DNA of 64,000 bases. It comes from Streptomyces halstedii. GTDB lineage: Bacteria; Actinomycetota; Actinomycetes; Streptomycetales; Streptomycetaceae. Location of the stretch: positions 174,240 through 238,239 of the forward strand of contig JOAZ01000009.1 in the NCBI GenBank assembly GCA_000720535.1, read 5' to 3'. Of this stretch, positions 1 to 64,000 are shown one piece after another (the stretch's first letter is position 1; every line of letters starts with the position of its first letter). The notes beneath the pieces are model-generated. The model searched no databases, was not told the DNA's origin, and saw nothing but the letters and a program-made list of their open reading frames with translations. A program made the translations under genes and the position numbers.

Positions 1-10
1 CAACAGCGTC

Positions 11-349
11 ATGACCCGTGACACCGCCGAACGGCTGCTGGGCCAGGCCATCGCGTACACGATCACCGCCATGGAGCGGAAGGACGTGGACATGGGCGTC
101 GGCTACACGGTGGACGTGGCCGTGCACGCCCTGATCCTGGACACCCCGCTGTACTTCGCCTTGTGCGACGAGTACAACGGCGGCCGGTACAAGCACCACG
201 CTCCCCTGATCCAGCGGCGCTGCGACGGCACCGTGACGCGGACGGCCGACATCCTGCGGGACAACGGGTTCGCCGTGGACGACGAGCTGTGGGACATGGA
301 CGCGGCGGAGTGCTCGCCGTGCGACAACAAGGTGCCCGACAGTCACTAA
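11..349 (+). CDS. Hypothetical protein, possibly truncated at the window edge
   Basis: A 112-residue protein I do not recognise. There is no stop codon in frame in the 10 bases before the ATG, so the true start may lie left of the window. It is soluble, acidic, with no signal peptide or membrane segment. It has a C-terminal Cys-Ser-Pro-Cys pair (SPCDNK) and a third Cys in CDEYNGG that could bind metal, but no zinc motif is convincing. A strong hairpin follows the stop, so it is probably the last gene of its transcript. No function can be inferred. Confidence 0.6.
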   Translation: MTRDTAERLLGQAIAYTITAMERKDVDMGVGYTVDVAVHALILDTPLYFALCDEYNGGRYKHHAPLIQRRCDGTVTRTADILRDNGFAVDDELWDMDAAECSPCDNKVPDSH

Positions 350-378
350 GGGCTGTCCCGTAGCACCACCCTGTACGG

Positions 379-410
379 GGTGCCCCGCCTTCCCTCCCAG
401 GCGGGGCACC
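379..410 (+). terminator. Hairpin terminator
   Basis: Perfect 12-bp stem (GGTGCCCCGCCT / AGGCGGGGCACC) with an 8-base loop, between the stop at 349 and the start at 438. There is no T tract, as is common for Streptomyces terminators. Confidence 0.7.
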
Positions 411-437
411 GAACCGACGTGGAACTGAGGACGACAG

Positions 438-1100
438 TTGCCCGCTCCGCACGACATCGACTCTGAACGCGAACTCTGGGACACCTTCGCCGAGAGCACG
501 AAGGACACGGCTCTGGAGGCTGAACCGGTGCTCTGCTGGACGCAGTACGCCGGACACGGCCCAGGGCCGGAACTTCTGGGTTCGCCACGTACGGCACTGG
601 AAATCGGCTGCGGTACCGGGCGAGCGTTGGCGTTCCTTCTGAACCAGGGAATCAAGGTCAAGGGCTTGGACCTGTCTCCGGTCGCCGTCAAGCACCTGTC
701 CGAACGCTGGGCACCTATGGGGGCGGAGTTCATTTGTGCGGAAGTGCTTGAGCACCTGGCGGCGAGCACCGAGACGTACGACGCCATCTACTCGGTCTTC
801 GGCGCGGTTTGGTTCACCGACCCGGTGAAACTTCTTCCACTGATCGCCAAGCGGCTCAACCCTGGTGGCACATTGGTCTTCTCCCAACCCCCGGCCATCC
901 CAGGGGCGTACGGCCCCCAGGGCATGTACAAGGGCGGCTTCGCGGGCAAGGCCATGTTCACCTACCGGTACAGCTACACACCGCGCAAGTGGTCCGCCCT
1001 TCTCGCCAAGAGTGGTTTCCAGGACATCGACGCCACCGTCCTGGGTGCCCCCACCGCCGGACACATCGGAACCTTGATCGTACGCGGCGTCAAACGCTGA
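438..1100 (+). CDS. Class I SAM-dependent methyltransferase
   Basis: A 220-residue cytosolic methyltransferase. Motif I is LEIGCGTGRAL (about residues 54-64), the SAM-binding glycine loop; the acidic residue ending strand 2 is in KGLDLSP (about 76-82). Strand 4 is YDAIYSVFGAVW and the later RLNPGGTLVFSQP is the usual post-strand-5 turn. This is the Methyltransf_11/25 type fold; the substrate cannot be read from sequence. The start is a TTG with GAGG 7 bases upstream; no better start is in frame. It stands alone behind a terminator hairpin. Confidence 0.85.
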   Translation: MPAPHDIDSERELWDTFAESTKDTALEAEPVLCWTQYAGHGPGPELLGSPRTALEIGCGTGRALAFLLNQGIKVKGLDLSPVAVKHLSERWAPMGAEFICAEVLEHLAASTETYDAIYSVFGAVWFTDPVKLLPLIAKRLNPGGTLVFSQPPAIPGAYGPQGMYKGGFAGKAMFTYRYSYTPRKWSALLAKSGFQDIDATVLGAPTAGHIGTLIVRGVKR

Positions 1101-1270
1101 TCTCCTGGACATGCGCACCCCCCGATGGAACGTGAACGTGAACACGGAGCCCCCGCGACTCCGGTTTCCGCGTGATCCGCGCATCATGGGCCCGGTTCCG
1201 GGGAAGCGCTCTTGCGCCAGGCGCGACAATGGAAGGTGGCCGTCCGGCCGCGCGAGGAAGGAATCAGCCC

Positions 1271-1612
1271 ATGGCACAACCCGAACGGAACGAGCGGCAG
1301 AGGCTGCGTCCCGCACCGCTGCTCTTCGAGCCGTCGGAGGCGACGGCCGATCCGGAGCACTTCTTCGGCCTGGAGTCGCTGGAGGACCCGAAGGAGCTGC
1401 TGGCACGGGCGACCGAGCTGAGCCTCGCGTTCCGGGCCGCGACCGACCGGGCCGTGGAGTTCCAGGCCGTCGCCGCCGCCCAGCTCGCCGACCCGCGCCG
1501 GTTCGACCGGATCACCCCGGCGGAGATAGCCGATCGGGCGGGGTGGACGGAGGACTACGCCAAGAAGATGATCGAGTTCGGCCGCTCCCTGCTGGACGAC
1601 GTCCGCCCCTGA
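1271..1612 (+). CDS. Hypothetical protein
   Basis: A 113-residue soluble, acidic, mainly helical protein. I chose the ATG at 1271 because a GAGGAAGGA ribosome site precedes it; longer in-frame starts lack one. The last 40 residues (RITPAEIADRAGWTEDYAKKMIEFGRSLL) resemble a helix-turn-helix-like helical pair, but this is too short to call a DNA-binding domain. No family is recognised and no operon partner is evident. Confidence 0.65.
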   Translation: MAQPERNERQRLRPAPLLFEPSEATADPEHFFGLESLEDPKELLARATELSLAFRAATDRAVEFQAVAAAQLADPRRFDRITPAEIADRAGWTEDYAKKMIEFGRSLLDDVRP

Positions 1613-1719
1613 CCCCCGCCGGTCCCTGCCCCTGCCCCGACCCGCCGCACCGGCCGCCCGCGCCCCCACCGCACACGTCCCGCCCGTCCCGCCCGCCCTG
1701 TCCGTCACTCCGGGTACAC

Positions 1720-1733
1720 CCTTGGCATATGCC
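1720..1733. promoter_or_regulatory. Palindromic CATATG-centred motif
   Basis: CCTTGGCATATGCC contains the perfect palindrome GGCATATGCC (1724-1733), about 90 bp before the prim-pol-like start. The same 13 bases (CCTTGGCATATGC) recur at 12205-12217 before the IclR gene. It may be an operator; the protein is unknown. Confidence 0.3.
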
Positions 1734-1822
1734 GACGCGCAAGATACCCGCTTCCGGTGCGCCCCGCCCCGCTTTCGGCAACTCTCGGGAACAGGACCGT
1801 CACTACCGGTAGACCTGTCGTC

Positions 1823-2686
1823 ATGACCGCCTGGCTGAGAGACGAAACGACCCTGCACCCCGGTGACACCCCCGCCCCGCACCCCACCGCCGGCATCCTC
1901 GCCGCGCTGCGGGACGGCACCGACGACGGCAGCGGGGAGCGTATCGACGACCGGCTCACGGACCGGGCGGGCGAGCGGCTCAGGAATCAGGCAGGCGAGC
2001 GGATCAGCGACCGGCTCACGGACCAGGCGGGCGACCGGGCCGGAGGGCGCGCAGGGGGCCGGTCGGGAGGGCGCGCCGACGAGTGGGCCCGGGAGCGGGC
2101 GGGCGACCGGGCCGCCCAGGTCACCGCGTCCGGCGCGGCCTGGCTCGCGGGGGCCTCCCCGTACCCGCGGAGCACCCTCGCGCGGTGGGAGGCACACCCC
2201 ACCGCCCCCGGTGTCCTGCCGTGCGGTTCGTCCTTCGACGTGGTGAACGTGCCCGCGCTCTTCGGGCGCCGGATGCTGGAGCGGCTCTGGGCGGAGGGCC
2301 CCGGCTCAGGCCCGGTGGCCACGCACCGCGGCCGGCTGCTGCTGTTCGCCGCCCCCGGGACCGCCCAGCGGCTGCCCTCGCTGCTGACCTGGGAGGAGTG
2401 GGGCACCGGCACCCCCCGTGTGCACCCGGCGTCCCTGCCGGCCCTGCTCTGCCACGGCACGGGCGACGCGGTGACGGTGCCGCCGCTCGTCGCCGGTCCG
2501 GGCACCGGCGGGCCGCGCTGGCTGGTCGCGCCCGACACCCGTGCCCCCTGGCTGCCGGGACCCGATGTGCTGCTCTGGGCCTGTGTGCGGGTGAGCCGGT
2601 CGGCGGCCCCCTCGACCACCGGGTATTCGATTTTTCCTCCCGCCGATCCGGGTGCTAATGTCTACGACGTCAGCAGGCGCCGCTAG
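1823..2686 (+). CDS. Prim-pol-like (bifunctional DNA primase/polymerase N-terminal) protein
   Basis: About 287 residues from the ATG at 1823. The block GSSFDVVNVPALFGRRMLERLW followed by GPVATHRGRLLLFAAPGT is typical of the small Streptomyces proteins annotated as bifunctional DNA primase/polymerase N-terminal domain. No helicase domain follows, so it is a lone domain. Residues about 38-95 form an insert rich in AGER/DRLTD/GGR repeats that looks expanded and disordered. The stop codon (2684-2686) lies inside the following tRNA-Lys gene, so CDS and tRNA overlap by 10 bases. Assignment is by remembered family pattern; replication activity is unproven, and the repeat insert could have impaired it. 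Confidence 0.55.
   Translation: MTAWLRDETTLHPGDTPAPHPTAGILAALRDGTDDGSGERIDDRLTDRAGERLRNQAGERISDRLTDQAGDRAGGRAGGRSGGRADEWARERAGDRAAQVTASGAAWLAGASPYPRSTLARWEAHPTAPGVLPCGSSFDVVNVPALFGRRMLERLWAEGPGSGPVATHRGRLLLFAAPGTAQRLPSLLTWEEWGTGTPRVHPASLPALLCHGTGDAVTVPPLVAGPGTGGPRWLVAPDTRAPWLPGPDVLLWACVRVSRSAAPSTTGYSIFPPADPGANVYDVSRRR
1948..2034 (+). repeat. Two 27-bp direct repeats, 60-bp period, inside the prim-pol-like gene
   Basis: Copies at 1948-1974 and 2008-2034 differ at one base and encode DRLTD(R/Q)AG. The spacing is a multiple of three, so the frame is kept. Confidence 0.75.
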
Positions 2687-2750
2687 CTCAGTTGGTTAGA
2701 GCAGCTGACTCTTAATCAGCGGGTCCGGGGTTCGAGTCCCTGGCGGCGCA
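2677..2750 (+). tRNA. tRNA-Lys (anticodon CTT), copy 1
   Basis: Full cloverleaf. Acceptor arms are GCGCCGC and GCGGCGC with discriminator A. The anticodon stem CTGA/TCAG encloses loop CTCTTAA, anticodon CTT. The T arm is present (GGTTCGAGTCC). CCA is not encoded. Pair 7:66 is C-G here, T-A in the other two copies. The leader GTCAGCAG directly before the gene is shared by all three. Confidence 0.97.
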
Positions 2751-2756
2751 CAGACG

Positions 2757-2793
2757 GAAGAAGCCCCCTCGCGGACCGCGAGGGGGCTTCTTC
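2757..2793 (+). terminator. tRNA-Lys terminator
   Basis: 17-bp perfect stem with loop GAC (2774-2776), beginning 7 bases after the tRNA and followed by GTGTGCG. Confidence 0.85.
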
Positions 2794-2816
2794 GTGTGCG
2801 GGCGAGGGCCCCGGGT

Positions 2817-4058
2817 TCAGGCTCCCGTGGTGATCCGTACCGTCCAGGCGCCGGAGGGCGTCCGGCCCGCGACCTCCACGCGGGCGTGTTCACCGGGCAC
2901 GGTGTACCGCTCGCCCTCCCGGAGCGGGGCGTCCGCGAGCGGCGGGTAGACCGAGCGGTCCCAGCAGGCGTCGGAGTCGGGGTGGGTGTCGAGGACCTCG
3001 ACGGGGCCGCCGCCGGACGGGGTGGCGTTGTGGATGCGGTAGATCAGGACGCCCTCGGCGCAGGTGGTCCGGTCGTTGCCGGTGGCGCTGCGGGCCTCGA
3101 CGGCGAGCGCGCTGTCCGAGCCGGTCCTGATGACCGCCAGCCGGGTCCCCTTGGATCCGCCGCGTACGGGTTCCTCGGCCATCGGCACCAGGGTGAGGTC
3201 GGCGCTGCCCTGGACGCACACGATCTCGTCGCCGCCCAGCCAGCCGAGCTTCCACTTGTGCCAGCCGAACAGGTCGGGCGCCAGTCCGAACTGGCTGCCC
3301 ATGACGTCCCAGTCGCCGACGTAGGTGTCCCAGTCGCCCTTGCCGTCCTCCGGCCGGTGGTAGAGGTCGGCCAGGTCGAAGACGTGGCCGGTCTCGTGGG
3401 CCAGGACGTTCCGGTCGGGCGGGTGCTCCTCGAAGACGGTGACGACGCGCCTGATGTCGGTGCCGTCGACGCGTACCGGACGGTCGAAGTTGACGACCTT
3501 CGTGGCGTCGGAGTCGACACCGGGCGCGTCCGGGTCGGCGACGAGGTACACGATGTCGTACCGGGAGAAGTCGACCTGGTCGTCGGCGGCCTTGATCGCG
3601 TCGCGCAGATAGGCGCCGCGCCGCTCGGACCCCCAGTCGCGCTGTATCCCGTACCAGGTGGACGGGTGCGGCATCTCGACCCAGCGGCTCTGCGGGTGGG
3701 CGCGCAGGGTGAACGCGCCGTAGGAGGCGCGCTGGAAGAAGCGGGTGGTCGAGGGGAAGTGGTCGGCGGTCAGCACCTTGGGGGACACCACGGGCTCCGA
3801 GTCCGGGAACGAGAGGAAGACCATCACCGCGTCCAGGTCGTGGTCGGGGCGCGGGTAGGCGTCGTTCCAGGTGTCGAGGCCGAGCGAGTGGTGGGCGCGG
3901 GTGCGGGGCAGGGCGCAGGGGCCCGCGTCGCGCGGGGCCGCCGCCGCGGGCCCGGCGACCAGTCCGGTGGCCGCGAGCGCCAGCAAGGAGGTGAGGGCGG
4001 CCGCGGCCCTGTGCGGACCGGACCGCCGCGCTCTCCCGTGTCTGTGCTGACGCGGCAC
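2817..4058 (-). CDS. Secreted M6-family (immune inhibitor A-like) metalloprotease
   Basis: A 413-residue exported zinc protease. The GTG at 4058 has GGAGG 5 bases upstream; the longer in-frame ATG at 4142 has none. The N-terminus is Arg-rich, then hydrophobic (AAAALTSLLALAATGLVAG), ending AAAA-PRD, a Sec-type signal peptide. The catalytic motif is HETGHVFDLADLY (about residues 221-233), with HExxH binding zinc and the extended part typical of M6 proteases. The downstream WDVMGSQ is the expected Met-turn-like segment. There is no C-terminal carbohydrate-binding or PKD domain, so this is a minimal form. It is monocistronic and convergent with the tRNA-Lys unit. Substrate unknown. Confidence 0.85.
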   Translation of the reverse strand: MPRQHRHGRARRSGPHRAAAALTSLLALAATGLVAGPAAAAPRDAGPCALPRTRAHHSLGLDTWNDAYPRPDHDLDAVMVFLSFPDSEPVVSPKVLTADHFPSTTRFFQRASYGAFTLRAHPQSRWVEMPHPSTWYGIQRDWGSERRGAYLRDAIKAADDQVDFSRYDIVYLVADPDAPGVDSDATKVVNFDRPVRVDGTDIRRVVTVFEEHPPDRNVLAHETGHVFDLADLYHRPEDGKGDWDTYVGDWDVMGSQFGLAPDLFGWHKWKLGWLGGDEIVCVQGSADLTLVPMAEEPVRGGSKGTRLAVIRTGSDSALAVEARSATGNDRTTCAEGVLIYRIHNATPSGGGPVEVLDTHPDSDACWDRSVYPPLADAPLREGERYTVPGEHARVEVAGRTPSGAWTVRITTGA

Positions 4059-4157
4059 GTGAACCTCCGGTGGCGACTGCGGGATCCGTTCCACCACCCT
4101 GTGCCGGGCCGGTGCCGCACGCCTCGTTGTGCTGCCCCACACGGGTCAGCCGGAGGG

Positions 4158-4203
4158 GTGAGCTCCGCAGCCATAGCGCTCACGGAACGTCACAATCAGT
4201 CAG
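4158..4203. promoter_or_regulatory. Candidate regulatory sites between the protease and the c-di-GMP gene
   Basis: Holds the inverted repeat GTGAGC-N14-GCTCAC (4158-4183) and TCACAATCAGTCAG (4190-4203), which fits the BldD consensus TNACNC(A/T)GNGTNAN except at two positions. cdgA is a known BldD target in S. coelicolor, but this site is about 270 bp from the GTG and may serve either divergent gene. The rest of 4059-4472 shows no other clear element. Confidence 0.3.
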
Positions 4204-4472
4204 GCGAACAACGCAATTCACCAGGTGTTCACAGGGCCGATCAATAGCGGGCAAACCGAGGGGTGATGTCTACGCGCCCGACGTAGGGCCATGCGTGTGC
4301 GACCGGTCGTGCCGCCACCACGAAACGGTGGCCGCGCTGGTACGCCCCAGGCGCCACCCTCTATGCTTCACCTCGCTTTCCTGTGTGGTTTCCGCCTCCG
4401 GCACGGCGTCCCCCCACGCTGCCCCAGGCCGGCCACATCTGTTCACGACAATCTGCACAGCGGGAGCGAGCG

Positions 4473-6377
4473 GTGAGCGGAACCTCCGAAGGGCCGGCGC
4501 CCGAGTCGGGCGAGCCGCCCCGCGCCGGACCCTCGATGGTCACCGAGCGTGACGAAGAGGGTTTCGGCGAGCTGCGTGACTACCGCGCCGCGTTCCGTGC
4601 GGCGGCCCTCCCGATGGCGGTCGTGGACCACCGCGGTCAAGTCGTCCGTGTGAACGACGCGCTGGCCTCGCTGCTCGGCACCGGCCCTGACGCGCTGCGG
4701 GGCGGGCGCGCCGCCGACCTGGTGGATCTCGCGGCGGACGGACGGAGCCAGGAGGCGTACGGCGAGGTCCTGGCCGGTACGCGGTCCCGGCTCCGCTGCA
4801 CCCGCCGGCTCAAGCACCCCGACGGCCGCTCCCTGTGGGCCGAGGTCACCGTCGTCCCGATGGCGGACCCGGCCGAGGGGCCGGGCAACGCCCTGCTGTC
4901 CGTGGAGGACGTCAGCGACCGGCACGAGCTCCACCTGCGGCTGCGTCATCTGCGGATGCACGACCCGGTGACCCGGCTGCCCAACCGCACGCTCTTCTTC
5001 GAACGCCTCACGACCGCGTTGGAGACGCCATTTCACGAGGCCCAGCCGCCCCACGAGACCCCGCCGTCCCAGGAGACCCCACCGCCCCACGAGACCCGGC
5101 CGTCCCAGGAGACCCCGTCGCCCGGGAACGGCCGGATCGGCCTCTGCTATCTCGATCTGGACGGCTTCAAAGCGGTCAACGACACCCTGGGGCACCATGT
5201 CGGCGACCGGCTGCTGGCCGCCGTCGCCACGCGGCTCACCGACTGCGCGGACGCCGACGGCCACCACCGCGCCGGGGGCCACCTGGTGGCGCGGCTGGGC
5301 GGTGACGAGTTCGCGATCCTGGTCGAGGACTCGGCCGGTGCGCACCAGCTCACCGAACTGGCCGGCGCGGTGCTCGGCGCGCTCGAACGGCCCTTCGACG
5401 TGGGCGGCCAGCGGCTCTCCGTCTCCGCGTCGATCGGGGTGGTGGAGCGGGCGGCGGCGGACGCCACGCCCACCGGCCTGATGCAGGCCGCGGACACCAC
5501 GCTGTACTGGGCGAAGGCGGACGGCAGGGGCCGTTGGACGCTCTTCGACCCGGAGCGCAACGCCCACCGGATGACCCGGCAGGCGCTCTCCGCGACCCTG
5601 CGGGCCGCCGTCGAGCGCGGTGAGTTCACCCTGGAGTACCAGCCGCTGGTCGGCATGGCCGACGAGGTCGTACGGGGTGTGGAGGCGCTGGTCCGCTGGA
5701 ACCATCCGCGGTTCGGGATGCTGGCCCCGCACCGGTTCGTCCCGATCGCCGAGGAGGACGGCACCATCGTCCAGCTCGGCCGGTGGGTGCTGCGTACGGC
5801 CTGCCGTCAGGCGCGGCGCTGGCAACTGGAGCACCCGGCGGAACCGGCGCTGTTCGTCAGCGTCAACGTCGCGGTCCGCCAGCTCTGGGACTCCGACCTG
5901 GTCGCCGATGTGGCGGAGGTGCTGGCCGAGACCGGTCTGGCGCCCGGCCTGCTGCAACTGGAGCTGACCGAGTCGGCCGTGACGGGCTCGGCCGGGCGGC
6001 CGCTGCGGGTGCTTCAGGCGCTCAGCGACATGGGTGTCCGCATCGCGATCGACGACTTCGGCACCGGCTACTCCAACCTGGCCTATCTGAGCAGGCTGCC
6101 CGTGTCGGTGCTCAAGCTGGACGGCTCCTTCGTACGCGGATTCCGGCAGGACGACGGCAACCGCTCCAGCCCGGCCGACGAGACGATCGTCGAGGCGATG
6201 GTGCAACTGGCGCACCGCCTGGGCCTGACGGTCACCGCGGAGTGCGTGGAGACCTCGGGCCAGGCGGAGCGGCTGCGGCGGATCGGCTGTGACACCGGGC
6301 AGGGATGGCTGTACTCACGGGCGGTGACCCCGGAACGGATCGCGGAGCTGATCGGCTCCCGGCCCCCGGGGAGCTGA
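4473..6377 (+). CDS. cdgA: PAS-GGDEF-EAL cyclic-di-GMP protein
   Basis: A 634-residue soluble protein that should make and/or break cyclic di-GMP, the second messenger controlling Streptomyces development through BldD. Order: PAS sensor (about 25-145), GGDEF with an intact RLGGDEF active site (GGDEF at about 276-280), EAL with GVEALVRW (EAL at about 404-406), DDFGTGYSNLAYL and KLDGSFV. Both active sites look intact. No membrane segment. A Pro-rich HETPPSQETPP insert from two 36-bp DNA repeats (about 5047-5125) interrupts GGDEF before the IGLCYLDLDGF strand. The GTG at 4473 has GGGAGCGAG upstream. The symbol rests on architecture and on synteny with cslA/glxA; an RmdA-like protein is the alternative. 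Confidence 0.75.
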   Translation: MSGTSEGPAPESGEPPRAGPSMVTERDEEGFGELRDYRAAFRAAALPMAVVDHRGQVVRVNDALASLLGTGPDALRGGRAADLVDLAADGRSQEAYGEVLAGTRSRLRCTRRLKHPDGRSLWAEVTVVPMADPAEGPGNALLSVEDVSDRHELHLRLRHLRMHDPVTRLPNRTLFFERLTTALETPFHEAQPPHETPPSQETPPPHETRPSQETPSPGNGRIGLCYLDLDGFKAVNDTLGHHVGDRLLAAVATRLTDCADADGHHRAGGHLVARLGGDEFAILVEDSAGAHQLTELAGAVLGALERPFDVGGQRLSVSASIGVVERAAADATPTGLMQAADTTLYWAKADGRGRWTLFDPERNAHRMTRQALSATLRAAVERGEFTLEYQPLVGMADEVVRGVEALVRWNHPRFGMLAPHRFVPIAEEDGTIVQLGRWVLRTACRQARRWQLEHPAEPALFVSVNVAVRQLWDSDLVADVAEVLAETGLAPGLLQLELTESAVTGSAGRPLRVLQALSDMGVRIAIDDFGTGYSNLAYLSRLPVSVLKLDGSFVRGFRQDDGNRSSPADETIVEAMVQLAHRLGLTVTAECVETSGQAERLRRIGCDTGQGWLYSRAVTPERIAELIGSRPPGS

Positions 6378-6431
6378 GCCGGTCGACGGCCTGGGGGCCG
6401 CCCGCCGCGGACCCCGGGCCCCGCCCGCCGG

Positions 6432-7547
6432 TCAGCCCAGGTCGGGCAGGCCGTAGGCGTCCGCGATCAGCTCGTACGAGCGCAGTCGTGCCTCACCGCC
6501 GTGGGCGTTGGCCGTGATCATCAGTTCGTCGGCGCCGGTGCGCTTGGTCAGGGCGTCCAGTCCGCCGCGCACCTCGTCCGGGGTGCCGTGGACGACATCG
6601 GCCAGCCAGCTGTCGACGAACTCGCGCTCCATGGGGCTGAAGTCGTACGCCTCGGCCTCCTCCGGCGTGGGGACCAGCCCCGGGCGGCCGGTGCGCAGCC
6701 GGACCATCGACAGGGCGCCGGTCAGCACCTGGCGGCGCGCCTCACGCTCCGTCTCGGCGGCCAGGGCCGAGACGCCGATCAGCGCGTACGGGGCGTCGAG
6801 CACGGCAGACGGGGTGAAGGACTCCCGGTACAGGTCGAGGGCCGGGACGGTGTTGCGGGCCGAGAAGTGGTGGGCGAAGGCGAAGGGCAGCCCGAGGACA
6901 CCGGCCAGCCGGGCGCTGAAGCCGGAGGAGCCGAGCAGCCAGACCGGCGGCCGGGCGGGCGACTGGACGCCACCGGGCGAGGTCGCCTGGACCGGCCCGG
7001 GAACGGCGTGGATACGGGCGTAGGGGTGCCCGTCGGGGAAGTCGTCGTCCAGGAAGCGGGTCAGCTCGGCCAACTGCTGCGGGAAGTCGTCGGCTCCCTC
7101 GTTGAGCCGGTCCGTGCGCCGCAGGGCGGCGGCGGTGGCGCCGTCGGTGCCGGGGGCGCGGCCGAGCCCGAGGTCCACACGGCCCGGGGCCATGGCCTCC
7201 AGGGTGCCGAACTGCTCGGCGATCACCAGGGGCGCGTGGTTGGGCAGCATCACTCCGCCGGAGCCGAGCCGGATGCGCTCGGTGTGGGCGGCCAGGTGCG
7301 CCAGGATGACGGCGGGCGACGAGGAGGCCACACCGGGCATCGAGTGGTGCTCGGCCACCCAGAAGCGGTGGAAGCCCCGGCGCTCGGTGAGCCGGGCGAT
7401 GTCCACGCTGGTGCGCAGGGCCTGGCTCGCGGTGCGTCCGGCGCCGACGGTCACCAGGTCCAGTACCGACAGGGGGACGGAGGCCGTCCCTCCCGCGGTG
7501 CCGCGGATCTGGCCGCCTCGGTTCGCTTCGCCTCGGTTCTCGTCCAC
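6432..7547 (-). CDS. LLM-class flavin-dependent oxidoreductase (luciferase-like)
   Basis: A 371-residue bacterial-luciferase-fold monooxygenase that would use reduced FMN or F420. Family blocks are FHRFWVAEHHSMPGVASSSPAVILAHLAAHTERIRLGSGGVMLPNHAPLV split over residues about 59-108, then GRVDLGLGRAPGTDG and VWLLGSSGFSARLAG. It resembles the YhbW/alkanal monooxygenase-like subgroup; the substrate is unknown. The start is GTG with GGAGAGG about 9 bases upstream. The first 20 residues are polar and poorly conserved-looking. It converges with the cdgA-type gene and is not obviously in an operon. Confidence 0.85.
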   Translation of the reverse strand: MDENRGEANRGGQIRGTAGGTASVPLSVLDLVTVGAGRTASQALRTSVDIARLTERRGFHRFWVAEHHSMPGVASSSPAVILAHLAAHTERIRLGSGGVMLPNHAPLVIAEQFGTLEAMAPGRVDLGLGRAPGTDGATAAALRRTDRLNEGADDFPQQLAELTRFLDDDFPDGHPYARIHAVPGPVQATSPGGVQSPARPPVWLLGSSGFSARLAGVLGLPFAFAHHFSARNTVPALDLYRESFTPSAVLDAPYALIGVSALAAETEREARRQVLTGALSMVRLRTGRPGLVPTPEEAEAYDFSPMEREFVDSWLADVVHGTPDEVRGGLDALTKRTGADELMITANAHGGEARLRSYELIADAYGLPDLG

Positions 7548-7724
7548 GTGTGTCGGGCCTCTCCGGTGGTGCGTCTGGGGTACCGAAGGGCCCCAACAGG
7601 AGGATGACTCCGCTTATTCCCGGTGCCTGCTCCGCGCGCCCGTCACGGCGCCTGTCACGGCACCCGTCACGGCACCTGGGGACGACGCCCGCTCCCGGCG
7701 CTCATCTCCGGGCTCCGGTGCCCG

Positions 7725-8489
7725 TCACTCCCGCACCTCGATGCCCCGGTGCTCGTCGGTCCCGGGCGGCGGCTCGCGGGTCGCGAACAGCGTACCCAGG
7801 GTGGGTGCCCACACCCGGCGGTCGGCGAGCCGGAGCCCTTCCCAGACGGCGACCTGGTTCGCCGTGAGGACCGGCTTGCCCAGGCGTTCCTCCAGCTCGG
7901 GGATGTACGCCGCGGTGCGCAGCGCGTTGTCCGGGATCAGGACCACCTGCGCGTCGGGATGGTCCGCGGCCACCGCCAGTTCCTTCACCCGCTCCGCGTC
8001 GCACGCGGCCGCCTCGTCCGCGGTGGCGACCCCGGCGCTCTCGGTGGTGATCACCTCCAGGTCCGCCGCCTCCAGGAACTCGGCGAAGAGCGGGGCGACG
8101 TCCTCGGTGTAGGTGGCGGCGACGGCCACCCGGGTCGCGCCGAGTTCGCGTACGGCGTGGGCGAAGGCGAAGGAGGTGCTGGACGCGGGCAGCCCCGCCG
8201 TCCGCGCCAGGGCGGCGACCTGGTCGTGGGCTCCGTCCCAGCCTCGGACGAAGCTGCCGCCGGTGGTGGCCCAGATCAGCGCCTCGGCCCCCGCCATGCG
8301 CAGTTCCTCGACCCCGGCGGCCAGGCGTTCCGCTTCGCCGGCCGCGCGCAGGGCCTCGACGCCCCGGGAGCCCCCCTCGGTGACGGTGTGGAACAGCGGC
8401 AGTCTGATGTCGCTGTCGATCATGACCTCGATCCGCGGGAAGTCGTCCTCCGCGGCATGGCCCGGGTAGAGAAGTCCTACGGTCGTCAT
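7725..8489 (-). CDS. Asp/Glu racemase-superfamily protein (maleate isomerase / EutA-like)
   Basis: A 254-residue cytosolic enzyme starting VGLLYPGHAAEDDFPRIE, the pattern of the maleate cis-trans isomerase/arylmalonate decarboxylase/EutA branch. ALIWATTGGSFVRG carries TTGG where many relatives have a catalytic Cys (C-T-S), so the first cysteine of the usual pair seems absent; AACDAE and the C-terminal region offer no obvious replacement. I take the ATG at 8489 because AGGAAGG is 6-8 bases upstream; the ATG at 8495 abuts that site. It is divergent from an EhuBCDA-type importer. EutA belongs to this superfamily in ectoine catabolism, so a role in using the imported compound is plausible but inferred. 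Confidence 0.7.
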   Translation of the reverse strand: MTTVGLLYPGHAAEDDFPRIEVMIDSDIRLPLFHTVTEGGSRGVEALRAAGEAERLAAGVEELRMAGAEALIWATTGGSFVRGWDGAHDQVAALARTAGLPASSTSFAFAHAVRELGATRVAVAATYTEDVAPLFAEFLEAADLEVITTESAGVATADEAAACDAERVKELAVAADHPDAQVVLIPDNALRTAAYIPELEERLGKPVLTANQVAVWEGLRLADRRVWAPTLGTLFATREPPPGTDEHRGIEVRE

Positions 8490-8649
8490 GTCCATCCTTC
8501 CTGCGTGTCCGGATGTCCCGCCGGCCCTTCGCGGGCGCCCTGTCTCCGCTGCCCCTGCCTGTGTCGAGTATTCCTCCGTCGGTCGCCCCCCGCCGCTCCG
8601 GAAGCCGCCCGCCGCAGGGCGGATCGCGGCCGACCCCGTCCACACGGCC

Positions 8650-8746
8650 GGGTGCGCGACCGGGCGGGGGCACGACGACGCGGGGGCACGACCGAACGGG
8701 GACACGACCGGGCGGGGCACGGCAGCGCCGGGGCACGACCGGACGG
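8650..8746 (+). repeat. Six degenerate 16-17-bp tandem units upstream of ehuB
   Basis: Units follow the pattern GGGGGCACGACCGAACG with variation, starting near 8650, 8666, 8682, 8699, 8715 and 8731. They lie in the 568-bp gap between the divergent racemase-family gene and ehuB. They could be a reiterated operator or simple sequence expansion. Apart from these, the gap shows no clear feature. Confidence 0.55.
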
Positions 8747-9057
8747 TCGGTGAATCGGTCTGTTTACGCACCCGGAGACCGGGCACCCGGGGAAGCGTCC
8801 CTCCCGCACCGGGGACATACGCCACGGTTACCCATCGACCCCACAGAACCAGCCATAACGGGCACCCAAGGGCCCGATGATGCCCAGGGAATACGCCCCG
8901 CGCACCTCCCGTCGCGCTCCGCCCGTGACGAGACACGGGAAGGTCACCCTCCGGCCACTGTTCGATTACATGGACCGGGCTCGCTGCATAGACGCATGGG
9001 ATCGGGCAGGCGCTCACCCTGTCCGGACCGTCCGAGCCCTCCAGGAGATTGCGAACC

Positions 9058-9960
9058 ATGGCTGACTTCCCGAATCTGTCCCGCCGGGGTTTCCTCAACC
9101 GATCGGCAGCCGTGGGCGGACTGCTCGTCGTTCCCGGCCTGCTCTCCGCGTGCAGCAAGACCGACTCCGGATCCACGGACGGCGAGGGCGCCCTCGACAA
9201 GCTGCGCAAGCAGGGCTTCGTCCGTGTCGCGTACGCGAACGAGGCCCCCTACGGCTACATGGAGGGCAAGGACCTCAAGGGCGAGGCGCCCACCCTGCAC
9301 CGGGAGATCTTCAAGGCGCTGGGCGTCGACGAACTGAAGCCCACCCTCTCCGAGTGGGACGGACTGATCCCCGGGCTCCAGGCCGGCAAGTACGACGTGG
9401 TCAGCGCGGGCATGGCCATCACCCCCGAGCGCTGCGCCAACGCGCTCTTCTCCGACCCGGAGTTCATCTCCCCCACCGCGATGATGGTGAAGAAGGGCAA
9501 CCCGAAGAAGATCACCGACCTGGCGTCGGCGAAGGCGGCCGGCGCCGTCATCGGCGTGATGTCGGGGGCGGTCGAGGACTCGTACGCCAAGGGTGCGGGC
9601 ATCTCCGGGAGCAAGATCAAGACGCTCCAGAAGCCGCAGGACGGCGCGGACGCGGTCAAGGGCGGCCGGGTCGACGCCTTCCTGCTCACCGGCATCTCGC
9701 TGCGCTGGCTCGCCAAGACCAACCCGGAGACCGAGGTCACCGAGGCGTTCGTACCGGAACTGGACGGGCGGCAGCAGTTCTCCCCGGGCGGCGCGGTGTT
9801 CCGCAAGGGCAACGAGGACCTGCGGGACTCCTTCAACCGCGAGCTCAAGAAGATCACCGCGGACAGGTCCCGCTATGTGGGCCTCCTGGAGGACTACGGC
9901 TTCGGCGCCACGGAGATCCCGCCGGCCACGCTGAAGACCGCCGACCTGTGCAAGGGCTGA
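9058..9960 (+). CDS. ehuB: ABC importer substrate-binding lipoprotein, EhuB-like
   Basis: A 300-residue family 3 (polar amino acid type) binding protein. The N-terminus NLSRRGFLNRSAAVGGLLVVPGLLSACSK combines a twin-arginine motif (SRRGF) with a lipobox (LLSAC), so it is a Tat-exported lipoprotein anchored to the outer membrane face. The mature part begins LRKQGFVRVAYANEAPYGYMEG, the start of lobe 1. The ATG at 9058 has AGGAGATT upstream. It heads ehuB-ehuC-ehuD-ehuA. Ectoine/hydroxyectoine is the family-based ligand; another small polar amino-acid-like solute is possible. No eutBCDE or doeAB genes are beside it. Confidence 0.85.
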   Translation: MADFPNLSRRGFLNRSAAVGGLLVVPGLLSACSKTDSGSTDGEGALDKLRKQGFVRVAYANEAPYGYMEGKDLKGEAPTLHREIFKALGVDELKPTLSEWDGLIPGLQAGKYDVVSAGMAITPERCANALFSDPEFISPTAMMVKKGNPKKITDLASAKAAGAVIGVMSGAVEDSYAKGAGISGSKIKTLQKPQDGADAVKGGRVDAFLLTGISLRWLAKTNPETEVTEAFVPELDGRQQFSPGGAVFRKGNEDLRDSFNRELKKITADRSRYVGLLEDYGFGATEIPPATLKTADLCKG

Positions 9961-9979
9961 CGGGGGCGAACCACACCCT

Positions 9980-10714
9980 ATGAGTGACTTCTTCTCCACC
10001 CTCCTGGATGAGTTCCCGCAGGTCAGAGCGGGATTGTGGGTGACGGTCGAGGCAACGGTCCTGGGCTCCCTGCTCGCCCTGCTGCTGTCCTTCCTCCTCG
10101 GCCTGATGGCGGGCAGCAGGCTGCTGCCGGTGCGCGGCGTCTCCCGGGTCGTCGTGGAGTTCTTCCGCGGCACCTCGCTCTACATCCAGCTCTTCTGGCT
10201 CTACTACGCGATGCCGCAGCTGACGGGGTACGAACTGACGCCGCTGGTCTGCGGTGTCGTCGCCTTCGGCCTCAACTACGGCGCGTACGGCTCGGAGATC
10301 GTGCGCGGGGCGATCAACTCCGTGCCCCGCGCCCAGTACGAGGCGGCCGTGGCGCTCAACATGACGCCCTTCCACCGGATGCGGAAGGTGATCATGCCGC
10401 AGGCCTGGGTGCAGATGATCCCGTCCTTCACCAACCTGCTGATCCAACTCCTCAAGGCCACCCCGCTGTTGTGGCTGATCTCCGCCGCCGACCTCATGAC
10501 CGCGGTCGAGCACGTCCGCAGCCGCACCGGTGAGACGCTCGTCTCGTATCTGCTGCTGCTGGTCGCCTACTTCGTCCTCGCCTACGCGCTGACCCTGCTG
10601 ATGAACCTGCTGGAGCGGACCGCCAAGCGGCGGCTCGGCCTGCACCCCGGGGCCGGCAGCCTGCTCAAGACCCGTACGGCGGAGTCCGCCGCCACAGCCG
10701 GAGGTACCCGGTGA
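9980..10714 (+). CDS. ehuC: ABC importer permease, EhuC-like
   Basis: A 244-residue HisM/GlnP-type permease. Several hydrophobic helices are visible, including TVEATVLGSLLALLLSFLLG and TLVSYLLLLVAYFVLAYAL (here spelled from about residues 178-196). The EAA loop that docks the ATPase is EAAVALNMTPFHRMRKVIMPQA. FFRGTSLYIQLFWLYYAMP is the conserved segment after helix 2. It starts 19 bases after ehuB and its TGA overlaps the GTG of ehuD (GTGA), so translation is coupled. It should form a heterodimeric channel with EhuD. Confidence 0.88.
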   Translation: MSDFFSTLLDEFPQVRAGLWVTVEATVLGSLLALLLSFLLGLMAGSRLLPVRGVSRVVVEFFRGTSLYIQLFWLYYAMPQLTGYELTPLVCGVVAFGLNYGAYGSEIVRGAINSVPRAQYEAAVALNMTPFHRMRKVIMPQAWVQMIPSFTNLLIQLLKATPLLWLISAADLMTAVEHVRSRTGETLVSYLLLLVAYFVLAYALTLLMNLLERTAKRRLGLHPGAGSLLKTRTAESAATAGGTR

Positions 10715-11355
10715 GCCAGACGTTCGACTGGGACGCCGTCAGGGACTCGCTTCCCCTGCTGCTCCAAGGATTCCGGGTCACCCTGCTGGCCACCGTGCTC
10801 GGTACGCTCGTCGCGGCGGTGCTGGGACTGGCCATCGCGGTGGCCGGGCGGGCGCCGTCACGGTGGGTGAGCGTGCCCGTCAAGACGGTGATGGAGTTCG
10901 TCCGCGCCACCCCGCTGCTCGTCCAACTGGTCGGCGCGGCAGCCGTCTTCACCTCCGTGGAGCCGCTGACCATCGGCATCGTCGTCCTGGGCATCCACTA
11001 CGCCACGTACACCTCCGAGGTCTACCGGGCCGGTATCGACGGGGTGCCCAAGGGCCAGTGGGAGGCCTGCCGGGCGCTGTCGCTGACGCCCCGGCGGACC
11101 TGGCAGGCGGTGATCCTGCCCCAGGCGGTGCGCAACGTGCTGCCCGCCCTCGGGAACTACGCCATCTCGATGTTCAAGGAGACCCCGTTCCTCGCCGTGA
11201 TCACGGTCCAGGAAATGGTCTTCGAGGCCCGCAAGTACGGGACCGACCACTTCGCCTACACCGAGGTGTTCACGCTCGCCGGACTGGTCTTCCTGGTCGC
11301 GAGCTACCCGACGTCGCTGTTGATGAGAAAGCTGGAGAAGCGCCTTGGCCACTGA
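10711..11355 (+). CDS. ehuD: ABC importer permease, EhuD-like
   Basis: A 214-residue partner permease, also HisM/GlnP type. FVRATPLLVQL is the post-helix-2 motif, and WEACRALSLTPRRTWQAVILPQA the EAA-type ATPase-docking loop. It uses a GTG start in the GTGA overlap with ehuC; its own end overlaps the TTG start of ehuA by 11 bases. The tight packing implies one polycistronic message and stoichiometric synthesis. Confidence 0.87.
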   Translation: MSQTFDWDAVRDSLPLLLQGFRVTLLATVLGTLVAAVLGLAIAVAGRAPSRWVSVPVKTVMEFVRATPLLVQLVGAAAVFTSVEPLTIGIVVLGIHYATYTSEVYRAGIDGVPKGQWEACRALSLTPRRTWQAVILPQAVRNVLPALGNYAISMFKETPFLAVITVQEMVFEARKYGTDHFAYTEVFTLAGLVFLVASYPTSLLMRKLEKRLGH

Positions 11356-12178
11356 CTCTGCCTCCCTGAAGGAGCCCGCCGGCTCGGCTCCGGCCCCCGG
11401 GACCACCGGCGTGGAGCCGCTGGTCCGCTTCGACAAGGTCGTCAAGCGCTACGGCGACCATGTGGTCCTGGACGAACTGGACTTCACCGTGAAGCGCGGC
11501 GAGCACGTCACGCTGATCGGCCCGAGCGGCTCCGGCAAGACCACCATCCTGCGGCTGCTGATGACGCTGGAGAAGGTCAGCGACGGGGTCATCTGGGTGG
11601 ACGGCTCACCGCTGTCGCACACCCGCAAGCCGGACGGCTCGCTCAAGCCGGCGGGCGAGAAGCAGTTGCGGGAGTCCCGGAAGAAGATCGGCATGGTCTT
11701 CCAGCAGTTCAACCTCTTCCCGAACATGAAGGTGCTCCAGAACATCACCGAGGCCCCGGTCAACGTCCTGGGCATGGAGCGGGAGGAGGCGGAGACCCGC
11801 GCCCGCGAGCTGCTCGACATGGTCGGGCTCGCCGGCAAGGTCGACGCCCACCCCTCCCAGCTCTCCGGCGGCCAGCAGCAGCGGGTGGCGATCGCCCGCG
11901 CGCTGGCGATGCGCCCGGAGATCCTCCTGCTCGACGAGGTGACCTCGGCGCTCGACCCGGAGCTGGTGGCGGGCGTGCTGGAACTCCTCGGCGACATCGC
12001 GAGGAACACCAACATCACCATGCTCTGTGTCACGCACGAGATGAACTTCGCCCGGGACGTCTCGGAAAAGGTCCTGATGTTCGACGCGGGCCGGGTGGTG
12101 GAGTCCGGGACCCCGGAGAAGATCTTCACCGACCCGGAGCACGAACGGACGCGGGAGTTCCTCAACGCGGTGCTCTGA
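11345..12178 (+). CDS. ehuA: ABC importer ATPase, EhuA-like
   Basis: A 277-residue nucleotide-binding subunit. Walker A is GPSGSGKTT, the Q-loop is in [15 protein letters not shown], the signature is [15 protein letters not shown], Walker B is [14 protein letters not shown] and the switch His is in CVTHEM. This is a GlnQ/HisP-type polar amino acid ATPase with no C-terminal regulatory domain. The start is TTG inside the end of ehuD, with GAGAAGCG upstream; the first 25 residues are a Ser/Ala/Pro-rich extension before [11 protein letters not shown]. It ends the transporter operon; an IclR gene follows after 168 bp. Confidence 0.9.
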
Positions 12179-12204
12179 CCTCGGCACCGGCACGGCAGCT
12201 ATGA

Positions 12205-12217
12205 CCTTGGCATATGC
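12205..12217. promoter_or_regulatory. Second copy of the CATATG motif
   Basis: CCTTGGCATATGC, identical over 13 bases to 1720-1732, 130 bp before the IclR start. It could be an autoregulatory or shared operator; identity alone is weak evidence. Confidence 0.3.
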
Positions 12218-12346
12218 GGACCGGAAGTGCCCCGGACGACACCTCCGGGGCGCCCCGGGACAACTCGTCAACGCCCTCTCCGTAGTGCGCTTGTGACCGC
12301 TATCGTGGGGGCCTGACCGCAGGTCACAACCTGGTGGGGGAGAACC

Positions 12347-13105
12347 GTGGCGTTGAAGCCCGAGCCGAAGGCGCCGTTCCACTCGGTGCAGTACGCGCTG
12401 CGTGTGCTGGAGTCCGTGTCCACCCACGACGGCGGCGTGACCGACGCGCAGCTCTCCCGTGAGACGGGGCTGCCGGTCGGGCACCTCGCCTCCCTGCTGC
12501 TGACCCTGCGCCGCGAGGGGTACGTCGAGCAGATCGCGGACGGCGCCTACGTCGTCGGGGCGTCGCTCGCCGAGCTCGGCTCCGGAGCGACCCGGCGCCG
12601 GGCGGTGGAGGCACGGCTCCAGGAGACCCTGACGCAGCTGCGGGACTCGGTCGGCGCCGCGGTCTACGTCAGCCGGTACGTCGACGGCGAGATCCGGATC
12701 ACACAGGTGGCCGACGGCCCGCGCACGCCCGCCGTCAACGAGTGGGTGGACTTCCGGTCGGCGGGGCACGCCAGCGCGATCGGCAAGTGCCTGCTGACCC
12801 AGCTCGACCGGAACGGCCGGCGCGACCACCTTGCCCGGCACCGTACGGCCCGGCTCACCTCGCGGACGATCACGAACGAGAAGGTGCTCTTCTCGAAGCT
12901 GGACAGCCAGCCCGCGACGGTCCCGGTGCTCGACATCCAGGAGTACGCGGTGGGCACGGTCTGCGCGGCGGTGCCGCTGACGGCCGGGGCTTCGGCGGGG
13001 TGCCTGGCGCTGTCCCTCCCGATCGAGGACGCGCACCGGCTGCGATCGGCGGCGGACACGCTGAACCGCCGGGCGGCCCCGCTCCTGCTGTCGATGGCCC
13101 TCTGA
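12347..13105 (+). CDS. IclR-family transcriptional regulator
   Basis: A 252-residue regulator. The N-terminal winged helix (about residues 10-75: YALRVLESVSTHDGGVTDAQLSRETGLP and following) is joined to an IclR effector domain containing AVNEWVDFRSAGHASAIGKCLL and the CAAVPLTAGASAGCLALSLP strand pair. The GTG at 12347 has GGGGGAGA upstream. Lying directly downstream of the ehuBCDA-type operon, it is the obvious candidate regulator of that importer and perhaps of the divergent racemase-family gene; this is inference from position. Effector unknown. Confidence 0.88.
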   Translation: MALKPEPKAPFHSVQYALRVLESVSTHDGGVTDAQLSRETGLPVGHLASLLLTLRREGYVEQIADGAYVVGASLAELGSGATRRRAVEARLQETLTQLRDSVGAAVYVSRYVDGEIRITQVADGPRTPAVNEWVDFRSAGHASAIGKCLLTQLDRNGRRDHLARHRTARLTSRTITNEKVLFSKLDSQPATVPVLDIQEYAVGTVCAAVPLTAGASAGCLALSLPIEDAHRLRSAADTLNRRAAPLLLSMAL

Positions 13106-13273
13106 GCCGGGGCCTCGCTCCTGCTCTCGCCGGCCCTCTGAACCAGGGCGCCGCACCTCCGCCGGGGACCCTGCGGGGCCCGACGGTGTCCCCGCGGCGG
13201 CCCCGGTGGGCGGCCCCCGCGGGCGCGTGTCGTCAGCACCCTCGGGGACCGGGTATTATTTTCGAGTCAGCAG

Positions 13274-13347
13274 GCGCCGTTAGCTCAGTTGGTTAGAGCA
13301 GCTGACTCTTAATCAGCGGGTCCGGGGTTCGAGTCCCTGACGGCGCA
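13274..13347 (+). tRNA. tRNA-Lys (anticodon CTT), copy 2
   Basis: Differs from copy 1 only by T at position 7 and A at 66 of the acceptor stem, a compensated pair. Anticodon loop CTCTTAA. Preceded by GTATTATT, a likely -10 element, and the shared GTCAGCAG leader. Confidence 0.97.
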
Positions 13348-13355
13348 CAGACGAC

Positions 13356-13394
13356 GCGGTGGGCGGTTTCCGGATGACGGAAACCGCCCACCGC
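13356..13394 (+). terminator. tRNA-Lys copy 2 terminator
   Basis: 17-bp perfect stem, loop GATGA (13373-13377), followed by GCTTTCG. Confidence 0.85.
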
Positions 13395-13469
13395 GCTTTC
13401 GTGCGCCGAGCCGCGGTGAAGGGCCCGCGACGGCGGGCCCTTCAGCTCAGGACGTCAGGACGTCAGGGG

Positions 13470-14060
13470 TCAGAACTTCACGTCGGAGCACGCGTAGAAC
13501 GCGTTGGCGGTGTCAGCGACGTTCCAGACGGCCAGGATGATGTGCTTCCCGGACTTCTGGGTGGGGATCGTGCCCTGGTGGGTCAGGGTCGCCGGGGGCT
13601 GCTGGTTCCCGTACGGCACCGTCATGAACGGCTGCGACTCCAGAGCGGCCCTGGTGAGCGGCTTGGTGGAGTCCCAGCCGTTCTTGGTGATGTAGTAGCG
13701 GAAGTCGCTCGTGGCGTGCCGGGCGGTGAACTGCCAGCGGAAGTTGTAGCCCTGGCCGCCGGTGACCTGGGTGGCGGGCCAGTTGCCCCCGCGCGGGTCG
13801 TCGAGCTGGGCGAAGGTGCCGTTCCCGCCGGAGCAGATCTTCCCGTCCGCCGGTCCTGCCGCCGGGAAGCCCTTGGGGCCCTCGACGCTCTGCGGCTCCC
13901 ACTGGATGTTGCCGCAGCCGGTGACGGTGCCGTTGGCGCACAGCTTCTGGCGGCTGATGGGGGAGTCGGTGTAGCCGTGGCTGCTCGCGCTGCTGGTGGC
14001 GAACATGGAGACGCCGGCGATCGCCAGGCCGATGACGGCCGCGCTTGCCCTTTTCCGCAT
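13470..14060 (-). CDS. lpmP: AA10 lytic polysaccharide monooxygenase (chitin/cellulose-active type)
   Basis: A 196-residue secreted copper enzyme that oxidatively cleaves crystalline chitin or cellulose. The signal peptide ends at SASS so that mature His28 (HGYTDSPISRQ) becomes the N-terminal residue of the copper histidine brace; the second ligand is His115 in FTARHATSDFRYY. Disulfide cysteines are visible (CANGTVTGCG, ICSGG, ACSDVKF). Single catalytic domain, no CBM. ATG start with AGGAG 8 bases upstream. Two DasR-type sites lie upstream. The symbol follows the gene's position near cslA-glxA as in S. coelicolor SCO2833, from memory; chemistry is certain, substrate is not. Confidence 0.92.
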   Translation of the reverse strand: MRKRASAAVIGLAIAGVSMFATSSASSHGYTDSPISRQKLCANGTVTGCGNIQWEPQSVEGPKGFPAAGPADGKICSGGNGTFAQLDDPRGGNWPATQVTGGQGYNFRWQFTARHATSDFRYYITKNGWDSTKPLTRAALESQPFMTVPYGNQQPPATLTHQGTIPTQKSGKHIILAVWNVADTANAFYACSDVKF

Positions 14061-14132
14061 GGTGTGTCGCTCCTAGAGAACGTGGGGGATGTTCTGGGGG
14101 CTCTGCTGCGCGCAGGGGTGGTGCGATGGATC

Positions 14133-14148
14133 TCCGGTCTAGACCAAC
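14133..14148. promoter_or_regulatory. DasR-type response element (dre) 1
   Basis: TCCGGTCTAGACCAAC centred on the perfect palindrome GGTCTAGACC (14136-14145), the core of the dre consensus ACTGGTCTAGACCACT. It lies about 75 bp upstream of the LPMO start. Confidence 0.75.
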
Positions 14149-14171
14149 TCCAGATTATTGACGGCGCATGA

Positions 14172-14187
14172 ACATGTCCAGACCAAT
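14172..14187. promoter_or_regulatory. DasR-type response element (dre) 2
   Basis: ACATGTCCAGACCAAT matches the 16-base dre consensus at 12 positions. On the minus strand it reads TTGGTCTGGAC, like repeats in Streptomyces chitinase promoters. 39 bp from site 1. Confidence 0.6.
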
Positions 14188-14231
14188 GTGGGTACGGCTT
14201 TCAGCGCGCGGCCGCGGTGCCGGGCGACTCC

Positions 14232-16472
14232 TCACGCACGCTCGTGCTCGGGACGCCCGGTGTAGAAAGCCACCGTCAAGTCCCTGACCAGCGCCTTGTG
14301 TTCGTAGGTGTCCAGCTCGACGATGCCCCGGCTGGTCAGACGGTGGACGGTGTCGTCCACGGCGTCGACCACGGAGGTCAGCACACTGTCCCGGTGCTTG
14401 GCGTCGATCGCCGCGATCCGGCGCCGCCGCATCGCCGCCGCGACCTCCGGGGCGTACTCGATGCCGATCGGCTGGGCCGAGTACACCTCGATGCCCACCG
14501 GGAGGCAGTCGGCCTTCAGCATCCGGGTCAGCGCGTCGCCCACCGCCTCGGCGTCCCGCAGGGTGCGGGTCTCCTCGTGGAAGGCGTCGGCGGGCAGTTG
14601 CGACAGCACCCGCGCCAGCGCCGCCTCGACCTGGTCGCGCAAATACCGCTCGTGGTCCGCGACGCCGAGGGCGGCCCGCGCGGTGTCCTCGACCCGCCAG
14701 ACCACCAGCACCACCACACGCAGCGCGGTACCGCTCGCGTCCACGGCGGGCAGCGGCTCGCTCCGCCAGTGCCGCAGCCGTACGTCCACGCGCCGGCGCA
14801 GCAGGAGCGGCGAGACCCAGAGCAGTCCGGTGCGCCGGACACTGCCCCGGTAGTCACCGAAGAGGGTCAGCACACAGGCGTACCCGACCCGCCCCCGGCC
14901 GATACCGCCGAGCGCGAACACCACCACGGTCAGCAGTAGCGCGAGCAGCGCCCAACTCCCGGCGCCGAGCGCTTCGTACGGACGCGGGCCGAGGCCCAGC
15001 CGCCCGGTCGCTCCGGCCGGCAGCACCCCGTGCCAGGCCAGCAGCGCGAGCCCGCCGGCCACCCCGGCCACCCCGGTGAGCAGGGCGGCCCATCCGGGCA
15101 GCACGGGTCCGGGCCGTTCGGCGAGCCGGGGATCGACGGCGGGCGCGGGGCGTGCGGGGGTACGGGGGTGGGGCTGTGTCCGGGACCGTGGCTGCGGGGC
15201 GCGGGGAGTACGCGGCACCGGAGGCCGCCGTACCGCGCGAGCCCCGTCCCCGGCCCCGCCGCCGAAGCCGAGCGGGCCGGGGAGGCCGCCGGGGCCGCCG
15301 CCGGAACCGCTGCCGGGGCCGTCGTCGCGGAAGAGCAGATGGACGGGGATGGGCGCGGTGGTCTCGTTGCTGATGACGGGACGCCGCCGCCCGGTCTCCC
15401 ACCACGCGTCGGCGTCCTCCGACCGGCCGGACACGGCCACCGGCACCCCGGCCCCATGGACCGCGGCGGGGAGGGCGGCACCGGCACCGGCCGGAACGGC
15501 GACACCGAAGTCCAAGCCGAGGGCGCGGTCCGTGGCGCGGTTCGTGTCCAGGTCCGTGGCCGGGGCGGCATCCCGGTCCGCGTCCCGGTTCACCTTCCGG
15601 GCCGCTGGATCGGCCGTCGCGTCGCGGTCGGACGACCGGTCGGCCACGGGGGACATGGCTCCGGCCACCGCCTCCTGGTCCACCACCACCGGGGGTGCGT
15701 CATCGGCGGCGTCGGCGGGGACGTCGGTGTCCGCCGACTGATCCTCCCCCTGGCCCGCCCTCTGATCCGCCGCCTGATCCGCCGCCTGCGCGTCCGCCTC
15801 GGGGGCCGGTCCGGCAGGCACTTCCTCCGCGTCGGGAACCAGCGGCCGCACCACCGGACCGGGCGCCGAGTCGCCTGCCCTCACCGCGCGTCCCACGCCC
15901 GCCACCGCGTCGAGCGCGGGCCCGAGGTCGGCGGGCACCTCCGCCCATCCCGCCTCCGTGCCGATCAGGTCCGCCTCCGGCTCTCCCTGGAACTCGGCCG
16001 TCGCACCCTCACCGAGGGCGGCCGGGTCCACCGCCTCGGCGCTCACCGCCACCGGCCCACCCGCCTCGTCCTCGCTCGGCACCACACCACCGAGCGGGAC
16101 GTCACCGCCGGAGGCGACCACGCCGACCATGTCCGCCGCACCGGCGGCACCGGCTGAACCGACCGCCGACGCGACCGAACCATCCGAACCGGCCGGGTCG
16201 TCTCCCCCGGCCGCGCCCCAGGGCATCGCCGCCGCCGAACCCTCCCAGGGGGCCACCGCTCCCCCGGGGCTCCCGTCCCCCGGCGGCAGGTCGGCGTCCC
16301 CGGTAGGCACCGTGTCGCGCCAGTCCGGCCGTTCCCGCTCCTCCCACCCCGACCACCCGGACCGTACGGACCGTACGGACGCAACGTCTCCCGTGCTCCC
16401 CGGACCGTCCCCACCCGACCCGTTCTCCGCGTCCCCGTCCCCGCCCCTGTCCCGCATTCCGTCGTACCGCAT
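14232..16472 (-). CDS. SPFH/band-7 membrane protein with long disordered N-terminus
   Basis: A 746-residue protein. Residues about 1-455 are low-complexity, Asp/Ala/Gly/Pro-rich and very acidic, probably disordered. Two hydrophobic helices follow (about 461-484 and 503-525), then an SPFH domain (about 530-740) with YACVLTLFGDYRGSVRRTGLLWVSPLL, VVLVVWRVEDTARAALGVADHERYLRDQVEAAL and IEVYSAQPIGIEYAPEVAAAMRRRRIAAIDAKHRD. SPFH proteins form membrane-microdomain scaffolds. It lies between the LPMO and NlpC/P60 genes, the same layout I recall in S. coelicolor, so a cell-envelope or hyphal-tip role is plausible. The ATG at 16457 is an alternative start. Confidence 0.8.
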   Translation of the reverse strand: MRYDGMRDRGGDGDAENGSGGDGPGSTGDVASVRSVRSGWSGWEERERPDWRDTVPTGDADLPPGDGSPGGAVAPWEGSAAAMPWGAAGGDDPAGSDGSVASAVGSAGAAGAADMVGVVASGGDVPLGGVVPSEDEAGGPVAVSAEAVDPAALGEGATAEFQGEPEADLIGTEAGWAEVPADLGPALDAVAGVGRAVRAGDSAPGPVVRPLVPDAEEVPAGPAPEADAQAADQAADQRAGQGEDQSADTDVPADAADDAPPVVVDQEAVAGAMSPVADRSSDRDATADPAARKVNRDADRDAAPATDLDTNRATDRALGLDFGVAVPAGAGAALPAAVHGAGVPVAVSGRSEDADAWWETGRRRPVISNETTAPIPVHLLFRDDGPGSGSGGGPGGLPGPLGFGGGAGDGARAVRRPPVPRTPRAPQPRSRTQPHPRTPARPAPAVDPRLAERPGPVLPGWAALLTGVAGVAGGLALLAWHGVLPAGATGRLGLGPRPYEALGAGSWALLALLLTVVVFALGGIGRGRVGYACVLTLFGDYRGSVRRTGLLWVSPLLLRRRVDVRLRHWRSEPLPAVDASGTALRVVVLVVWRVEDTARAALGVADHERYLRDQVEAALARVLSQLPADAFHEETRTLRDAEAVGDALTRMLKADCLPVGIEVYSAQPIGIEYAPEVAAAMRRRRIAAIDAKHRDSVLTSVVDAVDDTVHRLTSRGIVELDTYEHKALVRDLTVAFYTGRPEHERA

Positions 16473-16617
16473 TCCGCTTCCGCCTCCGCCCTGTTCCGTC
16501 TGTCCGTTCCGTCACCGCCGCCACGCGAAAAGCCGCGCCACGCGAAAGGCCCGCCACGCACGAAGTCCGTCACGCGAGGAGTCCGTCACGCAGGAAGCCC
16601 GTCGCGCCCGGCGCCCG

Positions 16618-17925
16618 TCACGCGAAGAGCCGCCGCCACGTCTCCGGTCCCGGGTAGCCGTCGGCCTCGCTTCCCCGCCAGCCCTGGGCGCGCTGGAAGG
16701 CCTCGACGTTGCGGCGGTCGGCCTCCCGCCACCGCGGGTCGGGGCCCGAGACGTAGTGCGTGCCGTATCCCTTCCTGACCAGCTGGGTCCCGAGCCGCTG
16801 GACGTGGCTGTTGGACTGGCCCGCCTTGAAGAAACCCCGGCCCGGAAAGGCCGGGGCCGGGGCCGGGTTCTGGCCGCCACCGCTGCCCGTACCGGCGGGG
16901 ATCGCCCGGCCGGTGCCCTTGACCAGCAGCTCCCAGGTGTCCGGGCCGGGGATCCCGTCCGCGTCCGCACCCTTCCAGCCCTGGGCCAGCTGGAACGCCC
17001 GCGTCGCCTGCCGGTCCGCGTCCGTCCAGCGGGGCCCCGCGCCGACCTGGTAGAACCGCTTGCCGCCCTGGGCGATGAGCAGCTTCCCGAGCTGGGTCAC
17101 GAAGGCGTTGTCGGCGCCGGGCCCGAACATCCCCGCTCCCGGGAACGTGGTGGCCGAGCCGCTGCCGCCCGTCTGGCCGGTGAGCCCCTTGTAGCGGTAC
17201 GCCACGTACTGGGACGAGTTGCTCCAGTACGCCATGGGCGTCGTCGCCTTACGGGTGGACGGCCGCGTCTGCTCGTACGCGACGTAGTGGCTCCGGGTGC
17301 TGTCGGTCCAGCCGCCGAAGATCGTGACGTGCGATCCCGCCCCGGGGTCGGCCGGGTTGTGGAAGAGCAGGATGTCGCCCGGCTGGAGATCCGACCGGGC
17401 GATCTTGGTCCCGAAGGCGGCGAGGCTGCCCGTCCACTCGTTGGACCCGAGGTCCCAGGCCATCGAGACGAACCCGGAGCAGTCCTGGCGGTACCCGTCC
17501 GACCAGTACGCCGTCATGCTGTACGGCACCCCGGAGGACACCCACTTCGCGGCGCGGCTCATGATCTCGTCCCGGGTCGTCGTCCGCTGCGCGGCCTGGG
17601 ACGCGGAGGGCTCGGCGGGCGCCCCCGAGGCCCCGACGCCGGCCAGCGGTCCCACGGCGCCCTGCGGGGTGGCCGGCTCGGGGTCCGCGGGGTCCGCGCG
17701 GACCCACCGGCCCGCCGCCGCGGCCGTGGCGGCGGCCTGGGCGGCCCCGCAGGACAGGACCACTCCCGCCGCCGTGACCAGCACCAGCGCCCGCCGCGCC
17801 CCGTGCGCGGCCGGGTGCCCGCCGTACCGCGCGGGCAGCACCGCGGCCGTACGCCGCTGCCGGGAACACCCCGCGCAACCGCAGTCGGCTGCGGGCTCGT
17901 ACTCCTCGAAGACCGGCGCAGTCAT
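16618..17925 (-). CDS. Membrane-anchored NlpC/P60 protein with two peptidoglycan-binding repeats
   Basis: 435 residues from the ATG at 17925 (GAGGAG upstream). A Cys-rich cytosolic N-terminus (CGCAGCSRQRR) precedes a hydrophobic signal/anchor (RRALVLVTAAGVVLSCGAAQA). The NlpC/P60-like domain (about 120-250) has the catalytic Cys in YRQDCSGFVSMAW and His in GSHVTIFGGW. Two C-terminal copies of a peptidoglycan-binding repeat end in RAFQLAQGWKGADADGIPGPDTWELL and AFQRAQGWRGSEADGYPGPETWRRL. It should act on cell wall stem peptides outside the membrane. The unusually AT-rich leader (17950-18020) probably carries its promoter. In-frame starts at 17964 and 18021 lack a ribosome site. Confidence 0.85.
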   Translation of the reverse strand: MTAPVFEEYEPAADCGCAGCSRQRRTAAVLPARYGGHPAAHGARRALVLVTAAGVVLSCGAAQAAATAAAAGRWVRADPADPEPATPQGAVGPLAGVGASGAPAEPSASQAAQRTTTRDEIMSRAAKWVSSGVPYSMTAYWSDGYRQDCSGFVSMAWDLGSNEWTGSLAAFGTKIARSDLQPGDILLFHNPADPGAGSHVTIFGGWTDSTRSHYVAYEQTRPSTRKATTPMAYWSNSSQYVAYRYKGLTGQTGGSGSATTFPGAGMFGPGADNAFVTQLGKLLIAQGGKRFYQVGAGPRWTDADRQATRAFQLAQGWKGADADGIPGPDTWELLVKGTGRAIPAGTGSGGGQNPAPAPAFPGRGFFKAGQSNSHVQRLGTQLVRKGYGTHYVSGPDPRWREADRRNVEAFQRAQGWRGSEADGYPGPETWRRLFA

Positions 17926-18093
17926 GCGACTCCTCTTCCACTCGGCAGTCGTCAAGATCTTCCGCATCTCAACTTTTACGGCAAAACTCATGTTGACTGA
18001 CAAAAGGTTAAAAACGACCATCCGACAGGCCGTGCGGACCGGAATGGGTCAGGAGCACTCCCGCGTATCGGGTAAAGTTCTCCAGGTCAGCAG

Positions 18094-18167
18094 GCGCCGT
18101 TAGCTCAGTTGGTTAGAGCAGCTGACTCTTAATCAGCGGGTCCGGGGTTCGAGTCCCTGACGGCGCA
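18094..18167 (+). tRNA. tRNA-Lys (anticodon CTT), copy 3
   Basis: Identical to copy 2 over 74 bases (acceptor GCGCCGT/ACGGCGC). Preceded by CGGGTAAAGT (likely -10) and the GTCAGCAG leader. CCA not encoded. Confidence 0.97.
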
Positions 18168-18175
18168 CGCAGAAG

Positions 18176-18208
18176 CAAGGCCCTCTCACCGAGCGTGAGG
18201 GGGCCTTG
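18176..18208 (+). terminator. tRNA-Lys copy 3 terminator
   Basis: 14-bp stem with one G-T wobble, loop CGAGC (18190-18194), followed by TTCGTG. Confidence 0.82.
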
Positions 18209-18467
18209 TTCGTGTGCGCGAACGCGCTGCGGGCGAGAACGCGCTTCGGTTGCGCACGGGGTTCGCGAGCACCGGCCGGGCGCCTCCAATCACTCCCGTA
18301 CGCCCCCTCCACGCAACTCCCCCAAATCGCTCATATGACCATCAAACAGGCTGTTTCACTCTTGCGATCACGCCACAGATCGGACAATCTGACCCGGCGG
18401 GGTGGGGGCCCCGTTCGCATGAGACACGCAGAGGTCACGCAGGCATCCTGCGTGCGGGGGGATGACC

Positions 18468-20408
18468 ATGACGTCGACGCCGTCAGGCGACCGGCAGCAC
18501 CACGACCCTGCCCCGACGAGGCAGTTGGCGCCGCCGGCACGGTTACCGCCGCGGCCGCCGGGCACCGGGGGGCCGCGCCGCCCGTCCGCACCGGCCCCGC
18601 GCTACGACTACGAGCACCACAGCCGGCTCGCCGGTCCGCTCACCGAGCCCGGTCCGGACCGGCCCTACCGGGTCCGCTACCGCTCGCTCCTGGCCCAGGA
18701 GCCCCACCGGATACGCGCGGCCCTGCTCCTCGGCGCGGCGCCGCTCGTCTCGCTCGGCCTCTTCGTCTGGCTGATGCGGCCCGAGCACTGGACCCGGCGC
18801 GATCCGAACCTCCACGACGCCACCCTGGTCGTCCTCGACGCCGTGATGCTCGTCTCCATCGGGCTCATCGAGCTGTTCCGGACGATGAACGTGCTGTCGA
18901 ACGCCCACGCCACCCTGGTGGCCCGCGACCCCGTGCCCGTCGTCCCCGAGAGCGGCACCCGGGTCGCCTTCCTCACCTCCTTCGTGCCGGGCAAGGAACC
19001 CCTGGAGATGGTGACGAGGACCCTGGAGGCGGCGGTGCGCGTCCGCCACCGGGGTCCGGTGCACGTCTGGCTGCTGGACGAGGGCGACGACCCGGCGGTG
19101 CGGGAGGTCTGCGACCGGCTCGGGGTGCGCCACTTCTCCCGTAAGGGCGTCGCCCGCTGGAACCAGGCGAAGGGACCGCACCGGGCGAGGACGAAGCACG
19201 GCAACTACAACGCCTGGCTCGACGCGCACGGCGACGCCTACGACTTCTTCGCCTCGGTCGACACCGACCACGTGCCGCTCCCCAACTACCTGGAGCGGAT
19301 GCTCGGCTACTTCCGCGACCCGGACACCGCCTTCGTCATCGGCCCGCAGGTCTACGGCAACTACGACACGTTCGTCACGAAGGCCGCCGAGTCCCAGCAG
19401 TTCCTCTTCCACGCCCTGATCCAGCGCGCGGGCAACCGCTACGGGGCCCCCATGTTCGTCGGCACCAGCAACGCGGTGCGGATCAGCGCCCTGAAGCAGA
19501 TCGGCGGCCTGTACGACTCGATCACCGAGGACATGGCCACCGGCTTCGAGATCCACCGCCACCGCAACCCGCTCACCGGCCGGAAGTGGCGCTCGGTCTA
19601 CACCCCGGACGTGCTGGCCGTCGGCGAGGGCCCGACCGCCTGGACCGACTTCTTCACCCAGCAACTGCGCTGGTCACGCGGGACGTACGAGACGATCCTC
19701 ACGCAGTACTGGAAGGGCTGGTACTCCCTGCCCCCGGGCAAGCTCTTCAACTACACCATGATGATCATCTTCTACCCGATGTCCGCCCTGAACTGGATCC
19801 TGGCCGCCCTGAGCTGCGCCCTCTTCCTCGGCATGGGCGCCTCCGGCGTACAGATCGACCCGGTGGTCTGGATGATGCTCTACGGCAACGCCTCGGCCCT
19901 CCAGATCGGGCTCTACGTCTTCAACCGCCGCCACAACGTCTCCCCGCACGAGCCCGAGGGGTCCGGCGGGCTGGCGGGCATGGTGATGTCGGCGCTCTCC
20001 GCCCCCGTCTACGCCCGCTCCCTGATGGACGCGGTGCTGCGCCGCAGGAGTTCGTTCGTGGTGACGCCGAAGGGCGACTCGTCCAGCCCCGACAGGCTCT
20101 TCGGCACCTTCCGGATCCATCTGTTCTTCCTGGTCGTCTTCGGCGGGTCGATCACCGCCTCCTTCCTGCGGGGGCACAGCCATCCGGCGATGCTCACCTG
20201 GGCCTCGCTCGCGCTGCTGATCACCGCGGCGCCGATCGCCGGCTGGTGGCTCACCGTCCGGGCCGCACGCAAGCGGCGCCGCGAGCCACCACCGGGATTC
20301 GCGCCCGAGGAGCGGCGGCCACCGGATCCCGCACCCGAGGGGCGGCCGGCACCGGCCGCCGACAGTGAACAGACCACGCGGATCGTCCTGGGGGGACCTC
20401 ACCGATGA
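18468..20408 (+). CDS. cslA: Cellulose synthase-like family 2 glycosyltransferase CslA
   Basis: A 646-residue processive beta-glycosyltransferase that makes the beta-glucan at Streptomyces hyphal tips. Two N-terminal membrane helices precede the GT-A domain. Catalytic signatures are WLLDEGDDP, SVDTDH (DxD), the acceptor-site ITEDMATG (TED) and QQLRWSRG (QxxRW). Several more membrane helices follow (FYPMSALNWILAALSCALFLGMG and others), then a Pro-rich cytosolic tail. There is no PilZ domain, unlike c-di-GMP-controlled BcsA. I prefer the ATG at 18468, 6 bases after GGGGGG; 18462 abuts it. The TGA overlaps glxA (ATGA), so the two are coupled, fitting the known CslA-GlxA complex. Confidence 0.95.
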   Translation: MTSTPSGDRQHHDPAPTRQLAPPARLPPRPPGTGGPRRPSAPAPRYDYEHHSRLAGPLTEPGPDRPYRVRYRSLLAQEPHRIRAALLLGAAPLVSLGLFVWLMRPEHWTRRDPNLHDATLVVLDAVMLVSIGLIELFRTMNVLSNAHATLVARDPVPVVPESGTRVAFLTSFVPGKEPLEMVTRTLEAAVRVRHRGPVHVWLLDEGDDPAVREVCDRLGVRHFSRKGVARWNQAKGPHRARTKHGNYNAWLDAHGDAYDFFASVDTDHVPLPNYLERMLGYFRDPDTAFVIGPQVYGNYDTFVTKAAESQQFLFHALIQRAGNRYGAPMFVGTSNAVRISALKQIGGLYDSITEDMATGFEIHRHRNPLTGRKWRSVYTPDVLAVGEGPTAWTDFFTQQLRWSRGTYETILTQYWKGWYSLPPGKLFNYTMMIIFYPMSALNWILAALSCALFLGMGASGVQIDPVVWMMLYGNASALQIGLYVFNRRHNVSPHEPEGSGGLAGMVMSALSAPVYARSLMDAVLRRRSSFVVTPKGDSSSPDRLFGTFRIHLFFLVVFGGSITASFLRGHSHPAMLTWASLALLITAAPIAGWWLTVRAARKRRREPPPGFAPEERRPPDPAPEGRPAPAADSEQTTRIVLGGPHR

Positions 20409-22339
20409 AGTACCGTCCGAGCCGCCGTACCCGCCGCCTGGCGATCGGTACGGCGGTGGTGCTGGCGCTCGCCGCGACGAACGGGCCGTGGCTCTACCGG
20501 TTCGGCACCGAGCACTACCACACGTACGCCGTCAACCGGCCGGATTACATGGCCGCCAACGGCCACTGGGACTTCCTGGACGTCCCCTCCGAGCACCGCA
20601 TCAACACCATCCACGCGGCCCTGCTGCACACCGGCAAGGTGCTGCTCGTCGCGGGCTCCGGCAACAACCAGAAGAACTTCGACGCGAAGACCTTCCGTTC
20701 GGTGCTGTGGGACCCGGAGACCGGCGCCTTCAAGGACATCCCCACCCCGAAGGACATGTTCTGCGCCGGGCACACCCAACTGCCGGACGGCAAGCTCCTC
20801 ATAGCCGGCGGCACCAAGCGGTACGAGAAGCTGGAGGGGGACGTCACCAAGGCGGGCGGCCTGATGATCGTCCACAACGAGGACCCGGACAAGCCGGTCA
20901 CCCTCCCGGCGGGGACCCGTTTCACCGGCAAGGGGAACGGCAGGACCTACGTCTCCAAGGACCCGGTGCTGGTGCCGAGGGCCACCAAGGTCTTCGACGA
21001 GAAGACCGGCGCCTTCCTGCGTAACGACCCCGGTCTGGGGCGGATCTACGTCGAGGCGCGGAAGTCCGGCACCCGCTACGAGACCGGCACCGAGGACAAC
21101 TACCGGATCGCCGGTCTGACCGGCTCCGACACCCACAACGTCTACGGCATCGCGCAGAAACTCGCCCTCGACAAGAAGGACTTCCAGGGCATCAGGGAAG
21201 CCTTCGAGTTCGACCCGGTGGCGGAGAAGTACCTCCCCGTGGACCCGATGAACGAGGCCCGCTGGTATCCGACGCTGACCACGCTCAAGGACGGCCGGGT
21301 GCTCTCCCTCTCCGGCCTGGACGAGATCGGCCAGATCGTGCCGGGCAAGGACGAGATCTACGACCCGAAGACCAGGACATGGGCCTACACCGGTGTCGTC
21401 CGGAAGTTCCCCACCTATCCGGCGGTCTTCCTGCTGAACGACGGCACGCTCTTCTACTCCGGTTCCAACGCCGGTTACGGGCCCGCCGACGAGGGCCGGG
21501 ACCCGGGCGTCTGGGACCTGGACACGAACACGTTCACCAAGATCCCCGGACTCGGTGACCCGGACCTCATGGAGACCTCGGCGACCGTACGGCTGCCGCC
21601 CGCCCAGGACGAGAGGTTCATGGTGATCGGCGGCGGCGGGGTCGGTGAGTCCGCGAAGTCCAGCGAGAAGTCCCGGCTGGTCGATCTGCGCGAGCCGCAC
21701 CCGGAGTTCCGGGACGGCGCGTCCCTCTCCGAGGGCACCCGCTATCCGAGCGCCTCGCTGCTTCCGGACGACTCGGTGCTGGTCACCGGGGGGTCGGGGG
21801 ACTACCGGGGGCGCGGCGGCTCGAACATCCTCCAGGCCCGGCTGTACGACGGGGCGTCGGACACCTACACGCGGGTGGCCGACCCGGCGGTGGGCCGCAA
21901 CTACCACTCGGGCTCGGTGCTGCTGCCGGACGGCCGGGTCATGATCTTCGGCTCGGACTCGCTGTACGCGGACGGGGCGAACACCCGGCCGGGCACGTTC
22001 GAGCAGCGCGTCGAGATCTACTCACCGCCGTATCTGTACCGGGACACCCGTCCGGAGCTGACGGCCGGCCCGGAGCGGATCCGGCGCGGTGGCACGGGGC
22101 TGTTCACCACTCGGGACGCCGCGTCCATCACCTCGGCGAAGCTGATCCGGCCCAGCGCGGTCACGCATGTGACGGACACGGACCAGCGGTCGGTCGCGCT
22201 GGACCTGGAGAAGGCGTCGGACAGCGTCACGGTGACGGTCCCGGACAACCGGGCGCTGGTGCCGTCGGGCTGGTACATGCTCTTCGTCACGGACGCCGAG
22301 GGCACCCCGTCCGAGGGCACCTGGGTGGAGATCCCCTGA
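20405..22339 (+). CDS. glxA: Copper radical oxidase GlxA
   Basis: A 644-residue galactose-oxidase-like enzyme facing outward, anchored by an N-terminal signal anchor (RRLAIGTAVVLALAATNGPWL). Ligands map onto galactose oxidase: DMFCAGHTQ gives the cross-linked Cys (about residue 120), EARWYPTL the cross-linked Tyr, GRNYHSG the axial Tyr and first His, VTHVTDTDQR the second His. Repeated GKVL/GRVL turns are the beta-propeller blades, and the C-terminal Ig-like domain ends at GWYMLFVTDAEG. In S. coelicolor and S. lividans GlxA is needed for CslA-dependent glycan deposition and morphogenesis. Co-translated with cslA by a 4-base overlap. Confidence 0.95.
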   Translation: MKYRPSRRTRRLAIGTAVVLALAATNGPWLYRFGTEHYHTYAVNRPDYMAANGHWDFLDVPSEHRINTIHAALLHTGKVLLVAGSGNNQKNFDAKTFRSVLWDPETGAFKDIPTPKDMFCAGHTQLPDGKLLIAGGTKRYEKLEGDVTKAGGLMIVHNEDPDKPVTLPAGTRFTGKGNGRTYVSKDPVLVPRATKVFDEKTGAFLRNDPGLGRIYVEARKSGTRYETGTEDNYRIAGLTGSDTHNVYGIAQKLALDKKDFQGIREAFEFDPVAEKYLPVDPMNEARWYPTLTTLKDGRVLSLSGLDEIGQIVPGKDEIYDPKTRTWAYTGVVRKFPTYPAVFLLNDGTLFYSGSNAGYGPADEGRDPGVWDLDTNTFTKIPGLGDPDLMETSATVRLPPAQDERFMVIGGGGVGESAKSSEKSRLVDLREPHPEFRDGASLSEGTRYPSASLLPDDSVLVTGGSGDYRGRGGSNILQARLYDGASDTYTRVADPAVGRNYHSGSVLLPDGRVMIFGSDSLYADGANTRPGTFEQRVEIYSPPYLYRDTRPELTAGPERIRRGGTGLFTTRDAASITSAKLIRPSAVTHVTDTDQRSVALDLEKASDSVTVTVPDNRALVPSGWYMLFVTDAEGTPSEGTWVEIP

Positions 22340-22405
22340 AGGCCGCCCAGGGCTCGGAGACTTCCCGGGGCCCAGAGACTTCCCGGGCCCCGGGGCGTCC
22401 CGGGG

Positions 22406-23419
22406 TCAGTCGCTCGCGCGGGCCAGCTCCAGCGCGTACCGGGGCCACCACTCGCCCGCCTTGGGCCCGCCCCGGCAGTCGCCGTCCGACTCCCCCGGGC
22501 GCTTGACCCAGAGGTACGCGTCCACGAGGGGGTCCCCGGTGTCCGTCGTCGGGGGCTCTCCGAGGGCGCGGCCGGGCGGGTTGCACCAGTCCAGGGCGGG
22601 GTCACCGCCGTCGTAGGGGCCGTTGCCGTTGCGGCTGGTGTCGATCACGAAGGGCTTGCCGCCCACCTCGGCCGACAGCCGCCTGCCGAAGTCCGTACTG
22701 GCCTCGGTGGTCTGGAAGTTGGAGACGTTGACCGCGAAGCCGTCCGCCTCCTCGACGCCGGCCCGCCGCAACGGCTCGCGCAGGGCGTCGGGCGTCTGCC
22801 ACCCGGCGTTGCCCGCGTCCACGTAGACCCGGGCCCCCGGCTGCCGCTTCAGCCGCTCGACGGCGCCCTTCAGCAGGTCGTACCGCTCCTCGTGGAACTC
22901 CTCGGGCGTGCACCCGTCCACCAGGTGCAGCAGCGCGTCCGGTTCCAGCACCACCGTGGCCCGCCGGTCACCGATGCCCCGGGCGACGCCCTCCAGCCAT
23001 TCCCGGTACGCGTCGCCGTCCGCGGCCCCGCCCTTCGAGAACTGGCCGCAGTCCCGGTGCGGGATGTTGTACAGGACCAGCACGGCCTGGCGTCCGGCCT
23101 TCTCGGCCGCGCCGGTGACGCCCGCCACCGATGCCTCGGGGTCCTCCGGGACGATCCACTCGCCGACCGGCCGGCCGGCGATCCGACGGATCAGGTCGGC
23201 GTTCTCCCGCTCGCCGTCCCGGACGTACGCGGTGACCTGACGAGCGGCGCTGGTCCGGGGATTGACCCAGTACGGACCGCTCCCGGCGGGCCGGTCGCCC
23301 TCGGCGCGGGTCCCCTCCCCCCGGCCCCCGCCGTCCGTCGAGGTGCAGCCCGCCAGCACCAGGACCGCCATGGCCCCGAACGCGGCACACGCTTTCCTAC
23401 CGGCCCAACTGCCGTACAT
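22406..23419 (-). CDS. cslZ: GH6 family endoglucanase-like lipoprotein CslZ
   Basis: A 337-residue lipoprotein (lipobox VLVLAGC) with a GH6 cellulase domain from about residue 48. YWVNPRTSAARQV, ATVVLEPDALLHL (the acidic residue of the EPD segment is a catalytic candidate), VYVDAGNAGW and FVIDTSRNGNGPYDGG are GH6 blocks. The tail VDAYLWVKRPGESDGDC holds the conserved aglycone-side WVKxPGESDG. ATG start with AAGGGGGC upstream. It is convergent with glxA, 66 bp apart. It probably trims or releases the CslA glucan at the cell surface; that role is inferred from locus and family. Confidence 0.9.
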   Translation of the reverse strand: MYGSWAGRKACAAFGAMAVLVLAGCTSTDGGGRGEGTRAEGDRPAGSGPYWVNPRTSAARQVTAYVRDGERENADLIRRIAGRPVGEWIVPEDPEASVAGVTGAAEKAGRQAVLVLYNIPHRDCGQFSKGGAADGDAYREWLEGVARGIGDRRATVVLEPDALLHLVDGCTPEEFHEERYDLLKGAVERLKRQPGARVYVDAGNAGWQTPDALREPLRRAGVEEADGFAVNVSNFQTTEASTDFGRRLSAEVGGKPFVIDTSRNGNGPYDGGDPALDWCNPPGRALGEPPTTDTGDPLVDAYLWVKRPGESDGDCRGGPKAGEWWPRYALELARASD

Positions 23420-23686
23420 CCAAGCCCCCTTGTACCGATGTACCGCCGGTCGGCCCCATCCTGGCACAGCGCCCGGCCCGCCGGACGCTTCCGCCCGGAT
23501 CCGGACAACGTGTTAAAAACCCTCTAGGCCGGGGCGGTGGGGGCCCCTACAGTGGCGTGGAGCCGGACCACCCGACCTCCCGTGCCGTGCCGGGCTTCTC
23601 CCGCAGTCCAGGCACCTCGGTGGAGGACCGGCCCGGCCGGTGACCTGGAGAGGGTGCGGGCTGCCGGCCGGGCCAGGTGTACGGCG

Positions 23687-24361
23687 TCAGACGCGGCTCT
23701 TCGAGGCGCCGCTCTCCCCGGTCAGATAGGCGGAGACGACCACGTTCGCGGTGTACGCGTGGGCCTCACGGTCGTACGTGCCGCCGCAGGTGATCAGCCG
23801 GAGCTCGGCCCGGCCGTCCTCGCGGGGCCCGTACGCCTTCCGGGCGTCGAAGCGCTCCCGGGTGAAGACCTGGACGTCGTCCACGGTGAACTCGGCGACC
23901 GTGCCGTCGTCCCGGCCGACCCGGATCGTCGTGCCCGGCCGGGCGGCGCTGAGGCCGTAGAAGACGGCGGGCTCCGTCTCGGTGTCCACGTGGCCGACGA
24001 GGAGGGCGGTGCCCTTCGTCCCGGGTTCGGTGCCGTCGCCGTACCAGCCGACGGTCCCGGGCGCCTCGTAGGGCGGTGGCTCGATCGCGCCGTCCGCGTC
24101 CAGTTCCCGGGGGACCACGGGCGCGGCGATCTCCAGGGAGGGGATCTCCACCCGTTGCGGCAGGGCCCCGTCGAGCGGTCGGTGCGCCGGGGGCAGGGGC
24201 GCCCCGAGGGGACGTCCGACCGCGGCGACGTCTCCGGTCGTCGGCGCCGAGTTGCCTCCGTCGGCCCCGCGGCCCCACAGCCACAGGCCGAGCAGCAGCA
24301 CGGCCCAGGTGACGCCGGTCAGCAGGCGGCCGGATCCGGCCGGGCGGTCGGCGTCCGCCAT
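23687..24361 (-). CDS. Class F sortase
   Basis: A 224-residue membrane-anchored transpeptidase. One N-terminal helix (LLTGVTWAVLLLGLWLWG), then the sortase fold: catalytic His in LLVGHVDTETEPAVFYGL, Cys in LRLITCGGTYDREAHAYTANVVVSA. The GHVDT form and the acidic TCGG surroundings point to class F rather than the pilin or class E types. Its ATG follows the stop of the upstream gene by a single base, so the pair is translated as one unit. The native substrate is unclear; the only sorting-signal-like protein nearby is at 25988-26899. Confidence 0.88.
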   Translation of the reverse strand: MADADRPAGSGRLLTGVTWAVLLLGLWLWGRGADGGNSAPTTGDVAAVGRPLGAPLPPAHRPLDGALPQRVEIPSLEIAAPVVPRELDADGAIEPPPYEAPGTVGWYGDGTEPGTKGTALLVGHVDTETEPAVFYGLSAARPGTTIRVGRDDGTVAEFTVDDVQVFTRERFDARKAYGPREDGRAELRLITCGGTYDREAHAYTANVVVSAYLTGESGASKSRV

Positions 24362-24362
24362 C

Positions 24363-24935
24363 TCAGCGGTGCTCCGCGCGGCGGCGGCGCGCGCCGCGCA
24401 GCGCGACGGCGGTGACCGCGGCGGCGCCCAGCGCCAGTCCGGTCACCGCGTGCGGGAGTCCGGGGCCGCCCTGCTCGGCGGTGGACCGGTCGGCGGCGGC
24501 GAGGTCCGCCGTGCCGCCTCCGCCGGCGCGGACGGGGGCGGCGGGTGAGGCGTGGTGGCGGGGGACGACGGTGAGGGTGCCGGTGGCGCGGCCGTGGCCG
24601 TCCGCGCAGGTCACCAGGACCTCGTAGTCGCCGGGGGTGGCGTCGCGGCGGATCCGGGCCTCGGCGTGGAGTCCTTTGCCGTTGTCCGGGGTGAGGCGCG
24701 CCTCGGAGGTGAAGGCCTCGGAGTCCCCCTCGGCCGATCTTCCCTTGCCGCAGGCGTCGGTCCGGAGTTGCACCTCCCCGCCCGGGGTGACGGCGACCGG
24801 GGTGATCATGACCGTTCCGGAACCTCTGTGTTCCTTGGGGTCCTTGGGCTCGGAGCCGGCCGCCGTGGCGGACGCGGGAAAGGCCATCGCCGTGGCCGCC
24901 GCTGCGGCACAGAACGTGAGGGGCAGTGAACGCAT
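24363..24935 (-). CDS. Secreted, C-terminally anchored protein paired with the class F sortase
   Basis: A 190-residue protein with a Sec signal peptide (LTFCAAAAATAMAFPASATA), an extracellular beta-rich domain (about 40-125, with CGKG and TCADG cysteines likely disulfide-bonded) and a C-terminal helix ending ALRGARRRRAEHR. The pre-helix LPHAVTG is not a canonical LPxTG signal, so it may simply be membrane-anchored. Excellent AGGAGG ribosome site. Streptomyces class F sortases are often co-transcribed with such a partner; no biochemical role is known to me. Confidence 0.75.
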   Translation of the reverse strand: MRSLPLTFCAAAAATAMAFPASATAAGSEPKDPKEHRGSGTVMITPVAVTPGGEVQLRTDACGKGRSAEGDSEAFTSEARLTPDNGKGLHAEARIRRDATPGDYEVLVTCADGHGRATGTLTVVPRHHASPAAPVRAGGGGTADLAAADRSTAEQGGPGLPHAVTGLALGAAAVTAVALRGARRRRAEHR

Positions 24936-25105
24936 CGTAAACCTCCTGATCGAAGGTTCACGCGTGGGTGGGCGTTTCGCATCCGCTGTAGTCCGGTCGG
25001 GTCAGAGCCGGGCGCCGGTCCGGGCTACGAGACGTTCTCACCCCATGGTGCGATCAGTGAATAACATGGTCATCCCGTGAGTCCCCGTAGCCAGGAGCCG
25101 CACCC

Positions 25106-25885
25106 ATGACAGAGCAGAGGCCCATCGAATCGTGGCTCACCGACATGGACGGCGTGCTGATGCACGAAGGTGTGCCGGTGCCCGGCGCCGACACCTTCAT
25201 CGGCAAGCTCCGCGATTCGGGCAAGCCCTTCCTCGTCCTGACCAACAACTCGATCTATACGGCCCGTGACCTGCATGTCCGGCTGAGCCGGATCGGTCTG
25301 GAGGTACCGGTCGAGAACATCTGGACCTCGGCGCTGGCCACGGCCAAGTTCCTGGACAACCAGCACCCCGGCGGGACCGCCTATGTGATCGGGGAGGCGG
25401 GGCTGACCACCGCCATGCACGAGGCCGGATACGTGCTGACGGACTCCGACCCCGATTTCGTGATCCTGGGCGAAACCCGCACGTACTCGTTCGAGGCGCT
25501 GACCAAGGCGATCCGGCTGATCAACAACGGCGCCCGCTTCATCGCCACCAACCCCGACAACACCGGGCCCTCGCCCGAGGGGGCGCTGCCCGCCACGGGG
25601 TCGGTCGCCGCGCTGATCACGAAGGCGACGGGCAAGGAGCCGTACTTCGTCGGCAAGCCCAACCCGCTGATGATGCGCAGCGCGCTGAACACGCTCGGCG
25701 CGCACTCGGAGACCTCGGCCATGATCGGTGACCGGATGGACACCGACGTGCTGGCGGGGCTGGAGGCCGGGATGGAGACCTTCCTCGTGCTCACCGGACT
25801 GACCCGCAAGGAGGACGTCCACCACTACCCCTACCGGCCGACCCGGATCGTCGACTCGATCGCGGACCTCGTCGAGCTGATCTGA
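25106..25885 (+). CDS. HAD-IIA family hydrolase (NagD-like phosphatase)
   Basis: A 259-residue cytosolic phosphatase. Motif I is WLTDMDGVL with nucleophile Asp and acid/base Asp; motif II is FLVLTNNS; the motif III Lys is in FVGKPNP; motif IV is MIGDRMDTDV. The C2-type cap lies between motifs II and III. The NagD/p-nitrophenyl phosphatase branch dephosphorylates nucleotides and sugar phosphates; the substrate here is not predictable. ATG with CAGGAG upstream; divergent from the sortase pair. Confidence 0.9.
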   Translation: MTEQRPIESWLTDMDGVLMHEGVPVPGADTFIGKLRDSGKPFLVLTNNSIYTARDLHVRLSRIGLEVPVENIWTSALATAKFLDNQHPGGTAYVIGEAGLTTAMHEAGYVLTDSDPDFVILGETRTYSFEALTKAIRLINNGARFIATNPDNTGPSPEGALPATGSVAALITKATGKEPYFVGKPNPLMMRSALNTLGAHSETSAMIGDRMDTDVLAGLEAGMETFLVLTGLTRKEDVHHYPYRPTRIVDSIADLVELI

Positions 25886-25987
25886 CGGGGCCGGGGCGCC
25901 GGACCGGAGCCGTCCCGTCGTCCAGGGGCCGGGGCGCCGCCCACCACGACGGGACCGCCCCGAGGGGCCGACGCCGCCCGGGACCGG

Positions 25988-26899
25988 TCAGAGGCGTGGC
26001 CGGGCCCGCCTCCGCGCCAGGGCGAACACGGCGGCGCCGCCGAGGACCAGCGCCCCGGCGGCTGGGGCGAGCCAGGTGAGCGGCGCCGGGCCGGTCGCCG
26101 CGAGCGCGGGCAGCGGCTCCCCCGCCGCGCCGCGGTACGAAGCCGCGTCCGCGCCGTCCTCGTCCCGTCCGTCCGCGCCGTCGTCGTACCCTCCGTCCAC
26201 GACGGTGAAGGCATAGCCCTCGGACTCGCCGACCCAGTCGCCGTCCGACGTGCCGGGACCCTGCTGTCCGGCCTTCGCGGTCCGGCGCTGGACGACGGCG
26301 GCCGTCGCCGTGACGTTGCCCGGCCGGGTGTCCGAGGTGAACGCCATCCGGACCTCCACGGTGACGGTCTTCTTCGCGGGGACGGTGAAGCCGGGGAAGT
26401 CGTCGCCGCGCTCGCCGCTGCCGAAGACCCCGATCTGCTCGTCCCGGTCGGTGGACTCCCAGGTGACCCGGTGCTCCTCGTCGGGGTGCGTCCGCTCGAT
26501 GAACTCCAGCTGGATCTGCTCGGGCGTCAGCGCGCGGTCCTCGTCGGTGAGGACCAGGACGGGGTGGATGGCGCGGCAGGGCTCGGAGGTGGTGTTGGTC
26601 AGGTCCAGGTACCAGGTCCCGTAGCCGCCGCCGGAGGCGTAGGTGTCCGGCCCGCCGTGGATCCGGGTGGCGATCGGGAAGTCCCCTGCGTCCGGGTCCC
26701 CGCAGGCCGAAGGGGCGTCCGCGGCGGGCGGGGCGGCGGCGGTGACCGGGCCGGAGACGGCCGGGACCGGTGTGGTGACCGGGATGGCGACGGCGGCGGG
26801 GGTGCCGAGGAGTCCGGCCGGGACGACGAGGCCCGCGGCGAGGCCGAGGCGGGTGAGGGCACGGCCGTCGCGCAGCCGGGCCGGGGGCTTGGGGGGCAT
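25988..26899 (-). CDS. Secreted cell-surface protein with LAxTG sorting signal
   Basis: A 303-residue protein. Signal peptide (LGLAAGLVVPAGLLGTPAAVA), an Ala/Pro-rich linker, then a beta-sandwich-like domain (about 70-250: GTWYLDLTNTTSEPCRAIHPVLVL, KKTVTVEVRMAFT). The end has LAATG, a 20-residue helix (TWLAPAAGALVLGGAAVFAL) and RRRARPRL, the classic order of a sortase signal; LAxTG suits Streptomyces class E sortases. It should be covalently linked to peptidoglycan. ATG at 26899 with GAAGGGTG upstream. The gap 25886-25987 has GC-rich inverted segments that may terminate both convergent genes. Confidence 0.8.
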   Translation of the reverse strand: MPPKPPARLRDGRALTRLGLAAGLVVPAGLLGTPAAVAIPVTTPVPAVSGPVTAAAPPAADAPSACGDPDAGDFPIATRIHGGPDTYASGGGYGTWYLDLTNTTSEPCRAIHPVLVLTDEDRALTPEQIQLEFIERTHPDEEHRVTWESTDRDEQIGVFGSGERGDDFPGFTVPAKKTVTVEVRMAFTSDTRPGNVTATAAVVQRRTAKAGQQGPGTSDGDWVGESEGYAFTVVDGGYDDGADGRDEDGADAASYRGAAGEPLPALAATGPAPLTWLAPAAGALVLGGAAVFALARRRARPRL

Positions 26900-27166
26900 G
26901 GGGGACACCCTTCGCTGCTCGCTCGCCGGCAGTCGGGGCGGAGGGGCCACCGGGGGCCACCGGCTGTGGCGGCGACGCTGCCACGCGTCCACGGGCACCG
27001 CCAACCGCCGGGCGCGGAAGTCCGCCCGTTCGGGCGGGAGGAACCGCCCGAACGGCGCCCCCGGCGCTGCGGTCCGCCGGGTGCAGGCTCCCGGGTGCCG
27101 GTCTGCCGGTCGCGGCGGTCCGCCGGGTGCCCGGTCCCCCGGGTGGGATCCCGGCGCCGTCCGGGG

Positions 27167-28318
27167 TCAGTACGGCGGGGCCGCGAGGCCGCCCGGCCCG
27201 GCGGGGGGCTCGCCGGCGCGGCCGAAGAGGGGGGCCAGGACCAGGTGGGCGGCTCCCTCGACGACCGGGCGGTCGCCGCCGGGGGCGACGGTGACCGGGA
27301 CGGCGGGGCCGGTGCCCTCCCGGCGGGCGCGTTCCTCGACGACGGCGCGGACCCCGTCCGCGTACACGTCCTCGTCGGCGGCGACCGTGCGGCCGCCGAG
27401 GACGAGCCGGCCGATGTCGAGCAGCCCGACGAGATTGGCGGCTGCCGTCCCCAGGACCCGGGCCGCCTCGGCGAGATCGCCCCGGGCGACGGCCGCCAGG
27501 CAGAGCGCCTCGACGCAGCCCCGCCCGCCGCAGCCGCACGGCGGCCCGTCCAGCTGGAGGGTCTGGTGGCCGAACTCCCCCGCCCCGGTGCGCGCCCCCC
27601 GGTGCACGCCCCCGCCGAGCACGAGCCCGGCCCCGAGGCCCGTACCGAGGTGGAGGTAGGCGAAGTCGGCCCCGTCCGGGGCGCGCAGGGCGAGGCCGAG
27701 GGCGGCCGCGTTGGTGTCCTTGTCCACGACCACCGGCAGCCCGGTCCGCTCGGCGAGGGCCTCGCGCAGCGGGTAGCCGTCCCACTGCGGGAAGCCCGTC
27801 ACGCGGTGGAGTACGCCGTCGGTGTGGTCCAGCGGGCCGGGCAGGGCGGCGCCCACGCCGAACACGCGGTGGTCCTCGGTCCCGGGCGCGTCTGCCCGTA
27901 CCGTCTGCACCGCACGGGCCGCGGCCCCGACGACCTCGGCGGCCGGGGCGCCGAGGTCCAGCGGTGTGGTGCGGGTGGCGACCGGGGTTCCGGCGAGGTC
28001 GACCAGGACGGCGGTGGTCCCGTCGCGGTCCAGGTGGAGGCCGACGGCGTATCCGGCGTCCGGGACGAGACGCAGGACGGTACGGGGCTTGCCGCCGGTG
28101 GAGGCGAGGCGGCCCGCCTCGGCGGCGAGCCCTTCGGCGCGCAGCCGGGTGGTGATCTTGCTGACCGCCTGCGGGGTCAGCCCCGTACGCTCCGCGAGCT
28201 CCAGCCGGCTGATCCCCCGCTCACCGGCGGCACGCAGGAGATCGAGCACGAGTGAGGCGTTGTGGTGGCGCAAGGACGGCAGGTTCGCCCCGCCGCTCCT
28301 GCCGCTGCTCCTGTTCAC
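27167..28318 (-). CDS. ROK-family transcriptional regulator
   Basis: A 383-residue regulator: N-terminal winged helix (about 15-75, SRLELAERTGLTPQAVSKITTRL) plus a sugar-kinase-like ROK domain. The zinc motif CGCGGRGC and preceding EFGHQTL are intact, as are the phosphate loops (AVGLHLDRDGT, YLHLGTGLGAGLVLGGG). ROK repressors of this NagC/XylR type are released by a sugar or sugar phosphate. GTG start. It is divergent from an oxidoreductase gene, with an interrupted palindrome between them that is its likely operator. Confidence 0.88.
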   Translation of the reverse strand: MNRSSGRSGGANLPSLRHHNASLVLDLLRAAGERGISRLELAERTGLTPQAVSKITTRLRAEGLAAEAGRLASTGGKPRTVLRLVPDAGYAVGLHLDRDGTTAVLVDLAGTPVATRTTPLDLGAPAAEVVGAAARAVQTVRADAPGTEDHRVFGVGAALPGPLDHTDGVLHRVTGFPQWDGYPLREALAERTGLPVVVDKDTNAAALGLALRAPDGADFAYLHLGTGLGAGLVLGGGVHRGARTGAGEFGHQTLQLDGPPCGCGGRGCVEALCLAAVARGDLAEAARVLGTAAANLVGLLDIGRLVLGGRTVAADEDVYADGVRAVVEERARREGTGPAVPVTVAPGGDRPVVEGAAHLVLAPLFGRAGEPPAGPGGLAAPPY

Positions 28319-28341
28319 CGCCCCATTGTCTCTGTCGCTTG

Positions 28342-28368
28342 CACTTTGGCAACAGCGTTGCTTAAGTG
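28342..28368. promoter_or_regulatory. 27-bp interrupted palindrome, likely ROK operator
   Basis: Left arm CACTTTGGCAAC (28342-28353), spacer AGC, right arm GTTGCTTAAGTG (28357-28368); 10 of 12 positions are complementary. It lies between the divergent ROK and oxidoreductase starts and overlaps an upstream GTG, favouring the ATG at 28375 for the latter. Confidence 0.75.
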
Positions 28369-28374
28369 GCTGGC

Positions 28375-29493
28375 ATGACTGCCCCCACCCCTCTCCGCGT
28401 GGGGCTCGTCGGCTACGGCCTCGCGGGCTCCGTCTTCCACGCCCCGCTGGTCTCGGCCACGGCGGGCCTGGTCCTGGACACGGTCGTCACCTCGAACCCG
28501 GAGCGGCGGGCGGCCGCCGACGCGGAGTTCCCCGGGCTGCGGTTCGCCGCGACGCCGGAGGAACTGCTCGACCGCGCGGACGAGCTGGACCTGGTCGTGA
28601 TCGCGTCGCCGAACAAGACGCACGTGCCGATCGCGCGGGCCGCCCTGGAGGCCGGGCTGCCGGTGGTCGTGGACAAGCCGATCGCCGGGACGGCGGCCGA
28701 GGCCCGTGAGCTGGCGGCCCTGGCCCGGCAGCGGGGGCTCCTGCTCTCGGTCTTCCAGAACCGCCGCTGGGACAACGACTTCCTCACCCTGGCCCGGCTG
28801 GTCGAGGAGGGCGAGCTCGGTGACGTGCTGCGCTTCGAGTCGCGGTTCGAGCGGTGGCGGCCGCAGCTGAAGGGCGGCTGGCGCGAGTCGGGCGACCCGC
28901 AGGAGTTCGGCGGGCTGCTCTTCGACCTGGGCAGCCACGTGGTGGACCAGGCGCTGACCCTGTTCGGCCCGGTGGTACGGGTGTACGCGGAGTCCGACGT
29001 ACGCCGTCCGGGCGCGGCGGCCGACGACGACACCTTCCTCGCCCTGACCCACGCGAACGGCGTCCGCTCCCATCTGTACGCCAGCGCGACCACGGCCCAG
29101 CTCGGCCCGCGCTTCCGGGTGCTCGGCTCGACGGCGGGCTATGTGAAGTACGGGCTGGACCCCCAGGAGGCGGCCCTGCGCGAGGGTGACCGCCCGGCGG
29201 CCGGGCGGCCCTGGGGCGTGGAGCCGGAGGCGCTGTGGGGCCGCCTCGGGTCCGGCGAGTCGCCGCTGACCGGTGGGGGCGACCCGGTCCCCACCCTGCC
29301 GGGCGCCTACCCGGCGTACTACGCGGCCGTCGCCGCCGCCCTGCGCGGCACCGGCGAGAACCCGGTGACGGCGGAACAGGCCGCCGCCGCGCTGGACGTC
29401 CTGGAAGCCGCGCGCCGCTCGGCCCGCGAGGGCGTCACGGTCACCCTCCCCCACCCCGAAGGCCCGCACCAGGAAGAGGAGCCGCAGGCATGA
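28375..29493 (+). CDS. Gfo/Idh/MocA-family oxidoreductase
   Basis: A 372-residue NAD(P)-dependent sugar or inositol dehydrogenase-type enzyme. The Rossmann start is LRVGLVGYGLAGSVFHAPLV; VIASPNKTHVPIARAALEAGLPVVVDKPIAGT holds the family EKP-type Lys (here DKP). DFGG-type segment EFGGLLFDLGSHVVDQAL carries the catalytic His region. Likely controlled by the divergent ROK repressor. Its TGA overlaps the next gene (ATGA). The substrate is probably a sugar derivative, by family and regulator. Confidence 0.88.
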   Translation: MTAPTPLRVGLVGYGLAGSVFHAPLVSATAGLVLDTVVTSNPERRAAADAEFPGLRFAATPEELLDRADELDLVVIASPNKTHVPIARAALEAGLPVVVDKPIAGTAAEARELAALARQRGLLLSVFQNRRWDNDFLTLARLVEEGELGDVLRFESRFERWRPQLKGGWRESGDPQEFGGLLFDLGSHVVDQALTLFGPVVRVYAESDVRRPGAAADDDTFLALTHANGVRSHLYASATTAQLGPRFRVLGSTAGYVKYGLDPQEAALREGDRPAAGRPWGVEPEALWGRLGSGESPLTGGGDPVPTLPGAYPAYYAAVAAALRGTGENPVTAEQAAAALDVLEAARRSAREGVTVTLPHPEGPHQEEEPQA

Positions 29494-29969
29494 GCACCGG
29501 CGCGCCGACCATCTCCGAACTGATCGCGCAGGAAAGGCGGCTGACCCTGCCGCGCTTCGGCTACGACGACGCGTACGCGCTGGGCGGCCTGCTGGTCACG
29601 CTGGCCCGTGAGCGGCACGCACCGGTCGCGATCGACATCCGGCGCGGCCCCCAGCAGCTCTTCCACGCGGCGCTGCCCGGCTCCAGCGCGGACAACGACG
29701 CGTGGATCGAGCGCAAGCGCAGGGTGGTGGAGCGGTACGGCGAGAGTTCGTACCTGGTCGGCACCCGCTTCCGGGCGAAGGGCACCACCTTCGAGGAGTC
29801 CTCCCGGCTGGACCTGGACACCTACGCGGCGCACGGCGGCTCGTTCCCGATCGCCGTGGAGGGCGCGGGCGTCGTCGGCGCCGTCACGGTGTCGGGGCTC
29901 CCGCAGGCCGAGGACCACGCGCTGGTGGTGGAGGCCCTGGAGCAGTTCCTCACGCGTCGCACGTCCTGA
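29490..29969 (+). CDS. UPF0303 / heme-degrading-domain (GlcG/HbpS-like) protein
   Basis: A 159-residue cytosolic protein with PVAIDIRRGPQQLFHAALPGSSADNDAWIERKRRVVERYGESS and IAVEGAGVVGAVTVSGLPQAEDHALVVEALEQFL, the pattern of the UPF0303 members of the GlcG/HbpS superfamily. Some relatives bind heme, but biochemical function in this branch is unknown. The ATGA overlap with the oxidoreductase implies a two-gene operon and a shared pathway. Confidence 0.8.
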   Translation: MSTGAPTISELIAQERRLTLPRFGYDDAYALGGLLVTLARERHAPVAIDIRRGPQQLFHAALPGSSADNDAWIERKRRVVERYGESSYLVGTRFRAKGTTFEESSRLDLDTYAAHGGSFPIAVEGAGVVGAVTVSGLPQAEDHALVVEALEQFLTRRTS

Positions 29970-29985
29970 CGCGCGGGGCGGGGCG

Positions 29986-30018
29986 CCGCCGGTGCGGTCG
30001 GGCGCACCGCACCGGCGG
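29986..30018. terminator. Bidirectional terminator
   Basis: 12-bp stem CCGCCGGTGCGG / CCGCACCGGCGG with a 9-base loop, between convergent stops at 29969 and 30029. Confidence 0.75.
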
Positions 30019-30028
30019 TCCCCCTCTG

Positions 30029-30889
30029 CTACGCGTCCTTGAGCGCCTGCCGCTGCCGGCCCAGCCCCTCGACCTCGGCCTCCACGACGTCCCCGGCCCG
30101 TAGATACGGCTTGGGCTCCGGCCGCCCCATCGCCACGCCCGCCGGGGTGCCGGTGTTGACGACGTCGCCGGGGTAGAGCGTCATGAAGTGGCTGAGATAG
30201 CGCACGACCTCGCCCACCGGGAAGATCTGGTCCGCGGTGGTGCCGTCCTGCTTCAGCTCGCCGTTGACCCAGAGCCGCAGGCCGAGCGCCTGCGGGTCCG
30301 GCACCTCGTCGGCGGTGACCAGCCACGGCCCGAGCGGGTTGAACGTCTCGCAGTTCTTCCCCTTGTCCCAGGTGCCGCCGCGCTCCAGCTGGAACTCCCG
30401 CTCGGAGACGTCGTGCGCCGTCGCGTACCCCGCGACGTGTCCGAGGGCCTCATCGGCGGAGCCCAGACAGCGGGCGGTACGGCCGATGACCACCGCCAGT
30501 TCGACCTCCCAGTCGGTCTTGCGGCTGCCGCGCGGCACCAGCACGGTGTCCTCCGGGCCGACGACGGTGTCGGGGGCCTTGAGGAACACGATCGGCTCGT
30601 CGGGGATCGCCGCCCCGGTCTCCGCCGCGTGGTCGTGGTAGTTCAGCCCGACGCACACGATCTTGCCGATCCGGGCGACCGGCGGGCCGATGCGCAGCCC
30701 CTCGGCGTCCAGCGGCGGCAGTACGTCGGGTGTCTGTGCCGCCTGCCGCACCCGGGCCAGTGCCGACGCGTCGGCGAGCAGCTCGCCGTCGATGTCGGTC
30801 ACGAAGCCCGAGAGGTCACGCAAGGTCCCGTTACGGTCCAGCAGTGCGGGACGCTCCGCACCCGCCGTACCGACTCGAAGCAACTTCAA
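30029..30889 (-). CDS. Fumarylacetoacetate hydrolase-family protein
   Basis: A 286-residue metal-dependent C-C hydrolase/isomerase of the 2-hydroxyhepta-2,4-diene-1,7-dioate isomerase type. IVCVGLNYHDHAAETG is the substrate-side loop; the metal ligands sit in DWEVELAVVIGRTAR (E-x-E, with D in the downstream YATAHDVSERE). PGDVVNTGTPAGVAMG is the C-terminal signature. The TTG at 30889 with GGGGAGACGG upstream fits the family N-terminus (MKLLRVG). It is a single gene; the substrate, perhaps a sugar-acid or aromatic ring-cleavage product, is undetermined. Confidence 0.9.
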   Translation of the reverse strand: MKLLRVGTAGAERPALLDRNGTLRDLSGFVTDIDGELLADASALARVRQAAQTPDVLPPLDAEGLRIGPPVARIGKIVCVGLNYHDHAAETGAAIPDEPIVFLKAPDTVVGPEDTVLVPRGSRKTDWEVELAVVIGRTARCLGSADEALGHVAGYATAHDVSEREFQLERGGTWDKGKNCETFNPLGPWLVTADEVPDPQALGLRLWVNGELKQDGTTADQIFPVGEVVRYLSHFMTLYPGDVVNTGTPAGVAMGRPEPKPYLRAGDVVEAEVEGLGRQRQALKDA

Positions 30890-30973
30890 CGGTCCGTCTC
30901 CCCTTGGTCGTGATCGGGCCCGTCGATGGGTTGCGGCCAGCGAAAGGCTCGTCTGATCGTCCAAGACATCGGA

Positions 30974-31819
30974 TCACTCCGCAAGCCCCTGTTCACGCAC
31001 TGGACCCGCGCCCCGCACGGCCCCGCGCCCGCGCCGGGTCCCCGCCCCGGAGGAGTCCGGTGCCACGGCGGGCTCCTTCGCCGGCGCGTCCCGGTAGAGG
31101 AAGGCGCGCTCGACCGCGGTCCAGGTGGTGCTGGTGACGAGGTACAGCGCGGCGGCCAGCGGCACCACCGCCACGGAGAACAGCGTCAGGAACGACATCA
31201 GCGGCATCACCTTCGTCATCGCGCCCATGCCGGGGACCGGCGCCCCGTCCGGACCGGTCGCCGGGGTGACCGGGTTCGCCGCCATCTGCCGCTTGGTGCG
31301 CCCGTAGTTGAAGGTGGCGACGGCCGCGACGACCGCGAAGAGCCCCAGGTAGACCAGCCCCGCCCGGCCGAGGAGTCCACCGTCGGCGAGCGCGTCGTGC
31401 CAGCGCGCGCCGAGCGGGGCGCCGAGGAGCGCGTGGGAGAGCAGCGAGTTGGGCTCGCCGCCGATGCTGCCGCTGGAGAAGAGGTGGTAGAGCAGGAAGA
31501 AGGCGGGCATCTGGAGCAGGCTGGGCAGGCAGCCGGAGAACGGGGAGACCTTCTCCGCGGCGTGCAGTTCCATGAGCGCCTTCTGCATCCGCTCCGGGTT
31601 CTTCGCGTGCTTCTTGCGCAGCGCGGCGATCTGCGGCTGGAGCTTGGTGCGCGCCTTCTGGCCACGCGCCGCCGCCCGGGACAGCGGATGGACGGCGAGG
31701 CGTACGAGAGCGGTGAACAGGATGATCGCGGCCGCGGTGGACGCGGTCTGGAAGAACGGCTGGAGCAGGTCGGCGAGGGAGCCGACCAGGCTCGCGAAGG
31801 CGGACATGAACGCGGACAT
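30974..31819 (-). CDS. YidC/Oxa1-family membrane protein insertase
   Basis: A 281-residue YidC-like insertase. Hydrophobic segments include ILFTALVRLAVHPLS, PSLLQMPAFFLLYHLFSS, GLVYLGLFAVVAAVATF and MSFLTLFSVAVVPLAAALYLV. The conserved Arg in TALVRLAVHPLSR and the cytosolic KLQPQIAALRKKHAKNPERMQKAL coiled region are present. It is probably not the housekeeping copy, since rpmH-rnpA-jag are absent here; a paralogue for a subset of proteins is likely. ATG with GGAGGG upstream. The partner gene at 31919 lies 99 bp upstream on the same strand. Confidence 0.88.
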   Translation of the reverse strand: MSAFMSAFASLVGSLADLLQPFFQTASTAAAIILFTALVRLAVHPLSRAAARGQKARTKLQPQIAALRKKHAKNPERMQKALMELHAAEKVSPFSGCLPSLLQMPAFFLLYHLFSSGSIGGEPNSLLSHALLGAPLGARWHDALADGGLLGRAGLVYLGLFAVVAAVATFNYGRTKRQMAANPVTPATGPDGAPVPGMGAMTKVMPLMSFLTLFSVAVVPLAAALYLVTSTTWTAVERAFLYRDAPAKEPAVAPDSSGAGTRRGRGAVRGAGPVREQGLAE

Positions 31820-31918
31820 GGGTGAGCCCTCCGGGGGTCTCGTCGTGCCGGGAGAAGAGAGGTCGGCAGGACGGACCGCGCCGGGAACAGGCGGAGGCGG
31901 TGAAGCGGGTGCTGGTCC

Positions 31919-32257
31919 CTACGCGGCCGTCAGGAGGGCGGCGCCGGGCGCTCGGGGCCGGGTACGCCCCTTGGCGTCGGGGTCCCGTTGCGGCAGGAAC
32001 GCGGTGCGTTTCTCCCGGTCGCGCAGCGCGGTGCGCACCCGGGTGCGGGGCACGGGGACGGCGCAGCGGGCGCTGATGACGGAGCAGACGAGGAGGGCGG
32101 AACCGGCGGCCGCGGTGGCGGCGAGCGCCATCGCCGAAAGGCTGCCGCTCTCGGCGAGCAGGACCTCGGTGAGGAACAGGACGAGGAAGGCGGCGGGCCG
32201 GAGCACCGGCGCGAGCAGCCGGGTGGCCGCGCGACGCAGCCGGTCGGTGTCGCTCAT
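31919..32257 (-). CDS. Small membrane protein upstream of YidC paralogue
   Basis: A 112-residue protein with two membrane helices (APVLRPAAFLVLFLTEVLLAE and ALAATAAAGSALLVCSVISA) and a basic, Pro-rich C-terminus (RTRVRTALRDREKRTAFLP). It resembles the DUF6412-type proteins that, as I recall, accompany this YidC paralogue in Streptomyces. Together with YidC it may form an operon. Function unknown. Confidence 0.65.
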   Translation of the reverse strand: MSDTDRLRRAATRLLAPVLRPAAFLVLFLTEVLLAESGSLSAMALAATAAAGSALLVCSVISARCAVPVPRTRVRTALRDREKRTAFLPQRDPDAKGRTRPRAPGAALLTAA

Positions 32258-32569
32258 CGCCCCCCGCTCCCTGTCCTACGGCGCGTGCGCGCCCGCGATG
32301 TCCTTCAGCCGTCGTGCGACTGTCCTCCAGCCGTTATACACGAACGGCCGCGGCGGCCGGGCGCCCGTCGGCCACGCCCGGCCGCGGGCGGGGTCCACGA
32401 GAGCCGCCCGCACACGGTGCGCACAGGCCCTCCACGCGGCCCGCCGGAGGGGGCCCGGCGGGCCGCGCCACCGGCGCGGAAGCGGTCCGGCCGGGCGCCC
32501 GCGCCGCTCTTCCGTCACTCCGCCCGGGGCCCTCTCACCGCGCGCCCGCACCGCAGTACCGTGTGGTCC
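32258..32569. other. Intergenic region between divergent genes
   Basis: 312 bp of GC-rich DNA between the small membrane protein and the SEC-C gene. It must hold both promoters, but I see no convincing -10/-35 pair, operator or RNA. Confidence 0.5.
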
Positions 32570-33583
32570 ATGCGCCCCGACACGCCTGCCGAGCACACCA
32601 CCGAAGCCGAGCGCCTGCTGCGCACCGCGGCGCAGTACCCCGAGGATCACGAACCGCTGTTCCTCCAGGCCGCCGCCCATCTGGAGCTGGCCGACGACCG
32701 TGCCCGCGCCACCACGCTCTACGACGAACTCCTCGGATCGCCGGAATCCGCCCTCGACGCCCCGTATCTGATCAAAGCGCTCAAAGCGGCCAATCTCTGG
32801 GAGTACGGCCACGAGGCGGAGGCCCGCGCGATCCTCGACGGCCTCCGGTCCGCGGGCCCGCTCGACGCCGCGGCGTGGGAGATCGCCGCCCAGACGCTGG
32901 AGGCGCACGACGAGCTGGAGTCGGCCCATGACTTCTTCTCGACGGCGCTGACGCTCCTGCTCGCGCCGGGCGAGGACGTCCCGTACGCCACCCAGGCGCT
33001 GCTCACCGGAAGGCACCGGGTGCGGCGGCTGATGGGGTTCGGGCACGACGCCTGGGACGAGCTGGCGGACGCCCTGCACACGGCGGCCGTCCCGCTCGAC
33101 GAGCTGCACGACCCGAAGCGCCTGTGGTCCCTCGGCTCCTCCGACCCGGGCGAGCTGAAGGCGGAGATCACCCGGCTCCGCGCCGAACTGGGCGCCTACC
33201 GGGCGGCCTTGTCCCGCCCCTTCCCCGTCGCGGTGCTGCACTGGGCCGAGGACGAGCTGACCGAACTCCTCACCGTCTACCCGGAGTTGCGCCAGGAGTA
33301 CGCCGACCACGCGGACCATCTGACGCGCCTGGAAGCCTCGTTGCGGGACCTGCACGCCACCGGTACGCCGAATCTCGGCATCGTGACGGGCACGGTCCCC
33401 TCGTACGAGGCGTTCGCGGCCTCCGAGGCGGCGTCCCCGTCCGACCCGGGCCTCCTCCCCCAGTACGCCACCACGCTCGCCGCCCGAGGCCGCGCCGTGC
33501 CGTGGCCCCCGGCGCGCAGCGCGGACTGCTGGTGCGGCACCGGACGCCCGTACCGCCACTGCCACGGAGCGACGGCGGCGTAA
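32570..33583 (+). CDS. TPR-like helical protein with C-terminal SEC-C zinc motif
   Basis: A 337-residue soluble protein. The N-terminal half is helical repeats of TPR type (AERLLRTAAQYPEDHEPLFLQAAAHLELADDRARATTLYDELL and following helices). It ends with CWCGTGRPYRHCHG, the CxCx8CH SEC-C zinc-binding motif first seen at the SecA C-terminus. SEC-C proteins often act as adaptors to ribosomes, chaperones or nucleic acids; no specific role is assignable. ATG at 32570 chosen since the conserved helices start immediately after; no strong ribosome site is visible. Confidence 0.82.
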   Translation: MRPDTPAEHTTEAERLLRTAAQYPEDHEPLFLQAAAHLELADDRARATTLYDELLGSPESALDAPYLIKALKAANLWEYGHEAEARAILDGLRSAGPLDAAAWEIAAQTLEAHDELESAHDFFSTALTLLLAPGEDVPYATQALLTGRHRVRRLMGFGHDAWDELADALHTAAVPLDELHDPKRLWSLGSSDPGELKAEITRLRAELGAYRAALSRPFPVAVLHWAEDELTELLTVYPELRQEYADHADHLTRLEASLRDLHATGTPNLGIVTGTVPSYEAFAASEAASPSDPGLLPQYATTLAARGRAVPWPPARSADCWCGTGRPYRHCHGATAA

Positions 33584-33632
33584 CGGCTCCGGGCCCGGTC
33601 ACGGACGCGCGGCACGCCCACCACCCACGGAC

Positions 33633-33674
33633 CGCCGTGCCCCCGGTCCGGGTCGCCGTGCCCCCGGTCCGGGC
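33633..33674 (+). repeat. Two tandem 21-bp units
   Basis: The 20 bases CGCCGTGCCCCCGGTCCGGG occur at 33633-33652 and 33654-33673, in the gap between convergent genes. The last base touches the stop region of the lipoprotein gene. Confidence 0.8.
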
Positions 33675-35141
33675 TCACCGCCCCGCGAAGGCGTCCCTCA
33701 GCGCGGTGTCCAGCTCGGCGGCCGCCTGGGCGGTGTCCGGCGTCTCGTCGGACAGCAGGGCGTGCACACGGGACTGGAGTACGTGCGTGAAGGCGCCGTA
33801 GTACGGCGTGCGCGGGCGCTGCTCCGCCGCGTTCAGGGCGTCGTGCAGCGTCGTGCGGTACGCCGCGCGCGCCGCCTCCGACTGCTCCTTGGGCGCGCCC
33901 TCCCGCGCGGTGGCGGTGGCTCCGGGTGACGGCCCGCCGTCCGGCCGCAGCGCGGCGGCGACCCGGGGCCAGCACGCCTTGGCCCCCGGGCTGTAGGTGG
34001 AGTCCCGGGTCGCGGCGAACCCGGCGTCGAGCAGGCAGCGTTCACTCTCCGCCGAGGTCAGGAACCTGACCAGGGCGCGGGCGTCCTCGGCGCGCGCGGA
34101 GCCGGCGGTGACGGCGAGATTCTGGCCGCCGAGCACCGCCGCCCCCGGCAGCCGGTCCACCCCGTACCGGTCCGGGTCGAGCATGCCGCCCAACGCCCCG
34201 TAGGCGTAGGGCCAGTGGCGCAGGAAGACGGCGCGTCCGGCGGCGAAGTCGGCGAGTGAGGAGGTCTCGTCGGAGGAGAGCGCGGCGGGCTGGACCTGGC
34301 CGAGGCGGTTGCGGGTCAGCAGCGCGTCCAGGCCCTTCTTCAGGGACACCGGGTCGGCCTTGTAGCGGCCGTCGGCGTCGGCGAGCTTGACGTGGACGTC
34401 GGCGAACGCCTCCACGATGTTCACGGTGAGGCCCTCGTACTCCTTGAGCTGGGTGGTCCAGCCCGCCTGGTCGCGGGTGCGCCGGGGGCTCACCCCGAGG
34501 GTCTTCACGGAGGCGTAGAGGTCCTGCCACGTCCAGTCGGCGGAGGGCTGGCGTCCGGTGGGGATGCCGGCCCCGGTCAGTACGTCGGTGCGGTAGTAGA
34601 GGAGGCCGACGTCGCTGTTGAAGGGGCGTGCGTAGGAACGGCCCTTCCAGACGGTGGTCGCGTGCACCCGTTTCATGAAGTCGAGGTCGTCGTCCGCCTC
34701 CCGCTCGCTCGCCGCGGGCGGCATCGGGCTGACGAGTCCGGCCTCGGCGAACTCGGGGATCCAGGTGATGTCGAGGTTCACCACGTCGTAGCGGGCGCTG
34801 CCCGACTGGAGGGCGCCGAGGAGCTGGCTGCGCTGCTGGTCGGCGTCGCCGGGGAGTTCGACCAGTTCGGCCTGCTTGTCCCTGGATCCGGCGTGCTGGC
34901 GGTTCCACTCCTCCACGAGCTGCCGGCGTACCCCGCCGGAGCCGGTGACGTCGAGGCCGCTGGCGACGACGAGGGGCCCGTCGGCGGCTCGGTCCTTCCC
35001 GTCGTCCGGGGGCGGGCCGTCCCCGCCACCGCCGGCGCAGGCGGTGGCGGCGAGGAGGAGCAGGCAGCCGAGCGCGAGCCCCGCGCGGCGGACGGCACGC
35101 CGGACGGCCGGTCCGGCGGCACGGGGGCGGGGGCGGGTCAC
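33675..35141 (-). CDS. Extracellular solute-binding lipoprotein of the caspase operon
   Basis: A 488-residue family 1 binding protein. Lipobox LLAATAC follows a hydrophobic segment (GLALGCLLLLAATAC). The fold blocks are ELVELPGDADQQRSQLLGALQSGSARYDVVNLDITWIPEFAEAGLV, SYARPFNSDVGLLYYRTDVL and WTWQDLYA. These resemble sugar ABC-binding proteins, yet no permease or ATPase genes are near. Its GTG overlaps the stop of the caspase gene (GTGA), so it is translated with it. The unlinked binding protein may present a ligand to the external part of the caspase protein, which has similar folds; this is inference. Confidence 0.8.
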   Translation of the reverse strand: MTRPRPRAAGPAVRRAVRRAGLALGCLLLLAATACAGGGGDGPPPDDGKDRAADGPLVVASGLDVTGSGGVRRQLVEEWNRQHAGSRDKQAELVELPGDADQQRSQLLGALQSGSARYDVVNLDITWIPEFAEAGLVSPMPPAASEREADDDLDFMKRVHATTVWKGRSYARPFNSDVGLLYYRTDVLTGAGIPTGRQPSADWTWQDLYASVKTLGVSPRRTRDQAGWTTQLKEYEGLTVNIVEAFADVHVKLADADGRYKADPVSLKKGLDALLTRNRLGQVQPAALSSDETSSLADFAAGRAVFLRHWPYAYGALGGMLDPDRYGVDRLPGAAVLGGQNLAVTAGSARAEDARALVRFLTSAESERCLLDAGFAATRDSTYSPGAKACWPRVAAALRPDGGPSPGATATAREGAPKEQSEAARAAYRTTLHDALNAAEQRPRTPYYGAFTHVLQSRVHALLSDETPDTAQAAAELDTALRDAFAGR

Positions 35142-37894
35142 TGCGCGTCCCCCGTACCGGTCTTGGCGACCTCGGCCGCCAGCTCGGTGGTGATGTCGTC
35201 GGACAGGTCCAGGCAGCGGCCCCCGGTCGCCTCGCCGAGCCGGTCGTCGAGACCGCCGGGCGCGCAGCCGCCGTTGCGCAGGGAGACCGTCACGATCCGG
35301 ACGAGCGGGGCCGCCGCCGCGTCCGCGACCAGCGTGTCCCGTTCCCTCTTCCCGATACCGGCGGAGTCCTCGTCGTCGGTGACCAGGACGAGAAGGCGCG
35401 GCCGGTCGTCCGAGGGGCCGTCGCGCAGGGTGGCGAGCCCGGCGCGTATCCCGTCCGCCACACGGGCGTCAAGGTCGGCGACGGGGGCGCCCGCCACCGT
35501 CCGCCGCGCGCCGTCCGGCGTGGCGTACGCCCCGAACGGCACGGCGTCCGTGGCCTTCTCGCCCTTCTTCACGGCGAGCAGCCGCACCCCGTACGTGTCC
35601 TTCGGCCCGAGGGAGCTCATCGACCGGGCCACCACGTCCTTGGCGCGGCCCTGGCCCTCCCAGACCTGGCTGTCCGTCATCGAGGTCGAGTTGTCCAGGA
35701 GATAGAGCACCCGGCCGGGACCGAGCGCCTCCCGGTAGCGGCGCAGGGTGTCGGTCAGCGAGGCGGCCGTGACGGTCTCGCCGCTCCGGGGCGGGATCTG
35801 CTCGCGGACGGCGCGCTCGTTGGCACCGGCCCGGAGCGGGGAGTCCTTCCGGGGCGGGGCCGGGCGCTCGTCCCGGCCGGCACCCCGGAAGCCGTCGTCG
35901 GTGAACTGCCGCTGGGCGCCCGGGTCATCGGAAAGCCAGCGGTGGAAGTCGCGTACGGCAGCGGCGCGTTCGTCGGCGTCCCGCTCGGCGCCCCGCCAGG
36001 TGACCTGGACGAAGGGCAGGTCCAGCACGGGCACGTCGGAGGGGTACTGGGCGACGCGGCGCTCCAGGGTGACCGTCGCGCAGGAGGGGCGGGCCGGATC
36101 ACCGGCCGGGAGGTTGAAGCGCGCCATGGTCTGCTCCGGTACGAGGACGGCGGCCCTGTCCTCCAGTCCGTTGCGGGAGCCGTCGGCCAGTGCGCACATC
36201 AGTTCGCTCGCGGTGGAGGGCATCGGGCGCAGGGCCTGGGCCATGGTCTGTTCCAGCCCTGCCATGGCGGCCGGATCGGTCGCGTACAGGGCCTCGGTCG
36301 CGAGCAGGGCGCCGTCCGTGCCCTCGGGGTCGGGCCGCAGGATCGCGACGGGTTCCTCCCGGGCTGCCTTGAGCGCGGAGACGATCGCGCCGAGGGGGTG
36401 GCCGGTCTGTACGGCGGGCGCCACCGGCATGGACTCCGGGACGGCCAGGACCATCGGGGTGTAGGCGACCGCGCCGAGCGGTTCGAGCCGCACGGCGCTC
36501 TCACCGGCGGGCCCCGGGGTCTTCGTGGTACCGGACGCGGTCCCGGAGGCTCCCCCGGACGTGGGCGCGGACACGGAGGCGGGCGCGGTCCCGCCACCCG
36601 GCCCGTCGTCCAGCGCCCTGCGCCAGGTGCTCAGGGCGGCGGGGATCCAGATGTCCGGCTGGGCGCCGACGTCCCGCTGGGGTCGCGGGCAGTCGCCCGA
36701 GGCGGGGCACTCGGCGGGCGGCCGCTGCCAGAGCGAGGAGGACCGGAAGGCGGCGACGGCGTCGGTGGCCTGGGCCGCGTACACGGTGAGGTTGACGTCC
36801 CGGCAGTGCCTCTGACCGCGCGCCATGTAGACGTCGGCGGCCTTCTGGACGGTGGGCAGCAGATCGGGATCGGTGAGGACGCGCAGTTCCAGAGGGGGCG
36901 CGCAGGGGCCGTCCGCGCCGGACGGGCCGCCGGTGAGGATCCAGGCCCCCGCACCGGCCAGCAGGACGGCCCCCGCCACGACGAGGACGGTCGTACGGGA
37001 GACACGCCGGGACAGCACCGGCAACCGGGAGCGCAGGCGGTCCGCGACCGGCCGCCACCAGGGCGCCTCGGGCGGGTGCGGCACCGGGGGCGGAGGCGGC
37101 GGGACGGGCTCGGGCGGGAGGGGAGCGGGTCCCTTCGCGCGGGCCAGCACCACGTCGTCGCCGTGCCGCAGTTCGTCCGGGATCCAGGGGTGCCCGTCGA
37201 CGGCCTTCAGGTGCTCCATCGCCTCGCGCACCCCGGTGACCAGGCGGGTGAAAGTGGCCGGGCCCGCCCCTTCCGCACGCCGGGTCAGCAGGCGGTGCAG
37301 GGCCGAGGTGAACTCCGTACCGGCCACGGGGTCGCCCGGGGGGATCTCCACCCCGGGCTCGGCGGCGGTCAGCAGCGCGAAGTTCTGGTCCACCGCCGGG
37401 CTGAAGGAGGCGAGCGCGTTGCCCGCGAAGCAGCAGTCCAGGATGACGACGACCCAGTCCGCGCGGGCCTTGCGCAGTACGGGCATGACACTGTCCGACC
37501 AGGACAGCGTGTCCACGAACGGGTGCCGGCGGTCCCGGGTCACCCGCGACGCGGTGAACATCAGGTTCAGGTCGCCGCCGTCCGGACGCACGATGGCGTG
37601 GCCCGCGAAGTAGACGATCAGCAGACCGGTGGCCTCGTCGCGGGCGGCGCGCAGCGCGGCGTGCGCCACGAGGGGATCGACGGCGGCCGGACCGCCCGCC
37701 CGGGGCACCACGACGAGATCGTCCGGGTCGAGCACGCCGGTGCCCTCGGCGGTCAGCGCCTCGGCCATCAGGCGGAGGTTGGCGGCGACGGCCGGGAGGT
37801 CGTTGCGGCTGCCGGTGTAGGACTCGACCCCGATGAGCACGGCGCGGTGCCGCTTGCCCTGGTTCTCCTCGCCGCGCGCGTCGTACGGCGGCAC
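35138..37894 (-). CDS. Transmembrane caspase-like protein with external binding-protein and vWA domains
   Basis: 918 residues. The N-terminal caspase/C14 domain (about 15-240) has the catalytic His in VYFAGHA (about 99) and Cys in ILDCCFAG (about 155). A Pro-rich linker (256-278), basic stretch and one membrane helix (301-321) follow; charge bias puts the caspase inside. The outside part is a periplasmic-binding-protein-like region (LRVLTDPDLLPTVQKAADVYMAR through VTWRGAERDADERAAAV, about 335-690) and a vWA domain (729-918) with MIDAS DNSTS and TDDEDS. GTG at 37894, with GGGGAGGG, starts 4 bases after the EACC1-like stop. Caspases beside EACC1 proteins are proposed conflict-system effectors. 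Confidence 0.85.
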   Translation of the reverse strand: MPPYDARGEENQGKRHRAVLIGVESYTGSRNDLPAVAANLRLMAEALTAEGTGVLDPDDLVVVPRAGGPAAVDPLVAHAALRAARDEATGLLIVYFAGHAIVRPDGGDLNLMFTASRVTRDRRHPFVDTLSWSDSVMPVLRKARADWVVVILDCCFAGNALASFSPAVDQNFALLTAAEPGVEIPPGDPVAGTEFTSALHRLLTRRAEGAGPATFTRLVTGVREAMEHLKAVDGHPWIPDELRHGDDVVLARAKGPAPLPPEPVPPPPPPVPHPPEAPWWRPVADRLRSRLPVLSRRVSRTTVLVVAGAVLLAGAGAWILTGGPSGADGPCAPPLELRVLTDPDLLPTVQKAADVYMARGQRHCRDVNLTVYAAQATDAVAAFRSSSLWQRPPAECPASGDCPRPQRDVGAQPDIWIPAALSTWRRALDDGPGGGTAPASVSAPTSGGASGTASGTTKTPGPAGESAVRLEPLGAVAYTPMVLAVPESMPVAPAVQTGHPLGAIVSALKAAREEPVAILRPDPEGTDGALLATEALYATDPAAMAGLEQTMAQALRPMPSTASELMCALADGSRNGLEDRAAVLVPEQTMARFNLPAGDPARPSCATVTLERRVAQYPSDVPVLDLPFVQVTWRGAERDADERAAAVRDFHRWLSDDPGAQRQFTDDGFRGAGRDERPAPPRKDSPLRAGANERAVREQIPPRSGETVTAASLTDTLRRYREALGPGRVLYLLDNSTSMTDSQVWEGQGRAKDVVARSMSSLGPKDTYGVRLLAVKKGEKATDAVPFGAYATPDGARRTVAGAPVADLDARVADGIRAGLATLRDGPSDDRPRLLVLVTDDEDSAGIGKRERDTLVADAAAAPLVRIVTVSLRNGGCAPGGLDDRLGEATGGRCLDLSDDITTELAAEVAKTGTGDAQ

Positions 37895-37898
37895 GTGG

Positions 37899-38621
37899 CT
37901 AGCCCTCCCCGGGCTCGTCGCCACCCGTCCGGTCCGGCGGCTCCTCGGGTCGGTTCGGGCCGTCGGGGCGGTTCCGTCTTCCCGGCCGCCCCGTCGGTGG
38001 GTCCTCCGGCCGGTTCCGTCTCTCCGGCCGCCGGTTCCGCGGGTCCTCCGGCCGGTTGGGGCCGCGCGCTCCGGAGCCGGCCGGGCCGTCGGGGCCGTCG
38101 GGATCGGTGGAGTCGTCGGAGCCGCCGGGACCGGCGGGATCGGCGGGATCGGCGGGATGGGCGGGATCGGCGGGATGGGCGGGATCGGCGGCCGTGCCGG
38201 GACCCGCCGCCCGGCCGGTGCCGCGTCGGGGCCCGGACTCCGGCTCCCCGGTCCGCTCCTCCAGGCTGTAGCGCGGGTTCTCGTCGTCCCCGGCGAACCT
38301 GCGCCGGTTGCGCAGCCAGGTCTCCACGGAGCTCTTGGCGATCTCCGCGACCGACCGCGCCACCTCGGCGGAGACGATGAGGATGATGTCCTGGACCAGC
38401 TCGCCGCTCATCGCGTCGGTCTGGGTGAGGGAGTCCCTCCGCCCGATGCTCAACCGGCCCTGCCGACGCGCGTCCTGAAGCGTGGGGGCGTGGCTCAGCC
38501 AGGTGTGGAGTGCGTCGAGGTCGTCCCTGCGGGTGTGCGTACCACCGAGGCTGATCCGTAACTCGGCGGTCCCGTCCCCGTGCTCCGGCCCCCGCCCCTC
38601 TGCCCGCGTCCGGTCCGCCAT
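37899..38621 (-). CDS. EACC1-like effector-associated protein
   Basis: A 240-residue protein heading the caspase operon. The N-terminal 115 residues (LRISLGGTHTRRDDLDALHTWL, then MSGELVQDIILIVSAEVARSVAEIAKSSVETWLRNRR) fit the Effector-Associated Constant Component 1 pattern: a short beta start, DLDALHTWL helix, and a long amphipathic helix ending WL-RNRR. The C-terminal half is disordered, with ADPAHPADPAHPADP and NRPEDP/NRRPERR repeats. The ATG at 38621 has GAGGGGAGCGG upstream. In described systems EACC1 partners a variable effector such as caspase or trypsin; its activity is unknown to me. Confidence 0.7.
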   Translation of the reverse strand: MADRTRAEGRGPEHGDGTAELRISLGGTHTRRDDLDALHTWLSHAPTLQDARRQGRLSIGRRDSLTQTDAMSGELVQDIILIVSAEVARSVAEIAKSSVETWLRNRRRFAGDDENPRYSLEERTGEPESGPRRGTGRAAGPGTAADPAHPADPAHPADPADPAGPGGSDDSTDPDGPDGPAGSGARGPNRPEDPRNRRPERRNRPEDPPTGRPGRRNRPDGPNRPEEPPDRTGGDEPGEG

Positions 38622-38821
38622 GCAGTCCGCTCCCCTCGACACCGTCACTGCCGCCCCGCGATGCGAAAAATCTCCGAACGCGCCATTATTTCACGTGTGT
38701 TGACACGGGGGCAGGTAATTGTTCCGGTCCGCGCGGGCACCGATGAGTTCCGGGCCGGCGGGACGTCCACACTCTCGGCAGGAAGCGCGCACGCGCCCCA
38801 CAGGAACGGACGGTAGACGGC

Positions 38822-39034
38822 ATGAGCGACCAGGTGAAGGGTCCCGCGAGCTATTTCCCCGCGATCGAGAAGAAGTACGGCCGGCCGGTGGCGGAGTGGA
38901 AGGACCTCATCCGCGCCTCACCGCTGACCAAGCACATGGAGCTGGTCTCCTGGCTGAAGACGGAGCACGGTCTGGGCCACGGCCACGCGAACGCGCTGGT
39001 CGCCCACACCCGCGCCGAGGACGCCTCCGCGTAG
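38822..39034 (+). CDS. DUF4287-type small protein
   Basis: A 70-residue protein: GPASYFPAIEKKYGRPVAEWKDLIRASPLTKHMELVSWLKTEHGLGHGHANALVAH matches the DUF4287 family, a compact helical domain of unknown function common in actinobacteria. ATG with GGACGG upstream. Divergent from the EACC1-like gene over 200 bp containing TTGACA at 38700-38705 without a well-placed -10. Confidence 0.8.
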   Translation: MSDQVKGPASYFPAIEKKYGRPVAEWKDLIRASPLTKHMELVSWLKTEHGLGHGHANALVAHTRAEDASA

Positions 39035-39049
39035 GCACCGCCGCCCCGC

Positions 39050-41335
39050 TCACGCCTCGTCCGGGGGCAGCGTCTGCTCCGACCAGACGGTCTTGCCCCC
39101 GGGGGCGTACCGGGTGCCCCACACCGTGGCGAGCTGGGAGACGATGAACAGCCCCCGGCCGCCCTCGTCGACGGCCCCGGCGTACTTCATGTGCGGGGCG
39201 GTGGTGCTGCCGTCGCGGATCTCGCAGGTCAGCCCACGGTCGAGGATGAGACGCAGGTTCACCGGCGGACGGCCGTAGCGCACCGCGTTGGTGACCATCT
39301 CGCTGACGATCAGCTCGGTCGCCTCACCGGTGTCGTCGTCCAGGTTCCAGTCGGCCAGCCGCCTGGAGGTGAGGCGGCGCGCGGTCGCCGGGGCGGAGGT
39401 GTCGTACGGCAGCTCCCAGGCGGCGTACCGCTCGGCCGGCATGGTGCGGGTCCGGGCCAGGAGCAGGACGGAGCCGTGGAGTTCGGCACTGTCGGGCAGG
39501 GCGTAGGCGGCTTCGTCGCACAACTCCCGCAGCGGCCGGTCCGGGTGGGCGAGTACCTGGCGCAACGCGCCCGAGGGCGGCGCCAGATGCTCGCTCAGCG
39601 CGCCGCTGCCGAGCGCCAGGACGCTGCCCTGCCGGAGGGGGAAGGTGGCCGCGGCCACGGGCTCCTGGGTCGTGGAACCCAGCGGCGGCCCGATGGGCAG
39701 GTCGGCGACGCCGGTGGTGCCGTCCGGGTCCACCACGAGCGGGGCGGGATGGCCGGCGGAGGCCATGGCGCAGGTCTCGGTGAACGGGTCGTACACGGCG
39801 TACGCGCAGGTCGCGGCCAGCGCCTCCCGGTGCAGCGGGTCGCTCGCGGGCAGCTGGGCCCGCTCCCGTGCCAGCCGGGCCACCGTGTCGTACAGGCGCG
39901 CGAGCAGTTCGTCGGGTTCCAGGTCGAGCGCGGCGAGCGCGTGGACGACGGTGCGCAACTGCCCCATGGTGGTGGACGCCTGGAGACCCCGCTCCGACAC
40001 CTCGCCGATGACGAGCGCGGTCCGGGCGCCGGGCAGGGAGATCGTGTCGTACCAGCTGCCACTGGCCCGGCCCGGCAGCAGCAGGTGGTGCGTCTCGACG
40101 GCGGGCTGGTCCTCCGGGAGTTGCGGCAGGAGCCTGCGCTGGAGCGTGCTGGCGACGGTGAACTCGTGTACGTACCGGCGTGCGTTGTCGATCCCGAGGG
40201 CGGTACGGGAGGCCATCGCCGCGGCGACCGGGATGTCCTCCTCGGTGAAGGCCTCGGCGTCGCCGCACCGGTAGAGGCTGAGCAGCCCGAGGACCGTTCC
40301 GCGCAGTGACATCGGGGCCAGCAGGAGCGAGTGCGCGCCGAACTCCCGCAGGATACGGCTGCGTTCGGGGTCGGCCTCGCTCCAGGAGACGTCGCTCAGC
40401 GGGACGACACGGGCCCGCAGGTCGGACAGGGCCCGCTGGTAGGGGGTGCCGTGCACCACCGGGCGTACGTCCCCCACCGGGTAGGCCGGATCGAGCCGCC
40501 CGCCGAACGCCGCCCGGCGCAGCGGTACGTCGCGGTCCAGCGGCCCGGGGCGTACGGTCTCTCCGCGCAGGACCGAGTCGACGACCTCGACGACCCCGGC
40601 GTCGGCGTACTCCGGGACCAGCGCGTCCACGAGGTCGCGGCAGGTGGCCTCGACGTCGAGGGTCCGGCCCACGCTTTCGCGCACCGCGGCGAGCGCGGCG
40701 TCCCGGCGCCTGCGTCTGACCCGCTCGCTGACGTCCACCACGGACACGGCGACGCCGAGAACCGTGCCGCGGGCGCTCTGCCGCGTCGCCTGCCCCTCCT
40801 GGAGCCGGAACGCGGTGACGGAGAGGGTGCGCCGTCCGCCCGGCGCACCGAGCGGCCGGGCGTGGAACAGCCGCTCGATGCCGGGGACGCCGGTGTCCAG
40901 GACCTCGCGTACGAAGGCGTGCACCCGCTCCGGCTCCTCGAAGCCGCAGGCCTCCCCGAACGGGCGCCCCCGCATCCGCTCGTCCACGGACCCGCCGGGG
41001 GACGGGTCGCTGACGCGCAGTACCCGGAGTTCCGGGTCGAGGAGGTGGACCTGCACGTGAGCCTGCGTGAACATCACGTCCAGCAGTGCCTGCCCGATGG
41101 CGTCGCGGTCCTCCCCCGCGGCCCGGATCGCCCACTCCTCCCCGGCCAGCGGCTCCACCCGCAGCGCCGCCGCGTCGCCGCCGCCGGCGCGGGGGGCCCG
41201 GTCACGGGCCAGTACCTCGGTCACGGGCCGGCCCATCGCGTCGGCGGTCGACAGCCCGAAGCGCTGCTCGGCGGCCCGGCTCCAGCCGGTGACCACACCG
41301 CCGCCGTCCACGACCATCAGGGGCGCATCCGCCAT
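39050..41335 (-). CDS. PAS-GAF-SpoIIE-HATPase multidomain regulator with altered phosphatase motifs
   Basis: 761 residues: PAS (about 1-75), a second PAS (85-215), GAF (225-390), SpoIIE/PP2C-like (400-610) and anti-sigma-type HATPase (625-755; SEMVTNAVRYGRPP and DEGGRGLFIVSQLATVWG intact). Such proteins join an RsbW-like kinase to an RsbU-like phosphatase in partner-switching control of sigma factors. The phosphatase positions normally GGDWYD and GDVxGHG read SGSWYD and GEVSERG, losing the first metal-binding Asp and changing the second, so it may be inactive or use other chemistry. No sigma factor or antagonist gene is adjacent. Confidence 0.85.
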   Translation of the reverse strand: MADAPLMVVDGGGVVTGWSRAAEQRFGLSTADAMGRPVTEVLARDRAPRAGGGDAAALRVEPLAGEEWAIRAAGEDRDAIGQALLDVMFTQAHVQVHLLDPELRVLRVSDPSPGGSVDERMRGRPFGEACGFEEPERVHAFVREVLDTGVPGIERLFHARPLGAPGGRRTLSVTAFRLQEGQATRQSARGTVLGVAVSVVDVSERVRRRRRDAALAAVRESVGRTLDVEATCRDLVDALVPEYADAGVVEVVDSVLRGETVRPGPLDRDVPLRRAAFGGRLDPAYPVGDVRPVVHGTPYQRALSDLRARVVPLSDVSWSEADPERSRILREFGAHSLLLAPMSLRGTVLGLLSLYRCGDAEAFTEEDIPVAAAMASRTALGIDNARRYVHEFTVASTLQRRLLPQLPEDQPAVETHHLLLPGRASGSWYDTISLPGARTALVIGEVSERGLQASTTMGQLRTVVHALAALDLEPDELLARLYDTVARLARERAQLPASDPLHREALAATCAYAVYDPFTETCAMASAGHPAPLVVDPDGTTGVADLPIGPPLGSTTQEPVAAATFPLRQGSVLALGSGALSEHLAPPSGALRQVLAHPDRPLRELCDEAAYALPDSAELHGSVLLLARTRTMPAERYAAWELPYDTSAPATARRLTSRRLADWNLDDDTGEATELIVSEMVTNAVRYGRPPVNLRLILDRGLTCEIRDGSTTAPHMKYAGAVDEGGRGLFIVSQLATVWGTRYAPGGKTVWSEQTLPPDEA

Positions 41336-41534
41336 AGAGCCCAGCTCCTTCGCCCCTCACGGGGCCCGGGGCGAGCCTCCGCACACGACGACATGTACGG
41401 GTCCAGCATCGGTCCGTCTCCGGGCACCCGCGACCGGAGACCCTCCCGACACGACCGCTCGCGGTGGGGCAGGCGGGGCGCGGGTCCGGGCCGGATGCCG
41501 GGCCGGGCCTCGTGCGCCGACGCGCCGGGCCCGC

Positions 41535-43280
41535 TCACCCACCCGAGCGCCCGCCCCGGACGCGGGGCCCGACCGCCCTGTCACCGGCCCTGTCGCCCTG
41601 CGCCCCCGCCCCTCCGCGCCCGCCGCCCGGGGACGCGGACACCGACAGGCCGTCCCGCGCCGCCGTCCCCTCCACGGGCGCGGGCGACCCGTCCCGTACC
41701 GCCGCTCCCTTCCCCGCCCCTTCCCCGGGTGCGGGCGTGGGGCGTCCCGTCCGGCCCACCCCCCGCAGGAGCGAGACCGAGAAGAGGCCCGCCCCCGCCA
41801 TGACCACGGCCGCGCCGACCGCGGCGATGCCCATCCCATGGGTGAAGGCCGCGCGCGCCGCGGTGAGTACGGCGTCGGCGGCCGGGCCCGGGAGTTCGGA
41901 CGCCACCGCGGCCGCGCCGCCCAGGGTCTCCCGTACCGCGTCGGCGCCCGGCACCCCGGCGGGCAGGACAGGCAGGGATTCCGCCATGTCCCGGCTGTAG
42001 ACCGCGGCCCCGACGGACCCCAGGATCGCCATGCCCAGGGCGCCGCCGAGTTCCTGGCCGGACTCCAGGACGGCCGCCGCCGACCCCGCGCGCTCGGGCG
42101 GGGCGGCACCGAGCGCGAGTTCGTTGGCGAGGGTCATGGCCGCGACCAGCCCGCCCGCGTAGACGGAACCCCCGACGAGCGTGAACCAGAGCGGCGAGTC
42201 GGTACGCACCTCGGTGATCAGGAGGAACCCGCAGGCGGACAGGGCGAACCCGCCGCCCATGACGTACGCCCGGTCGATGCGCTGGGCGAGTGCAGCCCCG
42301 GCCGGGGCGGTGACGGCGACACCGGCGGCCGGTACCAGGCTCCACAGCGCGGCCTTCAGCGGACTCTGCCCGAGTACCGACTGGAGGTACTGGGTGAAGA
42401 AGACGGCCATGCCCACGGTGGCGAACATGGCGAGCAGATTGGCCAGCACCGGTCCGCCGAAGGCCCGCCGGCCCAGCAGACCGAGGTCGATCATCGGGTG
42501 GTCCAGGCGCCGCTGCCGGCGTACGAACACCAGGCCGAGCAGAAGTCCCCCGGCGGCGCCGAGAGCGGGCACGGGGGCGTAGCCGTGCCGGGCCCACTCC
42601 TTGATGCCGTAGATGACCGGCAGCAGCGCCCCGAGCGAGAGGACCGCGCTCAGCAGGTCGAAGCGGCGGCGCGCCCCGGCGGCGGACCGCCCGGTGGACG
42701 ACTCGGGCACGAGGAACGGCACCAGCAGGAGCAGCAGCGCCATGGCGGGCAGGTTGATCAGGAAGACCGAGCCCCACCAGAAGTGTTCGAGCAGCAGCCC
42801 GCTGACGACGGGCCCCAGCGAGATCCCGGTGGTCATGACGGCGGTCCAGATGGTCACCGCACGGCCGCGCTGCCGCGCGTCGTGGAAGAGGCTGCGGATC
42901 AGGGCGAGGGTCGAGGGCATCAGCGCGGCACCACCGAGGCCGAGCAACGCGCGTACGGCGATGAGCAGTTCGGCGGAGTGCGCGTACGCGGCGGCCACCG
43001 AGGCCACGCCGAAGAGCGCGGCGCCCGCGAGGACCAGCCGGCGCCGCCCGATCCGGTCACCGAGCGCTCCCATGGTGATGAGGAGTCCGGCGAGGACGAA
43101 GCCGTACATGTCGAGGATCCACAACTGCTGGGTGGCGCTGGGCTCCAGGTCCTCGCTGATGTAGGGGATCGCGAAGTACAGGACCGAGACGTCCATCGAG
43201 ACGAGCAGCAGGGGCAGCATCAGGACGCCGAGGGCGATCCATTCCTTGCGGCCCGCGCGGGGGCCGGGTGTGTTCTCCAT
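41535..43280 (-). CDS. MFS drug exporter, DHA2 (14-TMS) family
   Basis: A 581-residue proton antiporter. Motif A is GALGDRIGRRRLVLAG; the DHA2 start LLVSMDVSVLYFAIPYISEDL and motif C-like GISLGPVVSGLLLEHFWWGSVFLINLPA are visible, with about 14 hydrophobic helices. A 70-residue Gly/Arg/Pro-rich tail follows the last helix. It is divergent from a GntR/TetR hybrid repressor across paired operators, the standard arrangement for a drug-inducible pump. Substrate unknown. Confidence 0.9.
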   Translation of the reverse strand: MENTPGPRAGRKEWIALGVLMLPLLLVSMDVSVLYFAIPYISEDLEPSATQQLWILDMYGFVLAGLLITMGALGDRIGRRRLVLAGAALFGVASVAAAYAHSAELLIAVRALLGLGGAALMPSTLALIRSLFHDARQRGRAVTIWTAVMTTGISLGPVVSGLLLEHFWWGSVFLINLPAMALLLLLVPFLVPESSTGRSAAGARRRFDLLSAVLSLGALLPVIYGIKEWARHGYAPVPALGAAGGLLLGLVFVRRQRRLDHPMIDLGLLGRRAFGGPVLANLLAMFATVGMAVFFTQYLQSVLGQSPLKAALWSLVPAAGVAVTAPAGAALAQRIDRAYVMGGGFALSACGFLLITEVRTDSPLWFTLVGGSVYAGGLVAAMTLANELALGAAPPERAGSAAAVLESGQELGGALGMAILGSVGAAVYSRDMAESLPVLPAGVPGADAVRETLGGAAAVASELPGPAADAVLTAARAAFTHGMGIAAVGAAVVMAGAGLFSVSLLRGVGRTGRPTPAPGEGAGKGAAVRDGSPAPVEGTAARDGLSVSASPGGGRGGAGAQGDRAGDRAVGPRVRGGRSGG

Positions 43281-43326
43281 GCCTGGTACGGAACCGGTCC
43301 GCCCATGTACACCGCAAACAGGTGCC

Positions 43327-43383
43327 TAGTGCACCCAGGCAACACCCGGTATCCACCAGGGCGGACGGGCCGTGGGTGCACTA
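43327..43383. promoter_or_regulatory. Paired operators for the GntR/TetR hybrid regulator
   Basis: Inverted copies TAGTGCACCC (43327-43336) and GGGTGCACTA (43374-43383), each holding the palindrome GTGCAC, flank the 37-bp gap between the MFS (43280) and regulator (43397) starts. Confidence 0.72.
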
Positions 43384-43396
43384 GTACGGTGGCTCC

Positions 43397-44302
43397 ATGG
43401 CAACGGAACCGCCCTACCTCAGGATCGCCGCCGGGCTGCGCCGCCGCATCGTCTCCGGCGAACTCGCGCCGGGCGACCGGGTGCCGTCCACCCGCCGTAT
43501 CACCCAGGAGTGGGGCGTCGCGATGGCGACGGCGACGAAGGCGCTCGGCGTACTCACCCAGGAGGGGCTGGTGCGGGCGGTCCCCGGCGTCGGCACGGTG
43601 GTGGCGGAGCACGCACGCGACCGCGGGGCGGCCCCCGGCCGGCCCCTCACCCGCGAACGCGTCATCGCCGCCGCCATCGCGCTCGCGGACGCGGAGGGGC
43701 TGGGCGGGCTCTCCATGCGCCGGGTGGCCACCGACCTCGGCACCTCCACGATGGCGCTGTACCGGCACGTCCCCAGCAAGGCGGAGCTGATCCGGCTGAT
43801 GGCGGAGGCGGTGTTCGGCTCCCCACCCCCCGGCCCACGCCCCCACGGCTGGCGCGCCGGACTGGAACGCGAGGCACGCTGGCTGTGGAGCCAGTACGAG
43901 CAACACCCCTGGCTGGCCCGCGCGATGGCGGCCCTGACCCGGCCGATGGCATCCCCGAACGCCATGCGCTACACGGAACGCACCCTGAGCGCGCTCACCG
44001 GCCTCGGCCTCTCCCCGGACCAGATGCTCCACATCCACCTCACCGTGCTCGGCTTCGCCCAGGGCATCGCGATGGCGGTCGAACTGGAGTCGCTGGCCCG
44101 GCAGGACACCGGCATGACGGCCGACGAGTGGATGACGTCCAACGAACCCCGGATGGAAGCGGTCCAGACGACCGCGGCCTTCCCGGTGCTCTCCACCCTC
44201 TTCGACGAGGGCAGCTTCGAACTGGAGCTGGACACCCTCTTCGAGTTCGGCCTGCGGCGGGTCCTGGACGGGGTGGAGGCGATGGTCGGGGGCGCGAGCT
44301 GA
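43397..44302 (+). CDS. Hybrid regulator: GntR winged helix fused to TetR helix-turn-helix and TetR C-terminal domain
   Basis: 301 residues. Residues about 7-72 are a GntR-type winged helix (LRRRIVSGELAPGDRVPSTRRITQEWGVAMATATKALGVL). After a short linker a TetR HTH follows (about 85-135, IALADAEGLGGLSMRRVATDLGTSTMALYRHVPSKAELI), then a TetR_C ligand domain. Two DNA-binding domains in one chain fit the two separated operator halves upstream. It is the likely repressor of the divergent exporter. Such GntR/TetR fusions are known but uncommon. Confidence 0.85.
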   Translation: MATEPPYLRIAAGLRRRIVSGELAPGDRVPSTRRITQEWGVAMATATKALGVLTQEGLVRAVPGVGTVVAEHARDRGAAPGRPLTRERVIAAAIALADAEGLGGLSMRRVATDLGTSTMALYRHVPSKAELIRLMAEAVFGSPPPGPRPHGWRAGLEREARWLWSQYEQHPWLARAMAALTRPMASPNAMRYTERTLSALTGLGLSPDQMLHIHLTVLGFAQGIAMAVELESLARQDTGMTADEWMTSNEPRMEAVQTTAAFPVLSTLFDEGSFELELDTLFEFGLRRVLDGVEAMVGGAS

Positions 44303-44472
44303 ACGTGGAGCGCGACGGTGACGCATGGCGTCACTACCCCATGGCTGGTTCATGGTGCATGCACGCAGGGGGATTCCCCTATGTCGTACCTTTGCAATAC
44401 CATCACATTCCAGCAATCCCCCTGGGCCCCTCAGTCACACACGGGCCCGGTCCAGCCTGCGCGAGGAAGCCC

Positions 44473-44607
44473 ATGCCGCCCTACCAGCCTTCCGCGGACC
44501 GGCAGTACGAGATCCCGACGACCGGCAGCAAGCGGCTCCCGCCCGCGCCCCGTTACGTCGAATCGCTGACACATCAGGGGTACGGGTTCGAGGCGGCCAG
44601 GCGATGA
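44473..44607 (+). CDS. Small 44-residue protein, unknown
   Basis: Starts at an ATG behind GAGGAAG; sequence begins MPPYQPSADRQYEIPTTGSK and ends GYGFEAARR. No signal peptide, Cys or membrane helix. Its stop overlaps the ATG of the next frame (ATGA), which supports translation. Another frame (ATG 44381, with AGGGGGA upstream) overlaps it and is less convincing. This marks the left border of the accessory island. Confidence 0.4.
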   Translation: MPPYQPSADRQYEIPTTGSKRLPPAPRYVESLTHQGYGFEAARR

Positions 44608-44981
44608 ACGACGAGACACTCGACACGGCGATGCCGGCCGACGGTCGACAGGGGTACAAGGCGCAGGCGCTCGGCCACTTCAGAGCCTGTCTGAAGGCCG
44701 CCTCCCGCTCGCACGCCGATTCGCTCACCGTGATCAGCCGCACCAAGCGCAGCCCCTCAGTCGGCCACCGCTGGCTGACGGCATGCGCCAAGGCCGACTT
44801 CACCTGCGCCATTGTCGGCCCCGAAGAGAACCCCATCGCCACTCAGTTCCATGGGCCTCGGTGTGAGGCGGCACCCCTCTGCCCGGTGATGAGTTCCGGT
44901 CCCATCCCCTCTGGCTTTGTGCCGGGTGCCGCCATAAATCCGGCGAAGGCCGTAATGGCAACGGCTTTGTTCCGTCCATGA
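44604..44981 (+). CDS. Hypothetical protein, unknown
   Basis: A 125-residue frame overlapping the small gene by ATGA. The N-terminal half (MNDETLDTAMPADGRQGYKA and a basic helical stretch) looks like ordinary protein; the C-terminal 50 residues are Pro/Ala/Cys-rich and may be out of frame after an indel. I recognise no family. It may be a decayed gene at the island edge. Confidence 0.35.
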   Translation: MNDETLDTAMPADGRQGYKAQALGHFRACLKAASRSHADSLTVISRTKRSPSVGHRWLTACAKADFTCAIVGPEENPIATQFHGPRCEAAPLCPVMSSGPIPSGFVPGAAINPAKAVMATALFRP

Positions 44982-45083
44982 GCACAACAAGCCAACAGAC
45001 GGCATACGTTCACTCCCAAGCAGTCTATTCTTCCCAATCAGAGCCACTCATCTCATCATTAACGCCTCAGAAAAGCGAGACTC

Positions 45084-45938
45084 GTGACCGTCGACAGCAC
45101 ACCCCAGGGCGACCTTCCCGAGGACGACCGCCAGCTTCCACCACCAGGGTCAGAGGAACTCCGGTCTCTACGACTCAGCGCCAGTCACGAAAAACTCTAT
45201 AACTTTCTTTACTCGCGCCGCACCAACCCTCCGACCATGCGAGAGATCCGCGCCTTCGTGGCGGCGGGCGACGGAGAGGCACCTTCCCAGACTGACCGGC
45301 GAGTTAGAGATCTCCGGGGCCATTTTCACATCATTACAGTTCGGGACGGCCGCAACCACCGCTATTCGCTAGTTGAACGAAAAGCAGAGGGCGTCACCGG
45401 AGTTCGCAAGGCGATCGGCAAACGCTTGCGAGCCCAGATCCTCGCCCCTCAGCGATGTGCCCAGTGCGGGAAGACTCCTCTTGACCACCAGGTGCTCCTT
45501 GACATCGACCATAAGGTACCAGTCGAGTGGGGCGGGAGCGACGACCCTGACAACCTGCAACCCCTCTGCCAAGAATGCAATGCCGGCAAGAAAGACTACT
45601 ACGCCACTTATAATCAGTACGCTGATGAAATTCGATCGGCAGCACGCCACGATGAGCCTCACCAGAGAATTGGCGAGCTACTCAAGGCATTTAACGGCAA
45701 TTGGGTCCCGTCCGATCTCCTGGGAACCGTGGCTTCAATGAAGCAGTACCAGGAAGACTGGCAGAAGCGGCTCAGGGAACTTCGCACACTAGGATGGGTC
45801 ATTCCGTCAAAGCGCGCAAAGGACCCAGCCAGCGGCCGGTCACTTACCTACTATCGCGTAGACTCGTGGCATCCATGGCCCCCTGGCGGGATCGCAGCAG
45901 AGATCAGGCGCCGCGAAAAGCTGGATCGCACCGAGTAG
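45084..45938 (+). CDS. HNH endonuclease flanked by two winged-helix-like modules (HNH1)
   Basis: A 284-residue protein. The central HNH nuclease (about 128-175) reads CAQCGK, then DIDHKVPVEWGGSDDPDNLQPLCQECNAGKK: zinc cysteine pairs and the D-H catalytic motif are complete. Before it, QTDRRVRDLRGHFHII (about 70-85) and after it, WQKRLRELRTLGWVIP (about 228-243) look like copies of one winged-helix recognition motif. The DNA is clearly less GC-rich than neighbouring loci, suggesting transfer. GTG start; the ribosome site is weak. The vsr gene follows 44 bp later. Proposed role: site-specific cleavage of DNA not modified by the island methylases. Confidence 0.85.
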   Translation: MTVDSTPQGDLPEDDRQLPPPGSEELRSLRLSASHEKLYNFLYSRRTNPPTMREIRAFVAAGDGEAPSQTDRRVRDLRGHFHIITVRDGRNHRYSLVERKAEGVTGVRKAIGKRLRAQILAPQRCAQCGKTPLDHQVLLDIDHKVPVEWGGSDDPDNLQPLCQECNAGKKDYYATYNQYADEIRSAARHDEPHQRIGELLKAFNGNWVPSDLLGTVASMKQYQEDWQKRLRELRTLGWVIPSKRAKDPASGRSLTYYRVDSWHPWPPGGIAAEIRRREKLDRTE

Positions 45939-45982
45939 GTCTCCTAAACGTGCCCCGCGACCTCTCCGACAGATGAGGCGAG

Positions 45983-46447
45983 ATGACCGAAGACTGGGAG
46001 CGCCCAGCAGGCTCCTGGGCCTCTTCTGCAGCCAGGCGCCGGAACATGCAAGCGATCCGCAGCCGCGACACAAAGCCGGAACGCCTGATCCGTCAGCTCG
46101 TCCACGCAAAGGGACTCCGCTATCGCGTCGCAGCCAAGCCTTTGCCAGACCTTCGCCGGACGGCAGACATGGTCTTCCGTCCGGCGAAGGTGGCGGTCTT
46201 TATCGACGGTTGCTACTGGCACGGCTGCCCTGAGCACTACGTGTCACCCAGAACAAATCCCGTTTATTGGTCAGATAAAGTTACCCGAAATATGGCCCGC
46301 GACCGCGACACTGACGAGCGCCTGACTGAAGCAGGGTGGATTGTCCTCAGGTTTTGGGAACACGAGAATCCAACTAACTGCGCCAACCACATTAGTGCGA
46401 CTGTGGAATCCAGAAGGCAAGACGTAAAACCGAAGAACCTTAACTGA
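45983..46447 (+). CDS. vsr: Very short patch repair endonuclease (Vsr)
   Basis: A 154-residue nuclease that nicks 5' of T in T:G mismatches left by deamination of 5-methylcytosine. MQAIRSRDTKPERLIRQLVHAKGLRYRV, DMVFRPAKVAVFIDGCYWHGCPEH (catalytic Asp and zinc-binding His/Cys) and GWIVLRFWEHE are the family signatures. Many so-called Vsr proteins linked to plasmid-type R-M systems may instead be the restriction enzyme, as with the related V.-type nickases. Its 3' end overlaps the convergent methylase gene by 8 bp. Confidence 0.92.
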   Translation: MTEDWERPAGSWASSAARRRNMQAIRSRDTKPERLIRQLVHAKGLRYRVAAKPLPDLRRTADMVFRPAKVAVFIDGCYWHGCPEHYVSPRTNPVYWSDKVTRNMARDRDTDERLTEAGWIVLRFWEHENPTNCANHISATVESRRQDVKPKNLN

Positions 46448-47714
46448 TCTTCGTTCGCAATTCTGCAAACTTTACGTGCCGCTCGTGATCCTCTTGCCCC
46501 ACAAAACCCTTGAAGCCAGCAAGCCTATAAACTCGCGCATCACCTTGCTCCTTATGCTCAATGACGAAGTCGCGAGATAGATGCGCGATCCTGCGTTCAA
46601 AATCCTCAAGGGCCATTTTCTGCCCAGCTACCTTCTGCAGCTCAGCTGCAGAAGCGAACCCATCGATTCCTCGCAGTGCCCGGTAGAGCGAGTCGTGCAG
46701 AACTTCGGTTTCCACCGCGTCCCGGTCGCGCTTGACGCCCTCGTGCCTGAGTGCCATACGGATGCTAGTACCCACAGCACGGGCAACCGGGGGCGGGAAA
46801 GCGTTACCGATCTGACGGTACCTACTGGTTTTACGGCCACTGAACCGCCAGTGATAGCCCTCGCTTGGATCCCAGCCCTGAAGGATTTCGACCATTTTCG
46901 TAGTAAGCCGCGGCTTCCCGTCCACGGGAAAGTCGGGCCCTGGCGCCTCGTCCCAGACGCCCATGCCATCGACTCCCAGCTCTCCCCACGCTCGTTTGGC
47001 GCGGGTGGGGCCAAGGTCCGCTCCACCATGCTTCTTGGAACCACCCACGATGGTCGGAGCGATGTCGTTGGCCTTGGCAGCCCAAGCATCCGCCCCGGGC
47101 CAGCCATTGGATCCCATGAGCTTCCGCAGGGCCGAGCCCACCGTCTTATTTGTCCGCTCTTCCGCAGGCCAGCGGAACCACGGAACATCCTCGTCTCGCA
47201 ACGCGACCAATACGAACCTGGGCCTCAGCTGGGGCACCCCGAAGTCCGCTGCGTGAAGGAGCCTCCAGTCAGACCAGTACCCGAGATCCTCCAGGCGGTC
47301 CTTCATGTGCTGACGGTAGGCAGAGAAGCGCGGAGCGGACAGACCACGCACATTCTCCAGCAGGAGCGCCCGAGGCTCCATCTGTCCGGCAAGCTCGACC
47401 GCCCATGCGAAGAGATCGCGCTCGTCGGTCGCGCCGAGCTGCTTGCCCGCGATAGAGAAGGGAGGGCAGGGCACACCGCCGGCGAGGAGCGCGAGGCCCT
47501 TGTACTCGGGACTCTTCGGATTCCAGGTACGAGGATCGGCGACGTCACCGCGCTTCACGTCCCATCGACGGTTCAGCTCAAGGGTGTTGGCCGCATTTTC
47601 GTCAATCTCGACTGCTGCAAGGTGCTCAAATCCGGCTTTCTCCAGCCCAAGAGCCTGGCCGCCCGCTCCGGCACAGATCTCGATCACAGTCAAATCTCGA
47701 TCACTGGAATCCAT
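46440..47714 (-). CDS. DNA (cytosine-5)-methyltransferase with C-terminal winged-helix-like tail
   Basis: 424 residues. Motif I is VIEICAGAGGQALGLEKAGF; motif IV with catalytic Cys is GGVPCPPFSIAGKQLG; motif VI is LLLENVRG; motif VIII PRFVLVALR; motif X RQIGNAFPPPVARAVG. The target-recognition region spans about 200-290. Beyond motif X, unlike a standard Dcm, a 90-residue tail follows, with DFERRIAHLSRDFVIEHKEQ resembling the DRRVRDLR motif of the island HNH proteins. ATG start. A paralogue lies at 48742 (same GSKKHGGADLGPTRAKRAWGELGV block). It should protect host DNA. Confidence 0.93.
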   Translation of the reverse strand: MDSSDRDLTVIEICAGAGGQALGLEKAGFEHLAAVEIDENAANTLELNRRWDVKRGDVADPRTWNPKSPEYKGLALLAGGVPCPPFSIAGKQLGATDERDLFAWAVELAGQMEPRALLLENVRGLSAPRFSAYRQHMKDRLEDLGYWSDWRLLHAADFGVPQLRPRFVLVALRDEDVPWFRWPAEERTNKTVGSALRKLMGSNGWPGADAWAAKANDIAPTIVGGSKKHGGADLGPTRAKRAWGELGVDGMGVWDEAPGPDFPVDGKPRLTTKMVEILQGWDPSEGYHWRFSGRKTSRYRQIGNAFPPPVARAVGTSIRMALRHEGVKRDRDAVETEVLHDSLYRALRGIDGFASAAELQKVAGQKMALEDFERRIAHLSRDFVIEHKEQGDARVYRLAGFKGFVGQEDHERHVKFAELRTKIS

Positions 47715-47869
47715 GGCTGCTCCTGGCTTGGCTTAATACGAACACGTAAGTGTCGCAGAGTCGCCGGTAGCCTTGCCGTAGGTCAGCCGTCCGTGCGTAC
47801 TGCGGACAGCATTATCACAGGTCCCAGTGACAACTGGCGTGGAGCAGCCCAAGGGCATGGGCAAGCGCT

Positions 47870-48598
47870 TCACTCGGCCGCCCCTCCCCCTCGGGAGTCG
47901 ACCAGCTCCTGGAGCTGGCTCCGCATCCCGTCCCGTAGCGCACCTGGCAGCTGCCGGTACAGCCCCCACGCGTAATCGATGAGCGTGAGCGGCCTGACAT
48001 CAGCGATCATCCACTCAAGCAGCTCACGCCTCTGCCTGGCAGGAAGCGCCTTGACCCGTTCCCAGACCTGCCCGGAGTCCGTCTGGAGACCGGCCAGGTT
48101 TCTGACGCGCTCGTTGCAACGAGCACACTCGGTAATGAAGCCTTCTGTGGCGGCAGTACCGCCAGCAGCGTGCGGACTGACCCGGCCCAGAGTCAGCCGT
48201 GCCCTGGACCCCGGCTCGTCTGGATACGCCTCGGCCGCACCGATGCCGCACCGTCGGCACATGTACAGATCCCGCTCGTACACATCCCGTCGCATCCTGG
48301 CGCTGATCTGACGCAGGCCCGCAGCACGGTGTTCCCGATCCCAGACCGGCGCCCCGATGGCCTCCAGGTAAAGCTGGTCCGGCTGCAGGCTCGGCTTGTC
48401 CAGGTTCGTCCTGATGATCCAGCCAGCCGGCCGCAGATCACGCATACGCCGGTCCACCTGCTCAGTCCCGCTGATCGCCGCACGCAGGGCGGCCTTCGAG
48501 AAAGTGCTCCCGACGCCAACCTCATCGCGCAGCCACAGAGCGACGCGGACTCGGGCACCCAGGTCCGTATTCCGCCAGTTCAGGTCCGATGAATCCAT
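47870..48598 (-). CDS. HNH-type (treble-clef) protein with N-terminal winged helix (HNH2)
   Basis: 242 residues from the ATG at 48598; an in-frame start at 48652 is possible. The N-terminal 75 residues hold FSKAALRAAISGTEQVDRRMRDLRPAGWIIRTN, shared with HNH3. The zinc module is CRRCGIGAAEAYPDEP and ECARCNERVR, a pair of CxxC knuckles as in HNH nucleases, but the central D-H pair is less obvious, so nuclease activity is less sure than for HNH1. It lies 155 bp upstream of the first methylase on the same strand and is divergent from the second across a 40-bp palindrome. Confidence 0.72.
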   Translation of the reverse strand: MDSSDLNWRNTDLGARVRVALWLRDEVGVGSTFSKAALRAAISGTEQVDRRMRDLRPAGWIIRTNLDKPSLQPDQLYLEAIGAPVWDREHRAAGLRQISARMRRDVYERDLYMCRRCGIGAAEAYPDEPGSRARLTLGRVSPHAAGGTAATEGFITECARCNERVRNLAGLQTDSGQVWERVKALPARQRRELLEWMIADVRPLTLIDYAWGLYRQLPGALRDGMRSQLQELVDSRGGGAAE

Positions 48599-48654
48599 CA
48601 GCCGCCCACCATTCGAGCATTCGTGCGGATCATGACACCTTCGAATGATCACAT

Positions 48655-48694
48655 TAGCTTGCCGCCACTTGCCGCGGCAAGTGGCGGCAAGCTA
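48655..48694. promoter_or_regulatory. Perfect 40-bp palindrome between divergent HNH2 and methylase genes
   Basis: Left arm TAGCTTGCCGCCACTTGCCG (48655-48674) is exactly complementary to 48675-48694 with no spacer. Each arm has two CTTGCCG copies 10 bp apart; the centre is CCGCGG. It is a likely operator for both genes or a cluster of recognition sites. Confidence 0.85.
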
Positions 48695-48741
48695 TCGCTG
48701 ACAGGGTGCGTCACGTACCGGCTTAACGAGAAGAGCCCCAG

Positions 48742-49917
48742 ATGAAGCGAATGAGCAACCTCCGTCCTCAGCTACTCCGTCCCCTGTGCATCGAGCTCTG
48801 CGCGGGTGCGGGAGGACAGGCATTGGGCCTGGAACGGGCGGGGTTCGAGCACACCGCACTGGTCGAGCTGGACTCCGATGCGGTACAGACTCTCAGGTCT
48901 AACCGTCCTCTCTGGAACACCATGAGGGCCGATCTCCATGATGCGTCATCCCTCGTCCTACGAAAGCCCGGCCAGGAAATCGCGCTCCTCGCCGCCGGCG
49001 TCCCCTGTCCACCGTTTTCCCTGGCTGGAAAGCAGTTGGGCGCCGCGGACGAACGGGACCTCTTCCCTGCTGTACTGCGCCTTGTCGCGGACATCCAGCC
49101 TGCGGCCGTCATGGTGGAGAACGTAAAAGGGATCCTTCAAACACGATTCGACTCCTACCGTGAGGACGTCCTCCGTGCACTTGAGGAAGCGGGCTACCGC
49201 ACAAGCTGGCGGCTCCTTCGCTCCTGCGATTACGGCGTGCCGCAGCTCCGGCCCCGAGCCGTACTCGTCGCGATGAGAGCCGAAACATTCGCCCACTTCG
49301 AGTGGCCCAAGCCGACCGCGTGCCAGCAAACGGCGCCGACAGTGGGCAGTGTCCTGTTTGAGTCAATGGCTTCTCGGGGCTGGGAACTCGCCCGTACGTG
49401 GGCGGACGGAGCGATGCGCATCGCTCCCACCCTCTGCGGTGGATCGCGCAAGCACGGCGGGGCGGATCTGGGACCTTCCCGCGCTCGTCGCGCGTGGGCA
49501 GAGCTCGGTGTCAACGGCTCCAGCGTCGCGGATGACCCGCCGGCACCGGGCTCAACGTTGCCAGTGAGGCTCACAGTGCGGCAGATGGCATTGCTCCAGG
49601 GTTTTCCGGAAGAGTGGCGTTTCACGGGACGGAAGACCTCCGCTTTCCGTCAGGTTGGCAACGCGTTCCCACCTCCGGTTGCTGAAGCGGTAGGGGTGAA
49701 CATCGCCAGGGCTCTGTCTCAGGCGGGGGCCGCGGCGGGAGCCTGTATCCCCCAGACTGACCGCGCCGGAACACGTTGGCAGGCAGTGCCCTGTAGCCCG
49801 ACCGGGCAGTCAGCCCCGGAACCAGCACATGAGCTGGAACATGGATGCGTACTGACTCCCAGCTGGCTTGCATGGACTGGTCCTGCGGTACGACTGACAG
49901 CAGCCACTGCCGACTGA
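48742..49917 (+). CDS. DNA (cytosine-5)-methyltransferase, second copy
   Basis: 391 residues. Motif I CIELCAGAGGQALGLERAGF, motif IV GVPCPPFSLAGKQLGAADERDLF with catalytic Cys, motif VI VMVENVKG, motif VIII PRAVLVAMR, motif X RQVGNAFPPPVAEAVG. It shares the GGSRKHGGADLGPSRARRAWAELGV block with the first methylase, so the two are recent-looking paralogues or a strand-specific pair for an asymmetric site. The last 65 residues after motif X are unlike the family and run antisense to the DUF3883-like gene for 296 bp. ATG with GAGAAGAG upstream, divergent from HNH2. Confidence 0.92.
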   Translation: MKRMSNLRPQLLRPLCIELCAGAGGQALGLERAGFEHTALVELDSDAVQTLRSNRPLWNTMRADLHDASSLVLRKPGQEIALLAAGVPCPPFSLAGKQLGAADERDLFPAVLRLVADIQPAAVMVENVKGILQTRFDSYREDVLRALEEAGYRTSWRLLRSCDYGVPQLRPRAVLVAMRAETFAHFEWPKPTACQQTAPTVGSVLFESMASRGWELARTWADGAMRIAPTLCGGSRKHGGADLGPSRARRAWAELGVNGSSVADDPPAPGSTLPVRLTVRQMALLQGFPEEWRFTGRKTSAFRQVGNAFPPPVAEAVGVNIARALSQAGAAAGACIPQTDRAGTRWQAVPCSPTGQSAPEPAHELEHGCVLTPSWLAWTGPAVRLTAATAD

Positions 49918-50488
49918 CCTCGGCAACACTCAAGGCACTCATGTCCGCTCCTACAAGGACTGCGCCCATCAACCACTCGGGGTCCGAGGCCATCACTTCG
50001 TACTCGTGGCGCGTCAGATGAACCACAAGCCGGGTGGGGTCAGTCGTTGACTTCACCTCAAGGTGCATCCCTTCCCCGGAGGGGAGAGCGATAGCGATGT
50101 CGTACCCGTAGGCATCGGACACCGCTGCCACATGCGTCACAGAGGCCAGGCCAGTTCCTCTCAGAAGCGCGAGCAGCGCACGCTCCCCCGCCGTGCCTGT
50201 CTGGGACAGAGCCTCGTTTACCTCAGGGCTCCAGAGAACCCGCGGAACGGCCCCGTCCAGCTCATGGGAGACGTCCGTTCCTATATGCACCACTGGGCGT
50301 CCGGAGCTAGTGACCATGCCCGTCTCCCTCAACCACACCAGTCCGTCGGCATACTGGACAGGAGTCAGGTCCGCGTAGCGAGGGTGGTGGGTAAAGAGAG
50401 CCCTTGCTCGAGGCACGTCTGCCACATGCAGGAAGCTCAGCCACCGAAGCGCCGCTCGACGCGTACCTTCACCGAGTGGCGACGGCAT
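49622..50488 (-). CDS. DUF3883-like (PD-(D/E)xK-fold) protein
   Basis: 288 residues from the ATG at 50488. The core (about 115-200: GERALLALLRGTGLASVTHVAAVSDAYGYDIAIALPSGEGMHLEVKSTTDPTRLVVHLTRHEYEVM) is a DUF3883-type restriction-nuclease fold: D in YDIAI and E-x-K in LEVKST form the presumed active site. It overlaps the helicase stop by 20 bp, so both are in one operon. After about residue 230 the chain is low-complexity and runs antisense through the methylase 3' end, so the functional end may be earlier. In defence loci DUF3883 domains accompany helicases and restriction modules. Confidence 0.72.
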   Translation of the reverse strand: MPSPLGEGTRRAALRWLSFLHVADVPRARALFTHHPRYADLTPVQYADGLVWLRETGMVTSSGRPVVHIGTDVSHELDGAVPRVLWSPEVNEALSQTGTAGERALLALLRGTGLASVTHVAAVSDAYGYDIAIALPSGEGMHLEVKSTTDPTRLVVHLTRHEYEVMASDPEWLMGAVLVGADMSALSVAEVSRQWLLSVVPQDQSMQASWESVRIHVPAHVLVPGLTARSGYRALPANVFRRGQSGGYRLPPRPPPETEPWRCSPLPLQQPEVGTRCQPDGKRRSSVP

Positions 50489-52307
50489 CGACGTGCCTGA
50501 GGAGTGCCCGTACATCAGCCATGTCCATGCCTCCAGCCACCGGTGCCTCTTCCTGTAGATCGCCGAGTTGCTGAACTGAGGGGTCGTCCAGAATGACGCC
50601 CATGAATTCCAGCTTCTCCTCCAGACGAAGCGCCACGACTTCGTCCACGGTTCCCCGTGAGGCGAGCACTGTGACGTTGGTTTCGGTGCCTGGCGCGAGC
50701 CCGAGGCGGTGGATCCGGTCCAGGCTTTGCAGGAACCGGCCGGCCATAAAGTCACGGTCTACGTAGACTGCGTCATGGCATACATGGTGCAGGCTGATCC
50801 CCTCACCCAGGGTGGCAGGGTTGGACAGTAGTACGGCGCAATCGGGATCCTCCCGGAAGCGGCGGATTTCGTCTTCACGGTCCGGGGTGCCTCCGTGAAC
50901 GACAGCTGGCTGATAGCTCGCGAACATACGCTGCATTGTGCTGAGGCTACGTACAAATGTTGTCCACACCAGGGTCTTCCGCCCCTGAGCGGCATTCTCT
51001 GCGACGATACTCAGCGCCTCCTGATATTTCGGTGAGAGCTCGTAGTCCGGCAAATCTCTCATCAGCGCATACAGTGAGTCCCCTAGCGGAACCTCCAGCG
51101 GAGGAACCTGGTAGGTCAGCGGTTCATAGCGACTGGCTCCCTCGGCAAGCAAAGCGGGACTCGTGGCCGCCATGAGAAGTCGCAGCATCGCCTTGCCCAA
51201 GGCGTCGAAGTCACCCCTCGATGCTTCCGCGCGCGCTGAGTACCGGCCTACAAGTGCGTCGTAGATCTCCCGGTGCAGTTCCGGCATATCGACATACCGG
51301 ATTTTCGGCTCAAAAGGCGGTAGCCCAAGCTCTGCCTTCGTCGTCCGGCTGAACAGAGGACTCAGCACCTGGCTGGCGTAGGCCAGATCGCCACCTGCCA
51401 CCGCGCCTGTGACCACCCGGCGGCCATGACCAGGCCACACAAAGGAGAGCAGGTTCTCCAAGTCCCGAGCCCCGTTGGGCGCAGGGGTACCTGTAAGAAT
51501 CAGGCGCCGACGGCTCAGCGGGCCGAGCGCCATGCACGCTGAGCCGTAGATGCCGCGAGTGCCAAGCTTCATGCGGTGGGCCTCATCGAGAATCACCATG
51601 GAGGGCACCGCCCTCAGCCACGAGGCAAGGGCGGCAAGCGATCGGTCGAGACGCTCGTAGTTGACCACCATGATCTCCAGGCCAGCGCCCGGAGACTTGT
51701 CCATTACCCCGAAGTTCAAAGGCTCCTTGAAACAAACGGTGTTCTCAGACTCCCATGTTTCGTATGCGGATTTAGGACACACGACAAGGAGTCGGCGGGC
51801 TACACCACGTTCACGCATGGCTGCAAAGACAGCGAGCCCCACTCGCGTCTTGCCGGCACCGGGAACGCTGAAGTTAGCTCCATGCCGCAAGGCCAGGAGC
51901 TGGCTAATATCCCGTAGCTGAAACCCTGTGAGGTCCGCGACCCACTCACCACCGAGCAGACCAGTGACAGCGTCCGGTGAAAGGGCTGGACTCGTGCTCT
52001 CGGTACCGCTCTGCTCAAGCTGGCGCTCCGCGGCGTCAGCATCGTCCAGAACACTTCCGACCAGCTGAGCGAGTTCTTCATCCCAGACCACGTCTTCCGG
52101 CGAGGGCCAAGCGCCCAGCTCTTCAATGCCTACCAGAAATTCATCAAGGTCGATCTCCGCAAACAGAGGGCCGCGCTGGCTGCTAGCAGGAAAGCGGGTA
52201 GCCAAATGGGCAAGGTCCGCCTGGTGGCCTTCCTTTGCCCGCAAGAGGGCGCGGGTGCGGGTGACATCGAACGTGATTTTCAGAGATGGCTCTCCTCCCT
52301 GAGTCAC
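50469..52307 (-). CDS. SNF2/SF2-family DNA helicase
   Basis: 612 residues. The first 130 are a separate N-terminal domain. Motif Q/I is LTGFQLRDISQLLALRHGANFSVPGAGKTRVGLAVF (Walker A GAGKT about 161-166); motif II is VILDEAHRMK; III is LILTGTPAPN; the second RecA domain has KTLVWTTFVRSLSTM, VVHGGTP and the motif VI region GRFLQSLDRIHRLGLAPGT. The RxxR-Q-DRIHRLG form is Snf2-type translocase. GTG start with GAGGAG, overlapping the ParB-like stop (GTGA). It probably powers DNA scanning for the DUF3883-like partner. Confidence 0.9.
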   Translation of the reverse strand: MTQGGEPSLKITFDVTRTRALLRAKEGHQADLAHLATRFPASSQRGPLFAEIDLDEFLVGIEELGAWPSPEDVVWDEELAQLVGSVLDDADAAERQLEQSGTESTSPALSPDAVTGLLGGEWVADLTGFQLRDISQLLALRHGANFSVPGAGKTRVGLAVFAAMRERGVARRLLVVCPKSAYETWESENTVCFKEPLNFGVMDKSPGAGLEIMVVNYERLDRSLAALASWLRAVPSMVILDEAHRMKLGTRGIYGSACMALGPLSRRRLILTGTPAPNGARDLENLLSFVWPGHGRRVVTGAVAGGDLAYASQVLSPLFSRTTKAELGLPPFEPKIRYVDMPELHREIYDALVGRYSARAEASRGDFDALGKAMLRLLMAATSPALLAEGASRYEPLTYQVPPLEVPLGDSLYALMRDLPDYELSPKYQEALSIVAENAAQGRKTLVWTTFVRSLSTMQRMFASYQPAVVHGGTPDREDEIRRFREDPDCAVLLSNPATLGEGISLHHVCHDAVYVDRDFMAGRFLQSLDRIHRLGLAPGTETNVTVLASRGTVDEVVALRLEEKLEFMGVILDDPSVQQLGDLQEEAPVAGGMDMADVRALLRHVDAVATR

Positions 52308-53725
52308 GAGCTCTCCTCACGGACTGCTTCGAGCAGCCACGTCAGGCCGTCACCGGGCTCCTTGATGCTCCGTACGGATTCGACAGCCAGCTTGGAAAGG
52401 CTCGACCGCAGCTTGAGCATCGCCTCATCAAAAGTTTCCTCATCCAGACTGCGTGACGCGCGGGAGAGGACTAGATCCGTAATGCACTGGTCAATGTCCT
52501 GGCACGCGTCCATGATGCGGTCAGGCGCCGCCTGCTTCTTCTTCCGGACCCGGGCGTCCTTGCCGGCGGGTTCCAGAGCCTCCTCCACCGCAGCCTTCAC
52601 CGCACTGAGCGTCTTAGCCGCTTCTGCTGCCTCTGCCATGGGGACGTCGCCGCTGGCTCCTTCGACAGCCTTCACCCTGAGCACAGAGTCAGTCAGCGCG
52701 CGTGCTTCAGCCACCTTCGGGTCAGCCGCACGAACCGTCCTGCCCAAGCCGGGGATAGCGACACCCGCCGAAGGTGTAGCCGACGGCTTGGCCTGGACAG
52801 ACTCGGGAAGGCGCTTGTCAAGGTATCGGGCCTTGAAGTCCGGTTCGATCAGCCGCACATCCGTCTTCGAGAACCCGAGAACGATGGCCGTCAGCCGGCT
52901 CTCTTTCATCAGGTCAGCCTTCTCCTTGCTGGCCGCTGACTCCTTCACGTACCGGCGGTGTAGTTCCTTCAACTTCTCCTGGTGGTCCTCGAAGTCCAGA
53001 AGCCGGAGCTGGGCGCCACCGGACTTGCTCCTCTCGACAAGGTCGTTGAGCGTGGCCAGAATCCAGCGATCCTGCTCGCAGGCTCGTGCTGTGGTGCGGA
53101 ACTCGCGGGCGATGTCCTGCACAGTGCGTCCGAAGCTCACCTGCTCATCAATGGCCAGGAGGCGGTTGATGTAGGAGTAGTCACGCCGGTGATCTTTGCG
53201 GAGCTGGAGGGAGAGTTCGACTCTGTTGATGTCATCCCACGTACACGACGATGGAAGGACACCCACACGAATGCTGGGCTCACCAAGGTCCTTCAGCGCG
53301 GCCCGGCGGGTATTGCCGTTGACCAGGATGCCGTCGCGAGTGATGAGCCCAGGGTCGTTCTGCTTGAACTCCCTCAGGCTCTCCATCAACGCATCGAAAT
53401 CGGGATCCCGCTTGGACGGGTCAGCCGGCAGCGCTCGCAAGAGGTGGTGCAGATAGTCCTGGCTGTCAGCACTGAAGGCATCACCATCCAGACCCCGGTC
53501 ACGTACCGGGTCATGGGTGCGCTGAGCACGAATCCGGTGTGTGCCAGGGTTGTAGTACAGGGAGTCAACGGGCATGGTGATGACCTCAACCTGGATCGGC
53601 TCCCCCCGCCACTCAATGCGTACCGTCTCGTGGACGCCACCGGTCTCCCGGGACTCCTTGAGCCTCTGCTCAACCAGGTCCTGGTTTTCGGCCGCGAACG
53701 GCGGGCGCCCGAAGTCCTTGCTCAC
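52304..53725 (-). CDS. ParB/sulfiredoxin-fold protein
   Basis: 473 residues. The region 50-200 (VEVITMPVDSLYYNPGTHRIRAQ, then DGILVNGNTRRAALKDLGEPSIRVGVLP) has the ParB N-terminal fold: NGNTRRAAL stands for the GExRxxA-like nucleotide-binding box. A HTH-like section follows (YSYINRLLAIDEQVSFGRTVQDIAREFRTTARACEQ). The C-terminal 200 residues are helical and charged (RKKKQ). No ParA partner or parS is near, so a defence role is likelier than segregation; DndB-type and related proteins share this fold. GTG start with GAGGAG. Overlaps the helicase by 4 bases. Confidence 0.82.
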   Translation of the reverse strand: MSKDFGRPPFAAENQDLVEQRLKESRETGGVHETVRIEWRGEPIQVEVITMPVDSLYYNPGTHRIRAQRTHDPVRDRGLDGDAFSADSQDYLHHLLRALPADPSKRDPDFDALMESLREFKQNDPGLITRDGILVNGNTRRAALKDLGEPSIRVGVLPSSCTWDDINRVELSLQLRKDHRRDYSYINRLLAIDEQVSFGRTVQDIAREFRTTARACEQDRWILATLNDLVERSKSGGAQLRLLDFEDHQEKLKELHRRYVKESAASKEKADLMKESRLTAIVLGFSKTDVRLIEPDFKARYLDKRLPESVQAKPSATPSAGVAIPGLGRTVRAADPKVAEARALTDSVLRVKAVEGASGDVPMAEAAEAAKTLSAVKAAVEEALEPAGKDARVRKKKQAAPDRIMDACQDIDQCITDLVLSRASRSLDEETFDEAMLKLRSSLSKLAVESVRSIKEPGDGLTWLLEAVREESS

Positions 53726-53790
53726 AGTGGTTCTCCTCAGCTCAGTGACTAGGTGTGCGGGAGAGCCGCCCGAAAGCGGTTCCCAGGGAA

Positions 53791-54465
53791 CTACGAAAGG
53801 GCGTCGCGGACCTTAGTCCGCGACTCCTCGGGCAGCGTGCGGTACTGAGCCCAAAGCCGTTCAGCAGCGCCAAACTCGCGCTTGTCAGCCTCGATCCAGC
53901 CGGCCAGGAGATTCCGCTCCAGCCCGCCCAGGCCTGCAATGCCTTCCAATACGGCACCCAGATCAGCGGACTCCTTCCGGCCGCCAACCCGACAGCGGTT
54001 GCATTCCGAGACCAGCTCGACCGTCTCCCCCTCACCGTGCGGCAGCTTCACTACGCGGCGAGCGATGTCCAGCTGGGCAGCCTCGTACGAGTCCGCGTAC
54101 GTCTCCCCCGGGCTAATGCCGCATGAGCGGCACAGATGCCCGTCGCGTGCCAGCACTTCGCGGCGCTGCGTCTGTGTAAGTGAGACGCCCGACTTCGTCG
54201 CCTTGCCCGGCTCCCAGACAGGTGCCCCCGGCTTCACGAAGCGCTGTTCGTGCTGGCCGAGCGTGATGTCCTCACGGTTGGTGTCAATCTGCCAGCCGTA
54301 GTCACGCAAGTCACGGACACGTCGGTCAGCCTGGCTGATGCCAGGGAACGCCGCCTTCACGTCCTCCTTGGTGAAGATGTTGCCTTCGCCGACCACGCTG
54401 ATCAGCCACAAAGCGGACCGCTTCATGGTTCCGAGCTTCTCGTCCGTCCACGAGGGCAGAGTCAT
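53791..54465 (-). CDS. HNH-type protein with N-terminal winged helix (HNH3)
   Basis: 224 residues, a clear paralogue of HNH2. N-terminus FTKEDVKAAFPGISQADRRVRDLRDYGWQIDTN, then GAPVWEPG and RREVLARDGHLCRSCGISPGETYADS ... SECNRCRVGG with two CxxC knuckles. The C-terminal helix block (LLAGWIEADKREFGAAERLWAQYRTLPEESR) also matches HNH2 (LLEWMIADVRPLTLIDYAWGLYRQLP). Good AGGAG site before the ATG. It leads the helicase operon (65 bp before the ParB-like gene) and is divergent from the XRE regulator. Confidence 0.75.
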   Translation of the reverse strand: MTLPSWTDEKLGTMKRSALWLISVVGEGNIFTKEDVKAAFPGISQADRRVRDLRDYGWQIDTNREDITLGQHEQRFVKPGAPVWEPGKATKSGVSLTQTQRREVLARDGHLCRSCGISPGETYADSYEAAQLDIARRVVKLPHGEGETVELVSECNRCRVGGRKESADLGAVLEGIAGLGGLERNLLAGWIEADKREFGAAERLWAQYRTLPEESRTKVRDALS

Positions 54466-54684
54466 CCCGATCTCCTCAGGTCAGATACACAGCGGGCGTG
54501 CCAGACCCACGAGTCAGGGCCTCAGCGATCTCAAACCTTGCCGGTCAGGACGCAACCGCGCTACCTCCTGGAGGGTTTCGAGGGGCGATGGAAAACTTCC
54601 CGGCTTCCGGTAGCAGCCTTGGGCGCAGAGACTCGGACGTGCACACTTGTCCATCCCGTGCCGTGATCAGCTCAGGGAGTTCGT

Positions 54685-55500
54685 TTGTCCCCTAGACCGC
54701 AGAAGTGGAAGGAGCTGTCCCCCGACATCTCCGCACCACACCGGCAGTTCGTAGAGGCGCTGCGGCGTATGCGTGAACTCAGCGACCGCACACAGCAGCA
54801 GATCGCGACGGATGCCTACCTGGCAGCGACCTCCTTGTCGAACCACCTGAACGGAGGCCGTATCCCGGAGAGTGACCACCTGTCAGCGTTCTACCGGGTC
54901 CTCGATCAGGACGCTGCCAAGTACCGGAGGACCGTGCCCTACTCGCTTGATCTTCTGCTGGACCTCCGGGTGCAGGCTCTGATCAAGCACTGCACGTGTT
55001 GCTCTGTTGGCTACCCGGCCGAGTCCGCCGGTCCCCCTGAGCCGGAAGAGCACAAGGCTGTTTCGCCGGCTCCCCGGGCTGTCCGGAGACGAGCCCGCGA
55101 GCTGCGCCTCCGCCGGTACCGCCGTTCCCGTGCACTCCACGCCGAGTCGACACGGACAGAGGTGCCGGTCCCCCTTCTGGAGGGGGACCGGCACCTCACC
55201 ACTCATATCAGCGAGGCATGGCCGGAGATTATCGACCTTGCCAGGCGCCTGAAAGCAGGAAATGCCCGCGACGCGGACCTCATGCTGTGGAGTGCCGCAA
55301 CAACCTTGTCCGCAAGCAACATCCAGGTGTTCGTCGCCAGTTGCCGGTCGGCCGGCCTCGACGATGCAGCCGATCAGGTGATCACCAACGCAGCCAGACG
55401 AGACGCCCAGGCTGTCCTCAGCATTGCCGCCGCGTTCCACCACGAACAGCAGCACGAGGAGGCCGGTCGCCTGATCGCATTGGCAGCCCAGTCCACTTAG
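54685..55500 (+). CDS. XRE-type helix-turn-helix regulator
   Basis: 271 residues. The N-terminal HTH (about 15-70) reads FVEALRRMRELSDRTQQQIATDAYLAATSLSNHLNGGRIPESDHLSAFYRVL, Streptomyces XRE style. The middle is Arg-rich with a CTCCSVG Cys cluster; the C-terminal 90 residues are helical repeats (AADQVITNAARRDAQAVLSIAAAFHHEQQHEEAGRLIALAA). The TTG start has GGGAG upstream. An in-gene hairpin sits at 55159-55197. It probably controls the divergent HNH3-ParB-helicase-DUF3883 operon; operator not identified in the 219-bp gap. Confidence 0.8.
   Translation: MSPRPQKWKELSPDISAPHRQFVEALRRMRELSDRTQQQIATDAYLAATSLSNHLNGGRIPESDHLSAFYRVLDQDAAKYRRTVPYSLDLLLDLRVQALIKHCTCCSVGYPAESAGPPEPEEHKAVSPAPRAVRRRARELRLRRYRRSRALHAESTRTEVPVPLLEGDRHLTTHISEAWPEIIDLARRLKAGNARDADLMLWSAATTLSASNIQVFVASCRSAGLDDAADQVITNAARRDAQAVLSIAAAFHHEQQHEEAGRLIALAAQST
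55159..55197. other. Strong hairpin inside the XRE coding sequence
   Basis: 16-bp perfect arms GAGGTGCCGGTCCCCC (55159-55174) and 55182-55197, 7-base loop whose ends also pair. It encodes EVPVPLLEGDRHLT. Terminator-like or an inserted inverted-repeat element. Confidence 0.8.
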
Positions 55501-55708
55501 CAGCTACCCAAAGCGACGAGACGACTACTCGCCTACTGTCGCGGCACTCAGTCGGGGCCCGCGCTGCTCTGTACGTCACGATACGGCCGGTGCGGTCCAG
55601 CGCGCCGTCCGGGGCCGGGCCGTGAGCGCATAGCCAGTAGAGAAGATCGGCGATCAGGTCGGTGGTCGTCTCGTCCTCAATCCAGGTGCCGGCCCGCGTC
55701 CAGGTCAT
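55418..55708 (-). CDS. Small hypothetical protein
   Basis: 96 residues starting MTWTRAGTWIEDETTTDLIADLLYWLCAHGPAPDGALDRTGRIVTYRA. The first 55 residues recall the short proteins (DLIADLLHW-type) often placed beside XRE/DUF5753 regulators in Streptomyces. The rest looks unrelated and runs antisense through the XRE 3' end by 83 bp, so the original gene was probably shorter. Divergent from the DUF5753 remnant, its likely former neighbour. Confidence 0.45.
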   Translation of the reverse strand: MTWTRAGTWIEDETTTDLIADLLYWLCAHGPAPDGALDRTGRIVTYRAARAPTECRDSRRVVVSSLWVAAKWTGLPMRSGDRPPRAAVRGGTRRQC

Positions 55709-55710
55709 GG

Positions 55711-56054
55711 ATGGTGGCATGCGTACAGCAGCCCATCTCTTCACGGTTCTCCGTCTACCTCGGCTTGGAACAAGCCACCAGCAGTCTTCGCTCCTATCTG
55801 GGCGAGTTCATCCCGGGGTTGCTGCCGACGCCTAAATACCCACGGGAATACGCCGTGGCACGCCCGGTCTCATTGACGAAGAGGCGGAATCTCTCATCGA
55901 CGTGCGCACGCGACGCCAGCAGAGTGAGCCCGGAAGGTGATGTTCGCTCAGCTCGTACGTATCCAGGACATGAGAGGCTGGGAAACATCACGCTTCAGGT
56001 GCTGCCATACGACGCTGGCGCGCCCTTCGGCACGATCCGCTTGAGGACCGGACA
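55711..56054 (+). pseudogene. Remnant of an XRE/DUF5753 (Scr1-type) regulator
   Basis: DUF5753 pieces lie in three frames: VYLGLEQATSSLRSYLGEFIPGLLPTPKY, then shifted TPGLIDEEAESLIDVRTRRQQ, then shifted back NITLQVLPYDAGAPFG. The N-terminal HTH is absent. This is a decayed, 5'-truncated gene. Confidence 0.75.
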
Positions 56055-56104
56055 GACATCGGAAGCGATGCGCCACGGTCGGCCTCGGGTCGGCGGCTGT
56101 CGGC

Positions 56105-57488
56105 TTACTCCATCGTGGCGAGGTGGGCGGCGGTGCCTCCGCGCCACTCGACGAGGAAGAGGGTCGCGTCGTCGCTGGTGCGGCCGCCGCGTTTCTTCTT
56201 CAGCGTGTGGGAGAGGGAACGCACCACCGCTCGCACGCCCTCCTGGGTGCCTTCGACGCGGTTGACCGTCTCGATGAGCTGTTCCTCGCCGAACTGCTCC
56301 GCGCCGGATTCGTGCTCCTCGACCAGGCCGTCGGTGAAGCACAGCACCCGGTCACGGCGTTGCAGCAGTTGCTCACTGATCTGGGGGTCGTCGCCGGCGA
56401 AGCCGACCAGCAGGGTGGTCGGGCTGTGCAACTGCTGCACCACCCGGTGGTCGCGGATCAACAGCGGTGACGGGCCCGGCGTTGACCCATTGCAATTGGC
56501 CCGTGGTGATGTCCAGGCGCATCATCTGCACGGTGACGAAGTGGTCGGGTCCGAACTGGTTTTTGATGGCCTGGTCCATGAACGCGTAGATCTCGGCCAG
56601 GCCGATGTCGGCACGTCTGGCGTGCCGGTAGGCCCCGATGGCGACCGTCGCCATGGTGGCGGCGTCCAGACCGTGACCCAACGCGTCGATCATGGCCATG
56701 TGAAGCACGTCGTCATTGAGGGCGTAGTCGAAGCTGTCGCCGGCGACGTCGTAGGCGGGCTCCAGGATCCCGGCGACCTCGGCCTGAGGGCAGGACATCG
56801 TCAGCGGAGGCAGCAGAGACCACTGAATTTCCGCCGCCACCCCCATCGGGGCACGGCGCCGGGCCCGGAAGAACTGGTCGGTGTAGGTCTCCTTGGTGAC
56901 GATCATGTCGGCCACCAGACCGGCGAGTCTCCGCAGCATCCGCCGGTTGTCGTCGTCCACGGTGTCCAGGGTCAGGGCCATCGCCCCCACCTGGTCGCTG
57001 CCGTCCAGCAGTGGCAGATACATCCGCACGCCGTTGTCCTGGGGCACTTCGACCGTCTTGGCGCGCAGGAAGGCCGCCCCCGCCGGGGAGTCGTCGATCA
57101 GTTCGGGCTCACCGGCCGTCAGCCCCCTGCCCGGTAGCGGCACCAGCACGAGTTGTTCGTAGTCCTGGAGGAGGATCGAGACATCGTAGCCACCGATGGT
57201 GCCCACCTCTTCCGCGATCAGCGGGGCGATCAGCTGCGGCGGCATCTCATGCGCCCGGTCCAGCAAGACCCCCAGCAGCCGCTCACCGAATCCTTCCGAC
57301 CGGTCGACATCGGCTCTGCCGAGCTCCCGCTTGTCTTCTGCCTTAGTCACTCTCCCCATCTGCACAGCAGCCGCGGGCACATCGCTCGCGACCGGTTCCG
57401 CTTGGGCTTCGGCGGCCTTGAGCAGGTGGGGCCCTGGCTCGGATCCCGCCCGCATCGGCGTGCGCGGGGACGTCAACCGGTCAGCCAT
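56105..57488 (-). pseudogene. GAF-SpoIIE (PP2C) phosphatase gene broken by a 2-base deletion
   Basis: The N-terminal part (57488 down to the break) has a GAF-like region and SpoIIE motifs AYDVAGDSFDY and MIDALGHG with intact metal Asp residues, reaching QLQWVNAG. The C-terminal part continues in another frame: IRDHRVVQQLHSPTTLLVGFAGDD to the stop at 56105. Adding two bases (CA on the minus strand) at 56474/56475 restores the expected NAGHPSPLLIRDH and gives a 461-residue RsbU-type protein. It may be a true lesion, since neighbouring genes are also decayed, or a sequencing error. Confidence 0.8.
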
Positions 57489-57856
57489 CGTCGCGCGGGG
57501 CCGCCGACCGGCGAGGCTCCTGTTCCGGTCCCCCTCGGTGAACGGCACCGGGCATGTCGCGGCCCGGGCTCCGTCCGACGGGGGCGGCGGGTCCGCTCGG
57601 AGACCTGCTCACGCGACCTGTACACCCATGGTCTCCCGACGCAACCGTGACGACGCAGCACAGCGTGACCGGCCTGACTGCCCGCGTCCCCCATTGGGCC
57701 ATCAGCGGCATGTCGCAGATGGCGTACGTCAGGCGAGGGGGTCCACAGCGGGTGGCGGCCGGCCCGTCCGGGGAGAGCGCGGGCGAGGGTAGGAGCGGAC
57801 TGGAGATCGGGCCGGGAGCGGCCCGGGGATCGGACGCGGCGGGAGGTCAGACACCG

Positions 57857-57894
57857 CGGCCGGGGCGGCACCCGTGGGGGTGCCGCCCCGGCCG
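57857..57894 (-). terminator. Terminator of the SDR gene
   Basis: 17-bp perfect stem with loop GTGG, 18 bases beyond the SDR stop at 57912. The remaining stretch 57489-57856 shows no gene. Confidence 0.8.
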
Positions 57895-57911
57895 ACAGCC
57901 GCGAACGTCCC

Positions 57912-58658
57912 TTACTGGGCGGTCAGACCGCCGTCGATGACGTGCTCCATGCCACTGATGTAGGAAGAGTCGTCACACGCCAGGAAGAGGACGAGGCTGG
58001 ACACCTCGTCGGGGTCGGACATGCGGCGCAGCGGGACCTGGTCCGCGACGCCTCCGCCGTTCTCATCGGTCGCCGCTTCCATCATCGGCGTCTTGATGTA
58101 CCCGGGGTGGACCGAGTTCACGCGGATGTTGTCGGGGCCGTACTGCACGGCGACGTGCTTGGTCATGCCGCGCGAGGCGAACTTGCTGCCGACGTACGCG
58201 AGGTTCGGTGCCCCGACGATCGAGACCATGCCGGCGGTGGAGGAGATGTTGACGATCGCGCCTCCGCCGGCCTTCTGCATGGAGGGGATGACCGTCTTCA
58301 TCCCGTAGAACTGCGAGTGCTGGTTGACGGCGCACACCTTGAGGTATTCGTCCTCGTCCAGCTCGACGGTCGGGCTGATGGGACCGAGGATCCCCGCGTT
58401 GTTGACCAGGACGGTCACCGGGCCGAACGCTTCCTCGGCCTCCCGCAGGACCCGTCGCCAGTCAGCCGGTGACGTGACGTCGTGCCGCAGGAACAGCGCG
58501 TTGCCGCCCAGATCGTCGGCGAGGGCCTTACCCCGGCCTTCGTTCAGATCGGTGAGGACGACCTTGGCGCCCTCCCGGACGAACCGACGCGCGTGAGCCT
58601 CGCCCATCCCCTGTGCGGCGCCGGTGATGATGGCGACCTTGCCATCGAGTTTTCCCAT
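57912..58658 (-). CDS. Short-chain dehydrogenase/reductase (3-alpha(20-beta)-HSD-like)
   Basis: A 248-residue NAD(P)-dependent SDR. The cofactor motif is TGAAQGMG (TGxxxGxG), NNAG at about 87-90, and the catalytic Ser/Tyr/Lys in NISSTAGMV and YVGSK. LTDLN after strand 2 (Asp) suggests NAD preference. The closest pattern I recall is 3-alpha,20-beta-hydroxysteroid dehydrogenase, but many alcohols are used in this branch. ATG at 58658 with GAAAGGTG; a GTG at 58667 abuts that site. Divergent from a TetR regulator with a clear operator between. Confidence 0.9.
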   Translation of the reverse strand: MGKLDGKVAIITGAAQGMGEAHARRFVREGAKVVLTDLNEGRGKALADDLGGNALFLRHDVTSPADWRRVLREAEEAFGPVTVLVNNAGILGPISPTVELDEDEYLKVCAVNQHSQFYGMKTVIPSMQKAGGGAIVNISSTAGMVSIVGAPNLAYVGSKFASRGMTKHVAVQYGPDNIRVNSVHPGYIKTPMMEAATDENGGGVADQVPLRRMSDPDEVSSLVLFLACDDSSYISGMEHVIDGGLTAQ

Positions 58659-58755
58659 GATGTGCACCTTTCACGTCGAACCTTCTCGTGAAGAGAGGGT
58701 CCGCATAGTCGGCAATACCCCTTGTTGGGGAGGTATCGCCGCTCCCTTCGAACAA

Positions 58756-58783
58756 TAGTGGTACTCGGTCCCGAAATCCACTA
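58756..58783. promoter_or_regulatory. Operator between SDR and TetR genes
   Basis: 28-bp interrupted palindrome: TAGTGG-TAC-TCGG, centre TC, CCGA-AAT-CCACTA. Ten of 13 arm positions pair. Placed 73 bp from the TetR start and 98 bp from the SDR start. Confidence 0.72.
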
Positions 58784-58855
58784 CGGGGCGATCGGCTCTC
58801 CGAAGGGGCCGAGGCGTCGCCGCCCACCGTGAGCGGGTTCGGTAGCCTTGGCCGG

Positions 58856-59485
58856 ATGACCACCGCCTCTACCTCCCGCGGCCCCGGGCGTCCGCCGGCC
58901 GCCTCCCGCACCGAGGTGGAGGAGATCGCCATCGGCTTGATGCAGCGCCACGGCTACGACGGCGTGGGCGTGGAGGCCATCGTCGAGGCGGCGGGTATCG
59001 GTCGTACGACGTTCTTCCGGTACTTCGGCTCCAAGCCAGGGGTCATCTGGGGCCCCTTCGACGACACCATCGAAGAGCTGGGAGCGCGGCTACGCGACGC
59101 CTCGGCGGACAGTGATCCGCTGGAGGCCGTACGGGGCGCGGTGACCACGTCGACGCACGTGGCGGTGTCGAGCAGTGACGTCTGGCTGGAGCGTTTCAAG
59201 CTCCTCGACACCAGTCCCGCCCTGCGGGCCGGCGCCTACGAGCACTGGGAGCGGTGGAAGCAGGTCATCGGCTCCTACCTGGCCCGGCGCACCGGAAGAC
59301 CTCCAGGTGATGCCGTCCTCGTTGCCGTCGCCAGCGCCTACCAGGGAGTCTTCATCGCCGAGCTGCGCAACTGGCTGGATGGCGGAGGCACCCGCGAGGC
59401 CTTTCTCGGCCAGCTCGACCGCAGCCTGGCGATCGTGACGGCCGCACTCACCACGGGCCTTCTCGCGGAGCCGCCCGACGCCTGA
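58856..59485 (+). CDS. TetR-family regulator
   Basis: 209 residues from the ATG at 58856 (a GTG at 58829 is possible). The HTH (about 17-62) reads EVEEIAIGLMQRHGYDGVGVEAIVEAAGIGRTTFFRYFGSKPGVIW, close to the MftR-like TetR group. The C-terminal domain has no recognisable ligand signature. It should repress the divergent SDR gene and itself through the palindrome at 58756-58783. Confidence 0.9.
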   Translation: MTTASTSRGPGRPPAASRTEVEEIAIGLMQRHGYDGVGVEAIVEAAGIGRTTFFRYFGSKPGVIWGPFDDTIEELGARLRDASADSDPLEAVRGAVTTSTHVAVSSSDVWLERFKLLDTSPALRAGAYEHWERWKQVIGSYLARRTGRPPGDAVLVAVASAYQGVFIAELRNWLDGGGTREAFLGQLDRSLAIVTAALTTGLLAEPPDA

Positions 59486-59585
59486 GGAAGAAGGCCTGAG
59501 GAAGGAACCTGAGGAAGAGGGCGGCTTCAGGGAAGACGAGCCACTCGTCCGGAGCCGGTGACTCGTCTCCGGGGTCGCAGCGCCG

Positions 59586-60161
59586 TCAGGCCGCTGCCGC
59601 CGCGTAGCAGTGGACGGTGACCCTCTGGTCCGGGCTCCACTGCTGTTCGGTGGTGGCCAGCAGTTGCCAGCCGAGCCGTTCGTACAGTGCCACCGCCTCG
59701 GTGTCGTCCGCCACGACATCGAGCACGGGGTGCAGGCCCCGGTTCCTCGCCTCTTCGACCGCCCGCGCCATCAGCGACGCGCCGATCCCGCGACCGCGGG
59801 CCGACGGAGCGACGAACAGGCGGCTGATCACGGCGGTCTCGTCTGCGCCCACGCCCGCGCGGGCGCTCCACAACTCCGGGGCAAGGTCTCCGGCGGTGCT
59901 TCGGGACAGGCCGACATGGCCCACGACGCGGCCGTCCAGCTCCGCCACCCAAGCGGCTGTCAGTGCGGGCTGCGACAGCCAAGCGCTCGCTTCGGCAGGC
60001 CAGTTCACCGGGTAGCTGTCACGTGCATGGACCTGTGCCAGCACCTCGGCGCAGGCGTGGAGGTCCCGGTCGGTCCGGCGCCGGACCGACCGGCCCGTAC
60101 CGCCGGCGTCGGGTCCGTCGCCGCTGTGGTTGTCGCTCGTCACCGCGGAATGGAAGCACAT
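59586..60161 (-). CDS. GNAT-family N-acetyltransferase
   Basis: About 191 residues. The acetyl-CoA site is ISRLFVAPSARGRGIGASLMARAVEEARNRGL (RGRGIG = R/QxxGxG/A), followed by LDVVADDTEAVALYERLGWQL, the motif B region of single-domain GNATs. The acceptor is not predictable. The start is uncertain: ATG 60161 or GTG 60143, neither with a strong ribosome site. Stand-alone gene. Confidence 0.85.
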   Translation of the reverse strand: MCFHSAVTSDNHSGDGPDAGGTGRSVRRRTDRDLHACAEVLAQVHARDSYPVNWPAEASAWLSQPALTAAWVAELDGRVVGHVGLSRSTAGDLAPELWSARAGVGADETAVISRLFVAPSARGRGIGASLMARAVEEARNRGLHPVLDVVADDTEAVALYERLGWQLLATTEQQWSPDQRVTVHCYAAAAA

Positions 60162-60275
60162 CACGCCGAGCGCGACCAATCGATTTCCGGGAGGCGTACG
60201 GCCGCGCCTCACCTGTCACCGCCCGCCCGGTGGTGTGCACCTGTAGGAGCGCACCCGCGTACGCGGTGGCCTCCG

Positions 60276-60788
60276 TCAGCCGCCTGACCGCCGCGCCCGG
60301 CGTTCCGACTCGACGGCAGCGGCGGCGGCGCACACCGTGGCGGACAGGCCGAAGGCCGCCGCGGCCGGGCCGATGTAGCCGGGGACGATGTCGGGGACGT
60401 AGCTTCCGCCGTCGCTGGTCTCGCAGACGAACCGCAGCGGCAGGTAGTCCACCCGGGAATCCACGACCGTGGACCACAGGTCCTGGTCGGCCGTGCGGCA
60501 GGAGGGCCTCGGTGACCCGCTCGCCCCGGTGCCGTCCGCGCCGATCACCGCACCGGCGAGGTGCAGCAGCCCCCAGGTGTACAGGGCGACCGTGATCGCC
60601 CCCAGGATCGCGGCCCCGCTGCGGAGCCGCAGCGCGCGGCTCGCCTGCCCTACGCCGACCCGGCCGAGGCTGCCGAAGCCGTAACCGGCCAGGCCGAACA
60701 GCATGATGATGCAGAGCGGGATGAGGAACAGGAGCGCCATCGGCCGAGTCCACCAGCCCTGGGGCCGCACGCTGGTGACGGAGCCCAC
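60276..60788 (-). CDS. Small integral membrane protein
   Basis: 170 residues with three hydrophobic helices (MALLFLIPLCIIMLFGLAGYGFG, AAILGAITVALYTWGLLHLAGAV, PGYIGPAAAAFGLSATVCAAAAAV). An extracellular loop between helices 2 and 3 has two Cys (SCRTADQD, FVCETSDG) that could form a disulfide. I recognise no family. GTG start whose GGAA is only just upstream, so the start is uncertain. Confidence 0.65.
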   Translation of the reverse strand: MGSVTSVRPQGWWTRPMALLFLIPLCIIMLFGLAGYGFGSLGRVGVGQASRALRLRSGAAILGAITVALYTWGLLHLAGAVIGADGTGASGSPRPSCRTADQDLWSTVVDSRVDYLPLRFVCETSDGGSYVPDIVPGYIGPAAAAFGLSATVCAAAAAVESERRARRSGG

Positions 60789-60848
60789 ACTTCCGGCAAC
60801 AGTCGCGTCACAGCTCCCGGACGGACCGGCCCGCTGGTGCCGACACCG

Positions 60849-61814
60849 CTACGCCCACGCCGGTACCCACGTCTCGACGCCGGGGTGTACGCCCCGCGCG
60901 GAGGAGCGCCCGGCCGGGCCTGTCCCGGGAGAGGCCCCCGGGGCAAGATGGTCGCGGAGTGCGGCCAGGGCCGGGTGCCGGTTGTCGCGGTGCCACACCA
61001 GGGAGTGTGGATAGACCGGCGTCGGCTCGCGCACGGCGATGCGCCGCAAGCCGTGGTCGGCGGGCCAGACGAGGTGGGTTCGCTCTCCGACGAAGGTCGC
61101 CAGCGTCCGGGAGCCGGCGAGGGTGTCCAGCAGGGGCTCGGTACCGAAGTCGGGGCCGGTGACCTCGATGGTGACGGCGAACGCGGCGGCCAGGGCGTCG
61201 TAGTAGGCGGCCCACTCGGTGCCAGGAACGAGGCCGGGCATCCAGATGCGTTGTCCGACCAGCTCGGCGGGGCTGACCGTGTGGGCGGCGGCAAGCGCGT
61301 GGTCCGGCCCGGTCAGGAGCTGAAGGGGCTCATCGAAGACCCGTGACGCCCTGATGTCGTCGGGGAGTTGCCGGCCGGGCATGGGGACGGCGCGGAAGGA
61401 CGCGTCGATCGTGCCGGTGCGGACGGCGTCGACGGCCGCGTCGGCGTCGAAGAGGGTCACGACGTCCAACTCCGTTCCGGGACAGGCGAGGCGGAAGTCG
61501 CGCAGCAGGGTGGCCGGGGCGAGCCGGCGGCCGATCACGTCCACGCGGAGGGCACGGCGGCCGGGTCGCACGGAGCCTACGGCCCGTTCCTCGGCCCGTA
61601 GGAGGTCGCGGGCGTGCGGGAGGAACGCCTGCCCGTCCACGGTGAGTTTCGCCCCGCGCGCGGTACGGGTGAACAGCCTTACGCCGAGGCGCCGTTCCAG
61701 TGCGGCGATGCGCTTGGAGACGGCCTGCGGAGTCACGGACAGGTCGGCGGCGGCGTCCTGGAACCGTCCCGCGTCCGCGGCGGTCACGAAGGTGCGGACG
61801 GCATCGAGATCCAT
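60849..61814 (-). CDS. LysR-family regulator
   Basis: 321 residues. The N-terminal winged helix reads MDLDAVRTFVTAADAGRFQDAAADLSVTPQAVSKRIAALERRLGVRLFTRTARG, canonical LysR with PQAVSKRI. The effector domain (about 90-300) is PBP-type. The last 25 residues are a Pro/Gly-rich extension. Divergent from an MFS gene, its likely target. ATG at 61814. Confidence 0.9.
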   Translation of the reverse strand: MDLDAVRTFVTAADAGRFQDAAADLSVTPQAVSKRIAALERRLGVRLFTRTARGAKLTVDGQAFLPHARDLLRAEERAVGSVRPGRRALRVDVIGRRLAPATLLRDFRLACPGTELDVVTLFDADAAVDAVRTGTIDASFRAVPMPGRQLPDDIRASRVFDEPLQLLTGPDHALAAAHTVSPAELVGQRIWMPGLVPGTEWAAYYDALAAAFAVTIEVTGPDFGTEPLLDTLAGSRTLATFVGERTHLVWPADHGLRRIAVREPTPVYPHSLVWHRDNRHPALAALRDHLAPGASPGTGPAGRSSARGVHPGVETWVPAWA

Positions 61815-61917
61815 GCCGGTCAAGGTGCCACACAACAGATGGTTGAGCTGTGCCCACGCGTCAGTTGTTTGATCCGGCACCCGTCGCTCGCTTTGATTCC
61901 GGAGGTCGGCGTGGGCC

Positions 61918-61954
61918 CCGTGGCCGCCATGGCCGCCGTGGCCGCCGTGCTCGC
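61918..61954 (+). repeat. 9-bp tandem repeat in the LysR/MFS gap
   Basis: Four units of (G/A)TGGCCGCC with slight variation, within the 220-bp intergenic region. May change promoter spacing by slippage. Confidence 0.6.
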
Positions 61955-62034
61955 CATGGGGTGGGTCGGCGGACCGGTCGCGGGGGGACGGATCGGTCGT
62001 GGGGTCGTCGGATCGGTGAGGGGCGCGTACGGGT

Positions 62035-63302
62035 ATGGCGAGCAGGCGGGCGTTGGGCAGGCGGTTCGGGTGGTTGTGGGCGGCGTTCGCGGTCAGCTCG
62101 TACGGCACCGGGCTCGGGTTCGGCGCGTTCCCTCTGATCGCGGTCCTCGTGCTGCACAGCGGACCGGCCCAGGTCGCGGCGCTGGCCGCCGCGGGGCGGG
62201 CCGTGGGTGCCGTGGTGGCGGTGCCGCTCGGTCCCTGGATGGAGTTCCGCCGTAAGCGGCCGGTGATGGTGGCGATGGACCTGACCCGGTTCGCGGCGTT
62301 GATGAGCGTCCCCGCCGCGTCCCCGCCGCGTTCGCGCTCGGCCGGCTCGGCTTCGCCCAGCTCCTCGTCGTCTCCGTCGTCGTCGCCGCGGCCGACATCG
62401 CGTTCAAGGCGGCCGGAGGCGCCTACCTGAAGGCGCTCGTACCACCGGAGGACCTGCTCGTCGCCAACAGCCGTTTCGAGTCCACGACATGGACCGCGAC
62501 CATGGTCGGCCCGCCGCTCGGTGGGGCCGCGATCGGGCTGTTCGGCCCGCTGACGACCCTGGTCGCCAACGCGGTCAGCTACCTGCTCTCCGCACTGGGC
62601 ATCCGTGCCATCGGCGGGACGGAGCCACGCCCCACGCGCAGCGCCGCACCCCGGCTGCGGGCACCCGATCTGCTCGAAGGGTGGCGCCACATCCTCGACC
62701 ACCCCACCCTGCGACCGCTGTTCCTCAACTCGATCGTGGTCAACGGTCTGATCATGGCGTCCGAGCCGCTGCTCGCCGTACTCCTGCTGGACGACTTCGG
62801 GTTCGCGCCCTGGCAGTACGGTCTCGTGTTCGCGGTCCCGTGCGTCGGCGGTCTCGTGGGCTCACGCCTCGCGCACCGGCTCGTCGCACGGTTCGGCCGA
62901 CGCGAGGTGCTGTACGCCGCCGGGGCGCTGCGCGCGTGCTGGCCTCTCGGGCTCGCGTTCGTCCGGCCCGGACTCCCCGGGATCGTCCTGGTCATCGCCG
63001 TCCAACTCGGGCTGGTGACCTGCTGCGCGCTGTTCAATCCGGTGCTGGCCACCTACCGGCTCGACCACACCGCCCCCGACCGGGTCGCCCGCACCCTGGT
63101 CGCCTGGTCGATCAGCAGCAGCGCCGCCATCGCGGCTCTGACCGCCCTGTGGGGAGTGCTCGCCGCCGTCACCGGCCCCCGCACCGCGATCGCGGCCGCC
63201 GGAGTCGTCCTGCTGGCAACCCCGCTACTGCTCCCGCGCCGTGGGAACGCCCGCCAGGACGCGCTCGGTACCGGGGCCCAGGAAGCCGCCGATCCCCTCT
63301 GA
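62035..63302 (+). pseudogene. MFS transporter gene frameshifted by an 11-bp tandem duplication
   Basis: Helices 1-3 read in frame from the ATG at 62035 (WLWAAFAVSSYGTGLGFGAFPLIAVLVLH, motif A-like GPWMEFRRKRPVMVAM) to LMSVPAA. The frame then goes off (to the stop at 62430), while the remaining helices (LLVVSVVVAAADIAFK, MVGPPLGGAAIGLFGPL and on to 63302) are open in another frame. Removing one 11-bp copy at 62306-62327 restores a continuous 418-residue MFS protein (SVPAAFALGRLGFAQLL). Group similar to MMR/enterobactin-exporter-like MFS. Divergent from LysR. Confidence 0.88.
62306..62327 (+). repeat. 11-bp perfect tandem duplication
   Basis: GCGTCCCCGCC at 62306-62316 and again at 62317-62327, then GCGTTCG. 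Causes the MFS frameshift. Confidence 0.92.
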
Positions 63303-63803
63303 GACCGGACCACCGTCCTCGGCCGGCTGCCGGACGACCCGGGTACGGCTGCCCCGCGCCTCCCGTGCGACTCCCGCACAACGCCCCCGCAGCCCCGCCC
63401 GACTCCCAACTCCCGTTCCACACCGGTGCGCGCCCGGGTTCCCGGCACCCGGATCCCGGAGCCCGGTTCCCGAGACCCGAGGGTCGAGCGCCGGGACCAC
63501 CGGTTCACCCCTTCGTGGGTACGTCTCCGACCCCGGTCCGGCGCTTGAGCTTCGGGATCCGGGGGCCGGGACCCGGGTGCCGGGCTTCGAGCGGTGTTGT
63601 TCATCCGGCGGGACATACAGGGGGTTTGGGGAAACCTCCCCACCCTCCCAACCCCGTCACGGCCAGCAAGTATGACTAATCGTGACCGGCTTGCGGCGCA
63701 GAGTCGCCACTGCTTACGGTGCCACCGACGAAACGACCCCGACGCGGTGTTGCCACACCGGCCGGGGTCTCACCCAAGATCGACCCCATAGAAAGACGAT
63801 CTC
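63303..63803. other. Intergenic region
   Basis: 501 bp without a gene. 63400-63590 is rich in short CCGGG/CCCGG inverted and direct motifs that could fold but give no single clear hairpin. 63740-63775 (GTGTTGCCACACCGGCC) has a short stem. I see no RNA gene. Confidence 0.5.
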
Positions 63804-64000
63804 GTGGCTACTCAGCAGGTTAGCTCCGCCCCGTGCGCGCCCGCACCCTCGCGCCCGTACCGCCAGGCCACCACCGGCTACGGAAAACGCTCCGTACCCG
63901 ACCAACGCCCGCCCCAGGCATCCGACTTCGCCCGGCTCCCCGAGCGCGAGCGCTATGTCGCCGGGTACGTCGACCACCTCCCCGACGGCGCCGCCATGGA
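63804..64000 (+). CDS. Partial regulator-like protein, cut by window end
   Basis: GTG start, 65 codons visible, open to the last base. RLPERERYVAGYVDHLPDGAAM recalls Streptomyces MarR-like proteins that begin with a helical pair before the wing. The first 40 residues are Pro/Ala/Gln-rich. GAAAGA is a weak ribosome site. Confidence 0.5.
   Translation, partial: MATQQVSSAPCAPAPSRPYRQATTGYGKRSVPDQRPPQASDFARLPERERYVAGYVDHLPDGAAM

Follow-up and report, generated by a model that had tools for sequence, protein, structure and literature searches.

In this study, a stretch of 64,000 nucleotides from Streptomyces halstedii (the window) was analysed, and conservation among related loci showed that three co-directional genes, encoding an HNH-family protein (HNH3), a ParB-like protein and an SNF2-family ATPase, make up the core unit of an island, together with a cytosine-5 methylase and the Vsr mismatch endonuclease. 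Our preferred reading, held tentatively and at a little under an even chance, is that the island is an ATP-dependent, multi-gene cytosine-5 restriction-modification (R-M) system that may work like CglI/NgoAVII, with HNH3, an apparently dead restriction enzyme, as its target reader. If this is right, a type II enzyme that has lost its activity can supply the specificity of an ATP-driven restriction machine, and the methylase, reader and nuclease would be exchangeable between loci, which makes the idea testable. It would also point to a role for unnamed genes widespread in the genus, which may limit the uptake of DNA by these bacteria.

The island and its conserved core

Two cytosine-5 methylases, Vsr, three HNH-family ORFs and the SNF2 helicase all lie within 45,084-54,465, and an XRE-like ORF extends the island to 55,500 (Table 1). 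The GC content of the island (45-56 kb) is 0.58-0.65 per kilobase, and that of the flanks is 0.67-0.79 (ten kilobases before 45 kb and eight after 56 kb). The first-pass annotation had placed the island at 44604..55500; it is real at 45,084-55,500, and no gene of the system was placed at 44,604-45,083, where ORFs were only listed. The earlier gene list had also overlooked the DUF3883/NOV_C and ParB-like genes. The DUF3883 gene, for which starts at 50,488, 50,515 or 50,755 are possible, has a convergent overlap with the second methylase gene.

Table 1. Predicted genes of the island (positions in the window).
Feature	Position	Strand	Details
HNH1	45084..45938	+	284 aa; winged helix - intact HNH - winged helix; Pfam HNH 2.4e-10
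Vsr mismatch endonuclease	45983..46447	+	154 aa; TIGR00632 2.4e-39, over cut-off
DCM1, cytosine-5 methylase with C-terminal tail of ~90 aa	46440..47714	-	Pfam DNA_methylase 9.6e-58
HNH2, winged helix-HNH protein	47870..48598	-	242 aa; longer start possible at 48,652
DCM2, cytosine-5 methylase, paired with HNH2	48742..49917	+	Pfam DNA_methylase 1.1e-61
DUF3883/NOV_C protein, candidate effector nuclease	49622..50515	-	NOV_C 5.5e-6, over cut-off
SNF2-family ATPase	50469..52307	-	612 aa; SNF2-rel_dom 4.7e-17
ParB-like protein	52304..53725	-	473 aa; motif VNGNTRRAAL
HNH3, slot-1 protein	53791..54465	-	224 aa; winged helix + apparently dead HNH fold
XRE-like helix-turn-helix protein, probable regulator	54685..55500	+	HTH_31 0.0014, below cut-off

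The comparison covered the best 80 of 223 loci, which were picked by ParB similarity, the ParB-like protein being the query family, and are mutually related. HNH3, ParB-like and SNF2 genes were present in fixed order and strand in all 80, and a cytosine methylase and Vsr were found, singly and together, in 76/80. The SNF2 protein contains Walker A, DEAH and motif VI; the earlier view that the locus is not a textbook R-M system was borne out by these ATPase motifs and by the constant presence of the SNF2 and ParB-like genes. The XRE-like gene had a tblastn match in 43 of the 80 loci, and 40 of the 71 ORFs of one cluster (k4) were labelled XRE-like. Moreover, an HNH3-family match was detected in 46 of 295 same-genus genomes, the window's own included, a few of these matches being HNH2-like only. 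The relatives of the ParB-like protein carry an NGN(T/R)R motif, and one on a S. albidoflavus plasmid is annotated as a 'ParB N-terminal domain-containing protein'. A ParB match to the window's protein was found neither in Pfam nor by profile in PDB sequences; relatives in viral contigs were not found, and a literature search for this gene set gave no lead.

The low GC content, and the fact that HNH2 (8/80 loci) and HNH1 (3/80) come and go, would suit a hotspot in which defence genes of different kinds have accumulated and do not work together. The fixed trio order, the near-constancy of methylase and Vsr and the occurrence of a similar set of genes on plasmids of alphaproteobacteria all speak against it, so this explanation, to which we give very little credence, is already unlikely for the core; for HNH1 and HNH2-DCM2 it partly holds.

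HNH proteins and their winged-helix motif

The metal residue of HNH3 was replaced by Ala in all 80 sequences compared (79 loci and the window), and the catalytic His by Arg in 79 and by Lys in one; HNH3 thus looks catalytically dead. The window's HNH2 has Arg at the catalytic His position, where the other eight of nine aligned rows have His, and this strain's copy is probably inactive as a nuclease. HNH1 keeps D-H, N and N in 5/5 aligned rows and is the only one of the three to retain the HNH site; it is an extra nuclease, probably active, and is rare, with one full-length homologue besides the window's own in 291 same-genus genomes. The catalytic columns therefore rule out three active HNH nucleases, and the first-pass picture of modifying and cutting enzymes with three nucleases does not hold, as the catalytic residues are missing from HNH3 and from the window's HNH2. 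Seven of the eight loci with HNH2 also have a second methylase.

An active-type relative of HNH3, with GH and N kept, is encoded on a Rhodococcus plasmid, flanked by the genes for a methylase and NaeI. In a tree that sampled half of the HNH3 rows and gave long-branch warnings, the 40 sampled rows and one truncated HNH3 row (L129, labelled 'other') fell on one side of a branch with support of 100/99. A search of HNH3 against solved structures gave no lead.

The segments of the HNH proteins that bear the motif (two in HNH1, one each in HNH2 and HNH3) form one winged-helix family, and their likeness, as proposed earlier, is not due to chance. The strict pattern [DQK][RK]R[VMLI]R[DE]LR occurred in 78 of 1,513 ORFs (481,885 aa) of the 80 loci, every one belonging to the set of 84 HNH-family ORFs. 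When the pattern was relaxed, it matched 79 HNH-family ORFs and seven others. Profile comparison of the cut-out segments gave P 1e-29 for HNH3-HNH2 and, over 20-42 columns only, 1.6e-7 for HNH1_C-HNH2, 2.8e-6 for HNH1_C-HNH3, 3.5e-6 for HNH1_N-HNH3, 5.9e-6 for HNH1_N-HNH2 and 2.6e-4 for HNH1_N-HNH1_C (decoy pairs, 0.038-0.74). In the AlphaFold2 model of HNH3 (mean pLDDT 84.6, pTM 0.49), the winged helix comprises helices 13-25, 33-39 and 46-56 and strands 29-32, 59-61 and 73-78, and the third of these helices (46-56) carries the motif. Two strands and a further helix follow at 132-161.

The first-pass annotation had counted the DCM1 tail as a fifth segment, and for this one the case is weak. 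Its comparison with HNH1_N gave P 6e-5 or 5e-4, depending on direction, and those with HNH3, HNH2 and HNH1_C gave 0.0097, 0.022 and 0.021 (the last not in register), the latter two being close to the decoy level. Furthermore, the tail does not retain the RxR..R residues that never vary in HNH3, and tailed methylases occur in only 26/80 loci by the analyst's rule. The idea that the shared module provides a common target recognition for methylase and nuclease accordingly lacks support in that form.

Methylases, nuclease slot and a possible mechanism

One target-recognition motif was common to all 86 methylases compared (83 of 84 locus hits, one truncated hit being omitted, two from the window and one from Rhodococcus). 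For this reason, and because the partners in relatives include NaeI and NgoMIV, the methylases and nuclease partners likely have a common target which, judged from the nuclease partners only, is probably GCCGGC. One partner NaeI matched solved NaeI at 1.2e-89, and one partner NgoMIV matched Pfam at 2.7e-54. In a quick tree with long-branch warnings, the DCM1-type tailed methylases formed one clade (29 rows, support 99), as did DCM2 and the HNH2-linked methylases (8 rows, support 99). The nuclease labels were clustered on the methylase tree (20 changes versus 51.7 when shuffled), yet they switch repeatedly. NaeI or NgoMIV was present in 23/26 tailed-methylase loci versus 10/54 others at >=40% identity, and in 24/26 versus 22/54 by profile, the counts varying with the rule.

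The DUF3883/NOV_C protein is likely the cutter in the window, as predicted from its intact E-D-ExK residues. E, GYD and E(V/I)K were kept in 12/12 aligned rows (nine of 19 loci with a match, the window and two plasmids), and likewise in 6/6 rows of a second set (the window and five alphaproteobacteria). Among the 70 loci longer than 15 kb, 38 had NaeI or NgoMIV without DUF3883, 15 had DUF3883 alone, two had both kinds and 15 had none; one locus holds NaeI and NgoMIV together. The Fisher test for this near exclusion (P 2.7e-5) overstates it because the loci are related and not independent. A SEC-C protein beside Vsr was rejected as a hidden restriction endonuclease: it turns up again in the company of different flank genes, and in the one member scanned the only matches were to SEC-C and, weakly, to TPR. 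Clusters c7 and k11 belong to a single family (17/17).

According to the preferred reading, DCM1 and DCM2 would mark host DNA, probably at GCCGGC, and Vsr would repair the T:G mismatches arising from methylcytosine. HNH3, a former restriction enzyme without an active site, would use its winged helix and dead HNH fold to bind the target where it is unmethylated, and would then load both the ParB-like protein and the SNF2 motor. Movement or remodelling powered by ATP would pass the DNA to the slot nuclease for cutting (the DUF3883 protein here, NaeI or NgoMIV in relatives), and HNH2-DCM2 would be a nested pair within the island. The invariance of the trio, the near-constant methylase and Vsr, the loss of HNH3 residues in 80/80 sequences and the presence of mostly one nuclease per locus argue for such a joint system. 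Against it stand the 15/70 loci with none of the three nucleases, and ParB-SNF2 pairs that at times lack an adjacent slot-1 gene (the S. albidoflavus plasmid and Paracoccus denitrificans).

For 12 of these 15 loci the genomes were searched: an NaeI family gene was found nowhere in any of the 12, and the two positive genomes of the NaeI search (L117 and L122) have the gene inside the locus itself; the NgoMIV search, 0/12 as well, matched nowhere and is uninformative. The trio may thus act alone or with an unrecognised nuclease. It is conceivable, but unlikely, that the trio is the whole effector, its ParB-like protein damaging or trapping DNA, and that NaeI, NgoMIV, DUF3883, HNH1 and HNH2 are independent add-ons with the same target. 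Two loci (L127 and L150) hold only a regulator-like gene, the trio, Vsr and a methylase between flank genes, and ParB/Srx proteins are said to nick DNA in one report (PMC12839542). However, nicking by this ParB branch is putative, and the near exclusion of nucleases together with the ParB-SNF2-DUF3883 order in alphaproteobacteria suggests a nuclease partner.

NaeI and NgoMIV act alone as type II enzymes. Together with the constancy of the trio while restriction enzymes change, this would allow the trio to guard or regulate methylase and restriction enzyme, as a sensor of lost methylation or a control of restriction after DNA uptake, with the restriction enzymes being ordinary type II. We consider this still less probable, given the loci with trio, methylase and Vsr yet no recognised restriction enzyme, and the related engines beside other methylases.

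Such engines were found in five alphaproteobacteria, in which the ParB-SNF2-DUF3883 order is kept (one has a transposase gene before DUF3883). ParB was 25-32% and SNF2 36-42% identical, and four of the five had DUF3883 at 34-40% identity across 78-95 aa. On four alphaproteobacterial plasmids, the first gene (slot 1) is unrelated to HNH3 and encodes a PD-(D/E)XK-like protein related to an enzyme that is linked to methylases. The putative catalytic residues D..(D/E)xK were kept in 6/6 methylase-linked relatives and absent in 4/4 slot-1 rows, a loss that rests on the alignment because the slot-1 rows have another Asp two residues before the lost one. A bolder and less probable proposal is that these loci represent a separate class of ATP-dependent restriction systems, with a ParB-SNF2-DUF3883 engine and an active-site-stripped restriction enzyme as reader, which would have arisen at least twice from unrelated methylase-paired families (wHTH-HNH in actinobacteria, PD-(D/E)XK-like in alphaproteobacteria). 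If true, there would be a simple route from type II to motor-driven systems, and the dead-enzyme reader would be the counterpart of the type I specificity subunit.

Comparison with known systems

A textbook type II system consists of one methylase and one ATP-independent nuclease, whereas the island has SNF2 and ParB-like genes. In PADLOC, DCM1 matched DruM2 (PDLC00032) and MTase_II (PDLC03304), with alignments that span almost the entire protein and take in the tail. Druantia was rejected, since DruM2 was matched by both methylases but DruE, DruF and DruG were absent among the matches listed for the ten proteins. DISARM was likewise rejected (DISARM_DrmD, 37.6 bits against a cut-off of 610; DrmA, E 0.0014; DrmB absent among the matches listed).

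The methylases share one recognition motif and the relatives' partners are NaeI and NgoMIV, as in the systems of these enzymes, but neither enzyme is among the window's ten proteins. The DUF3883 domain is described, in PMC3710099, as a restriction endonuclease domain fused to SNF2 in R-M operons; the window's protein has both the Pfam match and E-D-ExK. The wH-HNH endonucleases (224-283 aa) carry a winged helix fused to HNH and show methyladenine-dependent cutting, according to PMC11037411, a section heading of which calls adjacent methylase genes rare. HNH2 (242 aa) and HNH3 (224 aa) have the same arrangement of winged helix and HNH fold, but the catalytic His, present in HNH1, is missing from the window's HNH2 and from HNH3 (0/80). 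The MORC/paraMORC R-M neighbourhoods of Iyer et al. 2008 are predicted operons with a SWI2/SNF2 helicase and HNH DNases, in which cytosine methylase and Vsr genes are frequent (PMC2292703); a GHKL ATPase is absent from the window's ten proteins and present in 17/80 relatives.

CglI/NgoAVII, according to PMC4267653, shows that a 5-methylcytosine system can need an SF2 ATPase to cut, and cutting there depends on ATP hydrolysis. The R protein of CglI/NgoAVII, with PLD nuclease and B3 domains, is unmatched among the window's ten proteins. A 5-methylcytosine methylase, an SF2 ATPase and a separate nuclease, a candidate one in the island, occur in both.

Island genes and the shared winged-helix motif

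The island contains ten open reading frames and lies in a genome of 7.74 Mb, its GC content dropping to 0.58-0.65. The DUF3883/NOV_C gene overlaps the end of the SNF2 gene, likewise in the related loci L073, L087 and L034. The convergent ends of DCM2 and the DUF3883 gene overlap by approximately 296 bases, and overlaps of this type, of approximately 105-150 bases, were also present in the same three relatives. Three genes for tRNA-Lys (CTT) in the window's left part are possible attachment sites for integrated elements.

Features of the island and its surroundings (window coordinates)
Feature	Position	Strand
HNH1	45084..45938	+
Vsr		
DCM1, cytosine-5 methylase with C-terminal tail	46440..47714	-
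DCM1 tail	46440..46745	-
HNH2	47870..48598	-
DCM2, cytosine-5 methylase	48742..49917	+
DCM2/DUF3883 overlap	49622..49917	
DUF3883/NOV_C protein	end at 49,622	-
SNF2 ATPase		
ParB-like protein		
HNH3	53791..54465	-
XRE-like protein		
tRNA-Lys (CTT)	2677..2751	
tRNA-Lys (CTT)	13274..13348	
tRNA-Lys (CTT)	18094..18168	

The motif (D/Q/K)(R/K)R(V/M/L/I)R(D/E)LR, which the first-pass annotation had placed in HNH1, HNH2 and HNH3, was confirmed there in four occurrences, and the DCM1 tail carries a loose form. The strict motif occurred 78 times among 1,513 ORFs drawn from 80 related loci, always in an HNH-family ORF. The further proposal that the five segments form one family held for the four cut-out HNH segments (the two of HNH1, designated HNH1_N and HNH1_C, and those of HNH2 and HNH3), which grouped together in profile comparison with P of 1e-29 to 2.6e-4, decoys giving 0.038-0.74. 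The DCM1 tail matched more weakly, with P of 6e-5 or 5e-4, by direction, against HNH1_N and of just 0.01-0.02 against the remaining segments. The AlphaFold2 model of HNH3 contains a winged helix, whose helix 46-56 bears the motif, and further on, at 132-161, a pair of strands and a helix. The end of the DCM1 tail carries a strongly conserved FKAF.GQ..H.RH, which is kept better than the winged-helix part of the tail.

The HNH3-ParB-SNF2 trio and the state of its HNH protein

When GTDB genomes were scanned for the ParB-like family, 223 relatives emerged; the best 80, by choice the nearest, were retained. These belong mostly to Streptomyces, with Kitasatospora, Nocardia, Amycolatopsis, Actinoplanes, Nonomuraea, others and one MAG labelled Clostridia. 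Within these best 80 of 223, the order and strand of the HNH3, ParB-like and SNF2 genes were identical in 80/80, and a methylase and Vsr were each present in 76; both were missing from L098, L116, L128 and L140, L116 and L128 being short loci (5.9 and 13.8 kb). HNH2 was present in 8 of the 80, in seven cases with a second methylase alongside, and HNH1 in 3. In an evenly drawn phylum sample, matches were obtained in 5/396 genomes, including the window's own and two weak ones. A Streptomyces albidoflavus plasmid carries ParB-SNF2 without an annotated HNH3 beside it. The recurrence of a SEC-C protein gene (cluster k11, in 18/80 loci) and of other genes in the flanks (L117, L123-L125, L127, L136 and L150) suggests that the system occupies one chromosomal hotspot in many Streptomyces.

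HNH1 has an intact HNH site in 5/5 aligned rows, with D-H, N and N all kept. Ala replaces the metal residue in 80/80 HNH3-family sequences, drawn from the window and 79 loci. At the catalytic His position, 79 of them have Arg and one Lys, and Gln/Glu/His and Arg/Gly occupy the Asn columns further on. The catalytic His of HNH2 was retained in 8/9 aligned rows; the window's HNH2 has Arg and is probably inactive as a nuclease, or else an intermediate on the way to the HNH3 condition. On the Rhodococcus opacus plasmid pROB02, a related HNH protein that lies between a methylase tailed as DCM1 is and NaeI, followed by Vsr, keeps GH and N, so the ancestor of HNH3 was likely an active winged-helix-HNH enzyme of such loci. 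The pROB02 defence cluster (L190, 5342-18654) runs HEPN, DUF262, tailed methylase, HNH, NaeI and Vsr, then DUF1998 and helicase genes. In a tree with a long-branch warning, a branch with support 100/99 had the 40 HNH3 rows sampled, together with a truncated one, on one side.

Nuclease slot, methylases and probable target

Among the 70 loci longer than 15 kb, NaeI or NgoMIV profiles matched in 40 and DUF3883 in 17, with both kinds in two (L073 and L087) and none in 15. The NaeI of one locus matched solved NaeI at 1.2e-89; 27/80 loci have a match at least 40% identical to it, and 11 a more distant one. The E, GYD and ExK of DUF3883, which PMC3710099 describes as a restriction endonuclease domain that R-M operons encode in fusion with SNF2, were present in 12/12 aligned rows. 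No NaeI family gene was found in 12 genomes searched from the 15 loci without a recognised nuclease; NgoMIV was also missing from these 12, an uninformative absence because that search gave no match anywhere. Tailed methylases also lie near a helicase of approximately 1,820-1,860 aa in L067-L069, and near an AspBHI-like enzyme in L068.

The recognition motif GGS[KR]KHGG[AP]DLGP[ST]RA was present in 86/86 methylases compared, including both of the window, one truncated match of the 84 in the loci being excluded. A quick tree with long-branch warnings placed DCM1 among the tailed methylases, a clade of 29 rows, and DCM2 in a clade of 8 rows linked to HNH2, each with support 99; nuclease-partner labels were clustered, yet switched repeatedly. 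The NaeI site is GCC/GGC. PMC4081073 gives G/CCGGC as the NgoMIV cleavage site and prints a sequence other than GCC/GGC for NaeI. From the NgoMIV site and GCC/GGC, we infer that these methylases target GCCGGC.

Plasmid relatives and known systems

The same gene order, a protein in the place of HNH3 (slot-1 protein) and then ParB, helicase and DUF3883, occurs on plasmids of Rhizobium, Azospirillum, Kozakia and Mesorhizobium, the last with a transposase gene ahead of DUF3883; a methylase is present in 3/4 of the stretches examined and Vsr in 2/4. Identity to the window's proteins is 25-32% for ParB, 40-42% for SNF2 and 34-40% (over 78-95 aa) for DUF3883. The slot-1 protein, which is not an HNH protein in these four, was matched in seventeen plasmid records, these and thirteen others. 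In 5/5 of the further records whose neighbourhoods were examined, the relative lies directly after a cytosine methylase; Rhizobium has another such pair at a separate site. D and (D/E)xK are kept in these six and replaced by Val/Ile and IQK in the four slot-1 rows, where a further Asp precedes the lost one by two residues; within Rhizobium, the slot-1 protein and its methylase-linked counterpart are 29% identical. Two slot-1 proteins and the methylase-linked protein of Rhizobium were scanned against Pfam and matched no family, so it is by motif that the family would be PD-(D/E)XK.

The actinobacterial recognition motif was absent from six methylases adjacent to genes of this family (Mesorhizobium, Paracoccus tegillarcae, Methylocystis, Sulfitobacter, Methylomonas and Desulfosarcina) and from the readable part of the Rhizobium methylase. 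A different methylase is thus accompanied by a different slot-1 protein, and in this small sample such pairing would suit a target-reader role. In Paracoccus denitrificans, ParB, SNF2 and a DUF3883-motif protein follow a methylase with SPPY, an amino-methylase motif, and the slot-1 gene is absent between; that DUF3883-motif protein had no BLAST match to the window's DUF3883.

PADLOC left HNH3 unmatched and matched the ParB-like protein weakly only, and in the open-access literature searched neither the HNH3-ParB-SNF2 trio nor a dead reader was found described. Each element of the system is known singly, and PMC2292703 describes SNF2, HNH, cytosine methylase and Vsr together with MORC genes.
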